A DNA stretch of 64,000 nt. Origin: Synechococcus sp. KORDI-52 (GTDB lineage Bacteria > Cyanobacteriota > Cyanobacteriia > PCC-6307 > Cyanobiaceae). The position numbers and the translations under genes are program-made. The stretch lies in assembly GCF_000737595.1 (NCBI RefSeq), contig NZ_CP006271.1, positions 1,364,001 through 1,428,000 on the forward strand, in the 5' to 3' direction. Under the pieces are notes generated by a model. It had not been told where the DNA came from. It was given only the letters and a program-made list of their open reading frames with translations, and ran no database searches. Shown here piece after piece: positions 1 to 64,000 of the stretch (positions are counted from its first letter, which is position 1; the number at the start of each line of letters is the position of its first letter).

Positions 1-1611
1 ATTCAGGGATGGCGTGCCGTTGGTGATGACGGAGTGTTGGAAGGCCTGGAACTGGGTCTGTGTGATTTGGCCGGTGGACTTGTTGATGGAGAGAGAGAAG
101 ACCGGATTGCCGCTGGTGATGCCAGTTGAATCGGTACGGCCCTCGATGGTGCGTGAGTCAGGTGAGAGATAGGCGTAGACCGGAGTTGCAGCGTTATCGG
201 AGAGTGTGAGCCCTGTTGTGAAAGCCCCATCAGAGCCGATGGAAGTGCCAGAGAGCTGGAAGGTGAAGCCACTACCAGCGGGATCAATGACAACGTTTGC
301 GGGAGGATCTGAGTTATCGGCGCCGTAGTCGGGAGTGACGGCGTTAATGAATGCGTTAGCGAGAACGTTTGAGGTGTCTGTATCAGCAAGTTGTTTGTCG
401 TTGCCGTCTGAGAGACCGCCATCGCCTGTGAGCAGTTCGAGCCCACTGAGAATGGGTGAGACGGCGGAGGTTTCGGTTGGGCCGTCATCGGCGAACTGGA
501 TGTTTCCACCAAGATCGATCGAGGCATCGGCACTCAGACTTTGCCCGGATGCATAGGTGTCGGTGACCGTTGCGGTCAGCTGAATCTGGTTGTTAGCCAG
601 AAACATTTTGTCGAGCAGTGTTGCTGCATTGCTTGTGGTTGTGTCAATCCCGTTGACGTGTTCAATGGGTAAGAACTGTTGGAATGTCAGTATTCCGTTT
701 GAAGAATCAATCGATACGGTGAAGACCTTTGTGCTGTTATTGATGTTTGAAAGTGAAGTTGTCCCAATGATGACCCCATTATCTTCGATGATAAAAATGT
801 CGTTGGTTCCGCTTTTTAGGGCCGCAGTTTGAGATTTCTCGTTGTCTCCATTGAGTTGTGTTCCTTCGGGAACCTTTAATTCGAGGCTGTAGGAGATGTC
901 TCGGGAGATTAATCCCGGCGCATTGTTTGGTTTGACGGTGAAGTTGGCAGCAAAGCTGACGACAGCGATTGCTCCCAATCCTGTTGGGCCGACGATTGAA
1001 GGAACATTTTTAGCTTGATCATCGCTGGATTGAGCCCCAACAAAATTTCCGTTGTTCAGGCCACCATCGAAGACCAATACATCACCGAAATCCTTTGCGG
1101 TGATGCTTGGGTCTGTCGGCTCTGGCGACGGCCCAGGTGTCGGCCCAGGTGTCGGCCCAGGCGTCGGACCAGGTGTCGGACCAGGTGTTGGTGTTGGCTC
1201 CGGTGTGGGCTCTGGAGCTGGTTCGGGCGTCGGTTCTGGATCAAGCGCTTCCTGCCTGGCTGGGTCGTCATCGAATGGGACGCCATCAAGAATTGCCTGT
1301 GCCAGCACTGATGGCACCAAAACAACCACATCACCCGGTGCAAATGCCTGGTCTTCCGTCGGTAGATCACCCCCACCCAAGCCGGAAGGAGAGAGAAGCG
1401 GATCACCGGCAATCAGAACCCGAGCGTCTGGTGGCGGTAGCTGTTCAACAGTTTCTGAATACCCCAGATAGTCCGTGAGTGGCACCGGCGTGTAACCCTC
1501 AGGATTTGGGGTTTGGCCTGCAGCTTGATAATCCTGTGCAGATTTCAGTGCTCCCGCGAGCTGGTTGCTTGTTTCCTGGTCTTGGGCATTACCGAGGAGC
1601 TCTTCAAACAT
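1..1611 (-). CDS. Giant type I-secreted repeat protein A, 5' part only
   Basis: An open frame of 537 codons starts at the ATG at 1609-1611 and runs off the window, so the 3' end is missing. The N-terminus parallels that of the complete giant protein next door: both have YQ(A/S)AGQ(T/S)P, then a DYLGxSE motif, then QLPPP. A linker of repeated Thr-Pro-Gly-Pro and Thr-Pro-Glu-Pro follows (DNA about 1130-1240). Then come repeat segments with the NAVTPDYGADN and LTGDGGL motifs typical of T1SS-143/DUF5801 repeats. These families are exported by type I secretion and act at the cell surface or outside; adhesion is an inference. Other open frames over this stretch are shadows caused by the low-complexity linker. 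The frame stays open to base 1. Confidence 0.85.
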   Translation of the reverse strand, partial: MFEELLGNAQDQETSNQLAGALKSAQDYQAAGQTPNPEGYTPVPLTDYLGYSETVEQLPPPDARVLIAGDPLLSPSGLGGGDLPTEDQAFAPGDVVVLVPSVLAQAILDGVPFDDDPARQEALDPEPTPEPAPEPTPEPTPTPGPTPGPTPGPTPGPTPGPSPEPTDPSITAKDFGDVLVFDGGLNNGNFVGAQSSDDQAKNVPSIVGPTGLGAIAVVSFAANFTVKPNNAPGLISRDISYSLELKVPEGTQLNGDNEKSQTAALKSGTNDIFIIEDNGVIIGTTSLSNINNSTKVFTVSIDSSNGILTFQQFLPIEHVNGIDTTTSNAATLLDKMFLANNQIQLTATVTDTYASGQSLSADASIDLGGNIQFADDGPTETSAVSPILSGLELLTGDGGLSDGNDKQLADTDTSNVLANAFINAVTPDYGADNSDPPANVVIDPAGSGFTFQLSGTSIGSDGAFTTGLTLSDNAATPVYAYLSPDSRTIEGRTDSTGITSGNPVFSLSINKSTGQITQTQFQAFQHSVITNGTPSLN

Positions 1612-1719
1612 CTGCTGACAGAGGGATCTTGATCAACAGCTAGACGCGCCCTGTCTGCTCCCCTTACCGAATTACTGCTTGTGCGCAAGCGTGTTTGTGC
1701 CACTACTCTTTTGCGGTTC

Positions 1720-1790
1720 GCAGAGCCCTTGCTGCGCAGTCAGTTTCGCGGCTGAGAAGATTCTGAGACTTTCATGGGAATTAAGGGCTT
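1720..1790 (-). promoter_or_regulatory. Upstream block of giant gene A, duplicated before giant gene B
   Basis: This noncoding stretch resembles 9465-9530, which lies at a similar distance upstream of giant gene B. Shared words include agccctt, gcagt and ctgaga(a/g)a(a/g)attct followed by agactttc. Conservation outside coding sequence suggests a shared promoter or leader. I cannot place -10/-35 boxes with confidence. Confidence 0.4.
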
Positions 1791-1964
1791 TTGAGTTCAG
1801 GAGAGTTGAGTTACTTCTTGAGTTGGCTCTTAGTTTTTTCTCACTTTTTTCTCAGTCAGCCTCTTGGCATTCACTGGTGCGGTGCACTCTCAGTACCGAT
1901 GCAGGGGCGCTGCGGATGCCCCAATCCGGTGGACTGTCTTCGCCATGGCTGGATGTGGTTTGAG

Positions 1965-2285
1965 CTGTTGGCTGCGCGAGGCCCTTTGCTGCCGTCGCTG
2001 ACGACGGCCCTCATCCATGCCTTGGACCCTGGTGATTCCTTTGTTACGACTGCAGATCTGATCGTTTTTGCGAGGAACCACGTGTTGTTGTCGTGATCAG
2101 ATCGCCCACCAGCATTGGGGACACAAGGTGCTTTCGCAACGAACGCAAGACGTCTCTTACGGTTTGGATCTGAATCGGCGTCAGCCCCTGGATCAGATCA
2201 TCCATCAGCATGATCCAGTTGTCGCCGATCAGCTCTGGGGTTGTTGACCAAGGCTGGCCATGAAGCTCTATCACGCTTCACCGTC
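1965..2285 (-). pseudogene. Decayed 3' fragment of a type I secretion ABC transporter
   Basis: Translation in one frame from about 2240 to 2100 gives LMDDLIQGLTPIQIQTVRDV, which matches the Walker B end of the intact transporter at 11075-13225 (LIDDLSQGLSPDQFQTFIDV). After a frame change, 2081-1970 gives DQICSRNKGITRVQG, matching DQICILDKGVTSFQG at the same protein's C-terminus. The homology even continues into the bases after the stop codon. No start or upstream domains remain, so this is a frameshifted remnant, not a gene. The adaptor gene that follows the intact copy is absent here. Confidence 0.8.
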
Positions 2286-2357
2286 CATGCAGGGCTCGAC
2301 AGGTGGCCGGCACTTCAATGTGTTCTTTGATTTCTATCCAAGGGCCCCTGCAGCAGA

Positions 2358-2756
2358 TCAGCCATCCATGGCGTCAACACCAAATGAACTGCTTGGTGCT
2401 TCCACTGAGGCCTCCATCAGTGTCATGTCCAGTGCAGAGAACACCGATCCGGCATCAAAATTGCCCAATTCATCCTGATCCATCTCCAGGGCATTGGTTT
2501 CTGTTTCCTCGTTGATCAGGTCTTCGGCAATGGAGTTGAGAACCTGTTGCTCGATGCTTGAGAATTCATTGGCATCGAGCTGATTCTCATCTAAAAAATC
2601 ACTGACGAGTGAATCGAGTTCATACATCAGATCTGCTTGCCTGGTTTCAGATCCGGGGGGCTCGTTCCCACCGTTTCGCGCAACCTCAAGAAATTGATCA
2701 ACCAAATCCGAGATTGAGTGTGTGATGTCTTCTATTGAAGGATTAAGATTGGCCAT
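2358..2756 (-). CDS. Small acidic protein downstream of the giant protein
   Basis: This 132-residue protein starts three bases after the stop of the giant gene, so the two are very likely cotranscribed. It is strongly acidic, with no Cys, no signal peptide and no membrane segment. It contains SDLVDQFLEV near residue 16, which resembles the ELVDQYLET motif found twice in the giant protein's acidic C-terminus. I do not recognise the family. It could be a cosecreted partner or a piece split from the C-terminal secretion signal of the giant protein; both are inferences. It sits between the giant gene and the transporter remnant, so it may also be a relic of the duplication that shaped this locus. 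Confidence 0.65.
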   Translation of the reverse strand: MANLNPSIEDITHSISDLVDQFLEVARNGGNEPPGSETRQADLMYELDSLVSDFLDENQLDANEFSSIEQQVLNSIAEDLINEETETNALEMDQDELGNFDAGSVFSALDMTLMEASVEAPSSSFGVDAMDG

Positions 2757-2759
2757 GGC

Positions 2760-5700
2760 TCAAACAGCGGCGGAGGAATAGTCTTCCCCAACATCAGGTG
2801 AAATTGTCTCAAAGCTATCGTCCATTGAAATTTCAATCATTTCAACCTCAAGGTCGAGATCGTCTTCGCTGACTTCTTCAGTTCCGCGTTCATTCAATGT
2901 GGATTCTTCCCCTTCCATCTCATCTCCCAATGAATCCGATTCGGATTCCATGGACATCAGATCCTGTTCAACCTCGGCAGCTATCTCATTCCCCACAGGA
3001 TTAGTTTCCAAGTACTGGTCAACTAACTCTGAAGTTGAGGCAGTGCTGGATGCGTCAGCCTCGGCAGCTGTCTCATCCTCCACAGGGCTTGTTTCCAGGT
3101 ATTGGTCAACTAGCTCGGCTGTTAATGCAATGCCTGATGCTTCACCCCTCGCAGTTGACTCTGTCCCCAATTGATCACTTTGATTGTTGTTTGATGATTG
3201 ATCCTCTTCCAGTACTGTTCTGGCAAAGGTTGTATCCTCTGCCAAACCCACCGAGCCGTCCTCATAGTTGATGTTCGCCTGGCCTAACACCGTGACATCG
3301 CCATCGGCATCGCTACGTTCTTGACTGGATTCCCTGTATGTTAAATCGATGCTTTCAATGCCTAGCTCTGAAAGTGTGAGGAGTTCCCCCTCATCAGTCT
3401 TTGCGTCAGAATTCAAGTCTTGCCAGACTGCAAAGTTGGCGAATTGTTCGTCTTGCTCACTCAATACACCATCTTGATTGGTGTCGAATACCTCAGCGAC
3501 CGCTTCAAGATCAGTTTTGGCCTGATCACTCCATTCGGTGAAAGCAAATTCTTTGGTCTGATTGATCGTTCCAGATTGATCTGCATCAATCACCAGTAAT
3601 CCATCATCAGGAGCAACCCAGGCGATATTGCTCACTACATTCGTTTCAACATCTTCAAAACTTTGACCTTCTCCACGAGATAGGTAGTTAATCTTGCCGT
3701 CGCTGTTCAAATCTATGCTGATTGGATTCACATTGGGAAGGATAGCTAAGAAACTCGTTTCTACGAATTCTTCGAGTGAAACAATCGTGAAGTTATCAAT
3801 CCTCAATGTTTCGCTATTGGAGCTTGTGAGAACGTGAATTTCTACTTGAAGTTCACCATTTGTGTTAAGCGTAGCTTGAAAATTAAATTGTTGGTTGTTG
3901 TTTCCGGCAGGCTGGAGAACGGTCGATCCGTTGGCACGGACTCTGAATCTGTCATTTTGGCCGCCGAATGTTTCCCAGTTAGTTTGAGTTTCTGCGTCAA
4001 AACTTACTTCGACTTGTTTGCCTGCATTGTCTTGGCCAAATTCAAAGGTTTTGGTTGCTTCGCGGGAGTTCCCACTTCTTATTTCGAGTTCACCGTTATT
4101 GTTGATAATACCGCCCTGTGATGACCAGCTGCTATTGCTGTTCTCAAACTCATCTCGATATAGTTGCGTATTAGCGGGGATAGTGTTTGCGTTTGCAGTG
4201 CCCAGCTCGATATCGAATTCAATTGAGTCAATGTCATCGTCGCCATCTTTTACTTTTAGATTGAACTCAATATCTTCTTGTTGACCCGTCGCTATGATCT
4301 GCAGAGAATCATTCGCGGTAACGTCTGAATTGAGATTCAGGACGGCAACTGCGCTTCCTGCTTTAGAAATTGTCAGTTCAACGTTTTGTGCAGTCGCCCC
4401 CTGGGATATTACACCTGTATATCCTTGGGTTATAAACTCAATGTCATAGCCGGCCAGGGCGTTTATGCCATCAGCGCCGAAGTTCCATGAAGCTAGGTTT
4501 TGATTAGCATATGTTGCGTTTATGTTTTCAACTTGGATTAGCACCGCCCCAGGCAGTTGTGGGCCCGTAAGTTGCACATTGCTAATGCCTTCGATTGTTG
4601 CAATTTCACTTTTTTGAGTTGTTTCGCCGCCAACCCAGAATTCAAAGTCTCCGTTGGAGTCCAGGGTTCCTGTTACCTGTGCTGTATGGCTAAAGGTGAA
4701 ATTTGTATTGACATTGCTTGGCGGGGCATAGGTAATTCCTTGGGTCGCTAAATTATCGTAAAACGGCTCGTCTTGAGGGTATCCTGTTGCTCCTGCGTTA
4801 GCGTTATAAAAGAAGATCTCATCGGCTGTTGCGCTTGATCCAGGCCCGCCATTTAAGCGCCAAGCCGCTTCCTGTATTGGGTTGTCTGGTATGAAAATGG
4901 ACCAATTGTCATCGAAGAAGTTTGCAAACACATTGCCACTGCTATCCCCAACGCCGTCATAATTCCAGGATCCGCTGATCTCTACATCTAGGTCAATAGT
5001 TATTGTCTGGTTGGCGTATATGGAATCAAAGTTTAGTGCAATTCTGCTGAAATCACTGTAGTTGAAATTGGGTGTTCCGTCGATTTGATTGTCTCCTCTA
5101 TCGTCTCCAACAACTACATTGAATTGCAGTTGCTGGCTTGCTGTAAATATCCCTGCATCGATCTCTGGGCCGTCATCACCGAATTGGATGTTGCCGCCGA
5201 GATCGAGAGAGGCTGTGGCTGTGGAGGAGGAATCGCCGTCGGAATCGGTGGTGGCTGTGGCGGAGGCGTTGAGTTGGATCAGGCCGTCGGCGAGCGAAGC
5301 GAGGTCTTCTGGGGATGAGATGTAGGCGCCGTTGTAGGTCTGTGGGAGTGGGTGATCAATCGCGAGGGATTGGGTCAAGGTGACCACGCCCGTCGTGGAA
5401 TTAACGGCGAGGGTGAACGCGGTATTGCCGCCCGCGGAACCTGTGATTACACCGCCGGATTCGGAGAGGGTGATGGCGGTGCCGCCACTGGTGAGACCAG
5501 AGTCGGTCGGACCTGTGAGAGCGAGTGCATAGGAGACGGTGCTTGCGGAGCCAGGGCCATCGGCGCCGTAATCAGAGAGGTTGCCTGGGGTGAAGGCGGA
5601 GGAGAAATCAACTTCCGCAATGACAGGAGATGCGTTGGTGTCACCCGCGAGCTCCGCGCCGACGAAATTGCCGGCGGGGGAGAGGCCACCGTCGAAGGTC

Positions 5701-8700
5701 AAGGCGATGGGTTCGGTGCCGGAGACCACCAAGGTGGGATTGCCGGGGCCGTCATCACCGAATTGGATGTTGCCGCCGAGATCGAGAGAGGCTGTGGCTG
5801 TGGAGGAGGAATCGCCGTCGGAATCGGTGGTGGCTGTGGCGGAGGCGTTGAGTTGGATCAGGCCGTCGGCGAGCGAAGCGAGGTCTTCTGGGGATGAGAT
5901 GTAGGCGCCGTTGTAGGTCTGTGGGAGTGGGTGATCAATCGCGAGGGATTGGGTCAAGGTGACCACGCCCGTCGTGGAATTAACGGCGAGGGTGAACGCG
6001 GTATTGCCGCCCGCGGAACCTGTGATTACACCGCCGGATTCGGAGAGGGTGATGGCGGTGCCGCCACTGGTGAGACCAGAGTCGGTCGGACCTGTGAGAG
6101 CGAGTGCATAGGAGACGGTGCTTGCGGAGCCAGGGCCATCGGCGCCGTAATCAGAGAGGTTGCCTGGGGTGAAGGCGGAGGAGAAATCAACTTCCGCAAT
6201 GACAGGAGATGCGTTGGTGTCACCCGCGAGCTCCGCGCCGACGAAATTGCCGGCGGGGGAGAGGCCACCGTCGAAGGTCAAGGCGATGGGTTCGGTGCCG
6301 GAGACCACCAAGGTGGGATTGCCGGGGCCGTCATCACCGAATTGGATGTTGCCGCCGAGATCAAAGTCAGCAGTGGCGGTGGTTGTATCACCGTCGCCAT
6401 CGGTGAGAGTGATGGACTGCTGAACGCTGAGTTGGCTGTCGGCGAGGGTCAGATTGTCATCGCTGTAGGGCTGAGCGGACTCAGGCCCATCAGAAGCACC
6501 AGCAGCAGTGGTGTGATCGAGATTTCTAAATTGTCTGACAGTAACTTTGCCGTTGTTTGTATTGATTTTGATTTGGAAGACCTTGGTGCTCGATCCCTCG
6601 AGGACTCCTGCGTATTTTGTGCCTGAATCGATTTCGCTCCAAACGACGTTGGTGCCATCGCTGGTCCAACCGGTTCCGGCGGTGCCGGAGAGATCGTTGA
6701 CCTGTTTTCCGATGTTGTTGACATCGAAGACCAGCTGGTAAGTGGGTGTACCTAGTGAGCCGCCATCGGTCCCAGGATCTGAGGTGGTGGAGAAGACAGC
6801 CTGGACGTTTGCGGCGGCCAGTGTTGCGGTGTCAGAGTTGCCCGGGGTCGCAGGTATATCAATTCCGTTCCCACTATCAAATTGATAGTTGCCGTTTTTG
6901 GTGGTGTTTCCGTCGTAGGTGATGGCGACGCCAAGCGAGTTCTCGTCAGCGTCGATAGAGAGAATTGGCCCATCGTCCTGGATGGAGAAGACTGAGAAGC
7001 CGTCTGTGCTGGTGGAGCCACTGAGATCAGCTGTGCTCGAGGCGAAATCACCATCGGCATCCGTGACGGTCTGTTGCAGTCCGAGGGAGCCATTGGTGAC
7101 GATGAGACGTCCGCTGTTGGCGGTGGGACCGCCCTCATCAAAATTGTTGGTGTCGTTGTGCCAGACGTTTTTCTGCTGGCTGAAGGTGACGCTGGTGCCT
7201 GTATTGGCGATGGTGAAGTAGCTGTCGGCTGCGTCCGTTGCGGCAGGGAGGACGCCATAGATGGTTCCGACGTCTCCGCCCGTGAGGGTGGAGCCTTCAA
7301 CGAGGATCAGCTGCTCGCCTTGTCCGTAGCCATCGACAGTGGTTTCCGTATCTGTGGGATCGAGTGCATAGATGCCGGAGAGGATGTCCCCGGATTGTGA
7401 GGATGTCTGTGTGAGCGTCAGTGCGTAGGCGACAGAGCCTGGACCATCGGCGCCGTAGTCGACCTGAAGCCCAGCGGTTGCGGAGTTCGCATCGGTGAAG
7501 ACGCCGGCGAGATCTGCCGAGGCGGTATCAGTGCCCGGGGGATTTTCTGCGTTTTCGCCGTTGGCGGTGTCTGCTCGATCGTCTCCGACGGGCCTGGTTT
7601 CGTCGAGGATGAGGCTGTCAGCGAGGGCTCTCAGAACAGCAGTGGGATTGGAGACGGTGCTGGAGATTGGACCGTCATCCCCGAACACGAAGGCGCTGGC
7701 GACATCAGCGGAGGTGACGGAGTCATTGGTGACGACGTCACCGTCAGCATCGGTGGTGGTGACGTCGGCGGTGATGGAGAGATTCAGACCACCATCAGCG
7801 AGGTCCACGCGATCATTGGAATATTCACCGTCGACGTTGGCCAGACCTGAGCCGTCTTTAAGAATGTTCGACTGCGCAAGTGCCTGGAGCTGAGTTTGTG
7901 AGACCTCGCCTGTGGCTCCATCAATCTGGATGGTGAAGGCAGTGTTTGCCGGTGTGATCGAACCGTTGGCATCTGTGCTGCCGGTAAGGGTCTGCCCGTC
8001 GGCAGACAGGTAGGCATAGACGATGGTGGTGCCATCGGAGAGGGTCAACCCTGTATCGACGCCAGTGGTGTTGCCTGTGGTGAGACCGGTTGTGGAGGAG
8101 GCGAACTGGAAGCTGGAGGCAGATTGCGAACCAGGATTATCAGCGCCGTAGTCGGGAGTGACGGCGTTGATGAACAGCTGAGCGACATCAATGCCATCGG
8201 CGTTATCGGAAGCGGGTAGAGCGGTGTCGTTGCCGCCGGGCAGCCCACCATCACCGGTGAGCAGATCGAGTCCGGTGAGGTCTGCGGTGACGGCTGTGGT
8301 TTCGAGCGGACCATCGTCGGCGAATTGAATGTTCCCGCCGAGATCAAAGAATGCAGTCGCTGTTTGGACATCACCGCTTATTGATGTTTCTGTAACCGTC
8401 GCGCTGAGGATGAGGGCTCCATTCTCAAGCAGCATTAAATCTAAATTCGTTGCTGCATTGCTCAGGGTGTTATCGATGCCATTGGTGTGATCAATGGGCT
8501 TGAACTGTTCAACAATGACGATGCCGTCTCTTGCTCCAACGCTGACTTCGAAGACAACATTTTGAGAATTACTGCTTGTATCGTTTGGATCAAGCGAACC
8601 GAAATAGCTGTTATTTGTTGCGTCGAAAATCAGGAAGACCGGTGAGCCGCCACTTGTGAGCGTTAGTTGATCGCCGTTGTTGAAACCCTGCGCAAAATCA

Positions 8701-9362
8701 ATGCTGTAGTTAACGTCTTGTATTGCACCAGGAGCGGCACCACCGATACTGAAGTTGTTTGAGAAGTCGACTTTGGAAATGAGTGGGCTGCCATCCGAAT
8801 CTTCCCGTGATTGCGTGCCAACAAAATTCCCGTTGATTCCACCGTCAAACGTTAAGAGCGTTCCGAAATCTTCAGCTTCAATCCTGAGGGGGACGGGATC
8901 TGGATCAGGAGTTGGTTCGGGAGTTGGTGTTGGATCGGCGTCGGCTGCAGGAGCCACTGCAGGATCGACATCCACGTCCAGGTCTTCAAGAGCCGCTTGA
9001 ACGGCTGGGTCTTCGTCTTCGAACGCAACACCGTTATCGATGGCCGCTGCCAGCGCTTCCGGCACGAAAACCAGCGCACCCTCTGGGGCCAGTGCCAGGT
9101 CTGCCGCCGGCAGATCCGCTCCTCCCAATGTGGCGGGTACCAGAACTGGATCAGCCCCGCTGATGAGCACATCAAAAGCTGGTGGGGGTAGTTGTGTAAA
9201 ACTTTCTGAAAATCCCAGGTAGTCGTTCAGGGGAACCCCTTTGAAACCAGCGGGAGTTGGGCTTTGGCCAGCACTTTGATAATTCTCTTCCGAACCCGAA
9301 CCGACAGACAGCTGGTTTGACGTTTCCAGACTTTGGGCTTGGGCGTCGAATTCGAATTCCAT
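2760..9362 (-). CDS. Giant type I-secreted T1SS-143/DUF5801-type repeat protein B (2,200 aa)
   Basis: Likely a cell-surface or released protein exported by the adjacent type I system. There is no Sec signal peptide. Residues 1-137 are an acidic N-terminal head; 138-158 are a Pro-Thr-Glu linker. Then follow about eight long repeats, each carrying the LDLGGNIQFGDDGP or similar FGDDGP signature and YGADGPGS motifs. Residues about 1013-1206 and 1206-1399 are identical, from a 579-bp tandem DNA duplication. Residues about 1885-1970 hold Ca-binding-like loops such as DTNQDGVLSEQDE. The last 200 residues are highly acidic with two ELVDQYLET motifs, as expected for a C-terminal type I export signal. 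Classic RTX nonapeptides are not obvious. An adhesin or S-layer-like role is inferred, not shown. Confidence 0.9.
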   Translation of the reverse strand: MEFEFDAQAQSLETSNQLSVGSGSEENYQSAGQSPTPAGFKGVPLNDYLGFSESFTQLPPPAFDVLISGADPVLVPATLGGADLPAADLALAPEGALVFVPEALAAAIDNGVAFEDEDPAVQAALEDLDVDVDPAVAPAADADPTPTPEPTPDPDPVPLRIEAEDFGTLLTFDGGINGNFVGTQSREDSDGSPLISKVDFSNNFSIGGAAPGAIQDVNYSIDFAQGFNNGDQLTLTSGGSPVFLIFDATNNSYFGSLDPNDTSSNSQNVVFEVSVGARDGIVIVEQFKPIDHTNGIDNTLSNAATNLDLMLLENGALILSATVTETSISGDVQTATAFFDLGGNIQFADDGPLETTAVTADLTGLDLLTGDGGLPGGNDTALPASDNADGIDVAQLFINAVTPDYGADNPGSQSASSFQFASSTTGLTTGNTTGVDTGLTLSDGTTIVYAYLSADGQTLTGSTDANGSITPANTAFTIQIDGATGEVSQTQLQALAQSNILKDGSGLANVDGEYSNDRVDLADGGLNLSITADVTTTDADGDVVTNDSVTSADVASAFVFGDDGPISSTVSNPTAVLRALADSLILDETRPVGDDRADTANGENAENPPGTDTASADLAGVFTDANSATAGLQVDYGADGPGSVAYALTLTQTSSQSGDILSGIYALDPTDTETTVDGYGQGEQLILVEGSTLTGGDVGTIYGVLPAATDAADSYFTIANTGTSVTFSQQKNVWHNDTNNFDEGGPTANSGRLIVTNGSLGLQQTVTDADGDFASSTADLSGSTSTDGFSVFSIQDDGPILSIDADENSLGVAITYDGNTTKNGNYQFDSGNGIDIPATPGNSDTATLAAANVQAVFSTTSDPGTDGGSLGTPTYQLVFDVNNIGKQVNDLSGTAGTGWTSDGTNVVWSEIDSGTKYAGVLEGSSTKVFQIKINTNNGKVTVRQFRNLDHTTAAGASDGPESAQPYSDDNLTLADSQLSVQQSITLTDGDGDTTTATADFDLGGNIQFGDDGPGNPTLVVSGTEPIALTFDGGLSPAGNFVGAELAGDTNASPVIAEVDFSSAFTPGNLSDYGADGPGSASTVSYALALTGPTDSGLTSGGTAITLSESGGVITGSAGGNTAFTLAVNSTTGVVTLTQSLAIDHPLPQTYNGAYISSPEDLASLADGLIQLNASATATTDSDGDSSSTATASLDLGGNIQFGDDGPGNPTLVVSGTEPIALTFDGGLSPAGNFVGAELAGDTNASPVIAEVDFSSAFTPGNLSDYGADGPGSASTVSYALALTGPTDSGLTSGGTAITLSESGGVITGSAGGNTAFTLAVNSTTGVVTLTQSLAIDHPLPQTYNGAYISSPEDLASLADGLIQLNASATATTDSDGDSSSTATASLDLGGNIQFGDDGPEIDAGIFTASQQLQFNVVVGDDRGDNQIDGTPNFNYSDFSRIALNFDSIYANQTITIDLDVEISGSWNYDGVGDSSGNVFANFFDDNWSIFIPDNPIQEAAWRLNGGPGSSATADEIFFYNANAGATGYPQDEPFYDNLATQGITYAPPSNVNTNFTFSHTAQVTGTLDSNGDFEFWVGGETTQKSEIATIEGISNVQLTGPQLPGAVLIQVENINATYANQNLASWNFGADGINALAGYDIEFITQGYTGVISQGATAQNVELTISKAGSAVAVLNLNSDVTANDSLQIIATGQQEDIEFNLKVKDGDDDIDSIEFDIELGTANANTIPANTQLYRDEFENSNSSWSSQGGIINNNGELEIRSGNSREATKTFEFGQDNAGKQVEVSFDAETQTNWETFGGQNDRFRVRANGSTVLQPAGNNNQQFNFQATLNTNGELQVEIHVLTSSNSETLRIDNFTIVSLEEFVETSFLAILPNVNPISIDLNSDGKINYLSRGEGQSFEDVETNVVSNIAWVAPDDGLLVIDADQSGTINQTKEFAFTEWSDQAKTDLEAVAEVFDTNQDGVLSEQDEQFANFAVWQDLNSDAKTDEGELLTLSELGIESIDLTYRESSQERSDADGDVTVLGQANINYEDGSVGLAEDTTFARTVLEEDQSSNNNQSDQLGTESTARGEASGIALTAELVDQYLETSPVEDETAAEADASSTASTSELVDQYLETNPVGNEIAAEVEQDLMSMESESDSLGDEMEGEESTLNERGTEEVSEDDLDLEVEMIEISMDDSFETISPDVGEDYSSAAV
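5167..6324. repeat. Two tandem 579-bp direct repeats inside the giant gene
   Basis: Unit 1 spans 5167-5745 and unit 2 spans 5746-6324. A further partial copy of about 40 bases starts at 6325. By eye the two units are identical at every base, including the third codon positions. Since 579 is 193 codons, the reading frame is kept and exactly one protein repeat is doubled. Perfect identity means recent duplication or ongoing gene conversion. It also makes copy number liable to assembly error. Confidence 0.95.
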
Positions 9363-9464
9363 TCGCTATCTCAGTGATCCTGATCAAAGATTACGAATGG
9401 TTCGCGAGTTTCCTCAATCGCATCAACCTCGCTTTTCAAGTTTGATGGCTTCACACCCTTGCGT

Positions 9465-9530
9465 GCAAAGCAAAGCCCTTGTGGTGCAGTTGTTTTCGAA
9501 CCTGAGAGAATTCTTAGACTTTCGAATCAG
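9465..9530 (-). promoter_or_regulatory. Upstream block of giant gene B, duplicated before giant gene A
   Basis: This lies in the 242-base gap between the HlyD gene and giant gene B, and resembles 1720-1790. The gap is AT-richer than its neighbours, so the giant gene probably has its own promoter as well as possible readthrough from the transport genes. Exact promoter boxes cannot be assigned. Confidence 0.4.
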
Positions 9531-9604
9531 GCTTGCTTTTTTGCCTCGTTAATTGTACTTTAGTCCCCTCTTAATTTGACTTTCAGTCTTCTCTCAGGCA
9601 GTTA

Positions 9605-11014
9605 TCAGTTTCTCTCGCGGAACGCGGAACCGATGGTGCGGGTGAAGGGCTGAATGATGTACTGCAGCAGGCTGCGCTTTTCACCTTTGATATCCCCCAC
9701 TAGTGGCATTCCCGCTTGAATGGGTAATTTTTTATTTCCAACTTTTATATTCTGTTCTTCGAGTTTCACCCGCGTTGCGTAGTAGTAACCGCCTGTCGTG
9801 GGATCCTGCACCGTGGTGCCGGCGATGGCACTCACCTTGCCCGGCACTGTTCCATAGGTGCTCGAATCAAAAGGCAACAGATTCACATCCACGTCCTGCC
9901 CTGTGCTCACAAAGCCGATGTCTTTGGAGGGAACACGTAGCTCAACAATTTTCTTGCCTTGATTCGGAACCACCTGAAGCACCACAGCCCCTGGGGCGAC
10001 CACAGCTCCTGGGGCCTTGTAGCGCAGATCACTGATCACACCATCCACCGGAGACACGATTTTGGTACGTTCCAGCCGATCGCGAATTTGCTTGATGTTT
10101 TCGCTGATCACAGCCTCTTCTCCCACCAACTCAGCAATTTTCGAGTTGTTTTCGAAGGTCAGGCCTGACTTCAGCCCCCTGAGGTTGGCCTGGGCTTGAA
10201 GCAGTGCCTTTCGGGCTTCATTGCGCGCCCCCACCATCTCGGCCAGTTTTCCTTCCGCTGTGACTAACTGCAGCCTTGAGGAGGCACCAGAAAACAACAG
10301 TTCAGTCCACATCGCCACTTCTTCGCGCTGCAGCTTGATCTGCTCATTCAGCCCATTCACTTCAGCCTTCTTCTCCTGCACCGACGCTTCTGACGCAGCG
10401 ATCTGATCGGCCGTGTTGTCCATGCGGCTCGTCAGCAACTCCTGCTGGGAGTTCTCCACACGCTCATTCGTTCCTGATGCATCGGCAATCTCAAGCTCCT
10501 TTTTGCCCTCGATCGCAGCTTGCAGCTGCTTCTGCTGGATGATCAGATTTTCCAGCTCCTGTTCGGAGGCGTCGTAGGCACTGCCCACCAGCTGGGGATT
10601 GAGTTCCAGCAACACCTGGCCTTTTTTGACCTCCTCGCCATCGAGCACATTCACTTTCGCCACGATTCCACCCTCAAGGTGCTGAACCACATTCACCGAC
10701 CCCTGGGGCACCACCTCCCCGGAGGCCTCCACCACCTGGGTGATCGGTGTCAACGCTGCCAGGGGCACGAACAGAATTGCAGCGCCCCCCAGCAAGTAAA
10801 GGCTGAGGCGCAGGTAGCGATTGTCTGGTTTTTGTTCAAGATCAAGGGCCTGCGACAGCCTTTGCCGCCCCACCAGAGCATTGAGATCGGATTGCTCAAA
10901 GCCTGGGAGTTTCGTCAGCCACGAGCCCGGAGTTCCATTGGACCCTGTTGTGGCGAGCGCTGAGTCCTGGTTTGGGGTTTGATCGGTTGATGCTGAATCA
11001 GAGGAGCTGGTCAT
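9605..11014 (-). CDS. HlyD-family type I secretion adaptor (membrane fusion protein)
   Basis: This 469-residue periplasmic adaptor would connect the inner-membrane ABC transporter to an outer-membrane TolC-like channel; no TolC gene is in the window. A Ser/Thr-rich cytosolic tail of about 68 residues precedes one transmembrane segment (about 69-89). Then comes the first half of a lipoyl-like domain with VQHLEGGIVAKV, a long Gln/Glu-rich coiled coil (about 130-300), the second lipoyl half (VSPVDGVISDL) and a beta-barrel C-terminal domain. Length and order are normal for HlyD/LapC/PrtE proteins. It follows the ABC gene after a 60-base gap and precedes the giant substrate gene, so it is clearly part of one secretion locus. 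Confidence 0.93.
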   Translation of the reverse strand: MTSSSDSASTDQTPNQDSALATTGSNGTPGSWLTKLPGFEQSDLNALVGRQRLSQALDLEQKPDNRYLRLSLYLLGGAAILFVPLAALTPITQVVEASGEVVPQGSVNVVQHLEGGIVAKVNVLDGEEVKKGQVLLELNPQLVGSAYDASEQELENLIIQQKQLQAAIEGKKELEIADASGTNERVENSQQELLTSRMDNTADQIAASEASVQEKKAEVNGLNEQIKLQREEVAMWTELLFSGASSRLQLVTAEGKLAEMVGARNEARKALLQAQANLRGLKSGLTFENNSKIAELVGEEAVISENIKQIRDRLERTKIVSPVDGVISDLRYKAPGAVVAPGAVVLQVVPNQGKKIVELRVPSKDIGFVSTGQDVDVNLLPFDSSTYGTVPGKVSAIAGTTVQDPTTGGYYYATRVKLEEQNIKVGNKKLPIQAGMPLVGDIKGEKRSLLQYIIQPFTRTIGSAFRERN

Positions 11015-11074
11015 GGTGGAAAAGGGGTGCGATGTCGAAGTTGAGGGCGGATGCGGGTTGGTTTGTTGGTTGCG

Positions 11075-13225
11075 CTACGGGGTTCTTTGCTGCAGGCGTT
11101 GACGAAGATCCTCAGCCGTGCCTTGGAAACTGGTGACTCCTTTATCAAGAATGCAGATCTGATCCACTTTTTCGAGCAACAACTTGTTGTCAGTGGCGAT
11201 CAGAACGCTGCGCAACTTGCCCGAAAAATGAGACTTACGGAATGTGGGCAGAACATCAATGAAGGTTTGGAACTGATCCGGCGACAGCCCCTGGCTCAGA
11301 TCATCGATCAGCAGAATTGGGGTGTCTTTGATCAGCGCCTGGGCCAGGGATAAAAGACGCAGAACACCCTGCGGAAGCTGATAAACCACGGCTTCATCGA
11401 GGGACGTGGACAACCCTTCGGGCAACGACTCCAGATAATCCAGAATCTTCAACTCAGCCAGGATCTCGCGCACCTTCTTGAGGGTTGCATCCGGGTTCAT
11501 GGCCTGAAGATTGGAGAGGATGGTGCCCGGCAGAAGTTCCGTGGTCTCCATCACAAAGGCGATGTTGTTCTGGATGAGGTCGGTGCTGAATTGCCGGTGA
11601 TCACGGCCGTCGAAGAGGAGTGTGCCGCTGGTGAGTGGATAGATCTGATCGATCACCCGAAGCGAAGCGCTTTTGCCGCAGCCCGCCTTGCCGGTGATCG
11701 CCAGGATCTGGCCTGGGTCAATGGCGAGTGATGTGCGGGTCAGCACCAGGGCATTGTCACGGCCAAGACGGCTCGCAGCTGAATCGAGCAGCACCGCTCC
11801 GAAGAGACGTTGCGATTCATCGGCGGATTTGGGCCGGGATGTCTGCCGCAGCTTGAGGAACTGATTCAGCCTCGTGAACTGTTTGCGCATCGTGTCGAAC
11901 CGCACCATGGCATTCATCAACTGTTGGAAGGGCGTGAACACCCTCCACACGAAAAACATCGCGGCGATCAGCGTTCCGAGCACCGCAGTGTTCGATGGGT
12001 CCGAGTAGGCGATCCACACCCCAGCTGCCAGGGTGAGCACCCCAGCCAGCTGGGCTGCCGTACTCACAATCACCTGAAGACGACCCAGTTGACGATTGAC
12101 AAGCAGGGAGCTGGTGGTGCTCTGGGCCGACAGACCGCGCAGTCGCTGAAGCCAGACCCATTCCAGGTTCGACTGCTTGACTTCGAGGAATCGCCTCACC
12201 AGCTCTTGCTGAGCCTGGGCCACCCCGAGTTCACTGGAGAGATTCATCTCGGTGGCGATGTTGTAAAAACGTCCCAGCACCAGCACGAGCACTGCGGTGA
12301 TGGCCATCAACACCATCGGAATCAGCACCAGCGGCCCTGCAATCAGATAGATCGCCGCGAGGTAGATCACAACAAAGGGGAAATCCAGCAGTGCCAGCGC
12401 CAAGGGTCCCTGCAGATACACCAGCAGGGCATCAAGATTGCGTTGTTGGTTCTGGAAATTTCGGGGACCCAGGACGGACACCTGGTTGGAGTCCAGTTCC
12501 AGGGTTTTCTCGACCAACCGCAGCCCGATGAGGGCGTCGATGCGTGCTGCCAGGCTTGCGAGTTCTCGGCTCCGCCATTGCCTCAGCAACCAGTCGGCGA
12601 AGAACAGCAACACCACACCGATGTACAGCCCGGTGCCCGTAAATCCACTTTCACTTGGAATCACCAGGTTGTAGACGGCCCGGATGTAAAAGGGCACCAC
12701 CAGGGCCAGCAGCGCCATCACGAAACTGATGGCGTAGAGGAGCGTGAGCCGGTTGCGGAACCGATAAAGCACCTTCTGCAGCATCGAGCTGCGATCGGCG
12801 GTGGATGCTTCCTGGAACAGGATCAGATTGCCGCCTGCCCTGAGTGTGTTCAGCTCAAGACGGCCATCGGTGTTCGCTGCGATGACGTCTTCCTCATCGC
12901 CGCGGATCAGCACGTAGGCCTGCTGCTCAGGATCGACGTAGAGCGCCGGCAGGTTGTGGGTTTCCAGCTGTCGCCAGCTTTGAAGAGTCTCCTGGGTGCT
13001 TGTGTATCCCAGCCGCAGCATCAGATTGCGGGCATCGACCGCATCCATGCCGCGAGGATCGTTTCCGAAGAGCTCAAACAGCCGCTCTTGTCGGCCCGTC
13101 CAGGCCAGTTGTTGCAGCAGCAACCGAACACAGAAGGCCATCGGGGCCTCAGCTGTGAGGGTGAGATCCCGCACCAGTTGGGTGCGCGCGAGCGGTTTCG
13201 CCTGTTGCTGAGGGTTGATCGTCAT
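11075..13225 (-). CDS. Type I secretion ABC transporter, Walker A-competent half (716 aa)
   Basis: Fused membrane and ATPase domains in the order N-terminal C39-like domain without a catalytic Cys (about 1-140), six-helix ABC membrane domain (about 160-460), nucleotide-binding domain (about 480-700). The Walker A is intact (GKAGCGKSA, about 510-518). The signature is LPQGV instead of LSGGQ, and Walker B is ILLIDD with Asp in place of the catalytic Glu. The H-loop reads IATDN, so the switch His is missing. It starts on the last base of the upstream ABC gene's stop (TGATG), implying translational coupling. I infer that it pairs with that upstream protein as a heterodimer and exports the giant repeat proteins. 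Confidence 0.92.
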   Translation of the reverse strand: MTINPQQQAKPLARTQLVRDLTLTAEAPMAFCVRLLLQQLAWTGRQERLFELFGNDPRGMDAVDARNLMLRLGYTSTQETLQSWRQLETHNLPALYVDPEQQAYVLIRGDEEDVIAANTDGRLELNTLRAGGNLILFQEASTADRSSMLQKVLYRFRNRLTLLYAISFVMALLALVVPFYIRAVYNLVIPSESGFTGTGLYIGVVLLFFADWLLRQWRSRELASLAARIDALIGLRLVEKTLELDSNQVSVLGPRNFQNQQRNLDALLVYLQGPLALALLDFPFVVIYLAAIYLIAGPLVLIPMVLMAITAVLVLVLGRFYNIATEMNLSSELGVAQAQQELVRRFLEVKQSNLEWVWLQRLRGLSAQSTTSSLLVNRQLGRLQVIVSTAAQLAGVLTLAAGVWIAYSDPSNTAVLGTLIAAMFFVWRVFTPFQQLMNAMVRFDTMRKQFTRLNQFLKLRQTSRPKSADESQRLFGAVLLDSAASRLGRDNALVLTRTSLAIDPGQILAITGKAGCGKSASLRVIDQIYPLTSGTLLFDGRDHRQFSTDLIQNNIAFVMETTELLPGTILSNLQAMNPDATLKKVREILAELKILDYLESLPEGLSTSLDEAVVYQLPQGVLRLLSLAQALIKDTPILLIDDLSQGLSPDQFQTFIDVLPTFRKSHFSGKLRSVLIATDNKLLLEKVDQICILDKGVTSFQGTAEDLRQRLQQRTP

Positions 13226-14958
13226 CAGATGGCCTCCTTCAATGCTGCTTGCAGATCAACTTGTTGGTCGACAAGGCGCTCCATCACCAGGCCACCGCCT
13301 CCGATCAGCACCGTGATGTCGCCATGGCAGCGCCGCAGAATCCGTTCCAGTGCATCCACGAAGGCTTTGCCGTAGGAGCAGTCGGTCAGATCCAACAGCA
13401 ACACCTGAGGATGTCTGCTCAAGGCCGTCACCACCTGGGCCAAGGCCTGGGCATCGCGGGAGAGGCCACTGGACACGCTGCCTCCCATCGCCGTTGTGTA
13501 CCCCTGGGGGAGATTTTTCACCTGCTGATCCAGGCCAGAAAGGTAAGACCAGAACAAGGCACCGCGTCGGTGGCGGCTGGGTTGAAAGCCGGTGAGGTTG
13601 TCCAGAAGTGTGCCGTCAAAAAAAGATCGCGCTGGATCGACGTAGGCCACATCCTGACGGAGCTGATCTCGCTGGAACTCCTCCACTGCAAGTCCGTTCA
13701 GCTCCAGTTGCTGCGTCGGTTTGATCTGAATCAGTTCAAGGAACAGCTGCCGTGCATCCAGACCAAATTGACTGTCCCGCAGCAGAACCGAAGCCCCGCG
13801 CTTGACGGAAACAATGGTTTGACCTGCCCGCTTGATGTTGAGTTCAGGCTGGGCCTTCATCTCGATCAGTTTCTCCCCGCCGCTGGGTTCAACGGGCAGT
13901 GCCATCAATGTGTCGTACTCATCTCTTGAGTGGGCAAGACGGCGATAACTGTTCCACAGCCCGATGGCTTGCTGCCATGGGGAGAGAATTTTGCCCAGCA
14001 GCAGTATCGAGGCTGCCAGGGCACCCACCGAGAGCCATCCATTCACCACCAGCACCGCTCCCCAGGTGACACCGGTGGCGAAGGTGATCTGACTCATCAA
14101 GGAGCCGAAGGCCTGATAGCTGCCGGAGAAGCTGTTATGAATCAGCCGTTGATGCGCCTGTTCCTCCTGGTAGCGCTCGTTGGCCACCAGCAATTGATCT
14201 CTCAGCCCATTGGCTTTGATCAGATCAGAAGCATCAATGAGCCGGTCTTGGTAGGTGCGCGTCTCCAGCTCGATTCGATCCCGCTGGCGGGACAACTGTT
14301 CGAAATCCCTGGAGAAAACGATGGCACGCAGGAGATACACCACGATGGCCAGCACGGCCACAAGACCAATGGTGCCGCCGATCAGAAACAGCACCAGGAT
14401 GAACAACACTGAAAAGGCAAGGTCAATCGCGGTGGTCAGCGATTGCAGTGCGCTTTCATCCCGCAGCAGGTTGATGCTGGTGAGGCGCTGTAGATGCTGA
14501 CCCGGGGCAATGCGCAGAAAATCCGGTAGCCCGAGTTGAAGGAAATGGGACACCGCTTCCAAGCGTTTGTGATGCTCGATGCGGGCTCCATCTGCTCCTG
14601 TTAGCTCCAGCCGGACTGATTTCAACCAGCCACCCAGCAACATCAGCACCACGACGACCGCCGAGAGCACGATCAGGCTGGACATCGATCCGGACGGAAG
14701 AATCGATGTGTAGACGATGTTGATGTAGAGCGGAGACGACAGCTCGAGGAGATTGATCAGCACCGAAGCGATCAAGATCGGTTGAAGCTGATATTCGTTC
14801 CAGTCGACATCCTTGAGCGACTGAAAATAACGGTTGTCTCGGGCTTCACGAACAAGCTCAAGGCAGAGACCGGGCAAGCGTTTCACGGCTTCGGTGAAAC
14901 GTCTCATACCACGAAGTGTCCGACTCCTAAGGTCCGAGCCACTTAGGCTGGCCACCAT
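13225..14958 (-). CDS. Type I secretion ABC transporter, degenerate partner (577 aa)
   Basis: An ABC exporter-type membrane domain (about 55-340) is followed by a badly eroded nucleotide-binding domain. Where the Walker A should be (about residue 390) there is no GxxGxGKS; the sequence reads LLRDSQFGLDAR. The signature region reads LSRDA (about 496-500) and Walker B reads VLLLDLTD, again without the catalytic Glu. No C39-like domain is present. It is the first gene of the secretion run and overlaps the next ABC gene by one base. The protein probably cannot hydrolyse ATP alone; a structural half of a heterodimer is the natural reading. Similar eroded subunits are known among heterodimeric ABC exporters. 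Confidence 0.88.
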   Translation of the reverse strand: MVASLSGSDLRSRTLRGMRRFTEAVKRLPGLCLELVREARDNRYFQSLKDVDWNEYQLQPILIASVLINLLELSSPLYINIVYTSILPSGSMSSLIVLSAVVVVLMLLGGWLKSVRLELTGADGARIEHHKRLEAVSHFLQLGLPDFLRIAPGQHLQRLTSINLLRDESALQSLTTAIDLAFSVLFILVLFLIGGTIGLVAVLAIVVYLLRAIVFSRDFEQLSRQRDRIELETRTYQDRLIDASDLIKANGLRDQLLVANERYQEEQAHQRLIHNSFSGSYQAFGSLMSQITFATGVTWGAVLVVNGWLSVGALAASILLLGKILSPWQQAIGLWNSYRRLAHSRDEYDTLMALPVEPSGGEKLIEMKAQPELNIKRAGQTIVSVKRGASVLLRDSQFGLDARQLFLELIQIKPTQQLELNGLAVEEFQRDQLRQDVAYVDPARSFFDGTLLDNLTGFQPSRHRRGALFWSYLSGLDQQVKNLPQGYTTAMGGSVSSGLSRDAQALAQVVTALSRHPQVLLLDLTDCSYGKAFVDALERILRRCHGDITVLIGGGGLVMERLVDQQVDLQAALKEAI

Positions 14959-15140
14959 TGATTCATCAGTTGTCGCTAAAAATTACATTAGCTTGAACGA
15001 TAGTTGTCGCTTCCAAATTAAGGATTGCAACTCATTTGAGCCTGTGCTGACCCTTTAGAGAGGCGTCAGACATTTTTAAGCACTTGCTTAGATTTCTCAG
15101 CCATCCCTGACTAAGATAATCATACTCGGGATCAGCTCCT

Positions 15141-15815
15141 GTGATTCAGCTTCGCCTGCCGACTGAAAGTCACCATGTGGATCTAGTCGCCAATGATATG
15201 GCGGCCAACGTCTCATTTCAGGTTTTGGGTCCAAATACCGAAGTTGCCTTTGTTGAGGAGCTTATCTGTCAAGAATTCGGTTCGCTCAAGGTTTCGCCCA
15301 ATCAATTGTTTGAATTCTTGAAGACGGATGCCTGGGTCAACGACATGTTCGGCCCTGTGGCACTGCTCCGTGGCGATTTAAATATCAATGCTGATCAACA
15401 CAAAAAAAATCGTTTTCAAGACCAGCCACTCGGGATCAAGCTTGTCGAGGCAGGTCTTCTGAGCCAAAAGGAGCTGGATCAGCTTCTGATCGATTATCAA
15501 CCCTTCGCTCAGCAACAGCGATTTGGTGAATTTCTCCGTCTTAACCTTGCTGTTTCGGCAGAGGTGATTGATTTCCTGCTCAATCCCGCAGCGTCCTTTG
15601 AAGACGGTTTTAACGAGAAGCGCCTCGGCGAAAGGCTTGTTGAGCTTGGCTTGATTAACGCATCCATCTTGGATCAAGCTCTTGAGCAGCAAAAAACCAG
15701 CGGCCAGCGTCTGGGTGAAATTCTGTATGAGGCTGGCGCTCTCTCCCCACAGGCAGCCAAATTCTTCTCAGATGTCCATGTTGATCAAGCTGGTGTCATT
15801 ACGTCTAAAGGTTGA
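15141..15815 (+). CDS. MshEN-domain protein, probable c-di-GMP receptor
   Basis: This 224-residue soluble protein has an unassigned N-terminal part (1-92) and two stretches of MshEN type. The second is textbook: a 24-residue motif starting RLGERLVELG at 161, a five-residue spacer KTSGQ, and a second 24-residue motif starting RLGEILYEAG at 190. MshEN modules (the N-terminal domain of MshE-type ATPases) bind cyclic di-GMP through these paired motifs. The first stretch (96-150) begins PLGIKLVEAG but has a seven-residue spacer, so it may be degenerate. No ATPase domain follows. It is divergent from the secretion operon and tail-to-tail with an EAL gene, which fits a c-di-GMP-dependent regulator of secretion or adhesion. 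That role is inferred. Confidence 0.75.
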   Translation: MIQLRLPTESHHVDLVANDMAANVSFQVLGPNTEVAFVEELICQEFGSLKVSPNQLFEFLKTDAWVNDMFGPVALLRGDLNINADQHKKNRFQDQPLGIKLVEAGLLSQKELDQLLIDYQPFAQQQRFGEFLRLNLAVSAEVIDFLLNPAASFEDGFNEKRLGERLVELGLINASILDQALEQQKTSGQRLGEILYEAGALSPQAAKFFSDVHVDQAGVITSKG

Positions 15816-15914
15816 TCGAGCAAGATTTAATACTTGTTTTTTGAATCTTTTTTGTCGTTTAAGAGTTTCTTCTTGTAGTCTCCTCGAGCCGGTTGAGTTT
15901 CCTCCGAGTATTTT

Positions 15915-16673
15915 CTACAATTTCGTTTCCAAAACTTGACCTAGCGATACCGCTGCCGTTTGCCTGGGGCTGGCCAAGACTTCAAATTCTTTGACTTTGA
16001 TGGCTTTCGACCAGAGCCATCCTTGACCTTCGTCTACTCCAAATCGTCGGCATAGTGTGAGTTGGGATGCTGTTTCAATGCCTTCAGCACACACGGTGAC
16101 ATTGATGCTGTGGCTTCCCGCCACCAGCCATTCTAAAAACTTCTGCTTTGTGTCGCTGAAATCAATTCCTTTGATGATTTCCTTGTCGACCTTGATCTTG
16201 GAAAAATTAAGATCAAGCATGTTTTTCAGGGGGGAAATTCCTGAACCAAAATCATCTATTGCAATTTCATGTCTATCGCTCAGGTATTGAAGGAATTCAA
16301 GCTCGTTAGATTTCATCACGCACTTTTCTGTCAGTTCTATTTTTAATCTTTTGCCAATTTGTCTTCTGATTCTGTCCAGGTCTTCAACTTCTTTGGACAG
16401 GGTTTTCATGAAGTTCTTTCCATCACCCATAAATTTGGGAGATATATTGATTGAAAGCCAGACGCTCGATTGAATTCTGCTGAGTAAATTTAAGCTCAGT
16501 AGAAATGCTTGTTTTGTTACTTCTAAATTCAAGGTTGGATCATTGTCTAGCTCTTCTAAGATTTCTTCTGTTAAATTTTTGCCATCTGGACGGTAGAGAA
16601 GTTCTCCTCCGCATACACGGTTGGTCTTGATATCGACAATCGGTTGTATTTTAAAATTCTTGTTGTATAGCAT
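15915..16673 (-). CDS. EAL-domain c-di-GMP phosphodiesterase
   Basis: This 252-residue protein is a single EAL domain that would hydrolyse c-di-GMP to pGpG. All expected catalytic and metal-binding residues are visible. They are E24 in the EAL-equivalent GGELLYR, N76 in SINIS, E113 in IELTE, D140-D141 in IDDFGSG, K161 in IKVDK, E197 in CAEGIE and Q217 in GQGW. No sensory or GGDEF domain is attached and there is no membrane segment. The stretch is clearly AT-rich compared with the housekeeping genes. Its ATG directly follows an in-frame TAG that ends a 41-codon open frame, so the true 5' structure is uncertain. Confidence 0.88.
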   Translation of the reverse strand: MLYNKNFKIQPIVDIKTNRVCGGELLYRPDGKNLTEEILEELDNDPTLNLEVTKQAFLLSLNLLSRIQSSVWLSINISPKFMGDGKNFMKTLSKEVEDLDRIRRQIGKRLKIELTEKCVMKSNELEFLQYLSDRHEIAIDDFGSGISPLKNMLDLNFSKIKVDKEIIKGIDFSDTKQKFLEWLVAGSHSINVTVCAEGIETASQLTLCRRFGVDEGQGWLWSKAIKVKEFEVLASPRQTAAVSLGQVLETKL

Positions 16674-16799
16674 CTATGCGGCCCTAGGGTAGTGTTGCTC
16701 TACTGTGTATCTTTTTACATTACCTCGGGATTTTTCTTGTTGCAGGAGAGGGCGATAATTTTTTAAGTATTCGCGCAGAAATTTTTCTTTTTGGGTCAT
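16674..16799 (-). CDS. Possible 41-residue leader ORF abutting the EAL gene
   Basis: ATG at 16797-16799 opens a 41-codon frame ending in TAG at 16674-16676, immediately before the EAL ATG and in the same frame. The product is basic and hydrophilic (starts MTQKEKFLREYLKNY) and looks protein-like, not random. It may be a coupled small protein, or the original N-terminus of the EAL protein cut off by a nonsense codon. No clear ribosome binding site is seen for it. Confidence 0.35.
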   Translation of the reverse strand: MTQKEKFLREYLKNYRPLLQQEKSRGNVKRYTVEQHYPRAA

Positions 16800-17092
16800 T
16801 GCGAAAGAATTTTGATAAGTTTAGTTCGCGCTTTTTGGGGTGCTAGTGATTTTCAGCTTAGTTTTATTTTTCGGTTAAGTTCTTTGCTCCATGGCCGGAC
16901 CATGGGCAAGCTTCCGCGCTGTGGATTGATGCTTCTTCGATTGAGGGGCCGATTCTAGGGATGTTCGCTGGACTTTCGGAATCGTGCTGACTGATCACAC
17001 GCCCTGTTCCAATTCTTGTTGTTTGATGCGTTGACCTCTTGGGTTTTGACTATCTTTTGATGCCGCAGAATTTTTTATCTTTAATTCTTGCT
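16800..17092. other. AT-rich intergenic stretch
   Basis: About 290 bases without a convincing gene on either strand. A palindromic ccatggccggaccatgg lies near 16890-16910; its role is unknown. An open frame from 16995 rightward on the minus strand only overlaps the P-loop gene out of frame. Confidence 0.5.
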
Positions 17093-17902
17093 TTAGATTA
17101 TGGCCTCTTTTTGAGAAGAGAGAAGAGCTTTCCGTTCCCAGTTGCTGCAAGCGATTTTGTTGTTGATGAGTAAGTGCCCGGATGAGTTGACGCTCGTAAA
17201 CAACATTTTTTCGGGTTTTAGTAGGTGAATATTTCGTTCCCAAGAGTTGTACGCTTCTTTGTGAAATTTCTGAGCCAGTTCGACTGTCTTGAAGCCGAGG
17301 TTCTGCTAATTGTTCGAGATTCTGCGTTGGCTTCCCTTGGAGCGAACGCGTTCCAAGAGTTGATTGGAGTTGCGTCTGAAATCTGTGTACACAGTGTTGA
17401 TCAGGATTCTCTTGAATCGTCTGAACAGTGGATTGCTGAGATAGCCTGAAATCATTAGGTCGCATATCTCTGGATCAGCCATCTGCGATTGGGAGAGAGG
17501 TGTATTTGTTTTTTGTCTGATGCTTTGCCTGTAGGGCTTGGTCGCCGCCGTATGACCCAGCTCCCTTACCACCCCTTTGAGATCAATGTGCAGGAGGCAT
17601 GAGTCTGGTGGGGACGGATCGCGTTTCAGTTGTCTCAGGTGAGCAGCCTGAAAGATTGATCCATGCGTGATGGCATCACCGTATTCATCGTATTCCTCGA
17701 AATCTGGGCTCGTGCAAGTTGTTAAAAATTTCTTGTGAAAGTTTTCTCCAAACAGATGAATGTTGTGGCGATATGCTGATTTGATGATGGTTGATTTTCC
17801 AGAGCCGGGGCATCCGGCAACAATAAATAAGGTGTCTAGCTTCTCTTTTTTTGGATGTTTTCTAGAGCAATGCTTTTTGAATGGGTTATTTATGAAAAGC
17901 AT
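17093..17902 (-). pseudogene. P-loop NTPase/kinase-like gene with an in-frame TAG
   Basis: The first 198 codons (17902-17309) encode a protein with a clean Walker A, GCPGSGKST at about residues 30-38, after a basic N-terminus. A TAG at 17306-17308 follows. In the same frame, 70 more sense codons run to TAA at 17093-17095 and read like genuine protein (QNLGFKTVELAQKFHKEAYN onward). The simplest view is a nonsense-mutated gene of about 269 codons; a shortened functional product or amber readthrough are alternatives. The family is not one I can name. The Walker A plus HIDLKG segment suggests a small-molecule or protein kinase-like P-loop enzyme. The region is AT-rich, suggesting transfer. Confidence 0.65.
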
Positions 17903-18025
17903 TGTTTTGGCTTGGGATTGATTTTATTTCCGGGATAGATGTTTTCTTGGCTTGGAAAGTGGCGACTTAAGTTTTCATTAGCCGAATCTTAACCTTTTTC
18001 CGACCCATGGGCCCGTTCCCTTGCG

Positions 18026-18886
18026 TCACCCTGGCCAGAGTGCCGAGGCCATGCGGAGCGTCTGACTGATGGGGCCCACATCGTGTACCCGCAGCACGGC
18101 AACACCCGCTTGAGCGCATCGGCACGCCACGGCGGCTGTCCCCCAGAGCCTGGCTTTCGGTCTCGGTTCATCGAGCACGGCGCCAATGAAGCGTTTGCGT
18201 GAAGGGCCGATCAACACAGGCCGTGGTCCTTCGGTGAGCTTTTCCAGATCCCTCAGCAGTTGCAGGTTGTGCTCGTGGGTCTTGGCAAAACCGAGCCCCG
18301 GGTCCCAGATGATCTGGTTCTCCTCCACCCCTGCCTGGCTGGCGGCCTCGCTCCGCTCCAGCAACGCCTCTTTCACGTCAGCCACCACATCGCTGTAAGC
18401 CGTGAGCTGGTCCATGGTTTGGCTGTTACCGCGGCTGTGCATCAGCACCACTGGACAACCTGCATCGGCGACCACCCGCAGCAGATCGGGGTCTCGGCTG
18501 CCACCGCTCACATCATTGATCCAGTTGGCCCCGGCTTCCAGTGCTTTGGCAGCCACCGGTGCCAGAAACGTGTCGATGGAGATCAGGGCCTCCGGACAGT
18601 GCTCACGGATGGCCTTCAGTGCCGGCAGGAGGCGGCGCAACTCTTCTTCTGCACCAACCTCCTCCGCGCCCGGACGGGTGCTTTGGGCCCCCAGGTCCAA
18701 CACGTCGGCCCCCTTGCTCAGTTGCCGCTGCGCTTCTGTAAGGGCCCGTTCGCTCGCTAAAAATCTCCCTCCATCACTGAAGGAATCGGGGGTGACGTTG
18801 ATCACCCCCATCACTGCTGTGCGTTGGCCCCAACCCTGAGGCCAGCCGCCTGCATCAAGCCACTTGGTAGTTGGCAATCCGTCCAA
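18026..18886 (-). CDS. folP: Dihydropteroate synthase
   Basis: Condenses p-aminobenzoate with hydroxymethyl-dihydropterin diphosphate to make dihydropteroate in folate synthesis (cytosol). The TIM-barrel signatures are all present in 286 residues: [14 protein letters not shown] near the N-terminus, [42 protein letters not shown] and the C-terminal RVHDV. The chosen ATG overlaps the 3' end of tpiA by 32 bases, so the two genes are transcribed together with tpiA first. A slightly later start is possible, since the conserved core begins about residue 20. Length is normal for the family. Confidence 0.96.
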
Positions 18887-19586
18887 AGCTTTCTGGTTCT
18901 AAGGAAGCACCCCCCACCAGCACTCCGTCGATATCACTCATGCTCATCAACTCATCAATGTTGGAGGGTTTGACCGACCCGCCGTACTGGATCACCAGAT
19001 CAGGGGAGCCCACCCAGCTGCGGATCAGGCCACAGATGCGGTTGGCTTCCTCGGCCTCACAGGTTTTGCCTGTGCCGATCGCCCAGATCGGTTCGTAGGC
19101 CACCACCAATTTCTCGGCATCGAGACCCTCAAGGCCCTGTTCAATCTGACGACGAATCACCCGTTCGGCTTCGCCGCGTTCTCGCTGCTCATCGCTTTCC
19201 CCAACGCAGACGATCGGAATCAGACCGTTGGACTGGGAGGAGCGGGCTCGATGGTTGATCTGCTCGTCGCTTTCACTGAAATATTTCCGCGGTTCGCTGT
19301 GCCCGACGATGGTGTGGGTCACCCCATGCTCTTTGAGCATCGTAGGAGAAATCTCGCCGGTGAAGGCGCCTTGTCCTTCCCAGTGAACGTTCTGGCTTGA
19401 GAGGCAAAGACGGGTGTTCTGACTGAGTTCCGCCATGGTGGACAGCGCTGTGAAGGGTGGTGCCAGCACCAGGTCGCGGTCGTCAGGCGTGTCAGCAACC
19501 AAAGGCAGGAAGGCCTCCATGAACTCCCGCGACTGGGCACAGGTCATGTGCATCTTCCAGTTGCCAGCGATCACCGGTCTGCGCAC
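18855..19586 (-). CDS. tpiA: Triose-phosphate isomerase
   Basis: Interconverts dihydroxyacetone phosphate and glyceraldehyde 3-phosphate for glycolysis and the Calvin cycle. It has 243 residues, a normal length. The active-site Lys is in AGNWKMH, the His in TIVGHSEPR, the catalytic Glu in [11 protein letters not shown], and the phosphate-binding loop is YGGSVKPSN. The last 32 bases overlap folP. The S4-domain gene lies 32 bases upstream on the same strand and may be cotranscribed. Confidence 0.97.
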
Positions 19587-19618
19587 GCCTTACGTCCCCA
19601 TGGAATGTGGCAGCCAAC

Positions 19619-19840
19619 TTACGGCCCGATCGCGTTTTCACTCTCCACAACGGACTCCTCCCCAGAAAGCACAACCCGATCTCCCGGGGACAGCTGACGT
19701 CCTCGCCGGGTTTCAACCCTTCCATTCACCTCCACCTCACCCATCTGAATCCGTTGCTTCGCTTCTCCGCCGGTGGAGACCCAACCCTTCCATTTCAGGA
19801 ACTGATCCAGCTTCATCGGAGAGAGTTCTGAGCTCACCAT
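19619..19840 (-). CDS. S4-domain RNA-binding protein
   Basis: A 73-residue protein made almost entirely of an S4 domain: MKLDQFLKWKGWVSTGGEAK, then the EVEVNGRVETRRGRQLSPGD core typical of small YbcJ/YaaA-like S4 proteins that bind structured RNA. I chose the ATG at 19840 because further upstream the frame would overlap the divergent ABC gene and has no family similarity. A start at 19816 (MKLDQF) is also possible. It is divergent from the exporter gene with only 15 bases between them. The exact RNA target is unknown. Confidence 0.82.
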   Translation of the reverse strand: MVSSELSPMKLDQFLKWKGWVSTGGEAKQRIQMGEVEVNGRVETRRGRQLSPGDRVVLSGEESVVESENAIGP

Positions 19841-19855
19841 TGATACTGTGCCGCG

Positions 19856-21601
19856 ATGCTGACCCCATCCCAGGCCGGTTTCCGCCGGCTGCTGCCGCTG
19901 CTCCGCCCCCACCTGCGGGAATTGATCTGGGGGGGCGTCTGCATGTTGGTTTACGTCGGCAGTTTTCCGCTGCTCGTGCAGTTGGCCGGGGACCTGTTCC
20001 CCGCCCTGGGATCGGGTGATCTTGCGCGTGTGCTTCAGCTGATTGGGCTGGCCCTGCTGATCTTTGCTGTTCAGAAAATCGCCCAGTTCGGTCAGGACTC
20101 CCTGCTTGCCGGACCTGCATTGCTGGTGAGCCAGGACCTACGGCGCGACCTGTTCCGCCGCCTGCAGACCGTGGAGCTCGGTGCATTGGAGAAGCTCTCG
20201 GCCGGTGACCTCACTTACCGCTTCACGGAAGACGCTGATCGGGTCAGTGAGGTGTTGTACAAAACCATCCACGACACGGTCCCCAGCGTTCTGCAGCTTC
20301 TCGCGGTGCTCGGGATGATGCTGTGGCTCGACTGGAAACTCACGCTGGCCATCCTGTTGCTGGCGCCGGTGATTGTCTGGCTGATCAGCTTGTTTGGTGC
20401 TCGCGTGATGGCGGCCACCGAACGCAGCCAGAACAAGGTGAGTGAACTGGCCGGCCTGCTCGGAGAGGCCATCGAGGGTCTGCCCCTGGTGCGTGCTTTT
20501 GCGGCTGAGCCCTGGTTGCAGGATCGCTTTGAGACCGAAATCGACCAGCACCGCCAGGCCCGCCACCGCACCTACAGCCTCGTGGCGCTCCAGCATCCGG
20601 TGGTTGGCATCATCGAGGTGGTGGGCCTGTTCGCTGTGTTGGGCCTCGGCGCCTGGCGGATCCAGACCGGTGATCTGAGCATTGCCGGCCTGAGCAGTTA
20701 TCTGACGGGACTGATCGTGCTGATCGATCCGATCGCCCACGTCACCAACAACTTCAATGAATTTCAGCAGGGTCAGGCGTCGCTGAGGCGTCTGCGTCAG
20801 ATCGAGCGCGAGCCCCAGGAGGCTGCCGATCCCGTCGATGCACAGCCCATCGGTGCCTTGCGGGGAGATCTGGTGTTCGATCACGTGAGTTTTGGTTATG
20901 ACCCTGCCGAGCCCGTTCTGCATCAACTGGATCTGAGGGTGGACGCTGGGCAGGTGCTGGCCATTGTTGGCCCCTCCGGTGCCGGGAAAAGCACGCTCCT
21001 GTCGCTGTTGCTGCGGTTCAACACCGTGCAACAGGGTCAGATTCGTCTTGATGGAACGGATATCAGCCTGATGCGTGCCCGTGAGCTGCGTCGGCAGGTG
21101 GCCCTGGTTCCTCAGCGCACAACTGTGTTCTCCGGAACCATCGCTGAAGCGATTCGGTTCGGGCGGCGTGCGACGGATGACGAGGTGCAGGAGGCGGCAC
21201 GGTTGGCCAATGCAGACGATTTCATCCGTGCCTTACCCCATGGCTATGACACCCTGCTGGAGGAGCGGGGCACCAATGTTTCCGGTGGACAACTGCAGCG
21301 GATCGCCATTGCCCGGGCGGTGCTGGGCAATCCAGCCCTTCTGCTCCTCGATGAAGCCACCAGTGCCCTCGATGCTGAAGCCGAGGCGGCGGTGCAGCTC
21401 GGTTTGAAGCAGGCGATGAAAGGCCGAACGGTGTTGGTGATCGCCCACCGTCTGGCAACCGTGCAGGAGGCCGATCGCATCGTGGTGCTTGAGCAGGGTG
21501 CTGTGGTGGATCGGGGAACCCACGATGCGTTGATGCAGCGCGGAGGGCGTTACCGCGAGTTGTGCGAACGGCAGTTCATTCGCGATCGGCAAAAGTCCTG
21601 A
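19856..21601 (+). CDS. ABC exporter, MsbA/multidrug type
   Basis: A 581-residue half-transporter with a six-helix membrane domain (about 1-320) fused to an intact ATPase domain. Walker A is GPSGAGKST, the signature is VSGGQLQR, Walker B is LLLLDEATSALD and the H-loop is IAHRLATV. It would act as a homodimer in the plasma or inner membrane, exporting lipids or hydrophobic compounds; the substrate cannot be read from sequence. Unlike the two secretion ABC genes at 11-15 kb, all catalytic motifs are intact, which underlines how unusual those are. Confidence 0.93.
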   Translation: MLTPSQAGFRRLLPLLRPHLRELIWGGVCMLVYVGSFPLLVQLAGDLFPALGSGDLARVLQLIGLALLIFAVQKIAQFGQDSLLAGPALLVSQDLRRDLFRRLQTVELGALEKLSAGDLTYRFTEDADRVSEVLYKTIHDTVPSVLQLLAVLGMMLWLDWKLTLAILLLAPVIVWLISLFGARVMAATERSQNKVSELAGLLGEAIEGLPLVRAFAAEPWLQDRFETEIDQHRQARHRTYSLVALQHPVVGIIEVVGLFAVLGLGAWRIQTGDLSIAGLSSYLTGLIVLIDPIAHVTNNFNEFQQGQASLRRLRQIEREPQEAADPVDAQPIGALRGDLVFDHVSFGYDPAEPVLHQLDLRVDAGQVLAIVGPSGAGKSTLLSLLLRFNTVQQGQIRLDGTDISLMRARELRRQVALVPQRTTVFSGTIAEAIRFGRRATDDEVQEAARLANADDFIRALPHGYDTLLEERGTNVSGGQLQRIAIARAVLGNPALLLLDEATSALDAEAEAAVQLGLKQAMKGRTVLVIAHRLATVQEADRIVVLEQGAVVDRGTHDALMQRGGRYRELCERQFIRDRQKS

Positions 21602-21648
21602 ATTCTTCTACGATCTTCCATGGGTTCAACGCCATCCCGGCAACACCG

Positions 21649-21882
21649 ATGACTGACTCTGCAGCCAACAACCCTGTCCTGACGTTTGAGGGCAAGCGTT
21701 ACGACCTCAATACGCTTCCCGATGAGCTCAAGGAGCTTGTGCGAGGCATGCAGGTCGCCGATGCACAGCTGCGGATGCATGAGGACACCCTCAAGGTTCT
21801 GGCTGTGGGGCGCCAGAGCTTGGCGATGCAGCTCAATGAAAAGCTGCAATCAGTCACTCCCTTGCCGGATGCTCAGGGCTGA
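21649..21882 (+). CDS. Small conserved protein (DUF6447-like)
   Basis: A 77-residue soluble protein starting MTDSAANNPVLTFEGKRYDL. The LTFEGKRYDLNTLPDELKEL segment followed by a helical part resembles a family of short cyanobacterial and phage proteins of unknown function (DUF6447, from memory). The ATG at 21649 is preferred over an upstream frame extension that overlaps the region just after the ABC gene. It is followed 18 bases later by a strong terminator and probably belongs to the exporter's transcript. Confidence 0.75.
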   Translation: MTDSAANNPVLTFEGKRYDLNTLPDELKELVRGMQVADAQLRMHEDTLKVLAVGRQSLAMQLNEKLQSVTPLPDAQG

Positions 21883-21900
21883 TTTCACAGACAGGTCATG

Positions 21901-21928
21901 AAAAAAGGGGGCCAAAGCCCCCTTTTTT
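21901..21928. terminator. Bidirectional rho-independent terminator
   Basis: A GC-rich stem (gggggc/gcccccc-type pairing with loop caaa) is flanked by six A and six T, so it can stop transcription from both sides. It sits between the converging DUF6447-like gene and the alanine symporter gene. Confidence 0.93.
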
Positions 21929-21948
21929 CATAGGGAGATGTTCCTGGC

Positions 21949-23352
21949 TCAGTCGCTGAAGGCGTAGGCCCTGGTGAGTTTGATCACGGTTCCGGACAGC
22001 AGGATCAAGGCGATCAGGTTGGGCAGAGCCATCAGGCCATTGAGCGTGTCGGCAATCGACCAGACCACGCCGCGATCTCCGGCGACAGCGCCGATCACGA
22101 TGACCGCCACCCAGACCAGACGGAAGGGGATCACGGCGGAATCGCCGAACAGATAGGTGGTGCAGCGTTCGCCGTAGAAGCTCCAGCCCAGAATGGTGGT
22201 GAAGGCGAACACCACCAGTCCCAGAGTGACCACCACACCACTGCCGGAGATGCCGGAGTTGAAGGCTGCAATGGAGAGTTCAGCGCCACTCAACCGTTCA
22301 CCTGCTGCATCAAGGACCTGATTGGCTTTGGTGGTGATGATCACCAGAGCGGTCATCGTGCAGATGATCAGGGTGTCGATGAAGGTGCCCAGCATGGCCA
22401 CCGTGCCCTGGCGAACGGGGTCGTCGGTTTTGGCAGCAGCGTGAGCAATGGGGGCGCTGCCAAGGCCTGCTTCGTTGGAGAAGATGCCCCGTTTAAATCC
22501 CATCAGCACGACCTGACCAAGAGCACCGCCTGCGGCTGCTTTGCCGGAAAAAGCGTTGGAAAAAATCGTGGCAAAGGCTTCAGGCACGCCTCCCAGATTG
22601 AGCAGCAGCACCTGCAGGCATGCCGCCACGTAGAGGATTGACATCAACGGAACAATGGCGGACGCCGCATGGGCAATGCGCTTGATGCCGCCGATCACCA
22701 CAGCGAAAACCAGCGCCGCCAGAACGATTCCGGTGACCAGCTTGGGGATGCCGATCATGTTCAACGCAGACGACACCTCAAAAGCTTGCACCCCATTGCC
22801 GATCCCGAATCCCGCCAACATGCCGAAGAGGGCAAACAGCCCTGCCATCCAGCTCCAGCCGCTGCCAAGGCCATTGCGTATGTAGTACATCGGGCCACCG
22901 ACATGGTTCCCTTCCCCATCGGTTTCACGGAACTGAACAGCGAGGACGGCCTCGGAATATTTGGTCGCAATCCCGAAGATGGCGATCACCCACATCCAGA
23001 AGACCGCTCCAGGGCCGCCAACGGCGATCGCACCGGCAACTCCGGCAATGTTCCCCGTGCCGATCGTGGCCGACAGGGAGGTCATCAACGCCTGGAAGGG
23101 AGTGATTTCACCCTCGGCTTGGGATTCCGCGGGACGGAGCATCATCGCGAAGCCGTAACCCAGCCGATGCAGCGGCATGAAACGCAACCCCAGCATCAGA
23201 AGAATGCCTGTTGCAGCAATCAGAATGACGGTGGGCCACCCCCAGACGACGCTGTTGATCGGACCATTGATCGCCTGAATGGTCGACTCGACTCCGCCCA
23301 TACTCCACAGGAAGAATGGGCGGATGGTCTCATAGCCGGTTGGAACCGGCAA
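21949..23352 (-). CDS. Sodium:alanine/glycine symporter (AGCS family)
   Basis: A 467-residue inner-membrane transporter with about 10-11 hydrophobic segments. The AGCS signature is present: SATIGTGNIAGVAGAIAVGG and, later, FKRGIFSNEAGLGSAPIAHA. These proteins import alanine or glycine with sodium, fitting a marine sodium-rich habitat. The first 17 residues are atypical, and a start at the internal Met before GGVESTIQAI is possible. It ends just before the shared terminator and lies five bases downstream of the DUF3386 gene on the same strand. Confidence 0.95.
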   Translation of the reverse strand: MPVPTGYETIRPFFLWSMGGVESTIQAINGPINSVVWGWPTVILIAATGILLMLGLRFMPLHRLGYGFAMMLRPAESQAEGEITPFQALMTSLSATIGTGNIAGVAGAIAVGGPGAVFWMWVIAIFGIATKYSEAVLAVQFRETDGEGNHVGGPMYYIRNGLGSGWSWMAGLFALFGMLAGFGIGNGVQAFEVSSALNMIGIPKLVTGIVLAALVFAVVIGGIKRIAHAASAIVPLMSILYVAACLQVLLLNLGGVPEAFATIFSNAFSGKAAAGGALGQVVLMGFKRGIFSNEAGLGSAPIAHAAAKTDDPVRQGTVAMLGTFIDTLIICTMTALVIITTKANQVLDAAGERLSGAELSIAAFNSGISGSGVVVTLGLVVFAFTTILGWSFYGERCTTYLFGDSAVIPFRLVWVAVIVIGAVAGDRGVVWSIADTLNGLMALPNLIALILLSGTVIKLTRAYAFSD

Positions 23353-23357
23353 TCCAC

Positions 23358-24023
23358 TTAAAGCGATTCGAGACCTTCAAAGCGGAAGGTCTGGTGTCCC
23401 GCGGGGGTGTCGCCATGGGCTGCGGTGGCAATGACCCGTTCGGTCAGCACCCAGGGGCCATCCCCGGGCAGGGCAGCAAAGGTGTCCCGGAAGCTGCTGC
23501 AGCCGCCCCGTGCTTCTCCCGTTGCGGGGTCGGCGTACTGACTGGTGTAGGTGTGGCTGAGGTAGCCCGCACCCGTGTCGGTGACATCGGTGGTGTAGAT
23601 CGTCACGACGGTGCCGTGGATGTGCCGGTGCACCATGGTCACCACGTCATCTTTGATGCGGTACCTGTCGCCCTCTCCCTTGCCACCGACGACAACTTCC
23701 GTGCCCACATCGTTGGTGTCACCGGCGGTGAAGGTGTTCTCACCATGGGTCTGCTCGAAGCTGCGGCGCACCCGATGGATCGCCACTTCCCAGAGCTGGG
23801 AATTCACCGCCTTGAGAATCGCTTCGTCCTCAATGCCGTCTACCTTGGCCTTGAGGTCGGCTCCGATTTCAAACTGGCCCTCGACCCGTTGATCGCCCTG
23901 CTGCCAGATGCAGCGGCCGCGGTAGCCGGTGAATCCAGGAGCCCAGGTGTAGCGGTTTTCGTAGGCGCGACGGAAGTCATCACGCAGATCGCTTCCTGGT
24001 TTCACGGGAACGGAGGCTGTCAC
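23358..24023 (-). CDS. DUF3386 family protein
   Basis: A 221-residue soluble protein with the cyanobacterial DUF3386 pattern: an N-terminal FRRAYENRYTWAPGFTGYRG segment, a central beta-rich part and a C-terminal TFRFEGLESL. It has no signal peptide or membrane segment. Function is unknown. It is followed five bases later by the alanine symporter gene, so they may share a transcript. The carB gene lies 35 bases upstream. Confidence 0.85.
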   Translation of the reverse strand: MTASVPVKPGSDLRDDFRRAYENRYTWAPGFTGYRGRCIWQQGDQRVEGQFEIGADLKAKVDGIEDEAILKAVNSQLWEVAIHRVRRSFEQTHGENTFTAGDTNDVGTEVVVGGKGEGDRYRIKDDVVTMVHRHIHGTVVTIYTTDVTDTGAGYLSHTYTSQYADPATGEARGGCSSFRDTFAALPGDGPWVLTERVIATAAHGDTPAGHQTFRFEGLESL

Positions 24024-24058
24024 AGCGGTGTTGTTGCTGCTGCAACCCTACCGATGGC

Positions 24059-27000
24059 TTAACGCTGCATGGCGTGAACGTCCTGCAGGGCATGGATGCT
24101 GAGGCTGGGCTGTTGCTGGAGCGCGGAGATCGCCTCCACCGCCGCCCGCGCGCCCGCCAGGGTCGTCACCGTTGGCACCGCGTAATCGAGCGCCGCCCGG
24201 CGCAGGTACTTGTCGTCATGGGCGGCTTGACGGCCGATTGGTGTGTTGATCACCAGCTGCACCTGATTGGAGCGGATCTGGTCCTCGATGTTGGGTCGCC
24301 CCTCATGCACCTTGAGGACGGGTTGAACCTTCAATCCCGCGTTGGCGAGCGCTTGGGCGGTTCCTGAGGTGGCCGTGACCGCGAACCCAAGTTCGATCAG
24401 TCGCGCCGCGATCGGCACCAGTGCCTGCTTGTCGCGATCATGGGTGGACAGGAAGACCGTCCCTTGGGTGGGAAGCGCTTCGCCAGCACCGAGTTCGGCT
24501 TTGGCATAAGCCATGCCGAAACTGTTGGCCGATCCCATCACCTCACCGGTGGAGCGCATTTCCGGCCCCAGCACAGTGTCGGCTCCCGGGAAGCGCCGGA
24601 ATGGCAGCACCGCTTCCTTGATCGATTGCAGCGGCGGCTTCGGCTCATGGGTCAAGCCGATGTCGTTGAGGGTTTCCCCCGCCATCAGACGGGTCGCCAG
24701 TCGCGCCAGAGGTTGACCTGTGGCCTTGGCGACGAAGGGCACGGTCCTGGAGGCGCGGGGGTTGGCTTCAATGATGTAGACGACTTCCGAACCATCGGTG
24801 TTGCGCTGCACGGCGAACTGGAGGTTGATCAGTCCACGCACCTCGAGGGTTTGGGCGAGGGATCGACTCCAGTCGCGGATGGTGTTCAGCGCCGCCTCCC
24901 CGAGGGAGACCGCGGGCAGACAGCAGGCGGAGTCTCCGGAATGGATTCCCGCCGGTTCGATGTGTTCCATCAGTCCACCGACGATCACGGCACCGGTGTG
25001 ATCGCAGAGGGCATCCACATCCACTTCAACGGCGTTCTCCAGGTACTGGTCAATCAGCACCGGATGGTCGGGCTCCACCTGCACGGCTTCGCGCATGTAG
25101 CGGTTCAGTTCCTCTTCGTCGAACACCACCTCCATGGCCCGTCCGCCTAGCACGTAGGACGGCCGCACGACAACCGGATAGCCCACTCGTGTGGCGACGG
25201 CCCGTGCTTCCTCCTCGCTGCGTGCCAGGCCATTGCGGGGTTGGCGGATGTCCAGGTCGCGGAGGATGGCTTCGAACTGTTCGCGGTCCTCGGCCCGGTC
25301 GATCGATTCCGGCGATGTTCCCCAGATGCTGGTGCCCGTGGCGCGCCCCTCCTCACTGTCCAGCCAGCGCAGCAGCGGGATGGCGAGTTTCAGAGGCGTT
25401 TGTCCCCCGAACTGCACCACCACGCCATCGGGACGTTCCGCTTCGATCACGTTGATAACGTCCTCCAACGTGAGTGGTTCGAAATACAGGCTGTCGCTGG
25501 TGTCGTAATCGGTGGACACCGTTTCGGGATTGCTGTTCATCATCACGGTGGTGATCCCCTGGTCCTGCCCGGCAAACGAGGCATGACAGCAGCAGTAGTC
25601 GAATTCGATGCCCTGCCCGATTCTGTTGGGCCCGCCGCCGAGAATCATCATCTTGCGGCCGCCCTCGCGGCGACTCACCTCAGTCGAAGCGGGAAGGGGT
25701 TGGAGGGATCCGTCCGCCTGCAAGGTCTGCAAGGGGCGCTCGTAGGTCGAGTAGTGGTACGGAGTGGACGAAGCGAACTCAGCAGCGCAGGTGTCGACGG
25801 TTTTGAACACGGCCCGCACACGGAGCTGATGACGCCGCTGACGCACTGATAATTCGTCGCTGTTGGTGTGCCAGGCGATCTGTCGGTCTGAAAAACCCAG
25901 CTGCTTGGCTTCAAACAGGTTGTCGGCATCGAGCTGCTCGAGGCTTTTGCCTTGGAGCAGCCGTGTTTCGGCATCGATGATGCGTCGCAGTTTGGCCAGA
26001 AACCAGGGATCAATCCGGCTGATTCGATGAATCTCGTCGTCGCTGCGTCCGCGAACCATGGCCGTTCGCACGCTGAGGATGCGCTCCGGTGAGGGGGTCC
26101 TCAGCTGACGATCCAGCTCACCGTGGCTGAGCTCCGGTTCCTCCCGGTCGCCTCCCCAGCCCGACAACCCTGTTTCCAGGGATCGCATGGCTTTCTGGAA
26201 GGATTCTTCGAAGCAGCGGCCGATGGCCATGGCTTCGCCCACCGATTTCATCGATGTGGTGAGCACGGCTGGACTGCCGCGGAATTTTTCGAAGGCGAAG
26301 CGGGGGATTTTGGTGACGACGTAATCGATCGTCGGCTCGAAGCAGGCCGGCGTTTTGCCGGTGATGTCGTTGAGGATTTCGTCGAGGGTGTAGCCGACGG
26401 CGAGGCGCGCGGCGATCTTGGCAATGGGAAAGCCGGTGGCCTTGCTGGCCAACGCCGATGATCGGCTCACCCTGGGGTTCATCTCGATCACTACCACGTC
26501 GCCGTTGTCTGGGTTGATGGCGAACTGGATGTTGCTGCCGCCCGTTGCAACACCGATCTCGCGAATGATGGCGATGGACTGGTCGCGCAGCCGCTGGTAT
26601 TCCCTGTCGGTGAGGGTCTGGGCCGGGGCCACTGTGATCGAATCCCCTGTGTGCACCCCCATCGGGTCCAGGTTTTCGATGCTGCAGACGATCACGACGT
26701 TGTCTGCCAGATCGCGCATCACCTCTAGCTCGAATTCTTTCCAGCCCAGGAGCGATTGCTCGATCAGAATCTGAGACACCGGGCTGGCCTCGAGCCCGCT
26801 CTTGCAGATCGCGGCGTATTCCTCGGGGTTGTAAGCAATGCCCCCGCCACTGCCACCCAAGGTGAAGGCTGGTCGGATGATCCGGGGGAAGCTGCCGATC
26901 GCCGCTCCAACGGCTTCAGCTTCCTCCTGCGATGAGGCGATTCCTGAAGGACAGACCTTCACGCCGATGCGCTCCATGGCCTGCTTGAACAGCAGACGGT

Positions 27001-27382
27001 CTTCCGCCTTCTGGATCGCCTTGAGGTCGGCACCGATCAATTCAACGCCGAAGCGCTCCAGCGTTCCGTTTTCCGCCAAGGTGACCGCCAGGTTGAGAGC
27101 GGTCTGCCCCCCCATCGTGGGAAGCAGCGCATCCGGCCGTTCCTGTTCGATCACTCGGGAGACGACGTCCGGCGTCAGCGGTTCGATGTAGGTGCGATCC
27201 GCCATTTCCGGATCGGTCATGATCGACGCCGGATTGGAGTTGATCAGGATGACGTCATATCCCTCAGCTCTGAGGGCTTTGCAGGCCTGGGTTCCGGAGT
27301 AATCGAACTCGCAGGCCTGGCCGATCACAATCGGACCAGATCCCAGCAGGAGAATGCGACGCAGGTCAGACCGCCTCGGCAT
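24059..27382 (-). CDS. carB: Carbamoyl-phosphate synthase, large subunit
   Basis: Makes carbamoyl phosphate from glutamine-derived ammonia, bicarbonate and two ATP, feeding pyrimidine and arginine synthesis. The 1,107 residues hold two homologous ATP-grasp halves, each with a pre-ATP-grasp start ([20 protein letters not shown] and, in the middle, [19 protein letters not shown]), a joining oligomerisation domain and a C-terminal MGS-like regulatory domain. Length is typical for cyanobacteria. carA is not in the window, as expected for the group. The start [14 protein letters not shown] is well supported by homology. Confidence 0.98.
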
Positions 27383-27486
27383 GGGAAATCGTCCTTTGCC
27401 AAACAGCTCAAGCCTCTCACGTGGCCTCGCCCCGGCTGGTGGACTCGGCCTCGCTACCGTGAAGACAGATCAGCACCCGAGTTGCG

Positions 27487-28122
27487 ATGAGTGAGCTCCA
27501 GCGCCTGAAGGGGCTGCTGCCACCGGAGATGCAGAGCTGGGTGTTCGTTGAATCAGCTGCTGCAGTCGATCCCCCGTTGATCACCCTTGAGGAGATCGGT
27601 CGGGATGAAGTGGAGATCCAGGTGGACCTCGACGAATGGGACGCCCTCGCCCTGGACCACCGCAATCTGCTCTTCTGGCATGAGGTGGGCCGGATTCAGA
27701 ACGACACCATTCCCCGGGATGGCTGGGAGATGGCCGCTCTGGCCATCGGCCTCGGTGGTGCCATCGGCGAATTGTGGGTGCAAGACGGCCTGCTGCTGAT
27801 GATGGCCCTCGGCCTCTCCGGCTTTGCGGGATACAGGCTGTATCTGAAGAACAATTCCGAAAAGCGTCTTCAGGACGCCATCAGTGCTGATGAACGCGCC
27901 ATCGATTTGGCGTGCCGGTTTGGTTACAGCGTGCCCAACGCCTATCGGAGTCTGGGGGGGGCGCTGAAGGAGTTGGTCGAAAAGACCCGTAAGAAGCGGC
28001 GCCGCAGTTATTACGAAGATCGTCTCGAGGCGCTGCGCAAGAGTGCCAGCAAGGCCAGAGCTGAAATGGCTCAACAGGAGGGCTCACGCAGCTCCGTTAC
28101 CAGCGAGAACGTTTATGGATAG
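27487..28122 (+). CDS. DUF3318 membrane protein
   Basis: A 211-residue protein with two central hydrophobic helices (about 95-125) and a basic, charged C-terminal helix. The start MSELQRLKGLLPPEMQSWVF and the WHEVGRIQNDTIPRDGWEMA segment are typical of the cyanobacterial DUF3318 family. Its job is unknown. It is divergent from carB across 104 bases and overlaps the rsfS start by eight bases, so it heads an operon with rsfS and the DUF1230 gene. Confidence 0.88.
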   Translation: MSELQRLKGLLPPEMQSWVFVESAAAVDPPLITLEEIGRDEVEIQVDLDEWDALALDHRNLLFWHEVGRIQNDTIPRDGWEMAALAIGLGGAIGELWVQDGLLLMMALGLSGFAGYRLYLKNNSEKRLQDAISADERAIDLACRFGYSVPNAYRSLGGALKELVEKTRKKRRRSYYEDRLEALRKSASKARAEMAQQEGSRSSVTSENVYG

Positions 28123-28471
28123 CGAGAAGCTCGCCGAATTGGTGGCCGATGCCTGCGATGACCGCAAGGCCACCGACATTCGCTTGATCCGCGTCGATGA
28201 GGTGTCCAGCCTGGCCGATTGGATGGTGATCGCCGGTGGTCAGTCCGACGTTCAGGTGCGTGCCATTGCCCGGTCGGTTGAAGACCGCCTGGAGACGGAG
28301 GCAGACCTGCTTCCCTTGCGCAAGGAAGGGCTGAATGAGGGTCGCTGGGCTCTTTTGGACTACGGCGATGTGATCGTTCATGTGCTGATGCCCGATGAGC
28401 GCGGTTACTACGACCTTGAGGCGTTCTGGAGTCACGGTGAAAGCCGAACCTTCTTACCGTCGGTGAAGTAG
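28115..28471 (+). CDS. rsfS: Ribosomal silencing factor RsfS
   Basis: Binds ribosomal protein L14 of the 50S subunit and blocks subunit joining when nutrients are short. The 118 residues contain the RsfS/YbeB/Iojap core: KATDIRLIRVDEVSSLADW, then IARSVEDRLE, EGLNEGRWALLDYGDVIVHV and a final YYDLEAFW. I chose the ATG at 28115 (MDSEKLAEL), which overlaps the upstream stop by eight bases; the longer upstream frame has no family similarity. Confidence 0.95.
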   Translation: MDSEKLAELVADACDDRKATDIRLIRVDEVSSLADWMVIAGGQSDVQVRAIARSVEDRLETEADLLPLRKEGLNEGRWALLDYGDVIVHVLMPDERGYYDLEAFWSHGESRTFLPSVK

Positions 28472-28482
28472 CCGCTTGACCC

Positions 28483-28977
28483 ATGACAGAAGCGGCGTCC
28501 TGCCCTGTTCCTCCGGAGCAGCGGCCTCTTGAGGAGTTTCAGCAGCTCTGCGAGTCATGGTTCTTCTCCTGGCCAGCGGGCCAGGAACCTCGCCTGAGCC
28601 AACGCCTTGCCGGCTTTTGGTTTTTGATGCTGCCGGTATGCAGCCTGATCGCCAGCGGTAGTTGGACGCTCAAACAGGATCCACCTCGGCTGGTGGCTGC
28701 TGCAGCTGTGGCCGCCCTGGTGCTTCCTCTGCTACTGCTGGTGCGGCAATGGTTGGGATGGACCTATGTCATGAAGCGTCTTCTGCGGGAATCCGTCGAC
28801 TACGAGGAATCCGGCTGGTACGACGGGCAGACCTGGGAAAAACCCCTGTCCTGGCGCGAGCGGGATCTGCTGGTGGCCCGTCATGAAGTTCGTCCGATTC
28901 TGGGGCGTCTGGGCCGTGCGATGGCCACGTCGGCGGGTTTGATGCTGGCTGGGGCCAGTCTCTGTCAGGCTCTTTGA
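28483..28977 (+). CDS. CGLD27-like membrane protein (DUF1230)
   Basis: A 164-residue protein with two or three hydrophobic helices. PLEEFQQLCESWFFSWP near the start and the YEESGWYDGQTWEKP motif in the middle identify the DUF1230 family, conserved from cyanobacteria to plant plastids (CGLD27). In plants it has been linked to chloroplast function under iron limitation, but the bacterial role is not established. It starts 11 bases after rsfS and probably shares its transcript. Confidence 0.9.
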   Translation: MTEAASCPVPPEQRPLEEFQQLCESWFFSWPAGQEPRLSQRLAGFWFLMLPVCSLIASGSWTLKQDPPRLVAAAAVAALVLPLLLLVRQWLGWTYVMKRLLRESVDYEESGWYDGQTWEKPLSWRERDLLVARHEVRPILGRLGRAMATSAGLMLAGASLCQAL

Positions 28978-28994
28978 ACCAATCGGGGTGACCG

Positions 28995-29963
28995 ATGACT
29001 TTGCCCTCGGGCTTCAGCCCCGCAGCCCGGTCTGGATCAGCGCCTCTTGAGGTCAGCCTCCGACGTGGATCGATCATGGAATCGGTGCATCGCGTCCATG
29101 CCGTGGTCTGCGATGGCCGTGGTCGGGTGCTGATGTCGGCCGGCAACGTCGGCTTGCAAAGTTTCATTCGCTCGGCGCTGAAGCCGTTTCAGGCCCTGCC
29201 GTTCCTCAGCAGTGGAACGGCTGATCAGCTGGAGGTCGATGACCGGGGCATCGCCATCAGCTGCGCCTCCCATGCGGGCACCAACGCCCACGCACGCGAA
29301 GCGTTCAGGTTGCTCTGGAAAGCGGAGTTGGATACGGCGTCACTTCAATGTCCGGTGCCGGAGGGTGCTGACAGCCCGCTTCAGCACAATTGTTCCGGCA
29401 AGCATGCTGCGTTTCTGGCCACCAGTCGCAAGATGGGCTGGCCGATCGAGACTTATCTGCAGAACGATCACCCGCTGCAGGTTGAAGTGAACCGTCGGGT
29501 CGCTGAACTGATCGGGCTTCCCGCGGAGGAATTGGTTGCCGAACTGGATGACTGTGGCGCTCCCACCCTGGCGTTGCAGTTGGCTCAGATGGCCCTGCTC
29601 TATGCCCACCTCGGTGCTTCACAGCAGCCTGAATTTGAGCAGATCAGCCGGGCGATGTTGAGCCACCCCGATCTGGTGGCTGGCGAGGGGCGTTTTGACA
29701 CGGAGCTGATGCGACGCAGCCATGGTCTGGTGTTGAGCAAAGGGGGAGCGGAGGGCATCCAGTGCCTCAGCCGCATTGGTGAGGGGCTTGGGGTCGCCAT
29801 CAAGGTGGAAGACGGCTCCCGTCGCGCCAAGCAGGCTGTGGCACTGCATGTTTTGCGTCAACTTGAGTGGCTCACACCCATGGGGCTCGATGAGCTGGAG
29901 GAGCAGGTGCTGGTTGTGAACCCGAGCGTCAAGCTCACGGTGACCGGTGCGCTGCACACCTGA
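28995..29963 (+). CDS. L-asparaginase (thermolabile type II family)
   Basis: A 322-residue enzyme of the Asparaginase_II family found in Rhizobium etli and cyanobacteria, unrelated to the classical bacterial types. Family landmarks are VESVHR-like SIMESVHRVHAVV, the RSALKPFQALP segment, SCASHAGTNAHA and HNCSGKHAAFLA, the last holding probable catalytic residues. It would release aspartate and ammonia from asparagine. It is the last gene of the run starting at DUF3318, 17 bases after the DUF1230 gene. Confidence 0.9.
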   Translation: MTLPSGFSPAARSGSAPLEVSLRRGSIMESVHRVHAVVCDGRGRVLMSAGNVGLQSFIRSALKPFQALPFLSSGTADQLEVDDRGIAISCASHAGTNAHAREAFRLLWKAELDTASLQCPVPEGADSPLQHNCSGKHAAFLATSRKMGWPIETYLQNDHPLQVEVNRRVAELIGLPAEELVAELDDCGAPTLALQLAQMALLYAHLGASQQPEFEQISRAMLSHPDLVAGEGRFDTELMRRSHGLVLSKGGAEGIQCLSRIGEGLGVAIKVEDGSRRAKQAVALHVLRQLEWLTPMGLDELEEQVLVVNPSVKLTVTGALHT

Positions 29964-30009
29964 CCTCTGCTGTCGTTGGCGACGCCGACATGTATGATTT
30001 TTGGGTCAC

Positions 30010-30086
<77 letters not shown>

Positions 30087-30103
30087 CTTCTGATTGAATG
30101 ATC

Positions 30104-30131
30104 GATCCCCCTCTGGGGGGATCTTTTTTTT
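30104..30131 (+). terminator. Rho-independent terminator after tRNA-fMet
   Basis: The stem gatcccc/ggggatc with a short loop is followed by eight T. It ends the tRNA transcript only 16 bases before the GMC oxidoreductase start, so that gene needs a promoter overlapping this element or the tRNA, or relies on readthrough. Confidence 0.9.
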
Positions 30132-30146
30132 GTCTTTGATCGCTCC

Positions 30147-31799
30147 ATGAGCCGTTGCTCCCTGAACTGCGATGGCCCTTGGGACGCCATCGTCGTTGGC
30201 TCTGGAGCGAGTGGAGGCATCGCGGCCATGACGCTGGCTGAAGGGGGAGCCCGGGTGCTTGTGGTGGAGGCCGGCCCTGACCTCACCCGTGCGCAGGCCT
30301 TCGGGTCCGAACCCGGAAATCTGCTGCGACGAATTGCGGGCCTGACCAGCGGCAGCCATCGCCGTCAGTCCCAGCATCCCGGCTACTGGAAAGCCAACCC
30401 ACGCCTGTATGCCGATGAACGGACCCATCCGTATGAGCACCCGAAGGATCAGCCGTTTCTGTGGACGCGAGGGTTGCAGGTTGGCGGCCGCAGCCTCACC
30501 TGGGGGGGCATCACCCTGCGGCTTTCCGATCAGGATCTGGCTGGGGTGGAGCTGGATGGTGAACAGGTGGGTTGGCCTTTGCGCAGTAGGGATCTGACGC
30601 CGCATTACGGCGAACTGGAGCGCTGGCTCGGTGTTCATGGCGGGCACGACGGTTTGGACCATCTGCCCGATGGAGACACGCAACCGGCTCTGGCCGCGAC
30701 CTCGGCGGAACAGCGCTTTGCCGAGGCTGTGCGGAAACGGTTGGGGTACCCCGTGATCCGCTCTCGCGGCTTTGGTCCGGCGCCGCAGCAGGGGCAGGAT
30801 CCCGCCTGGCCGCGCTCCAGCAGTCGAGGCAGCAGCCTGCCTCGTGCCCTGGCCACAGGACGTGTGCAGCTGCTCTCGGAGCACGTGGTGGAGCGTCTGT
30901 TGATGGATACGGGTGGAGACAAAGCCACGGGTGTAGTTGCCATTGACCAAGCCAATGGCAGCCGCAAGGAGTTGAGGGCGGATCTCGTGGTCTTGGCGGC
31001 CTCCACGATTCAGACCCTGTCCATCCTGTTGCGCTCCCGTCGTTGTGAGCAGAGCAACGGTTTTGACGACCCTTCGGGACGTCTCGGCACTCGCCTGATG
31101 GACCATGTGTCCACATCGCAGTTTTTTGCCTTTCCTGAGCCTGAAAGCCTTCCTGCGGATCAGCCCCCGCTTACGGGCGCTGGAAGTTTTTTCGTTCCGT
31201 TTGGCCGACACCTGCAATCGGCTGATTTTCAGGGAGGCTATGGCCTCTGGGGCGGCATTGGACGGTTTGATCCGCCGCGATGGTTACGGCGTCGCCCCTC
31301 AAGCATCACCGGGTTCCTGATTGGTCACGGCGAAGTCCTTCCCCGGGCTGACAACAGGGTGACCCTGAGTGAGCGCACGGATCGCTGGGGCATGCGTGTC
31401 CCCTCGATCGCCTGCCGTTGGAGCAACAATGAATTGGCGATGGTGGCGCACATGCGCGGCTCAATCAAGGCCTGCATCGATGCGGCCGGAGGCGAGGCCC
31501 AGCCGATCAAAGACCTCTTCCACCTCCCGTTGGTTGAGCCTTTCTTGGACGGTGCTGTTGCGCTGTCTGAAGGCGCAGCCCCACCGGGTTATTACATCCA
31601 TGAGGTGGGAGGGGCTGCGATGGGGGAAAGCGAGATCTGCAGCGTCGTTGATTCCTCCAACCGTCTTTGGCGTGCTCCCAACGTTCTTGTGGTGGATGGC
31701 GCTTGTTGGCCGACCTCGGCCTGGCAGAGCCCAACGCTGACGATGATGGCCTTGAGCCGTCGGGCCTGCTTGTTGGCCCTCAGTGGTCGGGGCGGATGA
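30147..31799 (+). CDS. GMC-family FAD oxidoreductase
   Basis: A 550-residue flavoprotein with the N-terminal FAD-binding Rossmann motif VVGSGASGGIAAMTLAEGG, the GMC signature region LTWGGITLRLS, a central VVLAASTIQTLSILL segment and the C-terminal NVLVVDGACWPTSAWQSPTL that carries the catalytic His/Asn region. The family oxidises alcohols or sugars; the closest general class is choline or glucose dehydrogenase-like, but the substrate is unknown. It ends tail-to-tail with the DUF2811 gene, overlapping by 20 bases. Confidence 0.92.
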   Translation: MSRCSLNCDGPWDAIVVGSGASGGIAAMTLAEGGARVLVVEAGPDLTRAQAFGSEPGNLLRRIAGLTSGSHRRQSQHPGYWKANPRLYADERTHPYEHPKDQPFLWTRGLQVGGRSLTWGGITLRLSDQDLAGVELDGEQVGWPLRSRDLTPHYGELERWLGVHGGHDGLDHLPDGDTQPALAATSAEQRFAEAVRKRLGYPVIRSRGFGPAPQQGQDPAWPRSSSRGSSLPRALATGRVQLLSEHVVERLLMDTGGDKATGVVAIDQANGSRKELRADLVVLAASTIQTLSILLRSRRCEQSNGFDDPSGRLGTRLMDHVSTSQFFAFPEPESLPADQPPLTGAGSFFVPFGRHLQSADFQGGYGLWGGIGRFDPPRWLRRRPSSITGFLIGHGEVLPRADNRVTLSERTDRWGMRVPSIACRWSNNELAMVAHMRGSIKACIDAAGGEAQPIKDLFHLPLVEPFLDGAVALSEGAAPPGYYIHEVGGAAMGESEICSVVDSSNRLWRAPNVLVVDGACWPTSAWQSPTLTMMALSRRACLLALSGRGG

Positions 31800-32004
31800 A
31801 CAGATCGTTGAGGTAGCGCTCGGTCACGGCGCGGTCCTCACAGCCGTTCTGAAACAGAAAATGAGCAAGGGCGGAACTCATGACCCGGTATTGGTCCCAG
31901 GTGGGGTTCTCCCCGATGAAATCCTTCATGCCTCGGTAGAGCACTTCAGGGATTTCCGTTTCCAGGCTCACGTAGCTGGATCCTCCAGCAGCGTCCTGCT
32001 CCAC
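31780..32004 (-). CDS. DUF2811 family small protein
   Basis: A short soluble protein of about 74 residues with the DUF2811 core: VSLETEIPEVLYRGMKDFIG, WDQYRVMSSALAHFL and NGCEDRAVTERYL. I chose the GTG at 32004, since the core begins about ten residues after it; an ATG at 32055 would add 17 residues of poor similarity. Function unknown; the family is common in marine picocyanobacteria. Confidence 0.8.
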   Translation of the reverse strand: MEQDAAGGSSYVSLETEIPEVLYRGMKDFIGENPTWDQYRVMSSALAHFLFQNGCEDRAVTERYLNDLFIRPDH

Positions 32005-32442
32005 CGTTCCCGTCCCATGGCATCGCTCAAGATGATTCCGATCCATACCGGCCAACCAGTTCCTGCCTCACGCCCACCCAGAAAGCCACACAACCGTCGC
32101 TGGCGTCAAAGCCGCCGATCGTTGTCGCATTTCGGATGAGACGAGGCGAGACCGCAGTCTGGGACTTGGTTTGAATGCACCAATGGTGGCGAGGCAGTGT
32201 TGGTGAAGGGCACGGACCTGGACTGTCAACCCCATGGCGCCCTTTCCATGGAAATTCACAGGGTGACCGTTTCAGCCTGTGAGCCAGCGCTTGGCTGTGG
32301 AAACAGGCCGTGTTTTCTGTGGAGAACGCGGGTGAAGGAATTTCAATCAGAAAAACTGATCTTCATCCCGTCGCTCCTGTCGCTTGCGAGAACCGAGAAA
32401 TTGAAGGCAAGCCGGCCTCAGGTTCCCTTTGGATCCATGGAA
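32005..32442. other. Intergenic stretch of about 440 bases
   Basis: No convincing gene. Short open frames on both strands (for example 32068-32259 minus and 32197-32544 plus) have no recognisable motif and the latter runs antisense into the His-rich tail of the chelatase gene. No clear terminator or tRNA is visible. Confidence 0.5.
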
Positions 32443-33615
32443 TCAATCTTTAGCTGTGTTGCTGTTGCGTTTCAGCGTGGTAGGCCCCAGGGGATGTTCA
32501 GCGTGGGGGTAAGGGGGGTGGTGATGGTCATGGCTGTGATCTGATCCATGGCTGTGGTCCAACCCATGGCTGTGGTCCAACCCATGGTTGTGATCTGACC
32601 CATGGCTGTGGTCTGAAGGGTGGTTGTGGTCATGGGAAATCGGGATGCCGTCGGGTTGGCAGGCCCCGGTGCACTCCAGTTCGCAGAGCGTGCAGCTTTC
32701 CGCGAGTCCCTCCACGTGGTGGTGGTGGCTTTCCTGCGCTCGTCCAACGTCCTGCTCGAAGCCCAGCACCTGGGCGCGGTACTTGCAGAGTGAGCAGTTC
32801 ATGGCGGTGTCCCCCCGCAGCACCTCGTCGACCCGTTCTTTGAAGGTGTCCACCACCAGAGTGTGGTCGCCCAGATAGCCCGCCGAGAGAAACTCCACCT
32901 CGGGGTGATCGGCCGCCACCAGCTCGGTGTGTTGGCGGATTCGGCTTACCAGCACCCCTGAAAAGAGGAAATAGGGCACCACCACCACCCGGCGGAAGCC
33001 CAGCTTCACGGCGTGACGCAGCCCCGGTTCCACCAGGGGGAAGGTCACACCCGAATACACCGTTTCTCCCCACCCGAAGCCAAACCCCTCCACCAACAGG
33101 CGCGTCACCTTGGCCACGTTGGAGTTGGCGTCTGGATCGGAGGAGCCTCGACCTACCACCACGAGCAGGGTTTCGGCCAGGGGAACGTCGTGCTTCGCCG
33201 CATCCAGGCACTCCTGAACGCGGGCCCCGGCGGCCGACACCATCAACCGGTCCACCCCCAGCTCCCGGCCGTAATCAATTGGTAAGCCCGTTTCAGCCGT
33301 GTAGGTGTTCAGAACAGAGGGGATGTCGTTCTTGGCATGCCCTGCGGCGAAAAGCATGGCGGGAATGGCCAGCACCTTGGTGACGCCCTGTTGGCGCAGC
33401 GCTTCAAGGCCGTCGCGAAGGATCGGTCGGGCAAATTCCAGGTAGCCATGCTCCACCTGCATCGGAGCAAGCCGAGGCCGCAGGGCGTTCACCATCTGGG
33501 CGAACTCCTCGACGGCCAATCGGTTGCGGCTGCCGTGGCCGCAGATCAGAACGCCAAGACGCTCCTTGCCGGTTTCCGTGTGCTGTTCGGCCAAAAGGTC
33601 GCTCTGCTGTTCCAA
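32443..33615 (-). CDS. CbiX-type sirohydrochlorin chelatase with His-rich tail
   Basis: A 390-residue protein with two CbiX/CbiK-like modules: LGVLICGHGSRNRLAVEEF at the start and VVVGRGSSDPDANSNVAK in the middle. These enzymes insert cobalt or ferrous iron into sirohydrochlorin, for cobalamin or siroheme. After about residue 270 come two Cys clusters (CSLCKYRAQ and CTLCELECTGAC). The last 60 residues repeat a DHSHG-type unit rich in His, likely for metal binding or storage. The DNA of this tail is a short imperfect repeat (32520-32640). The upstream gene is divergent, 27 bases away. Confidence 0.9.
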   Translation of the reverse strand: MEQQSDLLAEQHTETGKERLGVLICGHGSRNRLAVEEFAQMVNALRPRLAPMQVEHGYLEFARPILRDGLEALRQQGVTKVLAIPAMLFAAGHAKNDIPSVLNTYTAETGLPIDYGRELGVDRLMVSAAGARVQECLDAAKHDVPLAETLLVVVGRGSSDPDANSNVAKVTRLLVEGFGFGWGETVYSGVTFPLVEPGLRHAVKLGFRRVVVVPYFLFSGVLVSRIRQHTELVAADHPEVEFLSAGYLGDHTLVVDTFKERVDEVLRGDTAMNCSLCKYRAQVLGFEQDVGRAQESHHHHVEGLAESCTLCELECTGACQPDGIPISHDHNHPSDHSHGSDHNHGLDHSHGLDHSHGSDHSHDHHHPPYPHAEHPLGPTTLKRNSNTAKD

Positions 33616-33642
33616 TGGTTTGACGATATCGGTCGCATCGTA

Positions 33643-34848
33643 ATGGATTCAGACCGTCCCGTTTTCTTCAGTGCGCAGGCAGCTGATGCGCGGCGATCCG
33701 GTCTGGTCTCCCCCCGACCAGCGGAGTTACCGGCCTTGATTCAGAACTGGAGCGGCCCCCGGCCTCTGCGTCTCTGTGGCGGGGGCACCACATCTCGGGC
33801 CGCCGTGGCCGACCACTGGACCGTCGATCTTCAAACCCATTTCAAACGTCTTGATTGGCAGCCCGAGGACCAGTCGGTGTGGATCGGCGCGGGCTGCCGC
33901 ATGGGAGATGTGCTCGAGGCCTTGCTGCCCCACGGCCGAACCGTGGCTGCTGGTTTGTCGGGCCTGCCCGGACTTGGCTACGTGCTCACCGGCGGAATGG
34001 GGCCGCTGAGCCGGCAGATGGGGCTCGCTGTCGATCAAGTGCTCGAGGTCCATGGGGTCTGGGGCGACGGCAGCCCCTTTGCGCTGTCTCGGGCTGACGA
34101 TTTCGGTTCGCTGGAGTGGAGGGGGCTCTGTGGAGCAGCCCCGTTTCTGGGGGTGGTGAGCGAGCTGCGCCTCACCACTCACCCGCTCGAGGCGCTGTGG
34201 GTGGAGCAACCCGTGGTGTCGCCCGATCAACTGCCTGAACTCATGCTCCAGGCGGAAGCGGCCGACTCGCGCGCCAGCCTGCAGTGGCATTGGCAGAGCG
34301 GTGACGCGGTGCTCTTGCTCCGCATCTCTGCTGTTGAATCCGCAGGAGCCCAAAGGATCGAGGGGCTTCATCATCTCCCATCCTTGAGAGGCTCGACCCC
34401 GATGCCTCCCCGATGTCATGCGGAGATTGTGGGTTTATTGGGGCCCGCCTGCGCTGGGGCATGGGGCCCGTTGATGCCGGAGCTGGGCCGTTTGCTGCAG
34501 CAGCGTCCACATCCGGGCTGCAGCCTGGCCTGTCAGCAGCTTGGCGGGGCGACGCAACGGGTCCCGGTGGAGGCCACGTCGTTTGTGCACCGCAATGCCG
34601 CATGGAAACCCTGGATCACAGCCGCGTGGACGCCGGGGGATGCCTCGGGTCAGATGCGCAGCCTTGCTTGGCTGGAGCAGGTCTGGCAGCTCCTCCAGCC
34701 GGTCTGCCCTGGCGTGCATCTGGCACAGTTTCATGACCATCTGCCCTTTCATCAAAAGGAGCTGGAGGCAGCGTTCGGACCCTGGTTGCCGGGGTTGCGT
34801 CAGCTCAAAGAGCGCCTGGATCCAGCAGGCACCCTGCCGACCCTCTGA
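33643..34848 (+). CDS. FAD-binding oxidoreductase (PCMH/berberine-bridge type)
   Basis: About 401 residues, with a PP-loop-like start RPLRLCGGGTTSRAAVADHW and the FAD-binding segment GLSGLPGLGYVLTGGMGPLS. The C-terminal FHDHLPFHQKELEAAFG resembles the berberine-bridge-like end of the glycolate oxidase/FAD-linked oxidase group. The substrate is unknown. I start at ATG 33643 (MDSDRPVFF), since the longer frame runs antisense into the divergent chelatase gene. The SulP transporter gene follows after 27 bases, so the two may share a transcript. Confidence 0.85.
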   Translation: MDSDRPVFFSAQAADARRSGLVSPRPAELPALIQNWSGPRPLRLCGGGTTSRAAVADHWTVDLQTHFKRLDWQPEDQSVWIGAGCRMGDVLEALLPHGRTVAAGLSGLPGLGYVLTGGMGPLSRQMGLAVDQVLEVHGVWGDGSPFALSRADDFGSLEWRGLCGAAPFLGVVSELRLTTHPLEALWVEQPVVSPDQLPELMLQAEAADSRASLQWHWQSGDAVLLLRISAVESAGAQRIEGLHHLPSLRGSTPMPPRCHAEIVGLLGPACAGAWGPLMPELGRLLQQRPHPGCSLACQQLGGATQRVPVEATSFVHRNAAWKPWITAAWTPGDASGQMRSLAWLEQVWQLLQPVCPGVHLAQFHDHLPFHQKELEAAFGPWLPGLRQLKERLDPAGTLPTL

Positions 34849-34875
34849 TTTACGGTCGCCGCTAAACGGCAGCCG

Positions 34876-36441
34876 TTGATGGCCAAGCGATCCCATCCAA
34901 CCCTGGTGAATCAGTGGTTGGACAACCCCAGCAAAGACCTGCTTTCTGGTCTGGTGGTGGCTTTCGCGATGATTCCTGAGGCCATTGCCTTTTCGGGGAT
35001 CGCTGGGGTGGACCCCAAGGTTGGTTTGTTTGGAGCGTTCTGCTTGGCGCTGACGATCGCCGTCGTGGGTGGTCGCATGGCCATGATCACCTCAGCCACC
35101 GGATCAACCGCCCTGTTGATGACCGGTCTTGTGGCCACCGGCGAAGCCCGGGGGCCAGGCCTGGGTGTCCAGTACCTGATGGTGGCGGGGCTGGTGACGG
35201 GTCTGCTGCAGATTCTCTGGGGATATTTACGGTTGGCCTATCAGATGCGCTTTGTCCCCCAAGGGGTGCTGAGCGGGTTTGTGAATGCGCTGGCCTTGTT
35301 GATCTTTCAGGCCCAGTTGCCCCAGCTTGGTGTGAATTTCCATGCTGGAGAGGTTGATCATGGGGCCTCCTCGTTGCTCCCCCATGGCGGGCAGATTCCC
35401 ATCGTCTGGGCCTTGGTCCTGCTGGGCCTGGTGATCATCTATGGCCTTCCCCGGCTCACCAGGGTGGTGCCATCACAGCTGGTGGCCATCATCGTGATCA
35501 CAGTGATCAGCGTGGGCTTCAGCTTCGACATCCCCACAGTCAGCAGCCTCGGCAACCTTCCTGCCGGTCTGCCCACATTCCAGCTTCCCTTCGGAGAGGG
35601 CGGCGTCCCCTTCAGTCTCGACACCCTGGGTCTGGTGCTCCCCACAGCCTTGGCCATCTCCCTGGTGGGGCTGATGGAAACCTTCCTGACCCAGGACATC
35701 CTCGACGACAAGACCGACACCACCAGCAACAAAAACGTTGAGGCCCGTGGCCAAGGCATCGCCAACATTGTGTCGTCCTTGTTCGGCGGCATGGCTGGTT
35801 GTGCGCTGGTCGGCCAGTCCGTGATGAATGTGGACAACGGCGGTCGTACGCGACTTTCAACCCTGTTCTCGGGGGTGAGTCTGCTGGCGATGATTCTGCT
35901 GGCTGGGCCCTGGCTCAAGCAGATTCCAATGGCGGCTCTGGTGGCCGTGATGATCAGCATCGCCGTAAGCACGGCTGACATGAATGGTCTGCGCAACCTG
36001 CGCCGCATCCCCAAGAGCGACACCTCGGTGATGCTGATGACCTTCGCCGTCACCATGCTCACCACGCCGCACAACCTGGCCCTGGGTGTTTTGGCTGGTG
36101 TGGCGCTGGCGGGAATTCTGTTCAGCCGCAAGGTGGCCAAGGTGATTCAGGTGGAGGCCATCCAGATCAGCGACCAGGAGCGTCTGTATCGGGTTGTGGG
36201 GCAGTTGTTCTTTGTCAGCAAGGTGTATTTCCTTCAAGGATTTGATCTTCACGATCATCCCGAGCGCATCACCCTTGATCTCTCCCAGGCTCATATCTGG
36301 GACCAGAGCGGCGTGGCTGCGCTGGATCAGGTCATTCGTAAATATCGCAACGCTGGTTCTGTAGTGAGCGTCGTGGGCCTCAATGAGGAAAGCCTCGATC
36401 TGTTTGAGCGGATCGGCGGGCAGGAATCAGCCCATGGCTAA
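34876..36441 (+). CDS. SulP-family anion transporter with STAS domain
   Basis: A 521-residue inner-membrane transporter with about 10-12 helices followed by a C-terminal STAS domain (about 425-515, [17 protein letters not shown]). The [20 protein letters not shown] motif in helix 1-2 identifies the SulP family. It differs from the marine bicarbonate transporter BicA in the first helices, so sulfate or another anion is as likely; I cannot decide from sequence. A second Met lies one codon downstream of the chosen start. Confidence 0.9.
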
Positions 36442-36456
36442 GGCGCAGCTGCGAAA

Positions 36457-36783
36457 TCACCGTCTTGAATCGGCGTCGCTCGCCTGCTCTAGCTTTTTCA
36501 AGCAGACGTCGAGGTCCTGGCGCATGTCTCGCAGGCGAATCTGAATCTGGGCATCTTCGGGGGCAGCGTTCAAGTATTGCTCGGTCACATCCCTGCTGAT
36601 GCCGATCAGCAGGCAAAGCGTTTGAAGGTCACCTCCTGCCCGCTGATAAGCGCCCTCCAAAAGAACACCCAGGAGGGCCATCTTGTTGTTGTACTCGGCG
36701 CGATCGTCGCTTTCCCAGGCGAAGGACGCAGGGGAGATGGTTCCAACGATCAATCCGGCCAAGAGGCCAGTTAAGACCCTCAT
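36457..36783 (-). CDS. Small secreted protein, unknown
   Basis: A 108-residue protein with a clear Sec signal peptide (MRVLTGLLAGLIVGTISPAS FAW, cleavage after about residue 22), then a mostly helical mature part with two Cys residues (in LQTLCLLIG and LDVCLKKL) that could form a disulfide. No family is recognised. It converges with the SulP gene and is divergent from the amino-acid transporter operon. Confidence 0.7.
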   Translation of the reverse strand: MRVLTGLLAGLIVGTISPASFAWESDDRAEYNNKMALLGVLLEGAYQRAGGDLQTLCLLIGISRDVTEQYLNAAPEDAQIQIRLRDMRQDLDVCLKKLEQASDADSRR

Positions 36784-36873
36784 CGATGCAGGCCTTTTGA
36801 GCGAGAACTTAGATCGAAAGGGGTGGATGTGCGCGGGATCTGGGACAATCCCACCCGATTCGTACCAACGCTG

Positions 36874-37935
36874 ATGTTCCGATCCCGTGCGCGTGTTCTG
36901 ATCGGTGTGTTGGCCGGGTTGTCTTCTCTCCTGGCGTCATGCGCCTCCTTGGACAGTGCAGGCGGATCGCGACTGGATCTTGTCAAAAGCCGTGGGGAGT
37001 TGCTCTGCGGGGTGAGCGGGAAGATCCCAGGCTTCAGTTTTCTCAGTCCTGATGGGCGTTACACCGGCCTGGATGTGGACATCTGCCGTGCCATGGCGGC
37101 TGCTTTTGTTGGCGATGCTGAGAAGGTTCAGTACCGGCCTTTGACAGCGCCCGAGCGGTTCACGGCCTTGCGATCGGGCGAGATCGATCTGTTGTCCCGC
37201 AACACCACCCAAACCCTGAGCCGCGATGCGGTGGGGGGCAACGGGCTGCGCTTTGGACCTGTGGTCTTTCACGATGGCCAGGGCTTGATGGTCAACGCCG
37301 ACAGCGGAGTGCGCTCTCTTGCTGATCTGCGCGGCAAGTCCATCTGTGTGGGCTCGGGCACCACGACCGAACAGAATCTCAACGACGCCTTCGCCTCCCA
37401 GGGGCTGCCCTACACACCGATCAAATATCAGGATCTCAATCAGGTGGTTGGCGGCTACCTCCAAGGGCGCTGCGAAGCCATGACGTCTGATCGGTCACAA
37501 CTGGCGGCAGCGCGCTCTGGTTTCAGTGATCCCCAGAAGCATCTGATCCTTGACGACCGGATCAGCAAGGAGCCCCTGGCTCCAGCCGTGGTGGGGGGGG
37601 ACCAGCCCATGGGTGATGCCATGACCTGGGTGGTCAACGCCCTGATCGAAGCCGAGGAGCGGGGCATCACCCAAGCGAATGTGGATGCGGTGGTGAAGCA
37701 AGCCGCCGCAGACCCCTCCCAGACCGCTCTGAGGCGCTTCCTGGGTGTGGATCCGGGTCTGGGTCGCAAACTCGGACTCGCCGATGACTTTGTCGTTCAG
37801 GTGATCCGCTCCACCGGTAATTACGGAGAGATCTACAACCGCCATCTCGGCCCCGATAGTGCCGTGGCGATTCCACGGGGGGCGAACCGCCTGGCCGGTG
37901 AAGGTGGTTTGATGATTTCCCCACCGTTCACCTGA
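36874..37935 (+). CDS. Amino-acid ABC importer, substrate-binding lipoprotein
   Basis: A 353-residue periplasmic binding protein of the polar amino-acid family (SBP_bac_3). The signal ends in a lipobox LLASC, so it is probably anchored by lipid. The core has ELLCGVSGKIPGFSFLSPDG, GLDVDICRAMAAAFVGDA and the later DLRGKSICVGSGTTTEQNLN. It most resembles the binding proteins of NatF/AapJ-type general amino-acid importers. I chose ATG 36874; the longer frame adds residues before the signal peptide. It leads a four-gene operon whose next gene starts on its last base. Confidence 0.92.
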   Translation: MFRSRARVLIGVLAGLSSLLASCASLDSAGGSRLDLVKSRGELLCGVSGKIPGFSFLSPDGRYTGLDVDICRAMAAAFVGDAEKVQYRPLTAPERFTALRSGEIDLLSRNTTQTLSRDAVGGNGLRFGPVVFHDGQGLMVNADSGVRSLADLRGKSICVGSGTTTEQNLNDAFASQGLPYTPIKYQDLNQVVGGYLQGRCEAMTSDRSQLAAARSGFSDPQKHLILDDRISKEPLAPAVVGGDQPMGDAMTWVVNALIEAEERGITQANVDAVVKQAAADPSQTALRRFLGVDPGLGRKLGLADDFVVQVIRSTGNYGEIYNRHLGPDSAVAIPRGANRLAGEGGLMISPPFT

Positions 37936-38825
37936 TGCGGCAGCGTCGTCTTCTGGTTCAGGTTGGTTTCGCGGCTGTTCTGATGGGCCTGCTGGCTCTG
38001 TTGGTCAACAACCTTGCCGTCAATCTGATTCGGACGGGCTTGGGACTGGGTTTTGGCTGGCTGGGTCGACCGGCAGGTTTTGCTCTGGCGGAAACAGCTC
38101 TCCCCTATGCCCCATCCGACAGCTACCTCTGGGCCCTGACCATCGGTTGGCTCAACAGCCTCAAGGTGATCGCGGCTGGTCTGGTCTTGGCCACCGTCCT
38201 GGGTGTGGCTGCTGGTGCAGCCCGCAGCAGCAGCAACCGTCTGCTGCGCAGCCTGGCCGGGGGCTATGTGGCGTTGATTCGTCAGGTTCCTCTGCTCCTG
38301 CAGTTGCTGTTCTGGTACTTCGTTGCCTTCCTTGGCCTTCCGTCGGTGCCGATCGGTGGGTTGATCCGGCTTTCGAATCAGGGCATTCAGTTGTTGGGCC
38401 TGAACCTCAGCGTTGAATTTTGTGCGGTTCTTGTGGGGCTCACGGTGTTCACGGGTGCATCGATTGCCGAGATCGTGCGAGGTGGCATCAACGCGGTACC
38501 GCGGGGCCAGTGGGAGGCCTTCCGCAGCCTTGGGCTTGGGGAAGGGCTTGGGTTGCGTCGCATTGTGTTGCCCCAGGCGCTGCCGGCGATTCTTCCAGCA
38601 CTCACAAGCCAGTACCTCAATCTCGCCAAGAACAGCACCCTGGCGATTGCCGTGGGCTACGCCGATCTCTACGCCGTCAGTGACACCACCATCACCCAAA
38701 CCGGCCGCGCCATTGAAGGCTTCCTGCTGTTGTTGCTCAGCTTTCTGCTGCTGAATCTGTTGATCAGCGGCGGTATGGCTGCCTTGAACCGTGCCGTGCT
38801 GGGTCGTCTTAACAGGAGCCGCTGA
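37935..38825 (+). CDS. Amino-acid ABC importer, permease 1
   Basis: A 296-residue inner-membrane permease of the HisM type with about five helices and the EAA loop VPRGQWEAFRSLGLGEGLGL near residues 190-210, which contacts the ATPase. It resembles NatG/AapQ permeases. Its start overlaps the binding-protein stop by one base and its stop overlaps the next permease start, so the operon is translationally coupled. Confidence 0.92.
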   Translation: MRQRRLLVQVGFAAVLMGLLALLVNNLAVNLIRTGLGLGFGWLGRPAGFALAETALPYAPSDSYLWALTIGWLNSLKVIAAGLVLATVLGVAAGAARSSSNRLLRSLAGGYVALIRQVPLLLQLLFWYFVAFLGLPSVPIGGLIRLSNQGIQLLGLNLSVEFCAVLVGLTVFTGASIAEIVRGGINAVPRGQWEAFRSLGLGEGLGLRRIVLPQALPAILPALTSQYLNLAKNSTLAIAVGYADLYAVSDTTITQTGRAIEGFLLLLLSFLLLNLLISGGMAALNRAVLGRLNRSR

Positions 38826-39799
38826 TGAACCGTTGGTTGGATCGTGGCATCACCCTGCTGCTGCTGGCTCTGCTCGGATGGACTGGCTGGTCAATGCTGC
38901 ATTGGCTGCTGGTTGGGGCCGACTGGTCTGTGGTGACCACAAATCTGCCGCTGTATGCGGTGGGCAGTTTCCCCGCGGATCAACGTTGGCGTCCGCTGCT
39001 GTGGATGGCTGCACTGATCACGCTCACGCTGCTGACCATCGCCGGCCCGAAGCGTGGCTGGGTTCGCCGTTGGTTGCCGTTGCTCTGGATCGTGATGGCA
39101 CCGTTGGGGGTCTGGCTCTTGGCCGGAGGTTTGGGCTTGCTGCCGGTGGGGACGCGCAGTTGGGGTGGTCTGACGCTCACGCTGCTGCTCACGGGAGGCA
39201 GTGGAGCTTTGGCGCTTCCGTTGGGGATCCTCCTGGCCCTCGGCCGGCGCAGTGAGCTGCCGGTGCTGCGTTGGAGCAGCGCCGCCTACATCGAGTTGAT
39301 GCGGGCTGTGCCGTTGATTGCGGTTCTGTTCTTTGGACAACTGCTGATCCCGTTGTTCCTGCCGCCAGGGCTTGAGATCAATCGAGTTCTGCGGGCGGTC
39401 GTGGCCTTCGCCTTGTTTGCAGCGGCCTACATCGCAGAGGATGTGCGCGGCGGTTTGCAAGCGATTCCTCCCACCCAGCGGGAAGCCGCAGCCGTGCTGG
39501 GCCTGTCGCCACGCCAAGTGCTGCAACTGGTGGTGCTGCCTCAGGCGCTGCGGGTTGCACTTCCATCGCTCACCAACCAGGCGGTGGGTCTGCTGCAAAA
39601 CACAAGCCTGATGGCCATTCTCGGTTTGGTGGAATTGCTGGGCATCAGCCGCAGCCTGTTGGCGAATCCTGCGTTCATCGGCCGCTATTTGGAGGTGTAT
39701 CTCTGGCTTGCTGCGGTTTACTGGCTGGCGTGTACGGCCATGGCGCTGCTGGCCCGCCACCTGGAAGTTCAGCTTGACCCTGCCCGCTCCGCTTCATGA
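38825..39799 (+). CDS. Amino-acid ABC importer, permease 2
   Basis: A 324-residue inner-membrane permease paired with permease 1, resembling NatH/AapM. It has several extra N-terminal helices before the HisM-like core and the EAA motif IPPTQREAAAVLGLSPRQVL near residues 218-238. The ABC ATPase gene overlaps its last four bases. Confidence 0.92.
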   Translation: MNRWLDRGITLLLLALLGWTGWSMLHWLLVGADWSVVTTNLPLYAVGSFPADQRWRPLLWMAALITLTLLTIAGPKRGWVRRWLPLLWIVMAPLGVWLLAGGLGLLPVGTRSWGGLTLTLLLTGGSGALALPLGILLALGRRSELPVLRWSSAAYIELMRAVPLIAVLFFGQLLIPLFLPPGLEINRVLRAVVAFALFAAAYIAEDVRGGLQAIPPTQREAAAVLGLSPRQVLQLVVLPQALRVALPSLTNQAVGLLQNTSLMAILGLVELLGISRSLLANPAFIGRYLEVYLWLAAVYWLACTAMALLARHLEVQLDPARSAS

Positions 39800-40539
39800 C
39801 TGTCGCCATTCGAGCCACTGATCTGGTCAAGAGCTATTCCCAGGGGGTGAGAGCTCTCGATGGCGTCACCCTTGAGGTGAACAGCGGTGAAGTGCTTGTG
39901 GTGATGGGGCCTTCCGGGTCCGGCAAGAGCACGCTGATTCGTACGTTCAATGGTCTGGAGTCGCTGGATGGCGGAGCTCTGGATGTGCTCGGCGTTCCCT
40001 TGGATTCCACCCATGGGGAACGTCAGGTGCGGGCGATTCGCAAGCGTGTGGGGATGGTGTTTCAGCAGTTCAACCTGTTTCCCCACCTTTCCATCCTCGA
40101 CAACATCACCCTGGCTCCGATCAAGGTGCAACAGCGCGCCAAGGCTGATGCGGAGCAGCGGGCCATGGAGCTCCTTGACCAGATGGGCATTCGCGAGCAG
40201 GCCCACAAGTACCCGGCGCAACTCAGTGGTGGTCAGCAGCAGCGGGTGGCGATCGCCCGAGCTCTGGCTTTGGATCCTGAGGTGATGCTGTTTGATGAGC
40301 CCACCAGCGCCTTGGATCCGGAGCGGGTGAAGGAAGTGCTGGATGCGATGCGCCAGTTGGCCAAGGGCGGTATGACGATGGTGGTGGTGACCCACGAACT
40401 GGGTTTTGCTCGTGAGGTGGCGGATCGGGTGATGTTCATGGATCGGGGGCAGGTGGTGGAGACCTCCGACCCCGAGACGTTTTTCACAAATGCCAGAGAA
40501 GAACGCAGCCGGAGATTCCTGAACCAAATGCAGCACTAG
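39796..40539 (+). CDS. Amino-acid ABC importer, ATP-binding protein
   Basis: A 247-residue ATPase that powers the importer encoded just upstream. All motifs are intact: Walker A GPSGSGKST, signature LSGGQQQRVAIARAL, Walker B VMLFDEPTSALDPE and the switch His in VVTHELGFA. It resembles GlnQ/BgtA/AapP. The start overlaps the permease stop by four bases (ATGA). Together with the three preceding genes it forms a complete polar or general amino-acid uptake system. Confidence 0.95.
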   Translation: MTVAIRATDLVKSYSQGVRALDGVTLEVNSGEVLVVMGPSGSGKSTLIRTFNGLESLDGGALDVLGVPLDSTHGERQVRAIRKRVGMVFQQFNLFPHLSILDNITLAPIKVQQRAKADAEQRAMELLDQMGIREQAHKYPAQLSGGQQQRVAIARALALDPEVMLFDEPTSALDPERVKEVLDAMRQLAKGGMTMVVVTHELGFAREVADRVMFMDRGQVVETSDPETFFTNAREERSRRFLNQMQH

Positions 40540-40579
40540 AACAACGTTGCTCTTTGACGAAGCGCTTTGACGACTGCCG

Positions 40580-40915
40580 TCAGGCCGAGAGGCGTTGTTT
40601 GCGGGCGTTCTCAGGCTTTTCGCTGTTCCCTTGGGGGAGAGGTTGCTTGGTTGTTGATCGCCTCAACATCCGTCTGTGTCCTTGTCCCTTCCAGTGCAAA
40701 TAAGCGGTGACACTGACCAACCAAAACGCCACAAAAGCGAGGGTGAGCGCCAGGCCGTGCATCTGATAAAAGGTCAGCACGATGTGGATGGACAGGGCAG
40801 CGGAGCCCAACAACAGGAGCGTGTTGCTCAAGAGTGAAACGATGGCTGCTTTGAATGACTTCAACGCTGCCGCCTCGTTCCGCCTGACGTTACCGAGCCT
40901 GATTGTCTTTGCCAT
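40580..40915 (-). CDS. Small two-helix membrane protein
   Basis: A 111-residue protein from ATG 40915 (MAKTIRLGNVRRNEAAALKS) with two hydrophobic helices: about 25-50 (IVSLLSNTLLLLGSAALSIH) and 60-80. A basic, hydrophilic C-terminus follows. No family is recognised. A longer upstream frame exists but the chosen Met leads directly into the helices. It lies just past the importer operon on the opposite strand. Confidence 0.55.
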   Translation of the reverse strand: MAKTIRLGNVRRNEAAALKSFKAAIVSLLSNTLLLLGSAALSIHIVLTFYQMHGLALTLAFVAFWLVSVTAYLHWKGQGHRRMLRRSTTKQPLPQGNSEKPENARKQRLSA

Positions 40916-40969
40916 CCCCTGCGATGTCCTGTGGACCACCTTCACTTGGCTTGGTTGACCTCTCGACAA

Positions 40970-41002
40970 TTAAAAAACCCCTCCCTGCAGGGGAGGGGAT
41001 GG
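40970..41002 (-). terminator. Rho-independent terminator after the cyAbrB gene
   Basis: On the minus strand the stem cccctcccc/ggggagggg-type hairpin is followed by six T. It lies about 40 bases downstream of the cyAbrB stop. Confidence 0.88.
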
Positions 41003-41038
41003 CTAGAGGTTCGATGCCTCAGCCGATGAATCCGCAGC

Positions 41039-41428
41039 TCACTCGTCCACCTGATCGGCGGCTTCGCTGTGCTCTGCAGCTGCACCGGTGGGAATCAAAC
41101 GAATGGCCTTTTTGCCGAGCTTGATTTCAAATTCATCCCCGGGCTCCAGGTTCAGCATGGCGGTGTAGGCCTTGCCGATCAGAAGATTGCCGTTGCCTTG
41201 CACCTTGGCGATGTAGCTCAGCTTGCGACCACCTTTGCCGATTGCGGCACCGCCGCTGCTCAAATTGACACCTTTGGCTTCGAGCAGCGCCTCATAGAAG
41301 GCTGTGAAATTCAGGCGATCGCCGCCGTCTTTCTTGTCAGAGACGTAGCCACAAGCTCTCACCAGATCGGATTTGGAGACATCTCCAAGATCTTTGACCT
41401 TGGCGAGAAGCTCTGAACCAGTCAGCAT
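41039..41428 (-). CDS. cyAbrB-type transcriptional regulator
   Basis: A 129-residue cyanobacterial AbrB-like protein. The N-terminal half (TGSELLAKVKDLGDVSKSDL, then CGYVSDKKDGGDRLNFTAFY) and the C-terminal AbrB-like swapped-hairpin part (GNGNLLIGKAYTAMLNLEPG, then EFEIKLGKKAIRLI) are in the cyanobacterial order, reversed compared with Bacillus AbrB. cyAbrB proteins bind DNA broadly and tune carbon and nitrogen genes. It is monocistronic, ended by its own terminator. Confidence 0.93.
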   Translation of the reverse strand: MLTGSELLAKVKDLGDVSKSDLVRACGYVSDKKDGGDRLNFTAFYEALLEAKGVNLSSGGAAIGKGGRKLSYIAKVQGNGNLLIGKAYTAMLNLEPGDEFEIKLGKKAIRLIPTGAAAEHSEAADQVDE

Positions 41429-41674
41429 TGCGATTGCAACTCATTGGATGAGTAATTCATAACTGATTGGCGTGCTGGGTGTCAATCAGATGGCTCAATA
41501 TTTTTGTGGCTAAGTGGCCTCTTTGTTGGTCATCTGGAGTGGGTCTCTGTGGTCTGACTCTTGAGACTGCTCTCCTGTCATGAACCTTGAGGGGGAAATC
41601 TTGCGTCCTGTGCCGTGTTTTCAGCGGCTGGATCATTCCAGGGGCTGTTGTATCCCTATGCCTTTCGGACTGTT

Positions 41675-41848
41675 TCAGGGCTCGCCAATGATCGTGTAGT
41701 CGACACGATCATCGTCAGAACAGCAGAAATCGGCGTAATACCGCTCAAGTTCATCGTATGCAGCGTCGTAGCTGGCGAAACGCAGCCGCGTCAGATGGTC
41801 TTCCGTTCCGTCGCTGCGCACGATGCGATGGCCTGAAGCTGGGAGCAT
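41675..41848 (-). CDS. 57-residue conserved-looking small protein
   Basis: A short acidic protein, MLPASGHRIVRSDGTEDHLT at the start and ending in YTIIGEP. It contains RFASYDAAYDELERYYADF and a CCSDDDR motif. The pattern, with an amphipathic Tyr-rich helix followed by paired Cys, is one I associate with small proteins of marine picocyanobacteria, but I cannot name a family. It is divergent from the AEC permease, 78 bases away. Confidence 0.6.
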   Translation of the reverse strand: MLPASGHRIVRSDGTEDHLTRLRFASYDAAYDELERYYADFCCSDDDRVDYTIIGEP

Positions 41849-41926
41849 TGACTGAGTGAATGGAGACGGTGGTTTTGATAGCGCTGATGCGTGAGCTGCC
41901 TCGGGTTTCTAGGGTCCTGATCTGAG

Positions 41927-42841
41927 GTGGAGATGCCGATGCTTCGGTTTTTGCTGGAGCTTGTGCCCTCTCTGCTGATTGGGTTTTGGGCTGGACGACA
42001 CCATCAAACCCTCTCCACCCGCTTTGCATCACCGTTGGTGAGGTTCGGGGTCCCGATCAGTGTGATGGGCCTGCTGTTGAAGGGAGGGCTGAGCGGTGAC
42101 ATGTTGCAGGCCGCAGGGCTTGCGGTTCTGGCCATGGGCCTGGTTCTGGTGGGGGCTTCGCGTGTGCCGGGATGGGATCAGCTGGCCTCTCCCACACTGC
42201 GTTTGGGCTGTTGCACGGGCAACACGGCCTATTTCGGGGTGCCTCTCGCCTTGGCCTTTCTGCCCGACGAGGCCCTTCCCATCAGCATTGGTTACGACCT
42301 TGGGGCAACACTGTTGATCTGGAGCCTTGGGCCGATGTTGATCGCGTCGCAGGCCGACGGATCGCAACGGCTGCACGATGTGCTGCGCAACGTTGTGGCC
42401 AGCCCGGCAACCCGAGGTCTCATCGGGGCTCTTCTGGTTCAGGCAACCCCCTGGTCTGCACGGGTGGCCGACGCCTTGTGGTGGCCTTCCCGCCTGGTGA
42501 TCATGCTGGCTCTGATCGTGGTGGGCATGCGCCTCGGCTGCATTCATCGCCAGGGAATCACTCCGGCAGCTCGTCCGTTGCAGCTGCTGAGGCCACTGAT
42601 GGCCAAACTTCTGCTGTATCCGTTGCTCCTGCTGTCGCTTGCGTTTCTGCTGCGGTTCGATCCGCTGATGGTGCAGGCGGTTGCCTTGCAGGGGGCGGCG
42701 CCGACAGCAATTTCACTGCTGTTGATTGCAGAGTCTGTGGGAGCTGATCAGGAGCGGGCTGCCGGTCTTGTGTTCTGGAGCACGCTGCTGGCGTTGTTCA
42801 CCGCGCCCGCATGGGGCGTGCTGCTGGCATCTCAGTTCTGA
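41927..42841 (+). CDS. AEC-family (auxin efflux carrier-like) permease
   Basis: A 304-residue inner-membrane protein with about ten helices in two inverted repeats. The conserved central helix break appears as CCTGNTAYFGVPLALAFLPD. The family transports small organic anions such as malate or malonate; the substrate here is unknown. Starts at 41927, 41933 and 41939 are all possible. Its 3' end overlaps the convergent AlkB-like gene by ten bases. Confidence 0.88.
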   Translation: MEMPMLRFLLELVPSLLIGFWAGRHHQTLSTRFASPLVRFGVPISVMGLLLKGGLSGDMLQAAGLAVLAMGLVLVGASRVPGWDQLASPTLRLGCCTGNTAYFGVPLALAFLPDEALPISIGYDLGATLLIWSLGPMLIASQADGSQRLHDVLRNVVASPATRGLIGALLVQATPWSARVADALWWPSRLVIMLALIVVGMRLGCIHRQGITPAARPLQLLRPLMAKLLLYPLLLLSLAFLLRFDPLMVQAVALQGAAPTAISLLLIAESVGADQERAAGLVFWSTLLALFTAPAWGVLLASQF

Positions 42842-43416
42842 AAACGGCGGAAGGTGAGATTGATTCGCATGGTCTGCACTTTTCGTCGTTGGGGCACGCA
42901 GTGCATCCATCGGCTCTGACACCCCGGGTGCATCACCAGCAGGTCACCATCAGCCAGCGGCACCGACATCCGATGTTGGGGAATGTTGCGATGGCGGAGC
43001 TGAAAATCCCGCGTTGCTCCGAATGAAAGGGACGCAATCGGAGCCCGCTGATCAATTTCAGGCTCGTCGTCTGCGTGCCAGCCCATGCGGTCTTCCCCAT
43101 GGCGATACTGATTAAGCAAGCATCCGTTGAATTCGCACGTACAGGTGTCATTCACCCGGTTCAGCAATGGCTGGAACCATGCAGGCCAGCCACAGCCGCT
43201 GTGCAGGGTGCCGCTGTACCGATATTGGATTCCTTCGCTGGCTAGAAATGCCGTCATTCGGGGAACGGGGTGGCGCTTGCCAAAGACCCTCACGACCGGC
43301 TGTTGCCACTGGAGTTGTTGTTCAAGTTGGTGGTGCCAGACCCTTGCTTCATTGGTCTGAAGCCATCCCTGATGCAGCGACCAGTCCGTGTCAAGAGCGG
43401 CTGGATTGACGTTCAT
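42832..43416 (-). CDS. AlkB-like 2-oxoglutarate/Fe(II) dioxygenase
   Basis: About 194 residues from ATG 43416 (MNVNPAALDTDWSLHQGWL). The Fe(II) ligands are in MGWHADDEPEID (His and Asp) and the later His of SRWMHCVPQ; the 2-oxoglutarate-binding Arg lies in MRINLTFR. NQYRHGEDRMGWHADDE is typical of AlkB proteins, which remove methyl groups from DNA or RNA bases. A DNA or RNA repair role is expected from the family. Confidence 0.9.
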   Translation of the reverse strand: MNVNPAALDTDWSLHQGWLQTNEARVWHHQLEQQLQWQQPVVRVFGKRHPVPRMTAFLASEGIQYRYSGTLHSGCGWPAWFQPLLNRVNDTCTCEFNGCLLNQYRHGEDRMGWHADDEPEIDQRAPIASLSFGATRDFQLRHRNIPQHRMSVPLADGDLLVMHPGCQSRWMHCVPQRRKVQTMRINLTFRRFQN

Positions 43417-43475
43417 TCGTGACGTCGGATGACGAGGTCGGTTCCTTAACGAGACTGTCCCATACATTCGGAGGC

Positions 43476-43793
43476 ATGGGAGCCCGAATCAGCCAAGACG
43501 AATTCCTCAAACGCGCTGCTCAGCGTTTCGGCGATCAATTTGATTACAGCGAGATTCGTTGGCGCAGCTATAAAAGTCCTGTTCAAATCCGTTGCAAGGC
43601 CCATCCGGTTCAGTTGATCACAATCACGCCGGAAAAGCACCTCCAAACCCTGGGTGGATGCCGTCACTGCCTTCGCGAGAGGCGCATTGCCTCCTTGGAG
43701 CGGGAACTCAATCGCAAGGCCGCAGAGCGTCCGGATTCCATCTCAGTTGATCCATCCGCACATCTGGAAGCCAGCCCGAAACGGAACAGCTAA
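43476..43793 (+). CDS. Small zinc-ribbon-like protein
   Basis: About 105 residues from ATG 43476 (MGARISQDEFLKRAAQRFGD). The pattern FDYSEIRWRSYKSPVQIRC, then HPV..ITPEKHLQ and GGCRHCLRER resembles the treble-clef/zinc-ribbon module often attached to phage and cyanobacterial endonucleases (DUF723-like). No nuclease domain is attached, so the function is unknown. It is divergent from the AlkB-like gene. Confidence 0.65.
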   Translation: MGARISQDEFLKRAAQRFGDQFDYSEIRWRSYKSPVQIRCKAHPVQLITITPEKHLQTLGGCRHCLRERRIASLERELNRKAAERPDSISVDPSAHLEASPKRNS

Positions 43794-43832
43794 CACCCCT
43801 TCTGATGAGGTGTCTCAGGTGCATGGGACGGA

Positions 43833-44726
43833 TCAGGCCCCCAGGCTGACCCGCTGATAACAGAACCAGAGCCACTGTTGAAACAGCAGGTTTCGGTGGG
43901 ACCGCCAGAGGGTTTTGGGTTGCTCGGGATCAAAATTCTCGGGAGGTGGCACATCACCCCTGGCCCGGTCGCGTTCCATTTCTCCAAGGATCCGCCCAAC
44001 GTTGTATTCGGGATGACCCAGATGCATCAGTTGCCGCTGATCCGGGGTTTCGAAAATGGTGTACCCCACCTGCTGCCCGTGGGCGAGCAGACGAAGTCGT
44101 CCATCACGTTCAGCAGCTTCCATGGCGGCATCCGGCAGTCCGGCATGACGGCTTTGGGGGCAGACGAAATGGTCGTCTTGGGTTCCCATCAACGAATGCC
44201 CCGGAACGAGGCTCCGCATCGGGTAAATCCCGAACAGCTTCTTCGAGAAGGCGATTTTGTCGACGCCAGCCAGGTAGGCGAGGGCGAAACCGGCCCAGCA
44301 CAGGCCGAGGGTGCTGGCACAGGTGTGTCGCGCCTCCTCGATCAGCCTGACCAGTTCGGTCCAGTAGCTGACCTGTTCAAAGGGCAGGTGTTCCACGGGG
44401 GCGCCGGTGATGATCAAGCCATCGAGTGGACCTTGGGACAAGGCCTCATCCCAGCTCACATAGAGCTGGTCGAGATGGTTCTGATCCCAGCTCTTGTAGA
44501 TATGGGAATTGAGTCGAATCCAAATCGGTTCGATCTGCAGCACTGAAAGGCCCAGTGGATGCAGCAGGTTGAATTCATACTGCTTGCCCAGCGGCATGAT
44601 GTTGAGGATGCCGATACGCAGGGGCCTGATGTCCTGGCGTTCGGCCTGTTCAGGCTCAATCCAGGAGATCCGGTTGCGTTCAACCTCCGCGATCTTGTGG
44701 TAACTGCCAGGAAGAATCAGCGCCAT
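43833..44726 (-). CDS. metA: Homoserine O-acyltransferase, MetA type
   Basis: A 297-residue enzyme activating homoserine for methionine synthesis by acylation; the acyl donor (succinyl or acetyl) is not certain from sequence. The catalytic Cys is in GLCWAGFALAY, the His in HPEYNVGRIL and the motif LRIGILNIMPLGKQ is near the N-terminus. It sits 17 bases downstream of metY in the same operon. That enzyme uses O-acetylhomoserine, so acetyl transfer is plausible despite the MetA-type fold. Confidence 0.93.
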   Translation of the reverse strand: MALILPGSYHKIAEVERNRISWIEPEQAERQDIRPLRIGILNIMPLGKQYEFNLLHPLGLSVLQIEPIWIRLNSHIYKSWDQNHLDQLYVSWDEALSQGPLDGLIITGAPVEHLPFEQVSYWTELVRLIEEARHTCASTLGLCWAGFALAYLAGVDKIAFSKKLFGIYPMRSLVPGHSLMGTQDDHFVCPQSRHAGLPDAAMEAAERDGRLRLLAHGQQVGYTIFETPDQRQLMHLGHPEYNVGRILGEMERDRARGDVPPPENFDPEQPKTLWRSHRNLLFQQWLWFCYQRVSLGA

Positions 44727-44743
44727 GGATGCTGGGTTGCCAT

Positions 44744-46770
<2,027 letters not shown>

Positions 46771-46813
46771 CCGCTTCCTGGATCACGCCAGGTCTCAGCG
46801 TAGGTGTCGATGC

Positions 46814-47788
46814 TCACCGGTTTGGTGATCTGCTGGCGGGGTTGGCCTGCAGATGCTCCTGGACACTGATGCGCTGCGGCTGGTTGTAGCCCACCGGCAA
46901 CCAAAGATCACCGTCCGCTGCATTGAAGTGGATCTCCCAGTGATACAAACCGGTGTAGGCGGCAGGGTCCTCCCGCATCAGCGAGGCGTAGAGCAGCACC
47001 GCTCGCCCGTAGTAATCGCTGTTGTTGTAGCCCCAGAGGCCGCGGCGAATGTCCTGCAGCCCCCCCCGCCGCACCAGATAGCGCGCTGCCGCCTGGATGG
47101 CGTCATGGGGATCGCGGATGTTCCCAGCGCCAATCCCCGCTTCGGCCCAGGTGGTGGGCAGGAACTGCATGGGGCCCTGGGCATTGGCCACGGAGACGCC
47201 GTCGATGCGTCCCATGCCGGTTTCAACAAGGTTCACGGCCGCCAGAACCTCCCATTCGATCCCCGTCGCTGCCTCGGCCTTGCGGTAGTGGCTGAGAAGC
47301 TTGTCCGCCGGTTCCGGCTGAATGATCCGCCAGGCGGGGAGCATGGTCGGTCCACGGCCACGGCTCATGCGCACGAATTCGCGTCGTGCCGCCAGATGAC
47401 GTTTGGCCACGTTGCGCCAGCGCGGGGGTAAGGCCTTAACGACCTGCTGGGATCTGGGTTGGTCCGTCGACAGGACCCGGTAGATCACCTGCTGTTGATG
47501 GCCGAGATCGGGCAGTGCCTCCGTCGGTGTGGCTGGGTCCCTCAGCGCCCGCTCAACCTCAGCCAGCAGCGTTGCCAGCTCGACAGGGTCGGCGGGCGCC
47601 ACGGGGTACTGCCTGCCGTCTCGCGTTTTGGGCTGGCTCGCTTGGGCTGGGAGCATAACCGCCTCGATCGCAACCGACTCGGTCACCGCCCCCTCGGCTT
47701 CGGCCCGCGGCTGTTTCGGTTTGAGCCACAGCGCCGCCAGCAGGGTTGCGGTGAGAGCCGAGACAACCAGCACGTTGCGGCTGTGCAT
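46814..47788 (-). CDS. Lytic transglycosylase (SLT domain)
   Basis: A 324-residue cell-wall enzyme with an N-terminal membrane anchor or signal peptide (VLVVSALTATLLAALWL). A C-terminal SLT domain carries the catalytic Glu in AVNLVETGMGRIDG and the GPMQFLPTTW motif. It would cleave peptidoglycan glycan strands in the periplasm. A Pro- and Arg-rich spacer links the anchor to the domain. Confidence 0.9.
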   Translation of the reverse strand: MHSRNVLVVSALTATLLAALWLKPKQPRAEAEGAVTESVAIEAVMLPAQASQPKTRDGRQYPVAPADPVELATLLAEVERALRDPATPTEALPDLGHQQQVIYRVLSTDQPRSQQVVKALPPRWRNVAKRHLAARREFVRMSRGRGPTMLPAWRIIQPEPADKLLSHYRKAEAATGIEWEVLAAVNLVETGMGRIDGVSVANAQGPMQFLPTTWAEAGIGAGNIRDPHDAIQAAARYLVRRGGLQDIRRGLWGYNNSDYYGRAVLLYASLMREDPAAYTGLYHWEIHFNAADGDLWLPVGYNQPQRISVQEHLQANPASRSPNR

Positions 47789-47827
47789 GGTGAGGCGGGG
47801 GCACTGTGCAGACCCTACCGGTGCAGT

Positions 47828-48403
47828 TCAGGCAGCAAGGAAGGTGCTGCGGTCATGAAAGTCCGCTTGACGGCCGTGACTGAGGGCCCAATGGCTCAGA
47901 CCGTCCTGCCCGCGGTCGATCACGGCCGTCAGTCCCATGTCCGGGCACACACCTTGCGTCCACCAGGGGGCCAGAGAGATCCTGGCGTCGAGCCGCATCG
48001 AATGGGCTCCGCGTTGCAGCCGCAGCCTGGGGGGCATGCTCAGCTCCTGCCGAGTCTGACCGCTGCGGTAGTCATCGAAGCGATAGATCGCCCAATCGCC
48101 ATTGGCCGCCAGATTCACTTCCCAATAGCGTTGCTCACCAGGGGCGGCGAGAAAGGCCTCGAAACATGTGGTGGTCCAGAGATCATCTTTCCGCTCTCCC
48201 TGTTGAGGACCATCCTTCAGCCCCGTTGGCAGCTTCAGGGCGCCAATGCCCTTGGCAGCTCGGGTCAGAACCCCGTAGCTGAGATCCAGCCAACCCTCCC
48301 GCCTCCAGACCAGCTCGGCGTTGATGTCCACCCCTGCAGGAATGGACCGTTCAAACGGGATCAGGCGGCAGGCCTGACACAGCATCACGGCAGTACGCGC
48401 CAT
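47828..48403 (-). CDS. DOMON-like domain protein
   Basis: A 191-residue protein with a beta-sandwich pattern: DDLWTTTCFEAFLAAPGEQR, YWEVNLAANGDWAIYRFDDY and HWALSHGRQADFHDRSTF. This matches a bacterial family annotated as DOMON-like, which resembles heme- or sugar-binding beta-sandwiches. The actual ligand is unknown. It starts one base after the upstream kinase-like gene's stop, so they are almost certainly one operon. Confidence 0.8.
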   Translation of the reverse strand: MARTAVMLCQACRLIPFERSIPAGVDINAELVWRREGWLDLSYGVLTRAAKGIGALKLPTGLKDGPQQGERKDDLWTTTCFEAFLAAPGEQRYWEVNLAANGDWAIYRFDDYRSGQTRQELSMPPRLRLQRGAHSMRLDARISLAPWWTQGVCPDMGLTAVIDRGQDGLSHWALSHGRQADFHDRSTFLAA

Positions 48404-48404
48404 G

Positions 48405-49544
48405 TCAGTGGCCCGGTTTCTGCTGATGCTTCAGCCGCGCGACCAGCTGCTCCAAGCCGTGGAACTGCTCTTCCACGGCTTCGGTGAGACGAAACTGCAC
48501 CAGGGCCCGCTGGAGATTGTGACCTGGCTGATCGCAGCGGAAATAGACATCGCCTTCCAGATGATCCGTCAGGAACCGCAGCCCCAGTTCCAGGGGGATC
48601 AGACGGATGCAGTGGGGCAGATAGTGCAGGTCCCAGTCACTTAAAAATCCACCAGCCACGGACAGATAACCCGTGAGAATCGCCTCGCAGAGTTCCATGT
48701 CGAAGCGCACATCGTTGAGGCTGAGCGGGTCTTCGCCGGCTGGATTGCAGCAGGAGCGCAAGCAGTCGCCGATGTCGTAATGAACGAGTCCCGGCTTGAC
48801 GGTGTCCAGATCGATGAGGCCGATCGCCTGACCACTGGCCTCATCGATCATCACGTTGTTGATCTTCGGGTCTCCATGAATGGGGCGGTGTTGGAGTTCG
48901 CCGCGGGCGAGCGCTGCTTCCAGAACATCCACCCCGTGGCGACGCTCCTCAATGAAGGCCCAGGCGTCTCGTTCAGCCGTGCCCATGCGGTTGGTGGCCG
49001 CGGCGACGGCATCGAAACGGTCGAGGTAAGCCGGGGTAACGTGGAAATTTTCCAGGGTGTCTGCCAGCTGATCGGTGGGGAGGTCGCTGATCAGGTGGTG
49101 GAACATCCCCAGCCCGTAGCCCACTTCCCGGGCGTGGGCACAGTCCCGGATGACATCACTGGTGGTAGCAGCTCCGATGTAGGTGATGGAGCGCCAGAAC
49201 TCTCCGTTTTGCTCAATCCACGGGGATGCCTGCTGGCGACAAGGCACCACCTTCGGCACTTCCCAGCGTCGACCCTGCAGTTGCGGGGGTGGAGAGGCGA
49301 GACGGCGTTCCACGTGGTCACCCAGGGCCTGCAGGTTCTGCATCACCAGGTCAGGACGATCGAACACGCTTGTGTTCAGGCGTTGCATGACAAAGGCACC
49401 GTCCTGTCCCTCATGGGTCACAAGGAAGGTCTCATTGATGTTGCCCGAGCCCAGGGAGCGGATGGCTTTGATCCCCTCACGAGGATGGAAGCGATCGGCG
49501 ATGGCTTCCAGGGCCTCGGTCATGAGCGGTCGCATGGGTCTCAA
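48405..49544 (-). CDS. Aminoglycoside-phosphotransferase-fold kinase
   Basis: A 379-residue kinase-like protein. Brenner's catalytic loop is HGDPKINNVMID and the metal-binding Asp lies in LIDLDTVKPG; the N-terminal lobe has SLGSGNINETFLVTHEG. The family phosphorylates small molecules such as choline, homoserine or N-acetylhexosamines; the substrate is unknown. A start at the Met of MTEALEAIA (49526) is possible. It lies between the GpsA-like gene and the DOMON-like gene in one run. Confidence 0.88.
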   Translation of the reverse strand: MRPMRPLMTEALEAIADRFHPREGIKAIRSLGSGNINETFLVTHEGQDGAFVMQRLNTSVFDRPDLVMQNLQALGDHVERRLASPPPQLQGRRWEVPKVVPCRQQASPWIEQNGEFWRSITYIGAATTSDVIRDCAHAREVGYGLGMFHHLISDLPTDQLADTLENFHVTPAYLDRFDAVAAATNRMGTAERDAWAFIEERRHGVDVLEAALARGELQHRPIHGDPKINNVMIDEASGQAIGLIDLDTVKPGLVHYDIGDCLRSCCNPAGEDPLSLNDVRFDMELCEAILTGYLSVAGGFLSDWDLHYLPHCIRLIPLELGLRFLTDHLEGDVYFRCDQPGHNLQRALVQFRLTEAVEEQFHGLEQLVARLKHQQKPGH

Positions 49545-49605
49545 GCCGCACCATGCCGCCCTGTCGGCGTTCTGGCCTGTTCAGGTGTGCAGAACAGCAG
49601 CCGAC

Positions 49606-51120
49606 TCAGGCCTCGAGCTGGCTTTCGATCATGTCCATCAATTCCAGGTAAGCCGGCATCCCGGTCTCATCGTTCTCGTTGAGTGCCATCTTTCTGCCCA
49701 TGGCCTGATTGGCATTGTCAGCAATCACAGCGTTCACCACCAGGTCGAGAGCTTTCGGCAGATCGAGGTTCTGAAGGGCTTCCGCGTAGCGACGGCTGTG
49801 GCTAGGGCGTACGGATTCCTGGCAGTAGCTGGAGAGTTCACGGCTCTCAGTCATCACCCGGTAGGCGGTGTCCTTCACGCCTGCCCGCCCGTAAATCGCC
49901 ATGTACAGCAGATTCACCATGGAGGCGTCGTTGGCCGGGATGGCGTATTTCCGGGCGATCTGAGGCCAGTAGCGCAGTGATTTCAGCCCTTCCAGCCCCC
50001 CTTTGCGCAGGCCTTCGGCTTCACACCACTGTTCCAACTCCTCCATGGAATGGGGGCAGCGGCCCTGCTCGCGCATGGCCTTGGCCATCACTTGCCCGGC
50101 TTGGAAGTTCCGGGTCGGACTGCCGGAAACTGGAATCATCATGCTGCCGCGCACATCGGCAACCATGGCCGTGAGCTGGCTGAAGGTGTGGTCGCGCACC
50201 CGCTCGAAGTCGCCGTCGCGCACCAGCGTGGATTCGATCCTGGGGACGGCGTAGCCCAGTTCCGTAAGGGGAAAGGGCTGACGGTGGTAGAGCCGTTGGC
50301 GGTCGGGACGTGCCATGGACACAGTGGCCGCCTGGTCCAGGCATTGGTTCAGCAGCAGGGTCAAGAGCGTTGGCAACACTCCGGGATTGTCCTGATGGAA
50401 GCCGTAGCCAAATCCTGCGAACACTGAGGCCATGTTTTTGGCGGCCTTGATGAACTGCCCCTCCACGTTGTGAACACCGGCGGAGACCTGGATGTTGGGG
50501 GAGAGTTGGTCCATCAGCTGGGCCCCGAGCATGGCCGTCAGGGCATTGGGATGGCAGAAGTTGGCCGTGAAGCTGTCGAAGGGATTGCGCAGAGCTCCAT
50601 GGCGATGAAAGCCGGAAAAGAAGGCGAGCTCAGGTTGCTGTTCGCACAGCACATAGGCACTGTTGCTGATCGGGTCATGGCTGAAGGATCCCGCCAGGCA
50701 GGCCAGCACCACCTGCTCCCGTTGGAGCTCTTGCCGCAGGCGGCAGGCTTCGTGGAGGTCTTCCTCGATGTGATTGCTGTTGGCGCTGAGCACCACGAGG
50801 TCGCAGCGCTCGATCAGATCACTCAGGGTGTTGGCTACCAGTTGGCCGCCGCTGCGATGGGAACCCATCTCGAGCACGGTCTCCACGTGCTCGTCGTCCA
50901 TCGTTGCAATCGTGTCGCTCGGGAACGCCCCCAGAAGCTTCCGACCAGGGCGTGGAGCCAGTAGCAGACGACCTTCCGCGTTCTGCATGGCGCAGTTGTA
51001 GGCCAGGGAGGCGGGATACAGCCCGACGCTGTAGAACCCCACCTTCCCGGCCGACAGGTCCAGAACGCGCCGCCGGATGGCTTCGGCATCCAGGCTCTGA
51101 TCGAAGAAGGAATTGCGCAT
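49606..51120 (-). CDS. GpsA-like Rossmann-fold protein, function unknown
   Basis: A 504-residue protein conserved in layout with glycerol-3-phosphate dehydrogenase-like enzymes. An N-terminal nucleotide-binding part has KVGFYSVGLYPASLAYNCAM and DLVVLSANSNHIEED. A helical second half begins at HNVEGQFIKAAKNMASVFAG. This is structural inference from pattern, not a confident family match; the usual GxGxxG loop is altered to GLYPAS. A C-terminal extension of about 150 residues is additional. Which substrate or cofactor it uses, or whether it is catalytic at all, cannot be said. It is first in the run with the kinase-like and DOMON-like genes. Confidence 0.7.
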   Translation of the reverse strand: MRNSFFDQSLDAEAIRRRVLDLSAGKVGFYSVGLYPASLAYNCAMQNAEGRLLLAPRPGRKLLGAFPSDTIATMDDEHVETVLEMGSHRSGGQLVANTLSDLIERCDLVVLSANSNHIEEDLHEACRLRQELQREQVVLACLAGSFSHDPISNSAYVLCEQQPELAFFSGFHRHGALRNPFDSFTANFCHPNALTAMLGAQLMDQLSPNIQVSAGVHNVEGQFIKAAKNMASVFAGFGYGFHQDNPGVLPTLLTLLLNQCLDQAATVSMARPDRQRLYHRQPFPLTELGYAVPRIESTLVRDGDFERVRDHTFSQLTAMVADVRGSMMIPVSGSPTRNFQAGQVMAKAMREQGRCPHSMEELEQWCEAEGLRKGGLEGLKSLRYWPQIARKYAIPANDASMVNLLYMAIYGRAGVKDTAYRVMTESRELSSYCQESVRPSHSRRYAEALQNLDLPKALDLVVNAVIADNANQAMGRKMALNENDETGMPAYLELMDMIESQLEA

Positions 51121-51344
51121 GCGGCAAGACTAAGCAGCGCTCTCGGTGGAACTGTTGATGGCAGTCAGTTGTCGAAGCCCTCTCCCCTGGGCGTTTTTTT
51201 GAATGAGTCCTTGGTCAAAAGAGGGGGATGGTGTCTTGATTCTTTTGGCCTGCTGATTGATTGCAATTTTGATGGATCATGTTGTCGCGCGTTGGGTCTT
51301 GACCTCCGAGTACTTGGTTGTGAGCGCACTGCAAAAAGCTTGGA

Positions 51345-51908
51345 TCAAAGACCCATGATGTGTCTGTAATTGTGATTGGATCGGGTTCGTTCATTCAATG
51401 CTTGGATTGCTGGGTAAGCCGACAGGCTTTCATTCGGATAAAAAATGGGGAGATAGCCGAGGTAGGCATTCACGGCGCAGTCGGCCGCTGTCCAGGATTC
51501 ACCCACAAGAAACTGTTTCTTGCTGTAGAGATCGTTGAGTGTTGTCATCAGTCGAGGAAACTCACGTTCCTTGTTGGATGGAACAAATAAGGCAATGGCC
51601 AAGGTGGAGTTAGCAAAAAGAATCCACTGGCTAATGGAGGCGCGTGTTGCAGCATTTTTTACCTCGTTGGTATAATTCTCTGACAGGTATTGAAGAATGG
51701 CGCCGGATTCAAACAGGGTTAAACCATTGGTGTCGTCCTTCAGGGCGGGAAGTTTTCCAAACGGATTGATGTTCAGATAATCGGGTGCCAGGTTGTCGCC
51801 GGCTGATAGGTCAATGTTGACGTACTCATGGTCAATTCCTTTCTCTGCCATGTACCACTTCGGCATCGAAACACGGGTCTTGGTGCCACCGTAGAGATAA
51901 AGCGTCAT
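51345..51908 (-). CDS. Glutathione S-transferase-family protein
   Basis: A 187-residue GST-fold protein: an N-terminal thioredoxin-like domain (TLYLYGGTKTRVSMPKWYMA, then NPFGKLPALKDD with the cis-Pro and an ESGAILQYL motif) and a helical C-terminal domain. It may conjugate or reduce small molecules; the substrate is unknown. The gene is clearly more AT-rich than its neighbours and stands alone between gaps of about 220 and 300 bases, which hints at transfer. Confidence 0.88.
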   Translation of the reverse strand: MTLYLYGGTKTRVSMPKWYMAEKGIDHEYVNIDLSAGDNLAPDYLNINPFGKLPALKDDTNGLTLFESGAILQYLSENYTNEVKNAATRASISQWILFANSTLAIALFVPSNKEREFPRLMTTLNDLYSKKQFLVGESWTAADCAVNAYLGYLPIFYPNESLSAYPAIQALNERTRSNHNYRHIMGL

Positions 51909-51984
51909 AACTATTTTTGATGATGGTTATTCTAGCTTTATGAACAGTTCTGGACGTCGCGTGCTCTGAACTGGCCCTTTTTGT

Positions 51985-52191
51985 TCAGGCTCTAGGCCGC
52001 TGTCTTGGGTGACGTTGGGATCCCAAGAATGCAGTGTTTTGCTTGGCTCTGACGAGCCGCAACATTTGACGATATCGTTCTTTGATGTTGCGTTTGAGAG
52101 TCTTCTCTGCGCTGATGCCCCTGGCGAAAGGATCGAGTCGCCGTGAATGTGCCGCTGCGGGCAGGCCTGAGCCAAGCGCGCTGTAATGCAT
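51985..52191 (-). CDS. Possible small basic protein
   Basis: A 68-codon open frame in a 299-base gap. Its middle, SAEKTLKRNIKERYRQMLRL, is a basic amphipathic helix that looks more protein-like than the two overlapping frames. There is no family match and no clear ribosome binding site. Other short frames in the same gap are equally unproven, so this is listed only as a candidate. Confidence 0.25.
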   Translation of the reverse strand: MHYSALGSGLPAAAHSRRLDPFARGISAEKTLKRNIKERYRQMLRLVRAKQNTAFLGSQRHPRQRPRA

Positions 52192-52207
52192 TCAACTCAC
52201 TGTTCGC

Positions 52208-52666
52208 ATGCCCGTGTCCAGCCGTGACCTGCTGATGGCGTACCGATGGCCTGCAGCCGTCGTCTTGTCCAGCCTTATTCTGGCGGTCAGCGCAGCCAAG
52301 TTGCTCAGCAGGCCCATTCCCATTGCGATTGAGGGTGGCTTGCAGGTGGACAAACTGGTGTTGCCGCCAAGCGTCACCATTCGGTCCGATGCCGCTTTGC
52401 CGGTTGTGGTGCAGGAGCCGGTGACCATCAGCGGAGATGCGCCTCTCGCGATCGAAGGGCCCGTGTCGGTGCGTTCAATCGCGGGGTCCGTCTCGGTGAA
52501 TGCCGAGGCACGGGTCAGAGAACTTGACGGGCAGGTGACGGTCATGGCAGATCAACCTCTCCCTGTTCGCGCTGATGTGACGGTCGAAGACCGAATCACC
52601 ATTGGCGGCAAGGTCGACATTCAGGGCAAGGTGAAGCCGACCTTGCTTCCCGTTCCGGGGCTCTGA
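52208..52666 (+). CDS. Membrane-anchored beta-repeat protein, unknown
   Basis: A 152-residue protein with one N-terminal membrane helix (about 12-32, WPAAVVLSSLILAVSAAKLL). The rest is a regular series of short beta-like units such as LPVVVQEPVTISGDAPLAIE and GPVSVRSIAGSVSVNAEARV, with about 10-residue spacing. No family is recognised. The extracytoplasmic side would hold the repeats. It abuts the convergent Rieske gene. Confidence 0.65.
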   Translation: MPVSSRDLLMAYRWPAAVVLSSLILAVSAAKLLSRPIPIAIEGGLQVDKLVLPPSVTIRSDAALPVVVQEPVTISGDAPLAIEGPVSVRSIAGSVSVNAEARVRELDGQVTVMADQPLPVRADVTVEDRITIGGKVDIQGKVKPTLLPVPGL

Positions 52667-54037
52667 TCAGCGGTTGCGGGGGGCTTGGCCGCTACCGACC
52701 GTCAGCCCCTGCTCCCATCGGTTGAGTTGCCGCAGTGCCAAGGCCGACAGTGCTGCGGTCACCCAGCCGGTGCTGCTCCAGGCACTGCCTTGTTCGATGC
52801 CCACAAGAACAGCGGATCCCCAGAGCAGGGCCCAGGCCCACGGACGGGCAGCCCGAATCCGTCTCAGTGCTGCAGAGCAGCTGCGGCAGTGGATGGTGTG
52901 GCTCATGTACCGATCCATCAGCGCCGTGGTGGATTGCCGCGGAGGTAGGGCGTGTCCTGCAAAGGGCTCGCCGCCGTTGGCGTTCAACCAGCGATGCAGG
53001 GCCGCCGCGTAAACGTCTGAAGTTGTGGGCATGAAAAAACTGCGTTCCACGGCAGGGCTGCCACCGGCCCGCTCCAGCACCCGTTCCTGCCAATGCAGGA
53101 ACACCTGATCGTCTTCCAGCACCTTGTGATTGCCGATGTGCTGCAGCCAGCGGGGCCTTAATCCGATCAGCAGCCGGGGGACGGCGGATTGGAACTGGAA
53201 GGGGAAGCGGGCAAACAGGCGGCACTCGCCGCGCCTGATCGGAACGGCGTACACCACCGTGAGGATCCGCCCGAAGCCCTTGGCGGTGAGGTCATGCCAC
53301 ATCAACTGCGGGGCATGAAAGCGGGTGGATTGGGCGCCGAGCTTGCCCCGACGCGGCCCCTCCTCCCAGTAGGCCGTGAAGCCGCTGGCGTCTTCCCCCG
53401 TGATTGATGCTTCCACTGGCGCAGCGTTCTCCCGTTTGCCCACGGTTTTGTGGTGGGTGAAGGGAACGTGGCTCACATCCAGCACGTTCTCCAGCAGGGT
53501 CACCGCATCCATGGGTAGATCGCGGAAGGTGTCTTGCACCGTCCAGCTGTCTGGGGTCTCCTCCAGGGCTGGCACCAGAGGGAGCCGACTGGGGTCCGCG
53601 GCATCAGGCGCCCCCATCCAGACGAACAGGAGTCCCTGCCCTGTGGCTGTCGGCAGGCTGGCGCAGCGGGACCGGCGGTTGTTGGGCTGGGTGTTGTCGA
53701 GGGCCTGCGGCACGCGCTGACACTGGCCGCTGCCGTCGAAACTCCAGCCGTGGTAAGGGCATTCCAGTAGCCCTTCCTCGTTGATCCGCCCTTCGCTGAG
53801 GGGAACCAGGCGGTGGGGGCAGACGTCAGGGAAGACCCGCCAGCTCGATGCGGCGCGATCCCACCAGATCACCAGATCCCGCTCCAGCAGTGTGAACCGG
53901 CTCGGTTGTTTGGGGTCGAGGTCCTGCACATAGCTGATCGGCCACCACTGTTCGGTCCAGGTGGGGTGCATGGCAGGAGCATCAAGGCCGTCATGTTCGC
54001 TGGCCGGAAGGCTTGGCTGCGGTGTTCCGCTTGTCAT
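52667..54037 (-). CDS. Rieske oxygenase, pheophorbide a oxygenase-like
   Basis: A 456-residue non-heme iron oxygenase. The Rieske [2Fe-2S] cluster ligands are Cys and His in CPHRLVPL and in CPYHGWSF. The mononuclear iron site is in NVLDVSHVPFTHH. Near the C-terminus there is a CRSC motif and then a hydrophobic helix (about 415-440). That arrangement is typical of the chloroplast PaO/Tic55/CAO-like group and its cyanobacterial relatives, where the CxxC is redox-active. Substrates in the group include chlorophyll catabolites; the one used here is unknown. Confidence 0.9.
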   Translation of the reverse strand: MTSGTPQPSLPASEHDGLDAPAMHPTWTEQWWPISYVQDLDPKQPSRFTLLERDLVIWWDRAASSWRVFPDVCPHRLVPLSEGRINEEGLLECPYHGWSFDGSGQCQRVPQALDNTQPNNRRSRCASLPTATGQGLLFVWMGAPDAADPSRLPLVPALEETPDSWTVQDTFRDLPMDAVTLLENVLDVSHVPFTHHKTVGKRENAAPVEASITGEDASGFTAYWEEGPRRGKLGAQSTRFHAPQLMWHDLTAKGFGRILTVVYAVPIRRGECRLFARFPFQFQSAVPRLLIGLRPRWLQHIGNHKVLEDDQVFLHWQERVLERAGGSPAVERSFFMPTTSDVYAAALHRWLNANGGEPFAGHALPPRQSTTALMDRYMSHTIHCRSCSAALRRIRAARPWAWALLWGSAVLVGIEQGSAWSSTGWVTAALSALALRQLNRWEQGLTVGSGQAPRNR

Positions 54038-54150
54038 CCGTGCTTCTGACTGCCTCTCACCACTGGACTTCTTACGGGTTTGGCACTAATGAGTTGCGCG
54101 AAGAAAGTGCACCGCTGTTTCGCCGGCTGCAGCGACCTCCCTGAACCTCA

Positions 54151-55359
54151 ATGCCCCGTTTGACGCCCGACCAGTTGCTGCAGGAGCTCACCGGTGCTGA
54201 AGACCTGCTGATCGTGCAGGACCTGGACGGCGTCTGCATGCCACTGGTGAAGGATCCACTGACGCGACGTATGGATGCTGCCTACGTGGATGCCGTCGCC
54301 GCTCTGGATGGTCAATTCGCAGTGTTGACCAATGGTGAGCACGAAGGCCGGCGCGGGGTGAACCGCCTCGTGGAGCAGGCCCTGGGGGATTCCGATCTCC
54401 CCAGACGTGAAGGGCGTTATCTGCCAGGCCTGGCGGCTGGAGGGGTGCAGCTGCAGGATCGCTTTGGCGACCTGAGCCATCCCGGGGTCTCGCCGGCGGA
54501 AATGGCCTTCTTGGCTGCAGCTCCTACCCGTATGGAAGCTCTGCTGATGGAGCGGCTCCCCGCCCTGCTGCCGCAGGTGGGTGTGGATGCTCTGGCTGAG
54601 GTGGCCAAAGCCGCGGTGTTGGACACCCAGGTTTCACCAACCATCAATCTCAACGGGATTTTTGAACTCGTCCCCGCTGATGTCACCACGCAGCAGGCCC
54701 TGCAGACGATGCTCTCGGAGCTGATGCATCAGTTGCTTGCCGAGGCTGCCGACCGGGGCCTGGAGGAATCGTTCTTCCTGCATGTGGCTCCCAACCTGGG
54801 CCGTGATGCACAAGGTCAGGAACGGATCAAGTCTGCTGCTGCTGGAGATGTGGGAACCACCGACATTCAATTCATGCTCACCGGATCGATCAAGGAGGCC
54901 GGCCTTCTGGTGCTGCTCAATCAGCACATCCAGCGCCGTTGGGGTGAATCTCCCCTGGGTGAGAGCTTCAATGTGCGAACGGCTCCCCACGATCCCCAAG
55001 CGCTGTTGGCGTTGGCGCAGCAGCGCATCCCCGCGGAACGGATGCCACTGCTGGTGGGGGTGGGAGACACGGTCACATCCACGGCATCGGCTGATGGCAC
55101 CGGTTGGCTTCGTGGAGGGAGCGATCGCGGTTTCCTCAACCTTCTGCAGGACCTTGGCCGCTGGTGCGGTCAACCCAATCGCGTTGTTCTCGTTGACAGC
55201 AGCCATGGAGAAGTGGACCGGCCCAGCCATGCCGATGGGAGCTTGCAAGGCATCACCGATCCGGAAGATCCCCTGCGGCTTGACGCGCTCATGCCCGATG
55301 GCCCGGAGCAGTACATCGCCTGGTTCCGTCAGCTCTCCAAGCGTCGCCGGGTGGGTTGA
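54151..55359 (+). CDS. stpA: Glucosylglycerol 3-phosphatase (StpA)
   Basis: A 402-residue phosphatase completing synthesis of the osmolyte glucosylglycerol in salt-adapted cyanobacteria. The HAD-type nucleophile motif is at residues 20-35 (QDLDGVCMPLVKDPLTRR), followed by a TNGEHEGRRGVNRL segment, and the late region LLVGVGDTVTSTASADGTGW matches the family's acidic motif. Length fits StpA/GgpP. The partner synthase ggpS is not in the window. The downstream radical SAM gene begins within or close after it. Confidence 0.9.
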   Translation: MPRLTPDQLLQELTGAEDLLIVQDLDGVCMPLVKDPLTRRMDAAYVDAVAALDGQFAVLTNGEHEGRRGVNRLVEQALGDSDLPRREGRYLPGLAAGGVQLQDRFGDLSHPGVSPAEMAFLAAAPTRMEALLMERLPALLPQVGVDALAEVAKAAVLDTQVSPTINLNGIFELVPADVTTQQALQTMLSELMHQLLAEAADRGLEESFFLHVAPNLGRDAQGQERIKSAAAGDVGTTDIQFMLTGSIKEAGLLVLLNQHIQRRWGESPLGESFNVRTAPHDPQALLALAQQRIPAERMPLLVGVGDTVTSTASADGTGWLRGGSDRGFLNLLQDLGRWCGQPNRVVLVDSSHGEVDRPSHADGSLQGITDPEDPLRLDALMPDGPEQYIAWFRQLSKRRRVG

Positions 55360-55442
55360 TTAGCTGCTTAGCAGCGGAGCATCTGTTTCTCTCGCCTGGA
55401 GCTGTTCTGTCTGGAAGAATCAGCCTCATCCGCGTAGATCCG

Positions 55443-56387
55443 GTGGCTGTTGTTGAGACCGTTTTCCCGCCCCTGAAGCGCGGACAGCTCACAACATTGC
55501 AGGTGAATCTCGGCTACCGCTGCAACCAAAGCTGTGCCCATTGCCATGTCAATGCAGGGCCCACCCGCACCGAGATGATGGCTGCGGATCTGCTGGCGTT
55601 GATTCCGCAGATCCTTGAACGGCATTCCATCTCCTGCCTCGATCTCACTGGGGGGGCGCCGGAGTTGCACCCTGGCTTTCGCGCGTTGGTGCGCCAGGCA
55701 CGGTCGCTCGGCACCGCCGTGATTGACCGTTGCAATCTCACGATCCTCAGTGAACCCGGCCAGGACGATCTGGCTGAATTCTTGGCGGAGCAGGGGGTTT
55801 GCATCACGGCCTCCTTGCCCTGTTACAGCGCTGAGAACGTTGACCAACAGAGGGGTGATGGCGTGTTTGATCGCAGCATCAGCGGGTTGCGTCAGCTCAA
55901 TGCCCTGGGCTATGGAACGGGCGATCCAAACCGGCAGCTGGATCTCGTCTACAACCCTCTTGGGCCGGTTTTGCCTCCCCCCCAGCAAGCCTTGGAGGCG
56001 GATTACAAGAAGGTCTTGGGGGGGTTGGGGATTCGCTTCGATCGTCTGCTCACGTTGGCGAACATGCCCATCCAACGTTTCGCCAAGCAACTGGAACGCA
56101 GTGGCGATCTGCAGCGTTATCAGACCCTTCTTGAGGATGCACACAACCCGGACAATCTGAGGGCTGTGATGTGCCGTCAGCTGATCAGTGTGGATTGGCA
56201 GGGCCATCTCTACGACTGTGATTTCAATCAGCAGCTCGGCCTGCCCTGCCCCGGTGAGGTGCGTCACCTTCGTGATCTGATTCAGCTTGAGGCCGTTCCA
56301 CTGGATCAGCCCATCCACACGGCCCCGCATTGTTTTGGCTGCACCGCTGGCGCCGGCTCAAGTTGTGGCGGGGCGCTTCAGGGCTGA
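55443..56387 (+). CDS. arsS: Arsenosugar biosynthesis radical SAM protein ArsS
   Basis: A radical SAM enzyme with the CxxxCxxC cluster motif in NLGYRCNQSCAHCHVNAGPT. A C-terminal DUF3641-type part ends in the family motif CFGCTAGAGSSCGGAL. ArsS acts in arsenosugar formation by adding a 5'-deoxyadenosyl group to an arsenical. I chose the GTG at 55443, giving 314 residues that begin just before the conserved FPPLKRGQLTTLQVNLG. A TTG at 55356 would extend it and overlap stpA, but adds no conserved sequence. Selenoprotein forms of this family exist; no in-frame TGA is seen here. Confidence 0.9.
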   Translation: MAVVETVFPPLKRGQLTTLQVNLGYRCNQSCAHCHVNAGPTRTEMMAADLLALIPQILERHSISCLDLTGGAPELHPGFRALVRQARSLGTAVIDRCNLTILSEPGQDDLAEFLAEQGVCITASLPCYSAENVDQQRGDGVFDRSISGLRQLNALGYGTGDPNRQLDLVYNPLGPVLPPPQQALEADYKKVLGGLGIRFDRLLTLANMPIQRFAKQLERSGDLQRYQTLLEDAHNPDNLRAVMCRQLISVDWQGHLYDCDFNQQLGLPCPGEVRHLRDLIQLEAVPLDQPIHTAPHCFGCTAGAGSSCGGALQG

Positions 56388-56435
56388 TCAGCGCGTTATG
56401 GGCATAGTGGGTGGATCTGTGAAGAGGCCATCCCG

Positions 56436-56651
56436 TTGCAACGCATCTGTTTTGCTGTCGCCGCGTTGATGTTCACGGCAACAACGGCCATGGCCGGATC
56501 CCACGGCAAGCCCAAGCAGGCGATGTTCAAAACGCAGGCTGAAGCTGAGGCGGCGGCCCCAGGTTTTGGCTGCACCGGTGCTCACCAGATGGGCGAGATG
56601 TGGATGGTCTGCGACAAGCACGGTGATGCGGATCACCAGGGAGCCCACTGA
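56436..56651 (+). CDS. Secreted DUF3721 protein
   Basis: A 71-residue protein with a Sec signal peptide (QRICFAVAALMFTATTAMAG) and a DUF3721 module: MFKTQAEAEAAAPGFGCTGA, then HQMGEMWMVC. Two Cys residues in the module (GC and VC) are shared with the family and may bind metal or form a disulfide. Ends in a His-rich tail (KHGDADHQGAH). It lies four bases before another protein carrying the same module. Confidence 0.85.
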   Translation: MQRICFAVAALMFTATTAMAGSHGKPKQAMFKTQAEAEAAAPGFGCTGAHQMGEMWMVCDKHGDADHQGAH

Positions 56652-56654
56652 TCT

Positions 56655-57050
56655 ATGACTGAAGGCGGGCATTGCGGCAGCAAGCCGAAGCGAATCGCGA
56701 TCGGAGTGGCTCCCCTCGGCACCATCTCCATCGGTATCGTGCCGATGGGGGTGATCTGCATCGGTGTGGTGCCGATGGGCGTGGTTTCGATCGGGGTGGT
56801 AGCCATGGGGGTGTTTAACGCCGCCATCGTTGGGATGGGGTTGGTGGCTGTTGGTGTCAACACCATGGGGGTGATCACCGCCGGCCCGATGAGCATGGGC
56901 TTGATTCAGCTTCGCTCCACCACCAATCCCCGCTACCTCGCCTATCCCAGTCGCGAGGAGGCGGAGGAACAGGCTCGACAACTTGGTTGTGAGGGCGTGC
57001 ACCGCATGGGCGATCACTACTGGATGCCCTGCAACGAGCATCCCCAGTAA
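56655..57050 (+). CDS. Decapeptide-repeat protein with C-terminal DUF3721 module
   Basis: A 131-residue protein. Residues about 13-85 are seven tandem hydrophobic ten-residue units of the form IGVVPMGVVS (for example IGIVPMGVIC and IGVVPMGVVS), which could form a beta-helix or membrane-associated stack. The C-terminal SREEAEEQARQLGCEGVHRM, then HYWMPC, is a second DUF3721-type module. No signal peptide is visible. It follows the secreted DUF3721 protein by three bases, so they are almost surely cotranscribed. Confidence 0.8.
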   Translation: MTEGGHCGSKPKRIAIGVAPLGTISIGIVPMGVICIGVVPMGVVSIGVVAMGVFNAAIVGMGLVAVGVNTMGVITAGPMSMGLIQLRSTTNPRYLAYPSREEAEEQARQLGCEGVHRMGDHYWMPCNEHPQ

Positions 57051-57154
57051 GCAGCCCGTGCGTTTGCTTCACAAAAGCTTCGGAAGACTTGTGTTGCTAA
57101 CGCCTTTTCAGAGGCTGTGCTGCTGGCGACAGTGTGCAAAACAGGGCGCATCTG

Positions 57155-57355
57155 ATGTCACCATCGTCGCCACGCCAGCGTGTTCAAACCCTGCTCAGTG
57201 CCCGATGGTTGGAGATGGGTGAAGTGTCATTGATGCATCACCGCCAGGTTCAGATCTTGCTGAACAGCTTGAGACGCGAAAAAGAACTGGTGTCTGTGCA
57301 GCTGATTGAGCTTCTGATGGCTGATCTCTACGACAAGGAATTTCGCTCCGAGTGA
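57155..57355 (+). CDS. Small soluble protein, unknown
   Basis: About 66 residues from ATG 57155 (MSPSSPRQRVQTLLSARWLE). It is helical and charged, with LNSLRREKELVSVQLIELLM, and has no Cys or membrane segment. A start seven codons upstream is possible. No family is recognised. It converges with the Fur-family gene. Confidence 0.55.
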   Translation: MSPSSPRQRVQTLLSARWLEMGEVSLMHHRQVQILLNSLRREKELVSVQLIELLMADLYDKEFRSE

Positions 57356-57370
57356 TTCCGTGCTTCAGCT

Positions 57371-57826
57371 CTACCCCTGACACTTGGGGCAGATCGCACG
57401 CACGTTCAGGCTGGATTCAATGAGCTGAAATCCAACATGGGCGGCGGCAGCTGCCCCTGCTGCCAACACGGGTTCACTTTCGAATTCCTCGGTGCGGCCG
57501 CAGCGGATGCACACCACATGGTGATGTTGGCGGTGATCTTCTACGGCAAGCTCGAAACGTCGACCCCCTTCACTGAGTTCCAGCTCCTGGAGCAGCCCCA
57601 TGTCGGCCAGCAGGCGTAGGGTGCGATACACGGTTGCCAGGGACACCTTCATCTCCAGTGCCGCCAGCTGCTGGTGCACCTCTTCAGCGCTGAGGTGGCA
57701 GCCGGAGCCACAGCGTTTGAACAGCTCAAGAACCCGTTTGCGCTGCGGGGTCAGGCGGCGTCCGCCCTGGTGCAGCCCCTGCTGCAGGGTGATGTCCGTT
57801 GCAGCAGGCGCGGAGGACGATGTCAC
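57371..57826 (-). CDS. Fur-family metalloregulator
   Basis: A 151-residue repressor with a winged-helix DNA-binding half (RRLTPQRKRVLELFKRCGSG, then VSLATVYRTLRLLADMGLLQ) and a metal-binding half. HRQHHHVVCIRCGRTEEFE holds the His cluster and the first CxxC, and CPKCQG holds the second CxxC (structural zinc). Sequence alone does not separate Fur, Zur and PerR here. It is divergent from the DUF3764 operon. Confidence 0.9.
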   Translation of the reverse strand: MTSSSAPAATDITLQQGLHQGGRRLTPQRKRVLELFKRCGSGCHLSAEEVHQQLAALEMKVSLATVYRTLRLLADMGLLQELELSEGGRRFELAVEDHRQHHHVVCIRCGRTEEFESEPVLAAGAAAAAHVGFQLIESSLNVRAICPKCQG

Positions 57827-57971
57827 AGCTTCTCCTCGCTCATTCTCAAGAGTAGGCCTTAATGAGAGTGCTGTCTCGCCCTCGGGACAGAGCCCTGGTC
57901 GGATCCCATCGGTTGCCGATCAGGGCGATGAATGTTGGTGATAGCGTCCGCCGGCGCTGTTGTTCTGGTCG

Positions 57972-58238
57972 ATGGAAACCCACGTGCTCACCTTCACCAT
58001 CACCAAGTCATTTGCTGAATGGGTCATCACCTATGACGCATCCCTGCCGCTTCAGAACATCGCTGGCATCACCTCGCTCTACCGGGGAGTCAGCAAGGAC
58101 GACCCCACCAAGGTGTGTGCGGTGATGCAAGCTGCTCCAGGTGTGATGGAGCAATTCATCGCCGACAACACCGACATGATTGCGGCTTCGGGGCACGTGA
58201 TTGAGAGCACCGTGAGTCAGGTGTTCCTCGCCAGCTGA
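57972..58238 (+). CDS. DUF3764 family protein
   Basis: An 88-residue soluble protein from ATG 57972 (METHVLTFTITKSFAEWVIT). The CAVMQAAPGVMEQFIADNTD segment is typical of DUF3764, a small cyanobacterial family of alpha-beta proteins of unknown role. Its TGA shares a base with the next gene's ATG, so this heads a coupled three-gene operon. Confidence 0.85.
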   Translation: METHVLTFTITKSFAEWVITYDASLPLQNIAGITSLYRGVSKDDPTKVCAVMQAAPGVMEQFIADNTDMIAASGHVIESTVSQVFLAS

Positions 58239-58471
58239 TGGCCTGGCGTCCTGCCCGGGCCTGGACCAGCCAGCTCCCGGTGGCCGGGTACCGCCATTTC
58301 GAGCTGATCACGCAAGGCGGCCGTGGTCCGCTGCGGTGGGTTGAGTTGGCGGCTGTGCTGGCTCCGTCGCATCGCGAGCGTGTGCTCTGGAGTGAGCTCA
58401 GGGATCCAACCCGTTGGAGCAGCGGCTGGCAGTCCATTTCGGAGAGTGATGAGGATTCTTCAACTCAGTGA
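58238..58471 (+). CDS. Trp-rich small protein (TIGR02450-like)
   Basis: A 77-residue protein with the pattern [20 protein letters not shown] and [11 protein letters not shown], then [15 protein letters not shown], matching the Trp-rich TIGR02450 family. Function is unknown. It overlaps the phosphoesterase start by 23 bases. Confidence 0.8.
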
Positions 58472-59210
58472 TCCACACCTGGTGGCCGCTGATCAGGGGC
58501 TGGTGCGGAGACGGCCGGCCCTGGCTCACTTCGAGCGAGCTCTCCAGGTGGGTGGCGCCTTGAACCCCGATCTGGTGCTGGTGACGGGGGACCTTTGCCA
58601 GGACGAAAGCTGGGGTGGTTATGCCCGGCTGCGGCGGGCCCTGATCCAACACGTGCGCTGCTCGGTGGCTCTGCTGCCCGGCAACCACGATCACCCGCTG
58701 CTGCTTGATGCGGTGTTGGGGAGAACCTGGACGACGGCTCCCGCAGATCTGTTGGTGCAAGGCGTGAGAGTGTTGCTGCTGAGCAGCCATCGGGTGGGTT
58801 CAGCTGCCGGTGCGCTCGGCTCGCTTCAGCTCCAGTGGCTGGCGCAGCGCCTGCAGTGCCCGGAGCGCCGTGATCTGCCCCTGGTGGTCGCTCTTCACCA
58901 TCCACCGATCCCCATCGGCGATGCCGGTATGGATGCGATCAGGCTCCTCGATCAGGCATCTCTTGAGAAGCTGTTGCGTCCTCATCGGGTCCTGCGGGCG
59001 GTGCTGTTTGGACACATCCACCAGCATTGGCAGGGCTCCTGGGCCATGCGGCCTGACGTGTTGCTGCTCGGATGCCCTTCCACGCTATGCAGTTTCAAAG
59101 CGGTGCAGCCCTGCCCCCTTGGTCGTGCCGATGATCCGGGGGGCAGGTTGCTCGATCTGACGCCTGATGGAGCCGTTCAGCACCGGGTGCTGCGCTGGAG
59201 CAGCGTCTGA
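58449..59210 (+). CDS. Calcineurin-like metallophosphoesterase (CpdA type)
   Basis: A 253-residue enzyme. The two-metal site is in [44 protein letters not shown] and [11 protein letters not shown]. The set is typical of the CpdA/Icc group that hydrolyses cyclic nucleotides or related phosphodiesters; the substrate is not certain. I start at ATG 58449 ([11 protein letters not shown]), which the longer frame extends without family similarity. It is the last gene of the operon with DUF3764. Confidence 0.9.
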
Positions 59211-59212
59211 AT

Positions 59213-59464
59213 TCAGCCCATTCCCTTCTGCGACTCGCGGAAGGCCTTGAGTTTGTCGATGTCCTTCTCTTCGTCGATGGAATAGTCCGTCAGGATTAAG
59301 GCCTTGCCGATGGTCCCGAGGGCATACTCGATCCGGTCGAGATCGCGGCGTCCGTCGTCATCCAGTCGTGCTGCACGAATTACCTCAGGGCGCAGCTGGT
59401 CGGCCAGCTGCTCCAGCGCCGCTGCGATCGCTTTGGCCTGCTGAAGCGGCTCGGAGTCACCCAT
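59213..59464 (-). CDS. Small helical protein, unknown
   Basis: An 83-residue charged protein, MGDSEPLQQAKAIAAALEQL at the start, with predicted helices and no Cys, signal or membrane segment. No family is recognised. It lies convergent with the phosphoesterase gene and 42 bases downstream of the 2OG oxygenase gene. Confidence 0.7.
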   Translation of the reverse strand: MGDSEPLQQAKAIAAALEQLADQLRPEVIRAARLDDDGRRDLDRIEYALGTIGKALILTDYSIDEEKDIDKLKAFRESQKGMG

Positions 59465-59506
59465 GAATCCTGAACAGATGCAATCGGAAGACTCTGACAG
59501 TTCTCG

Positions 59507-60277
59507 TCAGAAGCCCTTGGCCGTGGGCCGCTGACTCGAGAGCGAGACGTTGCCCAGGGGTTGTTGCTGGGGGGCGGGCTGCTGCATCGCTGTGGGCGGA
59601 ACACCGGGGGCCGCCACCACATTGAACGCCAGCGACCAGCGTTCCCCATCTCCGCGGAAAGGCATCACCGAATGGGGTTGCCAGGCCGGGAACACATAGA
59701 AATCACCGGGCACAGGCAGCACGTAGTGCGCCATGCCGGTACGGAATGACTGAATGTGCCAGTCTTCCGGGCCGTGGAAGCAAAGTTGGCCGTCAAAACT
59801 GTTGGCGTTGATCTGCGGTGGCACCTTCAGAAAGATCACTCCAGAGAAGCTGCCGCCGTGGGTGTGGGTGGGGTTGTAGTCACCGGCCGTCTGGCAATTG
59901 AGCCAGAGGTCAATCATCTGCAGGCGGTAGCGACCGGGAACCCAAGGGCCGCGCCCCTGGGGAGGCTGACGATCCATCACATGGCGGATCCAGCGATCAC
60001 AGGCCGGCAGCAGGTGATTGTTGCTGAGCTCCTGCACGCCGGGTTGATCAGGCCTCAGTTCGCGCTGCTGACGCAGTTGACCCGCCAGCTTCGCTGAAGC
60101 ATCGGGGCTGGACTCAGGATGGGCGAGAACGCTTTCGCTCAGCCCAATCAGCTGTTGGAGCAGAGGATCTGGAAGGGTGTCCCGAAGGATGGAGCGGGGA
60201 AACAGATCGAGAACGTCCACCAAAGCTTGGTCTGCTGCAGGCCATCGTGGCAGCCCCAAAGTGGGTGCACCGTTCAT
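59507..60277 (-). CDS. 2-oxoglutarate/Fe(II) oxygenase-family protein
   Basis: A 256-residue protein of the type with conserved YNPTHTHGGSFSGVIFLKVP and a later VFPAWQPHSVMPF; the His-x-His and second His would bind iron, with an Arg near ERWSLAFNVV for 2-oxoglutarate. This resembles the putative 2OG-Fe(II) oxygenases common in marine bacteria and phages (TIGR02466-like). I start at ATG 60277 (MNGAPTLGLPRW); the longer frame is antisense to the transpeptidase gene. The start overlaps the divergent gene's start by two bases. Confidence 0.85.
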   Translation of the reverse strand: MNGAPTLGLPRWPAADQALVDVLDLFPRSILRDTLPDPLLQQLIGLSESVLAHPESSPDASAKLAGQLRQQRELRPDQPGVQELSNNHLLPACDRWIRHVMDRQPPQGRGPWVPGRYRLQMIDLWLNCQTAGDYNPTHTHGGSFSGVIFLKVPPQINANSFDGQLCFHGPEDWHIQSFRTGMAHYVLPVPGDFYVFPAWQPHSVMPFRGDGERWSLAFNVVAAPGVPPTAMQQPAPQQQPLGNVSLSSQRPTAKGF

Positions 60278-60788
60278 GATGATCCTGATGCTGCGCCACG
60301 TCCTCCTGGTGCCTGTGCTGCTGGGCAGCGGCGTTGCTGCAACGGCTGCTGATCTCCCTGGGCAACAGGGGCCAACGACGGCGCTGCTGCAGGGCGGTCC
60401 ACTGCAGCTCAGCACCCGTCGTACGGCCGAGCTGTTCCCGGACGGCAACCGCATCTGGAAGGTTGAACTGCATCGCGGCCCGCGTTTGCTGGCCAGCTGG
60501 CCAGCGGCCAGTGGTGTGGCCCGGCGCCAGAGTGCTGATCGCCGCTGGAGCCCCGGCAATGCAGCCCCTTTGCCCGCTGGTGTGTACAGCCTGGGGCGTC
60601 CGGAACCGTGGGGAAATGATCTGTGGTTTGACCTGACCCCTCGCTTCGACACCACCCGAAGTGCTCTGGGCATCCACCGCTGTTATCCCGGCACGGGTTG
60701 CATCTGCATGCCCGAGAGAGCTGATATCGACGCACTCGCCAGTTGGGTCAAGGCGTCTGGGATTCGGACGTTGCAGGTGTTGAACTGA
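60276..60788 (+). CDS. L,D-transpeptidase-like secreted protein
   Basis: A 170-residue protein with an N-terminal signal peptide (LRHVLLVPVLLGSGVAATAA) and a short YkuD-like C-terminal motif, GIHRCYPGTGCICMPERADI, where the Cys of GCICM would be the nucleophile. It would cross-link or modify peptidoglycan in the periplasm. The domain is small and the usual HGxx(S/T) motif is only partly kept, so activity is plausible, not certain. Starts at 60276, 60279 and 60288 are possible. Confidence 0.8.
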   Translation: MMILMLRHVLLVPVLLGSGVAATAADLPGQQGPTTALLQGGPLQLSTRRTAELFPDGNRIWKVELHRGPRLLASWPAASGVARRQSADRRWSPGNAAPLPAGVYSLGRPEPWGNDLWFDLTPRFDTTRSALGIHRCYPGTGCICMPERADIDALASWVKASGIRTLQVLN

Positions 60789-60908
60789 TCGCTGGGCCTT
60801 GAGGTGCAGCAGTCCCAGGTCGGTGTGGAGGCGTCGTGGATGACCGTTCGTCCTTAAGAGAATTGGACACGTGTCGATCAACACTGGTTCATCCGTCAAG
60901 GTGGTCAT

Positions 60909-62048
60909 GTGGTCGAATCGCTCCGGTGGTGCATCACCGTCGACCACACAACATTCCTGAATCACCTTCGTCTGGGTGGCCTGGAGCACCTTCGTTCCGC
61001 CTGGGGCTCAGTACAACTGAGGTCATCCACCAGATGGATCGGATTCATGGTCGTCAGCGTCTGGATGATCGTCGGCTTTCTGTTGGCGGCCTATTCCGTT
61101 GTGGCGAACGACTCGCTCCAGACCCTCGGCACCTACCTTTCCTCCAACCGGAATCGCACGCCGAAGCTGACGCAGATGCTGTTCATCTGCACGGTGACGT
61201 GTGGAGTTCTGCTGTTGGGCTGGGTGCTCAACAACGGTGATCCCGCCTGGGGGCGGCTCACTGTCCCAGGCAAAGAATTTCCGTGGCCTGAGCCCTTCAC
61301 CTGGGTCTACTTGCTTCCACCGCTCGCTGTCGTGGCCCTGACTCAGTGGGGGGCACCGGTGAGCACCTCGTTTCTGGTGTTGTCATCGTTCATGCCGGCC
61401 AACATCGGGAGGCTGCTCAGCAGCTCTCTGACGGGGTACGGTCTTGCTTTCGGGGTGGGCCTGGCGGCCTACATCCTCGGGTTGTGGTTGCTCGAGCGAT
61501 GGGTGTTCTGCCGTACCCGGGACGGCGACGACCCCAGCACAGTCTGGTACGGCCTGCAGTGGTTCTCCACCGGGTTTCTCTGGTGCATGTGGCTGGTACA
61601 GGATCTGGCCAATATCTTTGTATTCCTGCCGCGCCAGTTGAACCTCGTTCCGATGCTCATCTGCACGTTGGTGCTCTGCGTTGGTCTCTGTGTTCTGGTG
61701 GCCACCGGGGGTGGGCCGATCCAGGCTGTGCTCCGCACCAAGACCAACACGTCTGACCTGCGTTCGGCCACGCTGATCGACTTGTTGTTCGGTCTCTGCC
61801 TGCTCTACAAGGCCTTCCTCTCCAGCTTCCCCCTCAGCACCACTTGGGTGTTTTTAGGCCTGATCGGCGGCCGTGAGTTGGCCTTGCGGATCAAGCAACA
61901 AACATCAGACGTTCTGTTCACCAGCCGGGAGTCGGGCAGCCTGGCCAGAGTCATTGGCACGGATCTTTGGAAAGCTGCCGTCGGCGTTGTGGTGAGCGTG
62001 GGGATCGCCCTCAGCATCCATCCCCTCGCTCAGATCACTGCAGGTTGA
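60909..62048 (+). CDS. PiT-like membrane protein
   Basis: A 379-residue membrane protein with about ten helices. SVVANDSLQTLGTYLSS and QWGAPVSTSFLVLSS echo the paired ANDxANxxG and PVSTTH motifs of PiT phosphate permeases, one in each half, but both are altered, so this is a distant relative at most. Substrate unknown. The chosen start is GTG 60909; ATG 61047 just before the first helix is an alternative. A 120-base gap with no gene lies upstream. Confidence 0.7.
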   Translation: MVESLRWCITVDHTTFLNHLRLGGLEHLRSAWGSVQLRSSTRWIGFMVVSVWMIVGFLLAAYSVVANDSLQTLGTYLSSNRNRTPKLTQMLFICTVTCGVLLLGWVLNNGDPAWGRLTVPGKEFPWPEPFTWVYLLPPLAVVALTQWGAPVSTSFLVLSSFMPANIGRLLSSSLTGYGLAFGVGLAAYILGLWLLERWVFCRTRDGDDPSTVWYGLQWFSTGFLWCMWLVQDLANIFVFLPRQLNLVPMLICTLVLCVGLCVLVATGGGPIQAVLRTKTNTSDLRSATLIDLLFGLCLLYKAFLSSFPLSTTWVFLGLIGGRELALRIKQQTSDVLFTSRESGSLARVIGTDLWKAAVGVVVSVGIALSIHPLAQITAG

Positions 62049-62060
62049 CCGCTTAATCCC

Positions 62061-62585
62061 ATGGCATCGTTCGGCTCCATGTCCAGAGATTCCAGTGGTC
62101 GCTTTCGGGCCAGCAAGGAACCCAAGGCCAAGCCGGTGCAGGTTTGGTTGAAGCCCGATGTTCTGGAGCGGCTTGACACCTACTGCGCGTTTTATGGGAT
62201 TGGGCGTGGTAAGGCCATCGGTCATCTGCTCCAAGGTGCTCTGCCTGATCCCAATTGGTTACCCCCGGTGATCGATTTGCTCAAGGACGCTGAGCCGGTT
62301 GTTGAGGGAGACAACCGGCTTCCCCATCCCCAAAATGAGCAGAGTGAGGCGTCGAAGCCGGCGCCTCGTTTCCAAGCGGGCGATCGTGTGGGGAACAAGG
62401 CCAGCGGTCGTTGCGGTGTGATTGATGATGAGCCCCTGCTGTGGATCGAGCCCGGTCCATGGCCCACCGGAATGCCCAGGGAAGGGCACTGGAGTTATTC
62501 CGTTGCCTGGGACGGTGAGCTGGGATTGACCATCCGATATGCCGAAGATCTGCTGGAGCCAGAGGATGCGGCCCCAGTTGATTGA
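62061..62585 (+). CDS. Possible ribbon-helix-helix-like protein
   Basis: A 174-residue soluble protein. Residues about 26-60 (PVQVWLKPDVLERLDTYCAF, then RGKAIGHLLQGAL) look like a ribbon-helix-helix unit, as in small DNA-binding proteins. The rest is a separate beta-rich part (QAGDRVGNKASGRCGVIDDE, then HWSYSVAWDG) that resembles an SH3-like fold. The combination is not a family I know; DNA binding is a guess. A Met six codons later (MSRDSSG) is an alternative start. Confidence 0.65.
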   Translation: MASFGSMSRDSSGRFRASKEPKAKPVQVWLKPDVLERLDTYCAFYGIGRGKAIGHLLQGALPDPNWLPPVIDLLKDAEPVVEGDNRLPHPQNEQSEASKPAPRFQAGDRVGNKASGRCGVIDDEPLLWIEPGPWPTGMPREGHWSYSVAWDGELGLTIRYAEDLLEPEDAAPVD

Positions 62586-62627
62586 TCCTGTGGTCAGCGG
62601 ATCGATCCATGGCTAGGGCTGAGAGGG

Positions 62628-62975
62628 ATGAGGCCCACCATGGGACGTTTTGTTCTCTTGTCGCTCCTGTTGCCCTGGTTCATGGGTGGGTCGGCGTTGG
62701 CGCGCCCTGAGCCGCAGCTCAGTGCCAGACAGACCATCCTCGAGGCGAACCGGCATCTGATCGCCGATGGTTGGCGACCCGCCCCCGAAAAAAAACCAAC
62801 GCCAGAGGAGCGGCGCTGGTCGTCTGTTGCGCTCAAAAGCCTGTCGGCCTGTTCTGGTACTGGGGTTGGCTTCTGCCGTTTTGACTACCGCCGTGATCTT
62901 CAGCGGCTGTCGGTGGTGACGGTGCCCAGTGAACCCGGGCGCCCGTCCGTCGGTCGCGTTGAACGTTGGTGGTGA
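62628..62975 (+). CDS. Small secreted protein, unknown
   Basis: A 115-residue protein with a signal peptide (GRFVLLSLLLPWFMGGSALA). The mature part has SARQTILEANRHLIADGWRP and two Cys residues in CSGTGVGFC. That pattern, a helix then a Cys pair, recurs in small cyanobacterial periplasmic proteins, but I cannot name a family. A start at the Met of MGRFVLL (62640) is possible. Confidence 0.65.
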   Translation: MRPTMGRFVLLSLLLPWFMGGSALARPEPQLSARQTILEANRHLIADGWRPAPEKKPTPEERRWSSVALKSLSACSGTGVGFCRFDYRRDLQRLSVVTVPSEPGRPSVGRVERWW

Positions 62976-63542
62976 TCAGGGGTTCAGAGGCTGCTCCCGC
63001 CAGAGCGTGTCTGCGTTCCAACGCGTTCGTTGATGGGGATGGGGCCCCAGGTTGAGGCGCTCAACGGTGTTCACCCGCATTTGTAGCACCACGAAATGCT
63101 CCGGCAGTTTTGCGGTTTCACGGAGCCGTTCTGGGAAATCCGCGGATGGATCCAGAGGATCCGCTGGTGTCGGCCAGCCCCAGACAGCGCGCCCCGTCTC
63201 GGACAGCTGTTGCCAGCGCTGCTGACAGAGCTCAGGTTGCTCGGAGGCTGGTATCAGCTCCACCAGGCCCCGTAGCCGGTATTGCTGGCGGGCTTTGGGG
63301 AACAACCAGCACAGTTCAGAGGCTGCAACGTCAGCGAGTTCCTTCACTTTTTCGCTGCGCTGATCGCTGAACAGTTCAAGCAGGTCTGCCCCGGCCCAGC
63401 CGCGGAACACCAGGGTCCTCACCCGGGGCGCTCCGTCCCGTCCGGTTGTCGCCAGTTGCACCCAGCGGGCGGCAACGGAGCGTCCCTCCCGCTGCATGGC
63501 TGCCCGCAGCAGCGGTCTCCAGGGGGGGATGGCCTCAGTCAT
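62976..63542 (-). CDS. PNPOx-like FMN-binding protein (Alr4036 family)
   Basis: A 188-residue flavoprotein of the split-barrel type. Landmarks are RWVQLATTGRDGAPRVRTLV, FSDQRSEKVKELADVAASEL and CWLFPKARQQYRLRGLVEL, plus a C-terminal LNLGPHPHQRTRWN. This cyanobacterial/plant branch is related to pyridoxamine phosphate oxidase but the actual substrate is unknown. Its ATG overlaps the upstream histone-deacetylase-family stop (ATGA), so they are coupled. Confidence 0.88.
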   Translation of the reverse strand: MTEAIPPWRPLLRAAMQREGRSVAARWVQLATTGRDGAPRVRTLVFRGWAGADLLELFSDQRSEKVKELADVAASELCWLFPKARQQYRLRGLVELIPASEQPELCQQRWQQLSETGRAVWGWPTPADPLDPSADFPERLRETAKLPEHFVVLQMRVNTVERLNLGPHPHQRTRWNADTLWREQPLNP

Positions 63543-64000
63543 GGCCTCAGGGATGGCAGATCGAACAAGCGAGCCTGCTCGGCAGCAGCACGCACCACGA
63601 TGGCGTGGCGCTGCACCAGGGGGGTGAGGGCGTCATAGCCGCCGCCGATCACCGTCGCGGTTGGAATCCTGCGGCGGAGGCAGGCATCGAGCACGAGTCG
63701 GTCCCGCATCTTCAATCCCGCATCGCTGAGGACCAGTCGGCCGAGCCGATCATCGCGATGGGGATCGACCCCTGCGTTGAACAGCACCAAATCCGGCGCG
63801 ATGGTGTCCAAGGCATCAGGCAACCGGTCAGCAATGGCAGCGAGATAATCGTCATCACCGGTGCCATCGGCAAGCGGAATGTCGATATCCCCCTGCACTT
63901 TGCGCAAGGGAAAATTGCTGGCGGCGTGCACCGAAAGGGTGGTCACCCTGGGATCGTCTTGGAAACAGGCTGCTGAACCATCCCCCTGGTGCACGTCGAG
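63539..64000 (-). CDS. Histone deacetylase-family protein, 3' part
   Basis: The frame enters from beyond the window and ends at 63539; only about 153 codons are seen. LDVHQGDGSAACFQDD, then DLVLFNAGVDPHRDDRLGRL and TVIGGGYDALTPLVQRH match the zinc-dependent deacetylase core of acetoin-utilisation/deacetylase proteins. The metal-binding Asp/His lie in the first and middle motifs. The cyanobacterial substrate is unknown. The 5' end and the first catalytic His pair are off the window. Confidence 0.85.
   Translation of the reverse strand, partial: LDVHQGDGSAACFQDDPRVTTLSVHAASNFPLRKVQGDIDIPLADGTGDDDYLAAIADRLPDALDTIAPDLVLFNAGVDPHRDDRLGRLVLSDAGLKMRDRLVLDACLRRRIPTATVIGGGYDALTPLVQRHAIVVRAAAEQARLFDLPSLRP

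Follow-up and report, generated by a model that had tools for sequence, protein, structure and literature searches.

Conserved ATPase motif losses in a putative two-subunit type I secretion ABC pair raise the question of what drives export

Gene content of the locus

The window is a stretch of 64,000 nucleotides from Synechococcus sp. KORDI-52, whose genome is a single contig of 2.57 Mb. It contains a minus-strand, operon-like row made up of abc1, abc2, hlyD, and the genes for a 2200-aa DUF5801 protein and a 132-aa protein. The features of the locus are as follows.

1 to 1611, minus strand: 5' part of the gene for adhesin-like protein 2 (2151 aa in full), which runs on beyond the window
1951 to 2233, minus strand: remnant of an abc2 3' end with a broken frame, 71% identical to abc2 at the DNA level across 288 columns
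2358 to 2756, minus strand: 132-aa companion of adhesin-like protein 1, a paralogue of which follows adhesin-like protein 2
2760 to 9362, minus strand: adhesin-like protein 1, 2200 aa, with DUF5801 in six stretches; presumed substrate, judging from gene order
9605 to 11014, minus strand: hlyD, membrane fusion protein (TIGR01843, 276.9 bits; cut-off 208.65)
11075 to 13225, minus strand: abc2, 716 aa, with an N-terminal domain, a permease and an NBD; TGATG overlap with abc1
11666 to 11692, minus strand: abc2 residues 512-520, GKAGCGKSA, an intact Walker A
13225 to 14958, minus strand: abc1, 577 aa, with a permease and a degenerate NBD without Walker A
13750 to 13776, minus strand (coordinates computed from the frame): abc1 residues 395-403, DSQFGLDAR, at the expected Walker A site
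15141 to 15815, plus strand: divergent gene for an MshEN-type repeat protein of 224 aa (NF053729, 62 bits; cut-off 38)
15915 to 16673, minus strand: EAL-domain protein near the locus

The initial annotation described abc1 and abc2 as fully open and translationally coupled. Both frames are indeed open over these coordinates, and the stop codon of abc1 shares the letters TGATG with the start codon of abc2, with AAGGAGG directly upstream, within abc1. The abc1 stop abuts or overlaps the abc2 frame in 12 other unfused loci as well (13 junctions including the window). A scan of positions 14900-15200 for promoters and terminators found none. The N-terminal domain of ABC2 occupies the position of the C39-like domain of HlyB, with a TIGR01846 match starting at residue 32. 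The abc2 remnant sits between the two adhesin-like genes and offers a nearby example of real decay.

ATPase motifs and selection in orthologues

In the window, ABC2 combines an intact Walker A (GKAGCGKSA) with LPQGV as the signature, LLIDD, in which Asp replaces the catalytic Glu, and IATDN, which lacks the switch His. ABC1 has DSQFGLDAR at the Walker A site, LSRDA, LLLDLTD and no His, and a profile alignment places its lost P-loop opposite GRSGSGKST of HlyB. The Pfam ABC_tran model did not report ABC1 at an E-value of 0.1 or better, and ABC2 ranks 38th among the 43 ABC_tran matches genome-wide (72 bits).

Of the 151 family genomes sampled, 17, the window genome among them, carry orthologues of ABC1 (43-69% identity, E-value 1e-146 or better), and ABC2 orthologues are found in the same 17; both are missing from all six of the other genomes sampled in its genus. 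A scan of the phylum with the ABC1 profile at 1e-60 recovered 5 of 292 genomes, all within the same family. A separate pattern scan recovered 14 loci from Synechococcus, Cyanobium, Vulcanococcus, further cyanobacterial MAGs and one short contig labelled Flavobacteriales, seven of which are contigs already among the family-genome matches. An hlyD gene is present at the window locus and at all 16 of the other orthologous loci, split into two ORFs in genome G069. The MshEN protein gene is present at 15 of these 16, although in G054 it is found on the hlyD side of abc1, some 7.4 kb away; at the sixteenth (G044), no such gene was found within the 19 kb examined. The abc2 gene carries an in-frame stop in G121. 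A TAG was also flagged in abc2 of G096, which is probably the gene's own end because the ORF covers query residues 13-714 of 716.

The motifs were counted in 24 ABC1 and 23 ABC2 sequences, a set that was not thinned by identity and in which one ABC1 is cut short. The ABC2 Walker A Lys is retained in 23/23 sequences, as is the Walker B Asp; the catalytic Glu is replaced by Asp in every one, leaving both Walker B Asp residues invariant. The switch His is present in none of the 23, with the H-loop position occupied by Asp (19), Glu (2) or Ser (2), and the A-loop aromatic is likewise absent (0/23). The signature Ser remains in a single ABC2 sequence (1/23), while the second signature Gly is kept in all 23. 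Gln is found in 0/23 at the aligned Q-loop column, a less certain loss, as some sequences have a Gln one column on. In ABC1, the Walker A Lys is missing throughout (0/24) and neither the catalytic Glu nor the His is found (0/23 each), whereas the Walker B Asp (22/23) and the signature Ser (23/24) are largely retained; the second signature Gly is replaced by Asp in 24/24. The usual motifs occur in all nine canonical ABC proteins of the same table.

The initial annotation had claimed that both subunits have lost catalytic motifs and that no composite site would be canonical, and both claims are borne out by the window sequence and its orthologues. Its description of the catalytic residues as split requires some revision: the losses are real, and their pattern is not random. 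As read from the motif table, the losses are asymmetric, with one composite site keeping nucleotide-contact residues only and the other erased, and the recurrence of the same motif states in 24 ABC1 and 23 ABC2 sequences is, on these counts, more than chance.

Selection was estimated as NG86 dN/dS for six pairs, in which 10 of the 17 genomes are represented. Over all codons, dN/dS was 0.097-0.149 for ABC1 and 0.060-0.121 for ABC2, and over the permease and NBD parts it was 0.020-0.178. The pair formed by the window and G092 is near synonymous saturation (pS 0.72 and 0.69, all codons). The values were 0.035-0.179 for HlyD (four pairs) and 0.038-0.174 for the MshEN protein (three pairs; a fourth was saturated). 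Judged by these ratios, both NBDs are under purifying selection, in agreement with the earlier suggestion that the proteins are maintained. Decay of a former exporter at this locus is consequently very improbable; the decayed abc2 fragment nearby and the stop in the G121 gene are what it could draw upon, against the same motif states in 23-24 sequences and dN/dS values of 0.02-0.18, and for the clade as a whole it is rejected. No orthologue with normal motifs and no ratio near one, the two outcomes that the initial annotation had linked to decay, was found; instead, the same losses are conserved.

The branch lengths of the two subunits agree closely (r = 0.94 over 15 taxa, a value reached by 0 of 2000 permutations), although shared descent alone would largely account for this agreement.

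Two-ABC relatives and known secretion systems

Among the matches of plasmid searches with ABC1 proteins, eight further two-ABC loci were analyzed, in Phaeobacter (two), Palleronia, Vibrio (two) and Azospirillum (three). This is an uneven sample chosen by ABC1 similarity, in which the proteobacterial loci were seen on plasmids only. In the three Azospirillum plasmids the ABC1 and ABC2 halves are fused in one chain, and the two Phaeobacter pairs are near-identical (91.9%). An HlyD gene follows at all eight loci, and each has as a neighbor a large protein of PA14, cadherin, VCBS or Ig-like type, of about 1000 to 5500 aa as taken from record coordinates. Two more picocyanobacterial pairs, L048 and L049, are accompanied by large ORFs and HlyD-like genes. 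At 1e-30, the L049 ABC1 matched 14 of 151 genomes, and among these only G054 and G101 have pairs of the L048/L049 type by identity.

The motif states across these relatives are graded. In Azospirillum and Palleronia, ABC2 keeps the Lys, Asp-Glu and His, while ABC1 has lost its signature Ser; Azospirillum ABC1 keeps its Lys and Glu. Vibrio ABC2 retains the Lys and His but has Asp-Asn, and both Walker A lysines are lost in four related pairs (two Phaeobacter, L048 and L049). Single-ABC loci from Qingshengfaniella, Marinomonas and Enterobacter, used as controls, have canonical motifs. In a permease-only tree of 61 sequences (26 ABC1, 26 ABC2 and nine canonical ABC proteins), ABC1 sequences group together with support of 100 and ABC2 sequences with 75, and the two join with support of 99 versus the nine canonical proteins. 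This topology places the window pair as part of a wider two-ABC group and supports one old duplication as the probable origin of ABC1 and ABC2. Because Azospirillum ABC1 keeps both Lys and Glu, parsimony suggests several separate motif losses.

Natural fusions, asymmetric motif retention and co-occurrence in the same genomes argue for a predicted heterodimer. Among the nearest known systems are the HlyB/LssB type I exporters, to which the locus is alike in homology over permease and NBD, an HlyD partner in the operon and a giant neighbour. In the PDB, the ABC1 profile matches HlyB best (6.5e-37), and the single ABC1 sequence has 5l22, an HlyB-subfamily transporter, as its best match. Among NCBIfam models, both subunits match TIGR03375 (LssB) best, with scores (250.9 and 175.4 bits) far below the cut-off of 693.1. 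In contrast to these exporters, the window encodes two different subunits that have lost catalytic motifs.

RtxB and RtxE of the MARTX system have canonical Walker motifs; the heterodimeric exporters TmrAB, TM287/288, TAP and CFTR keep one consensus site. MARTX atypical type I secretion resembles the window locus in having two ABC proteins, each of which seems to be required for export according to PMC3034196, but differs in its gene order, rtxBDE. The heterodimers with one degenerate site are alike in forming an asymmetric pair, and their degenerate sites show Glu to Asp as well as an altered signature and H-loop, like the window pair (PMC7756269); TmrAB is itself named as a Thermus type I secretion component in PMC8277102. 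The window pair differs from these heterodimers in lacking any consensus site. Among the titles and abstract openings listed by literature searches, in which subscription journals are thinly covered, none names a pair of type I secretion ABC proteins that lacks a canonical site altogether.

Proposed mechanism and its alternatives

ATP hydrolysis is taken to be the engine of type I secretion. Conserved losses in an exporter pair raise the question of what drives such protein export. Folding outside the cell and the proton-motive force are possible export drivers. It appears an even call that the window pair works in type I secretion as an obligate heterodimer, binding ATP and hydrolyzing it very slowly or not at all. 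ABC1 and ABC2 would act together with the HlyD protein and an outer-membrane channel, although no channel gene is seen beside the locus, and the cargo, judging from gene order, would be the giant adhesin-like products of the downstream genes. Composite site II, formed from the ABC1 Walker A position and the ABC2 signature, is predicted to be dead. Composite site I, formed from ABC2 Walker A and Walker B and the ABC1 LSxD signature, probably binds Mg-ATP, with hydrolysis expected to be very slow or nil given the Glu to Asp change, the absence of the switch His and the lack of Gln at the aligned Q-loop column. ATP binding may open or stabilize the conduit, with another process, for example substrate folding outside or the proton-motive force, giving transport its direction. 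A role for ATP binding as a gate is favored because the retained contacts lie mostly in one site without hydrolysis residues, and because Glu-to-Asp sites hydrolyze too slowly to sustain transport, as stated in PMC7756269.

This arrangement best explains why ABC2 keeps the Lys of Walker A and the Asp of Walker B while the signature Ser is kept by ABC1 and not by ABC2. Also in its favor are the purifying selection on both NBDs, the occurrence of the two genes in the same 17 genomes, the Azospirillum fusions, the tree with its matching branch lengths, and the HlyD gene at every orthologous locus. Several findings count against it. Retention is imperfectly complementary, as the ABC1 Walker B Asp and the ABC2 second signature Gly also persist; Azospirillum and Palleronia have a near-canonical ABC2 half, with the ABC1 signature Ser lost; and the stop in the G121 abc2 and the split hlyD of G069 are at odds with it. 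The case for ATP binding is also weakened because the A-loop aromatic is absent from ABC2. AlphaFold models of the two subunits are poor (mean pLDDT 58.1 and 57.1).

Alternatively, site I may hydrolyze ATP at a useful rate through substitute residues, namely the second Walker B Asp and an acidic H-loop residue, in which case the exporter would be conventional in all but its active site. The invariant ABC2 Walker A Lys and Walker B Asp residues, the predominance of Asp or Glu at the H-loop position, and the near-canonical ABC2 half of Azospirillum and Palleronia are consistent with such an enzyme. However, Glu, His and the A-loop aromatic are jointly gone from ABC2, and probably the Q-loop Gln too, while in four related pairs neither subunit has a Walker A Lys any longer, and useful hydrolysis is considered rather unlikely.

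The pair might also be a non-motor part of a larger complex, with hydrolysis supplied by a canonical type I secretion ABC protein encoded elsewhere. Two other large ABC proteins, of 978 and 1075 aa, are indeed encoded elsewhere in the genome (ABC_tran 120.2 and 116.4 bits), and HlyB reportedly works as three ABC transporters in one pump. Other ABC proteins are near-universal in the family, with some match in 148 of 151 genomes, so their co-occurrence with the pair says nothing on this point. An operon with its own HlyD and adhesin-like genes speaks against the larger complex, as does the finding that no further ABC gene is annotated around the five unfused plasmid loci, for which the gene table is incomplete; this arrangement is accordingly judged unlikely.

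Extending the ATP-binding gate to the relatives gives a broader and more tentative proposal, toward which we lean less than to the reading of the window pair itself: the clade of two-subunit giant-adhesin exporters may repeatedly have given up ATP hydrolysis, retaining an ATP-binding gate in some members, such as the window pair, and no nucleotide chemistry in others (Phaeobacter and the two picocyanobacterial pairs), while extracellular folding or the proton-motive force would power export. If true, a conserved exporter family without a canonical catalytic site would make the driver of very-large-protein export directly testable, and the range of relatives, from near-intact to fully motif-dead, would be useful for such tests.

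In LapA/LapB adhesin systems, a giant adhesin and its type I exporter are linked to c-di-GMP. The window locus is alike in its giant adhesin-like neighbor, its predicted type I exporter and a possible c-di-GMP link. LapG-type release of the adhesin was considered and rejected, as Peptidase_C93 (LapG, PF06035) has no match in the window genome; among 14 control genomes, only Caulobacter matches. The MshEN half-motif includes LxxxLxxQ, according to PMC5013675. A receptor was taken to need two full 24-residue motifs joined by a 5-residue spacer. The strict half-motif occurs in 2 of 16 sequences of the MshEN-type protein, none of which has two, and the next half-motif in the alignment lacks LxxxLxxQ; a firm assignment as a c-di-GMP receptor was dropped on account of this incomplete second half-motif. 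Nonetheless, the window protein scores above its family cut-off and nine GGDEF matches occur in the window genome. The initial annotation had suggested a slow or signal-gated exporter; such gating is hypothetical, and c-di-GMP input to the exporter through this neighbor is possible.

Tandem adhesin units and associated small proteins

The following features accompany the adhesin-like genes:

Window 1951-2233, decayed 3' fragment of abc2, between the two tandem adhesin units
Window 1720-1773, 54-base repeat upstream of adhesin 2, 76% match to a stretch upstream of adhesin 1
Window 2358-2756, L050 3755-4153 and L047 14333-14737 (the latter two in other loci), small protein genes after adhesin-like genes

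The abc2 remnant and the matching upstream stretch indicate that the adhesin units are a tandem duplication in which the second transporter was lost. The small proteins (132-134 aa) are mutually related and are perhaps secretion helpers.

Two-ABC exporters at other loci

Loci encoding both ABC halves were found, as pairs and as single chains:

L048 4609-8363, picocyanobacterial pair, both Walker A lysines lost
L049 11619-15493, picocyanobacterial pair, both Walker A lysines lost
L066 7857-11921, fused single chain, Azospirillum plasmid
L068 5794-9921, fused single chain, Azospirillum plasmid
L072 4875-8966, fused single chain, Azospirillum plasmid

HlyD-like genes adjoin both pairs, and giant Ig-like proteins are encoded adjoining the fused exporters. 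Immediately 5' of the Vibrio fortis two-ABC locus (L069) lies an HD-domain phosphohydrolase gene (3959-6811), a possible second-messenger link.
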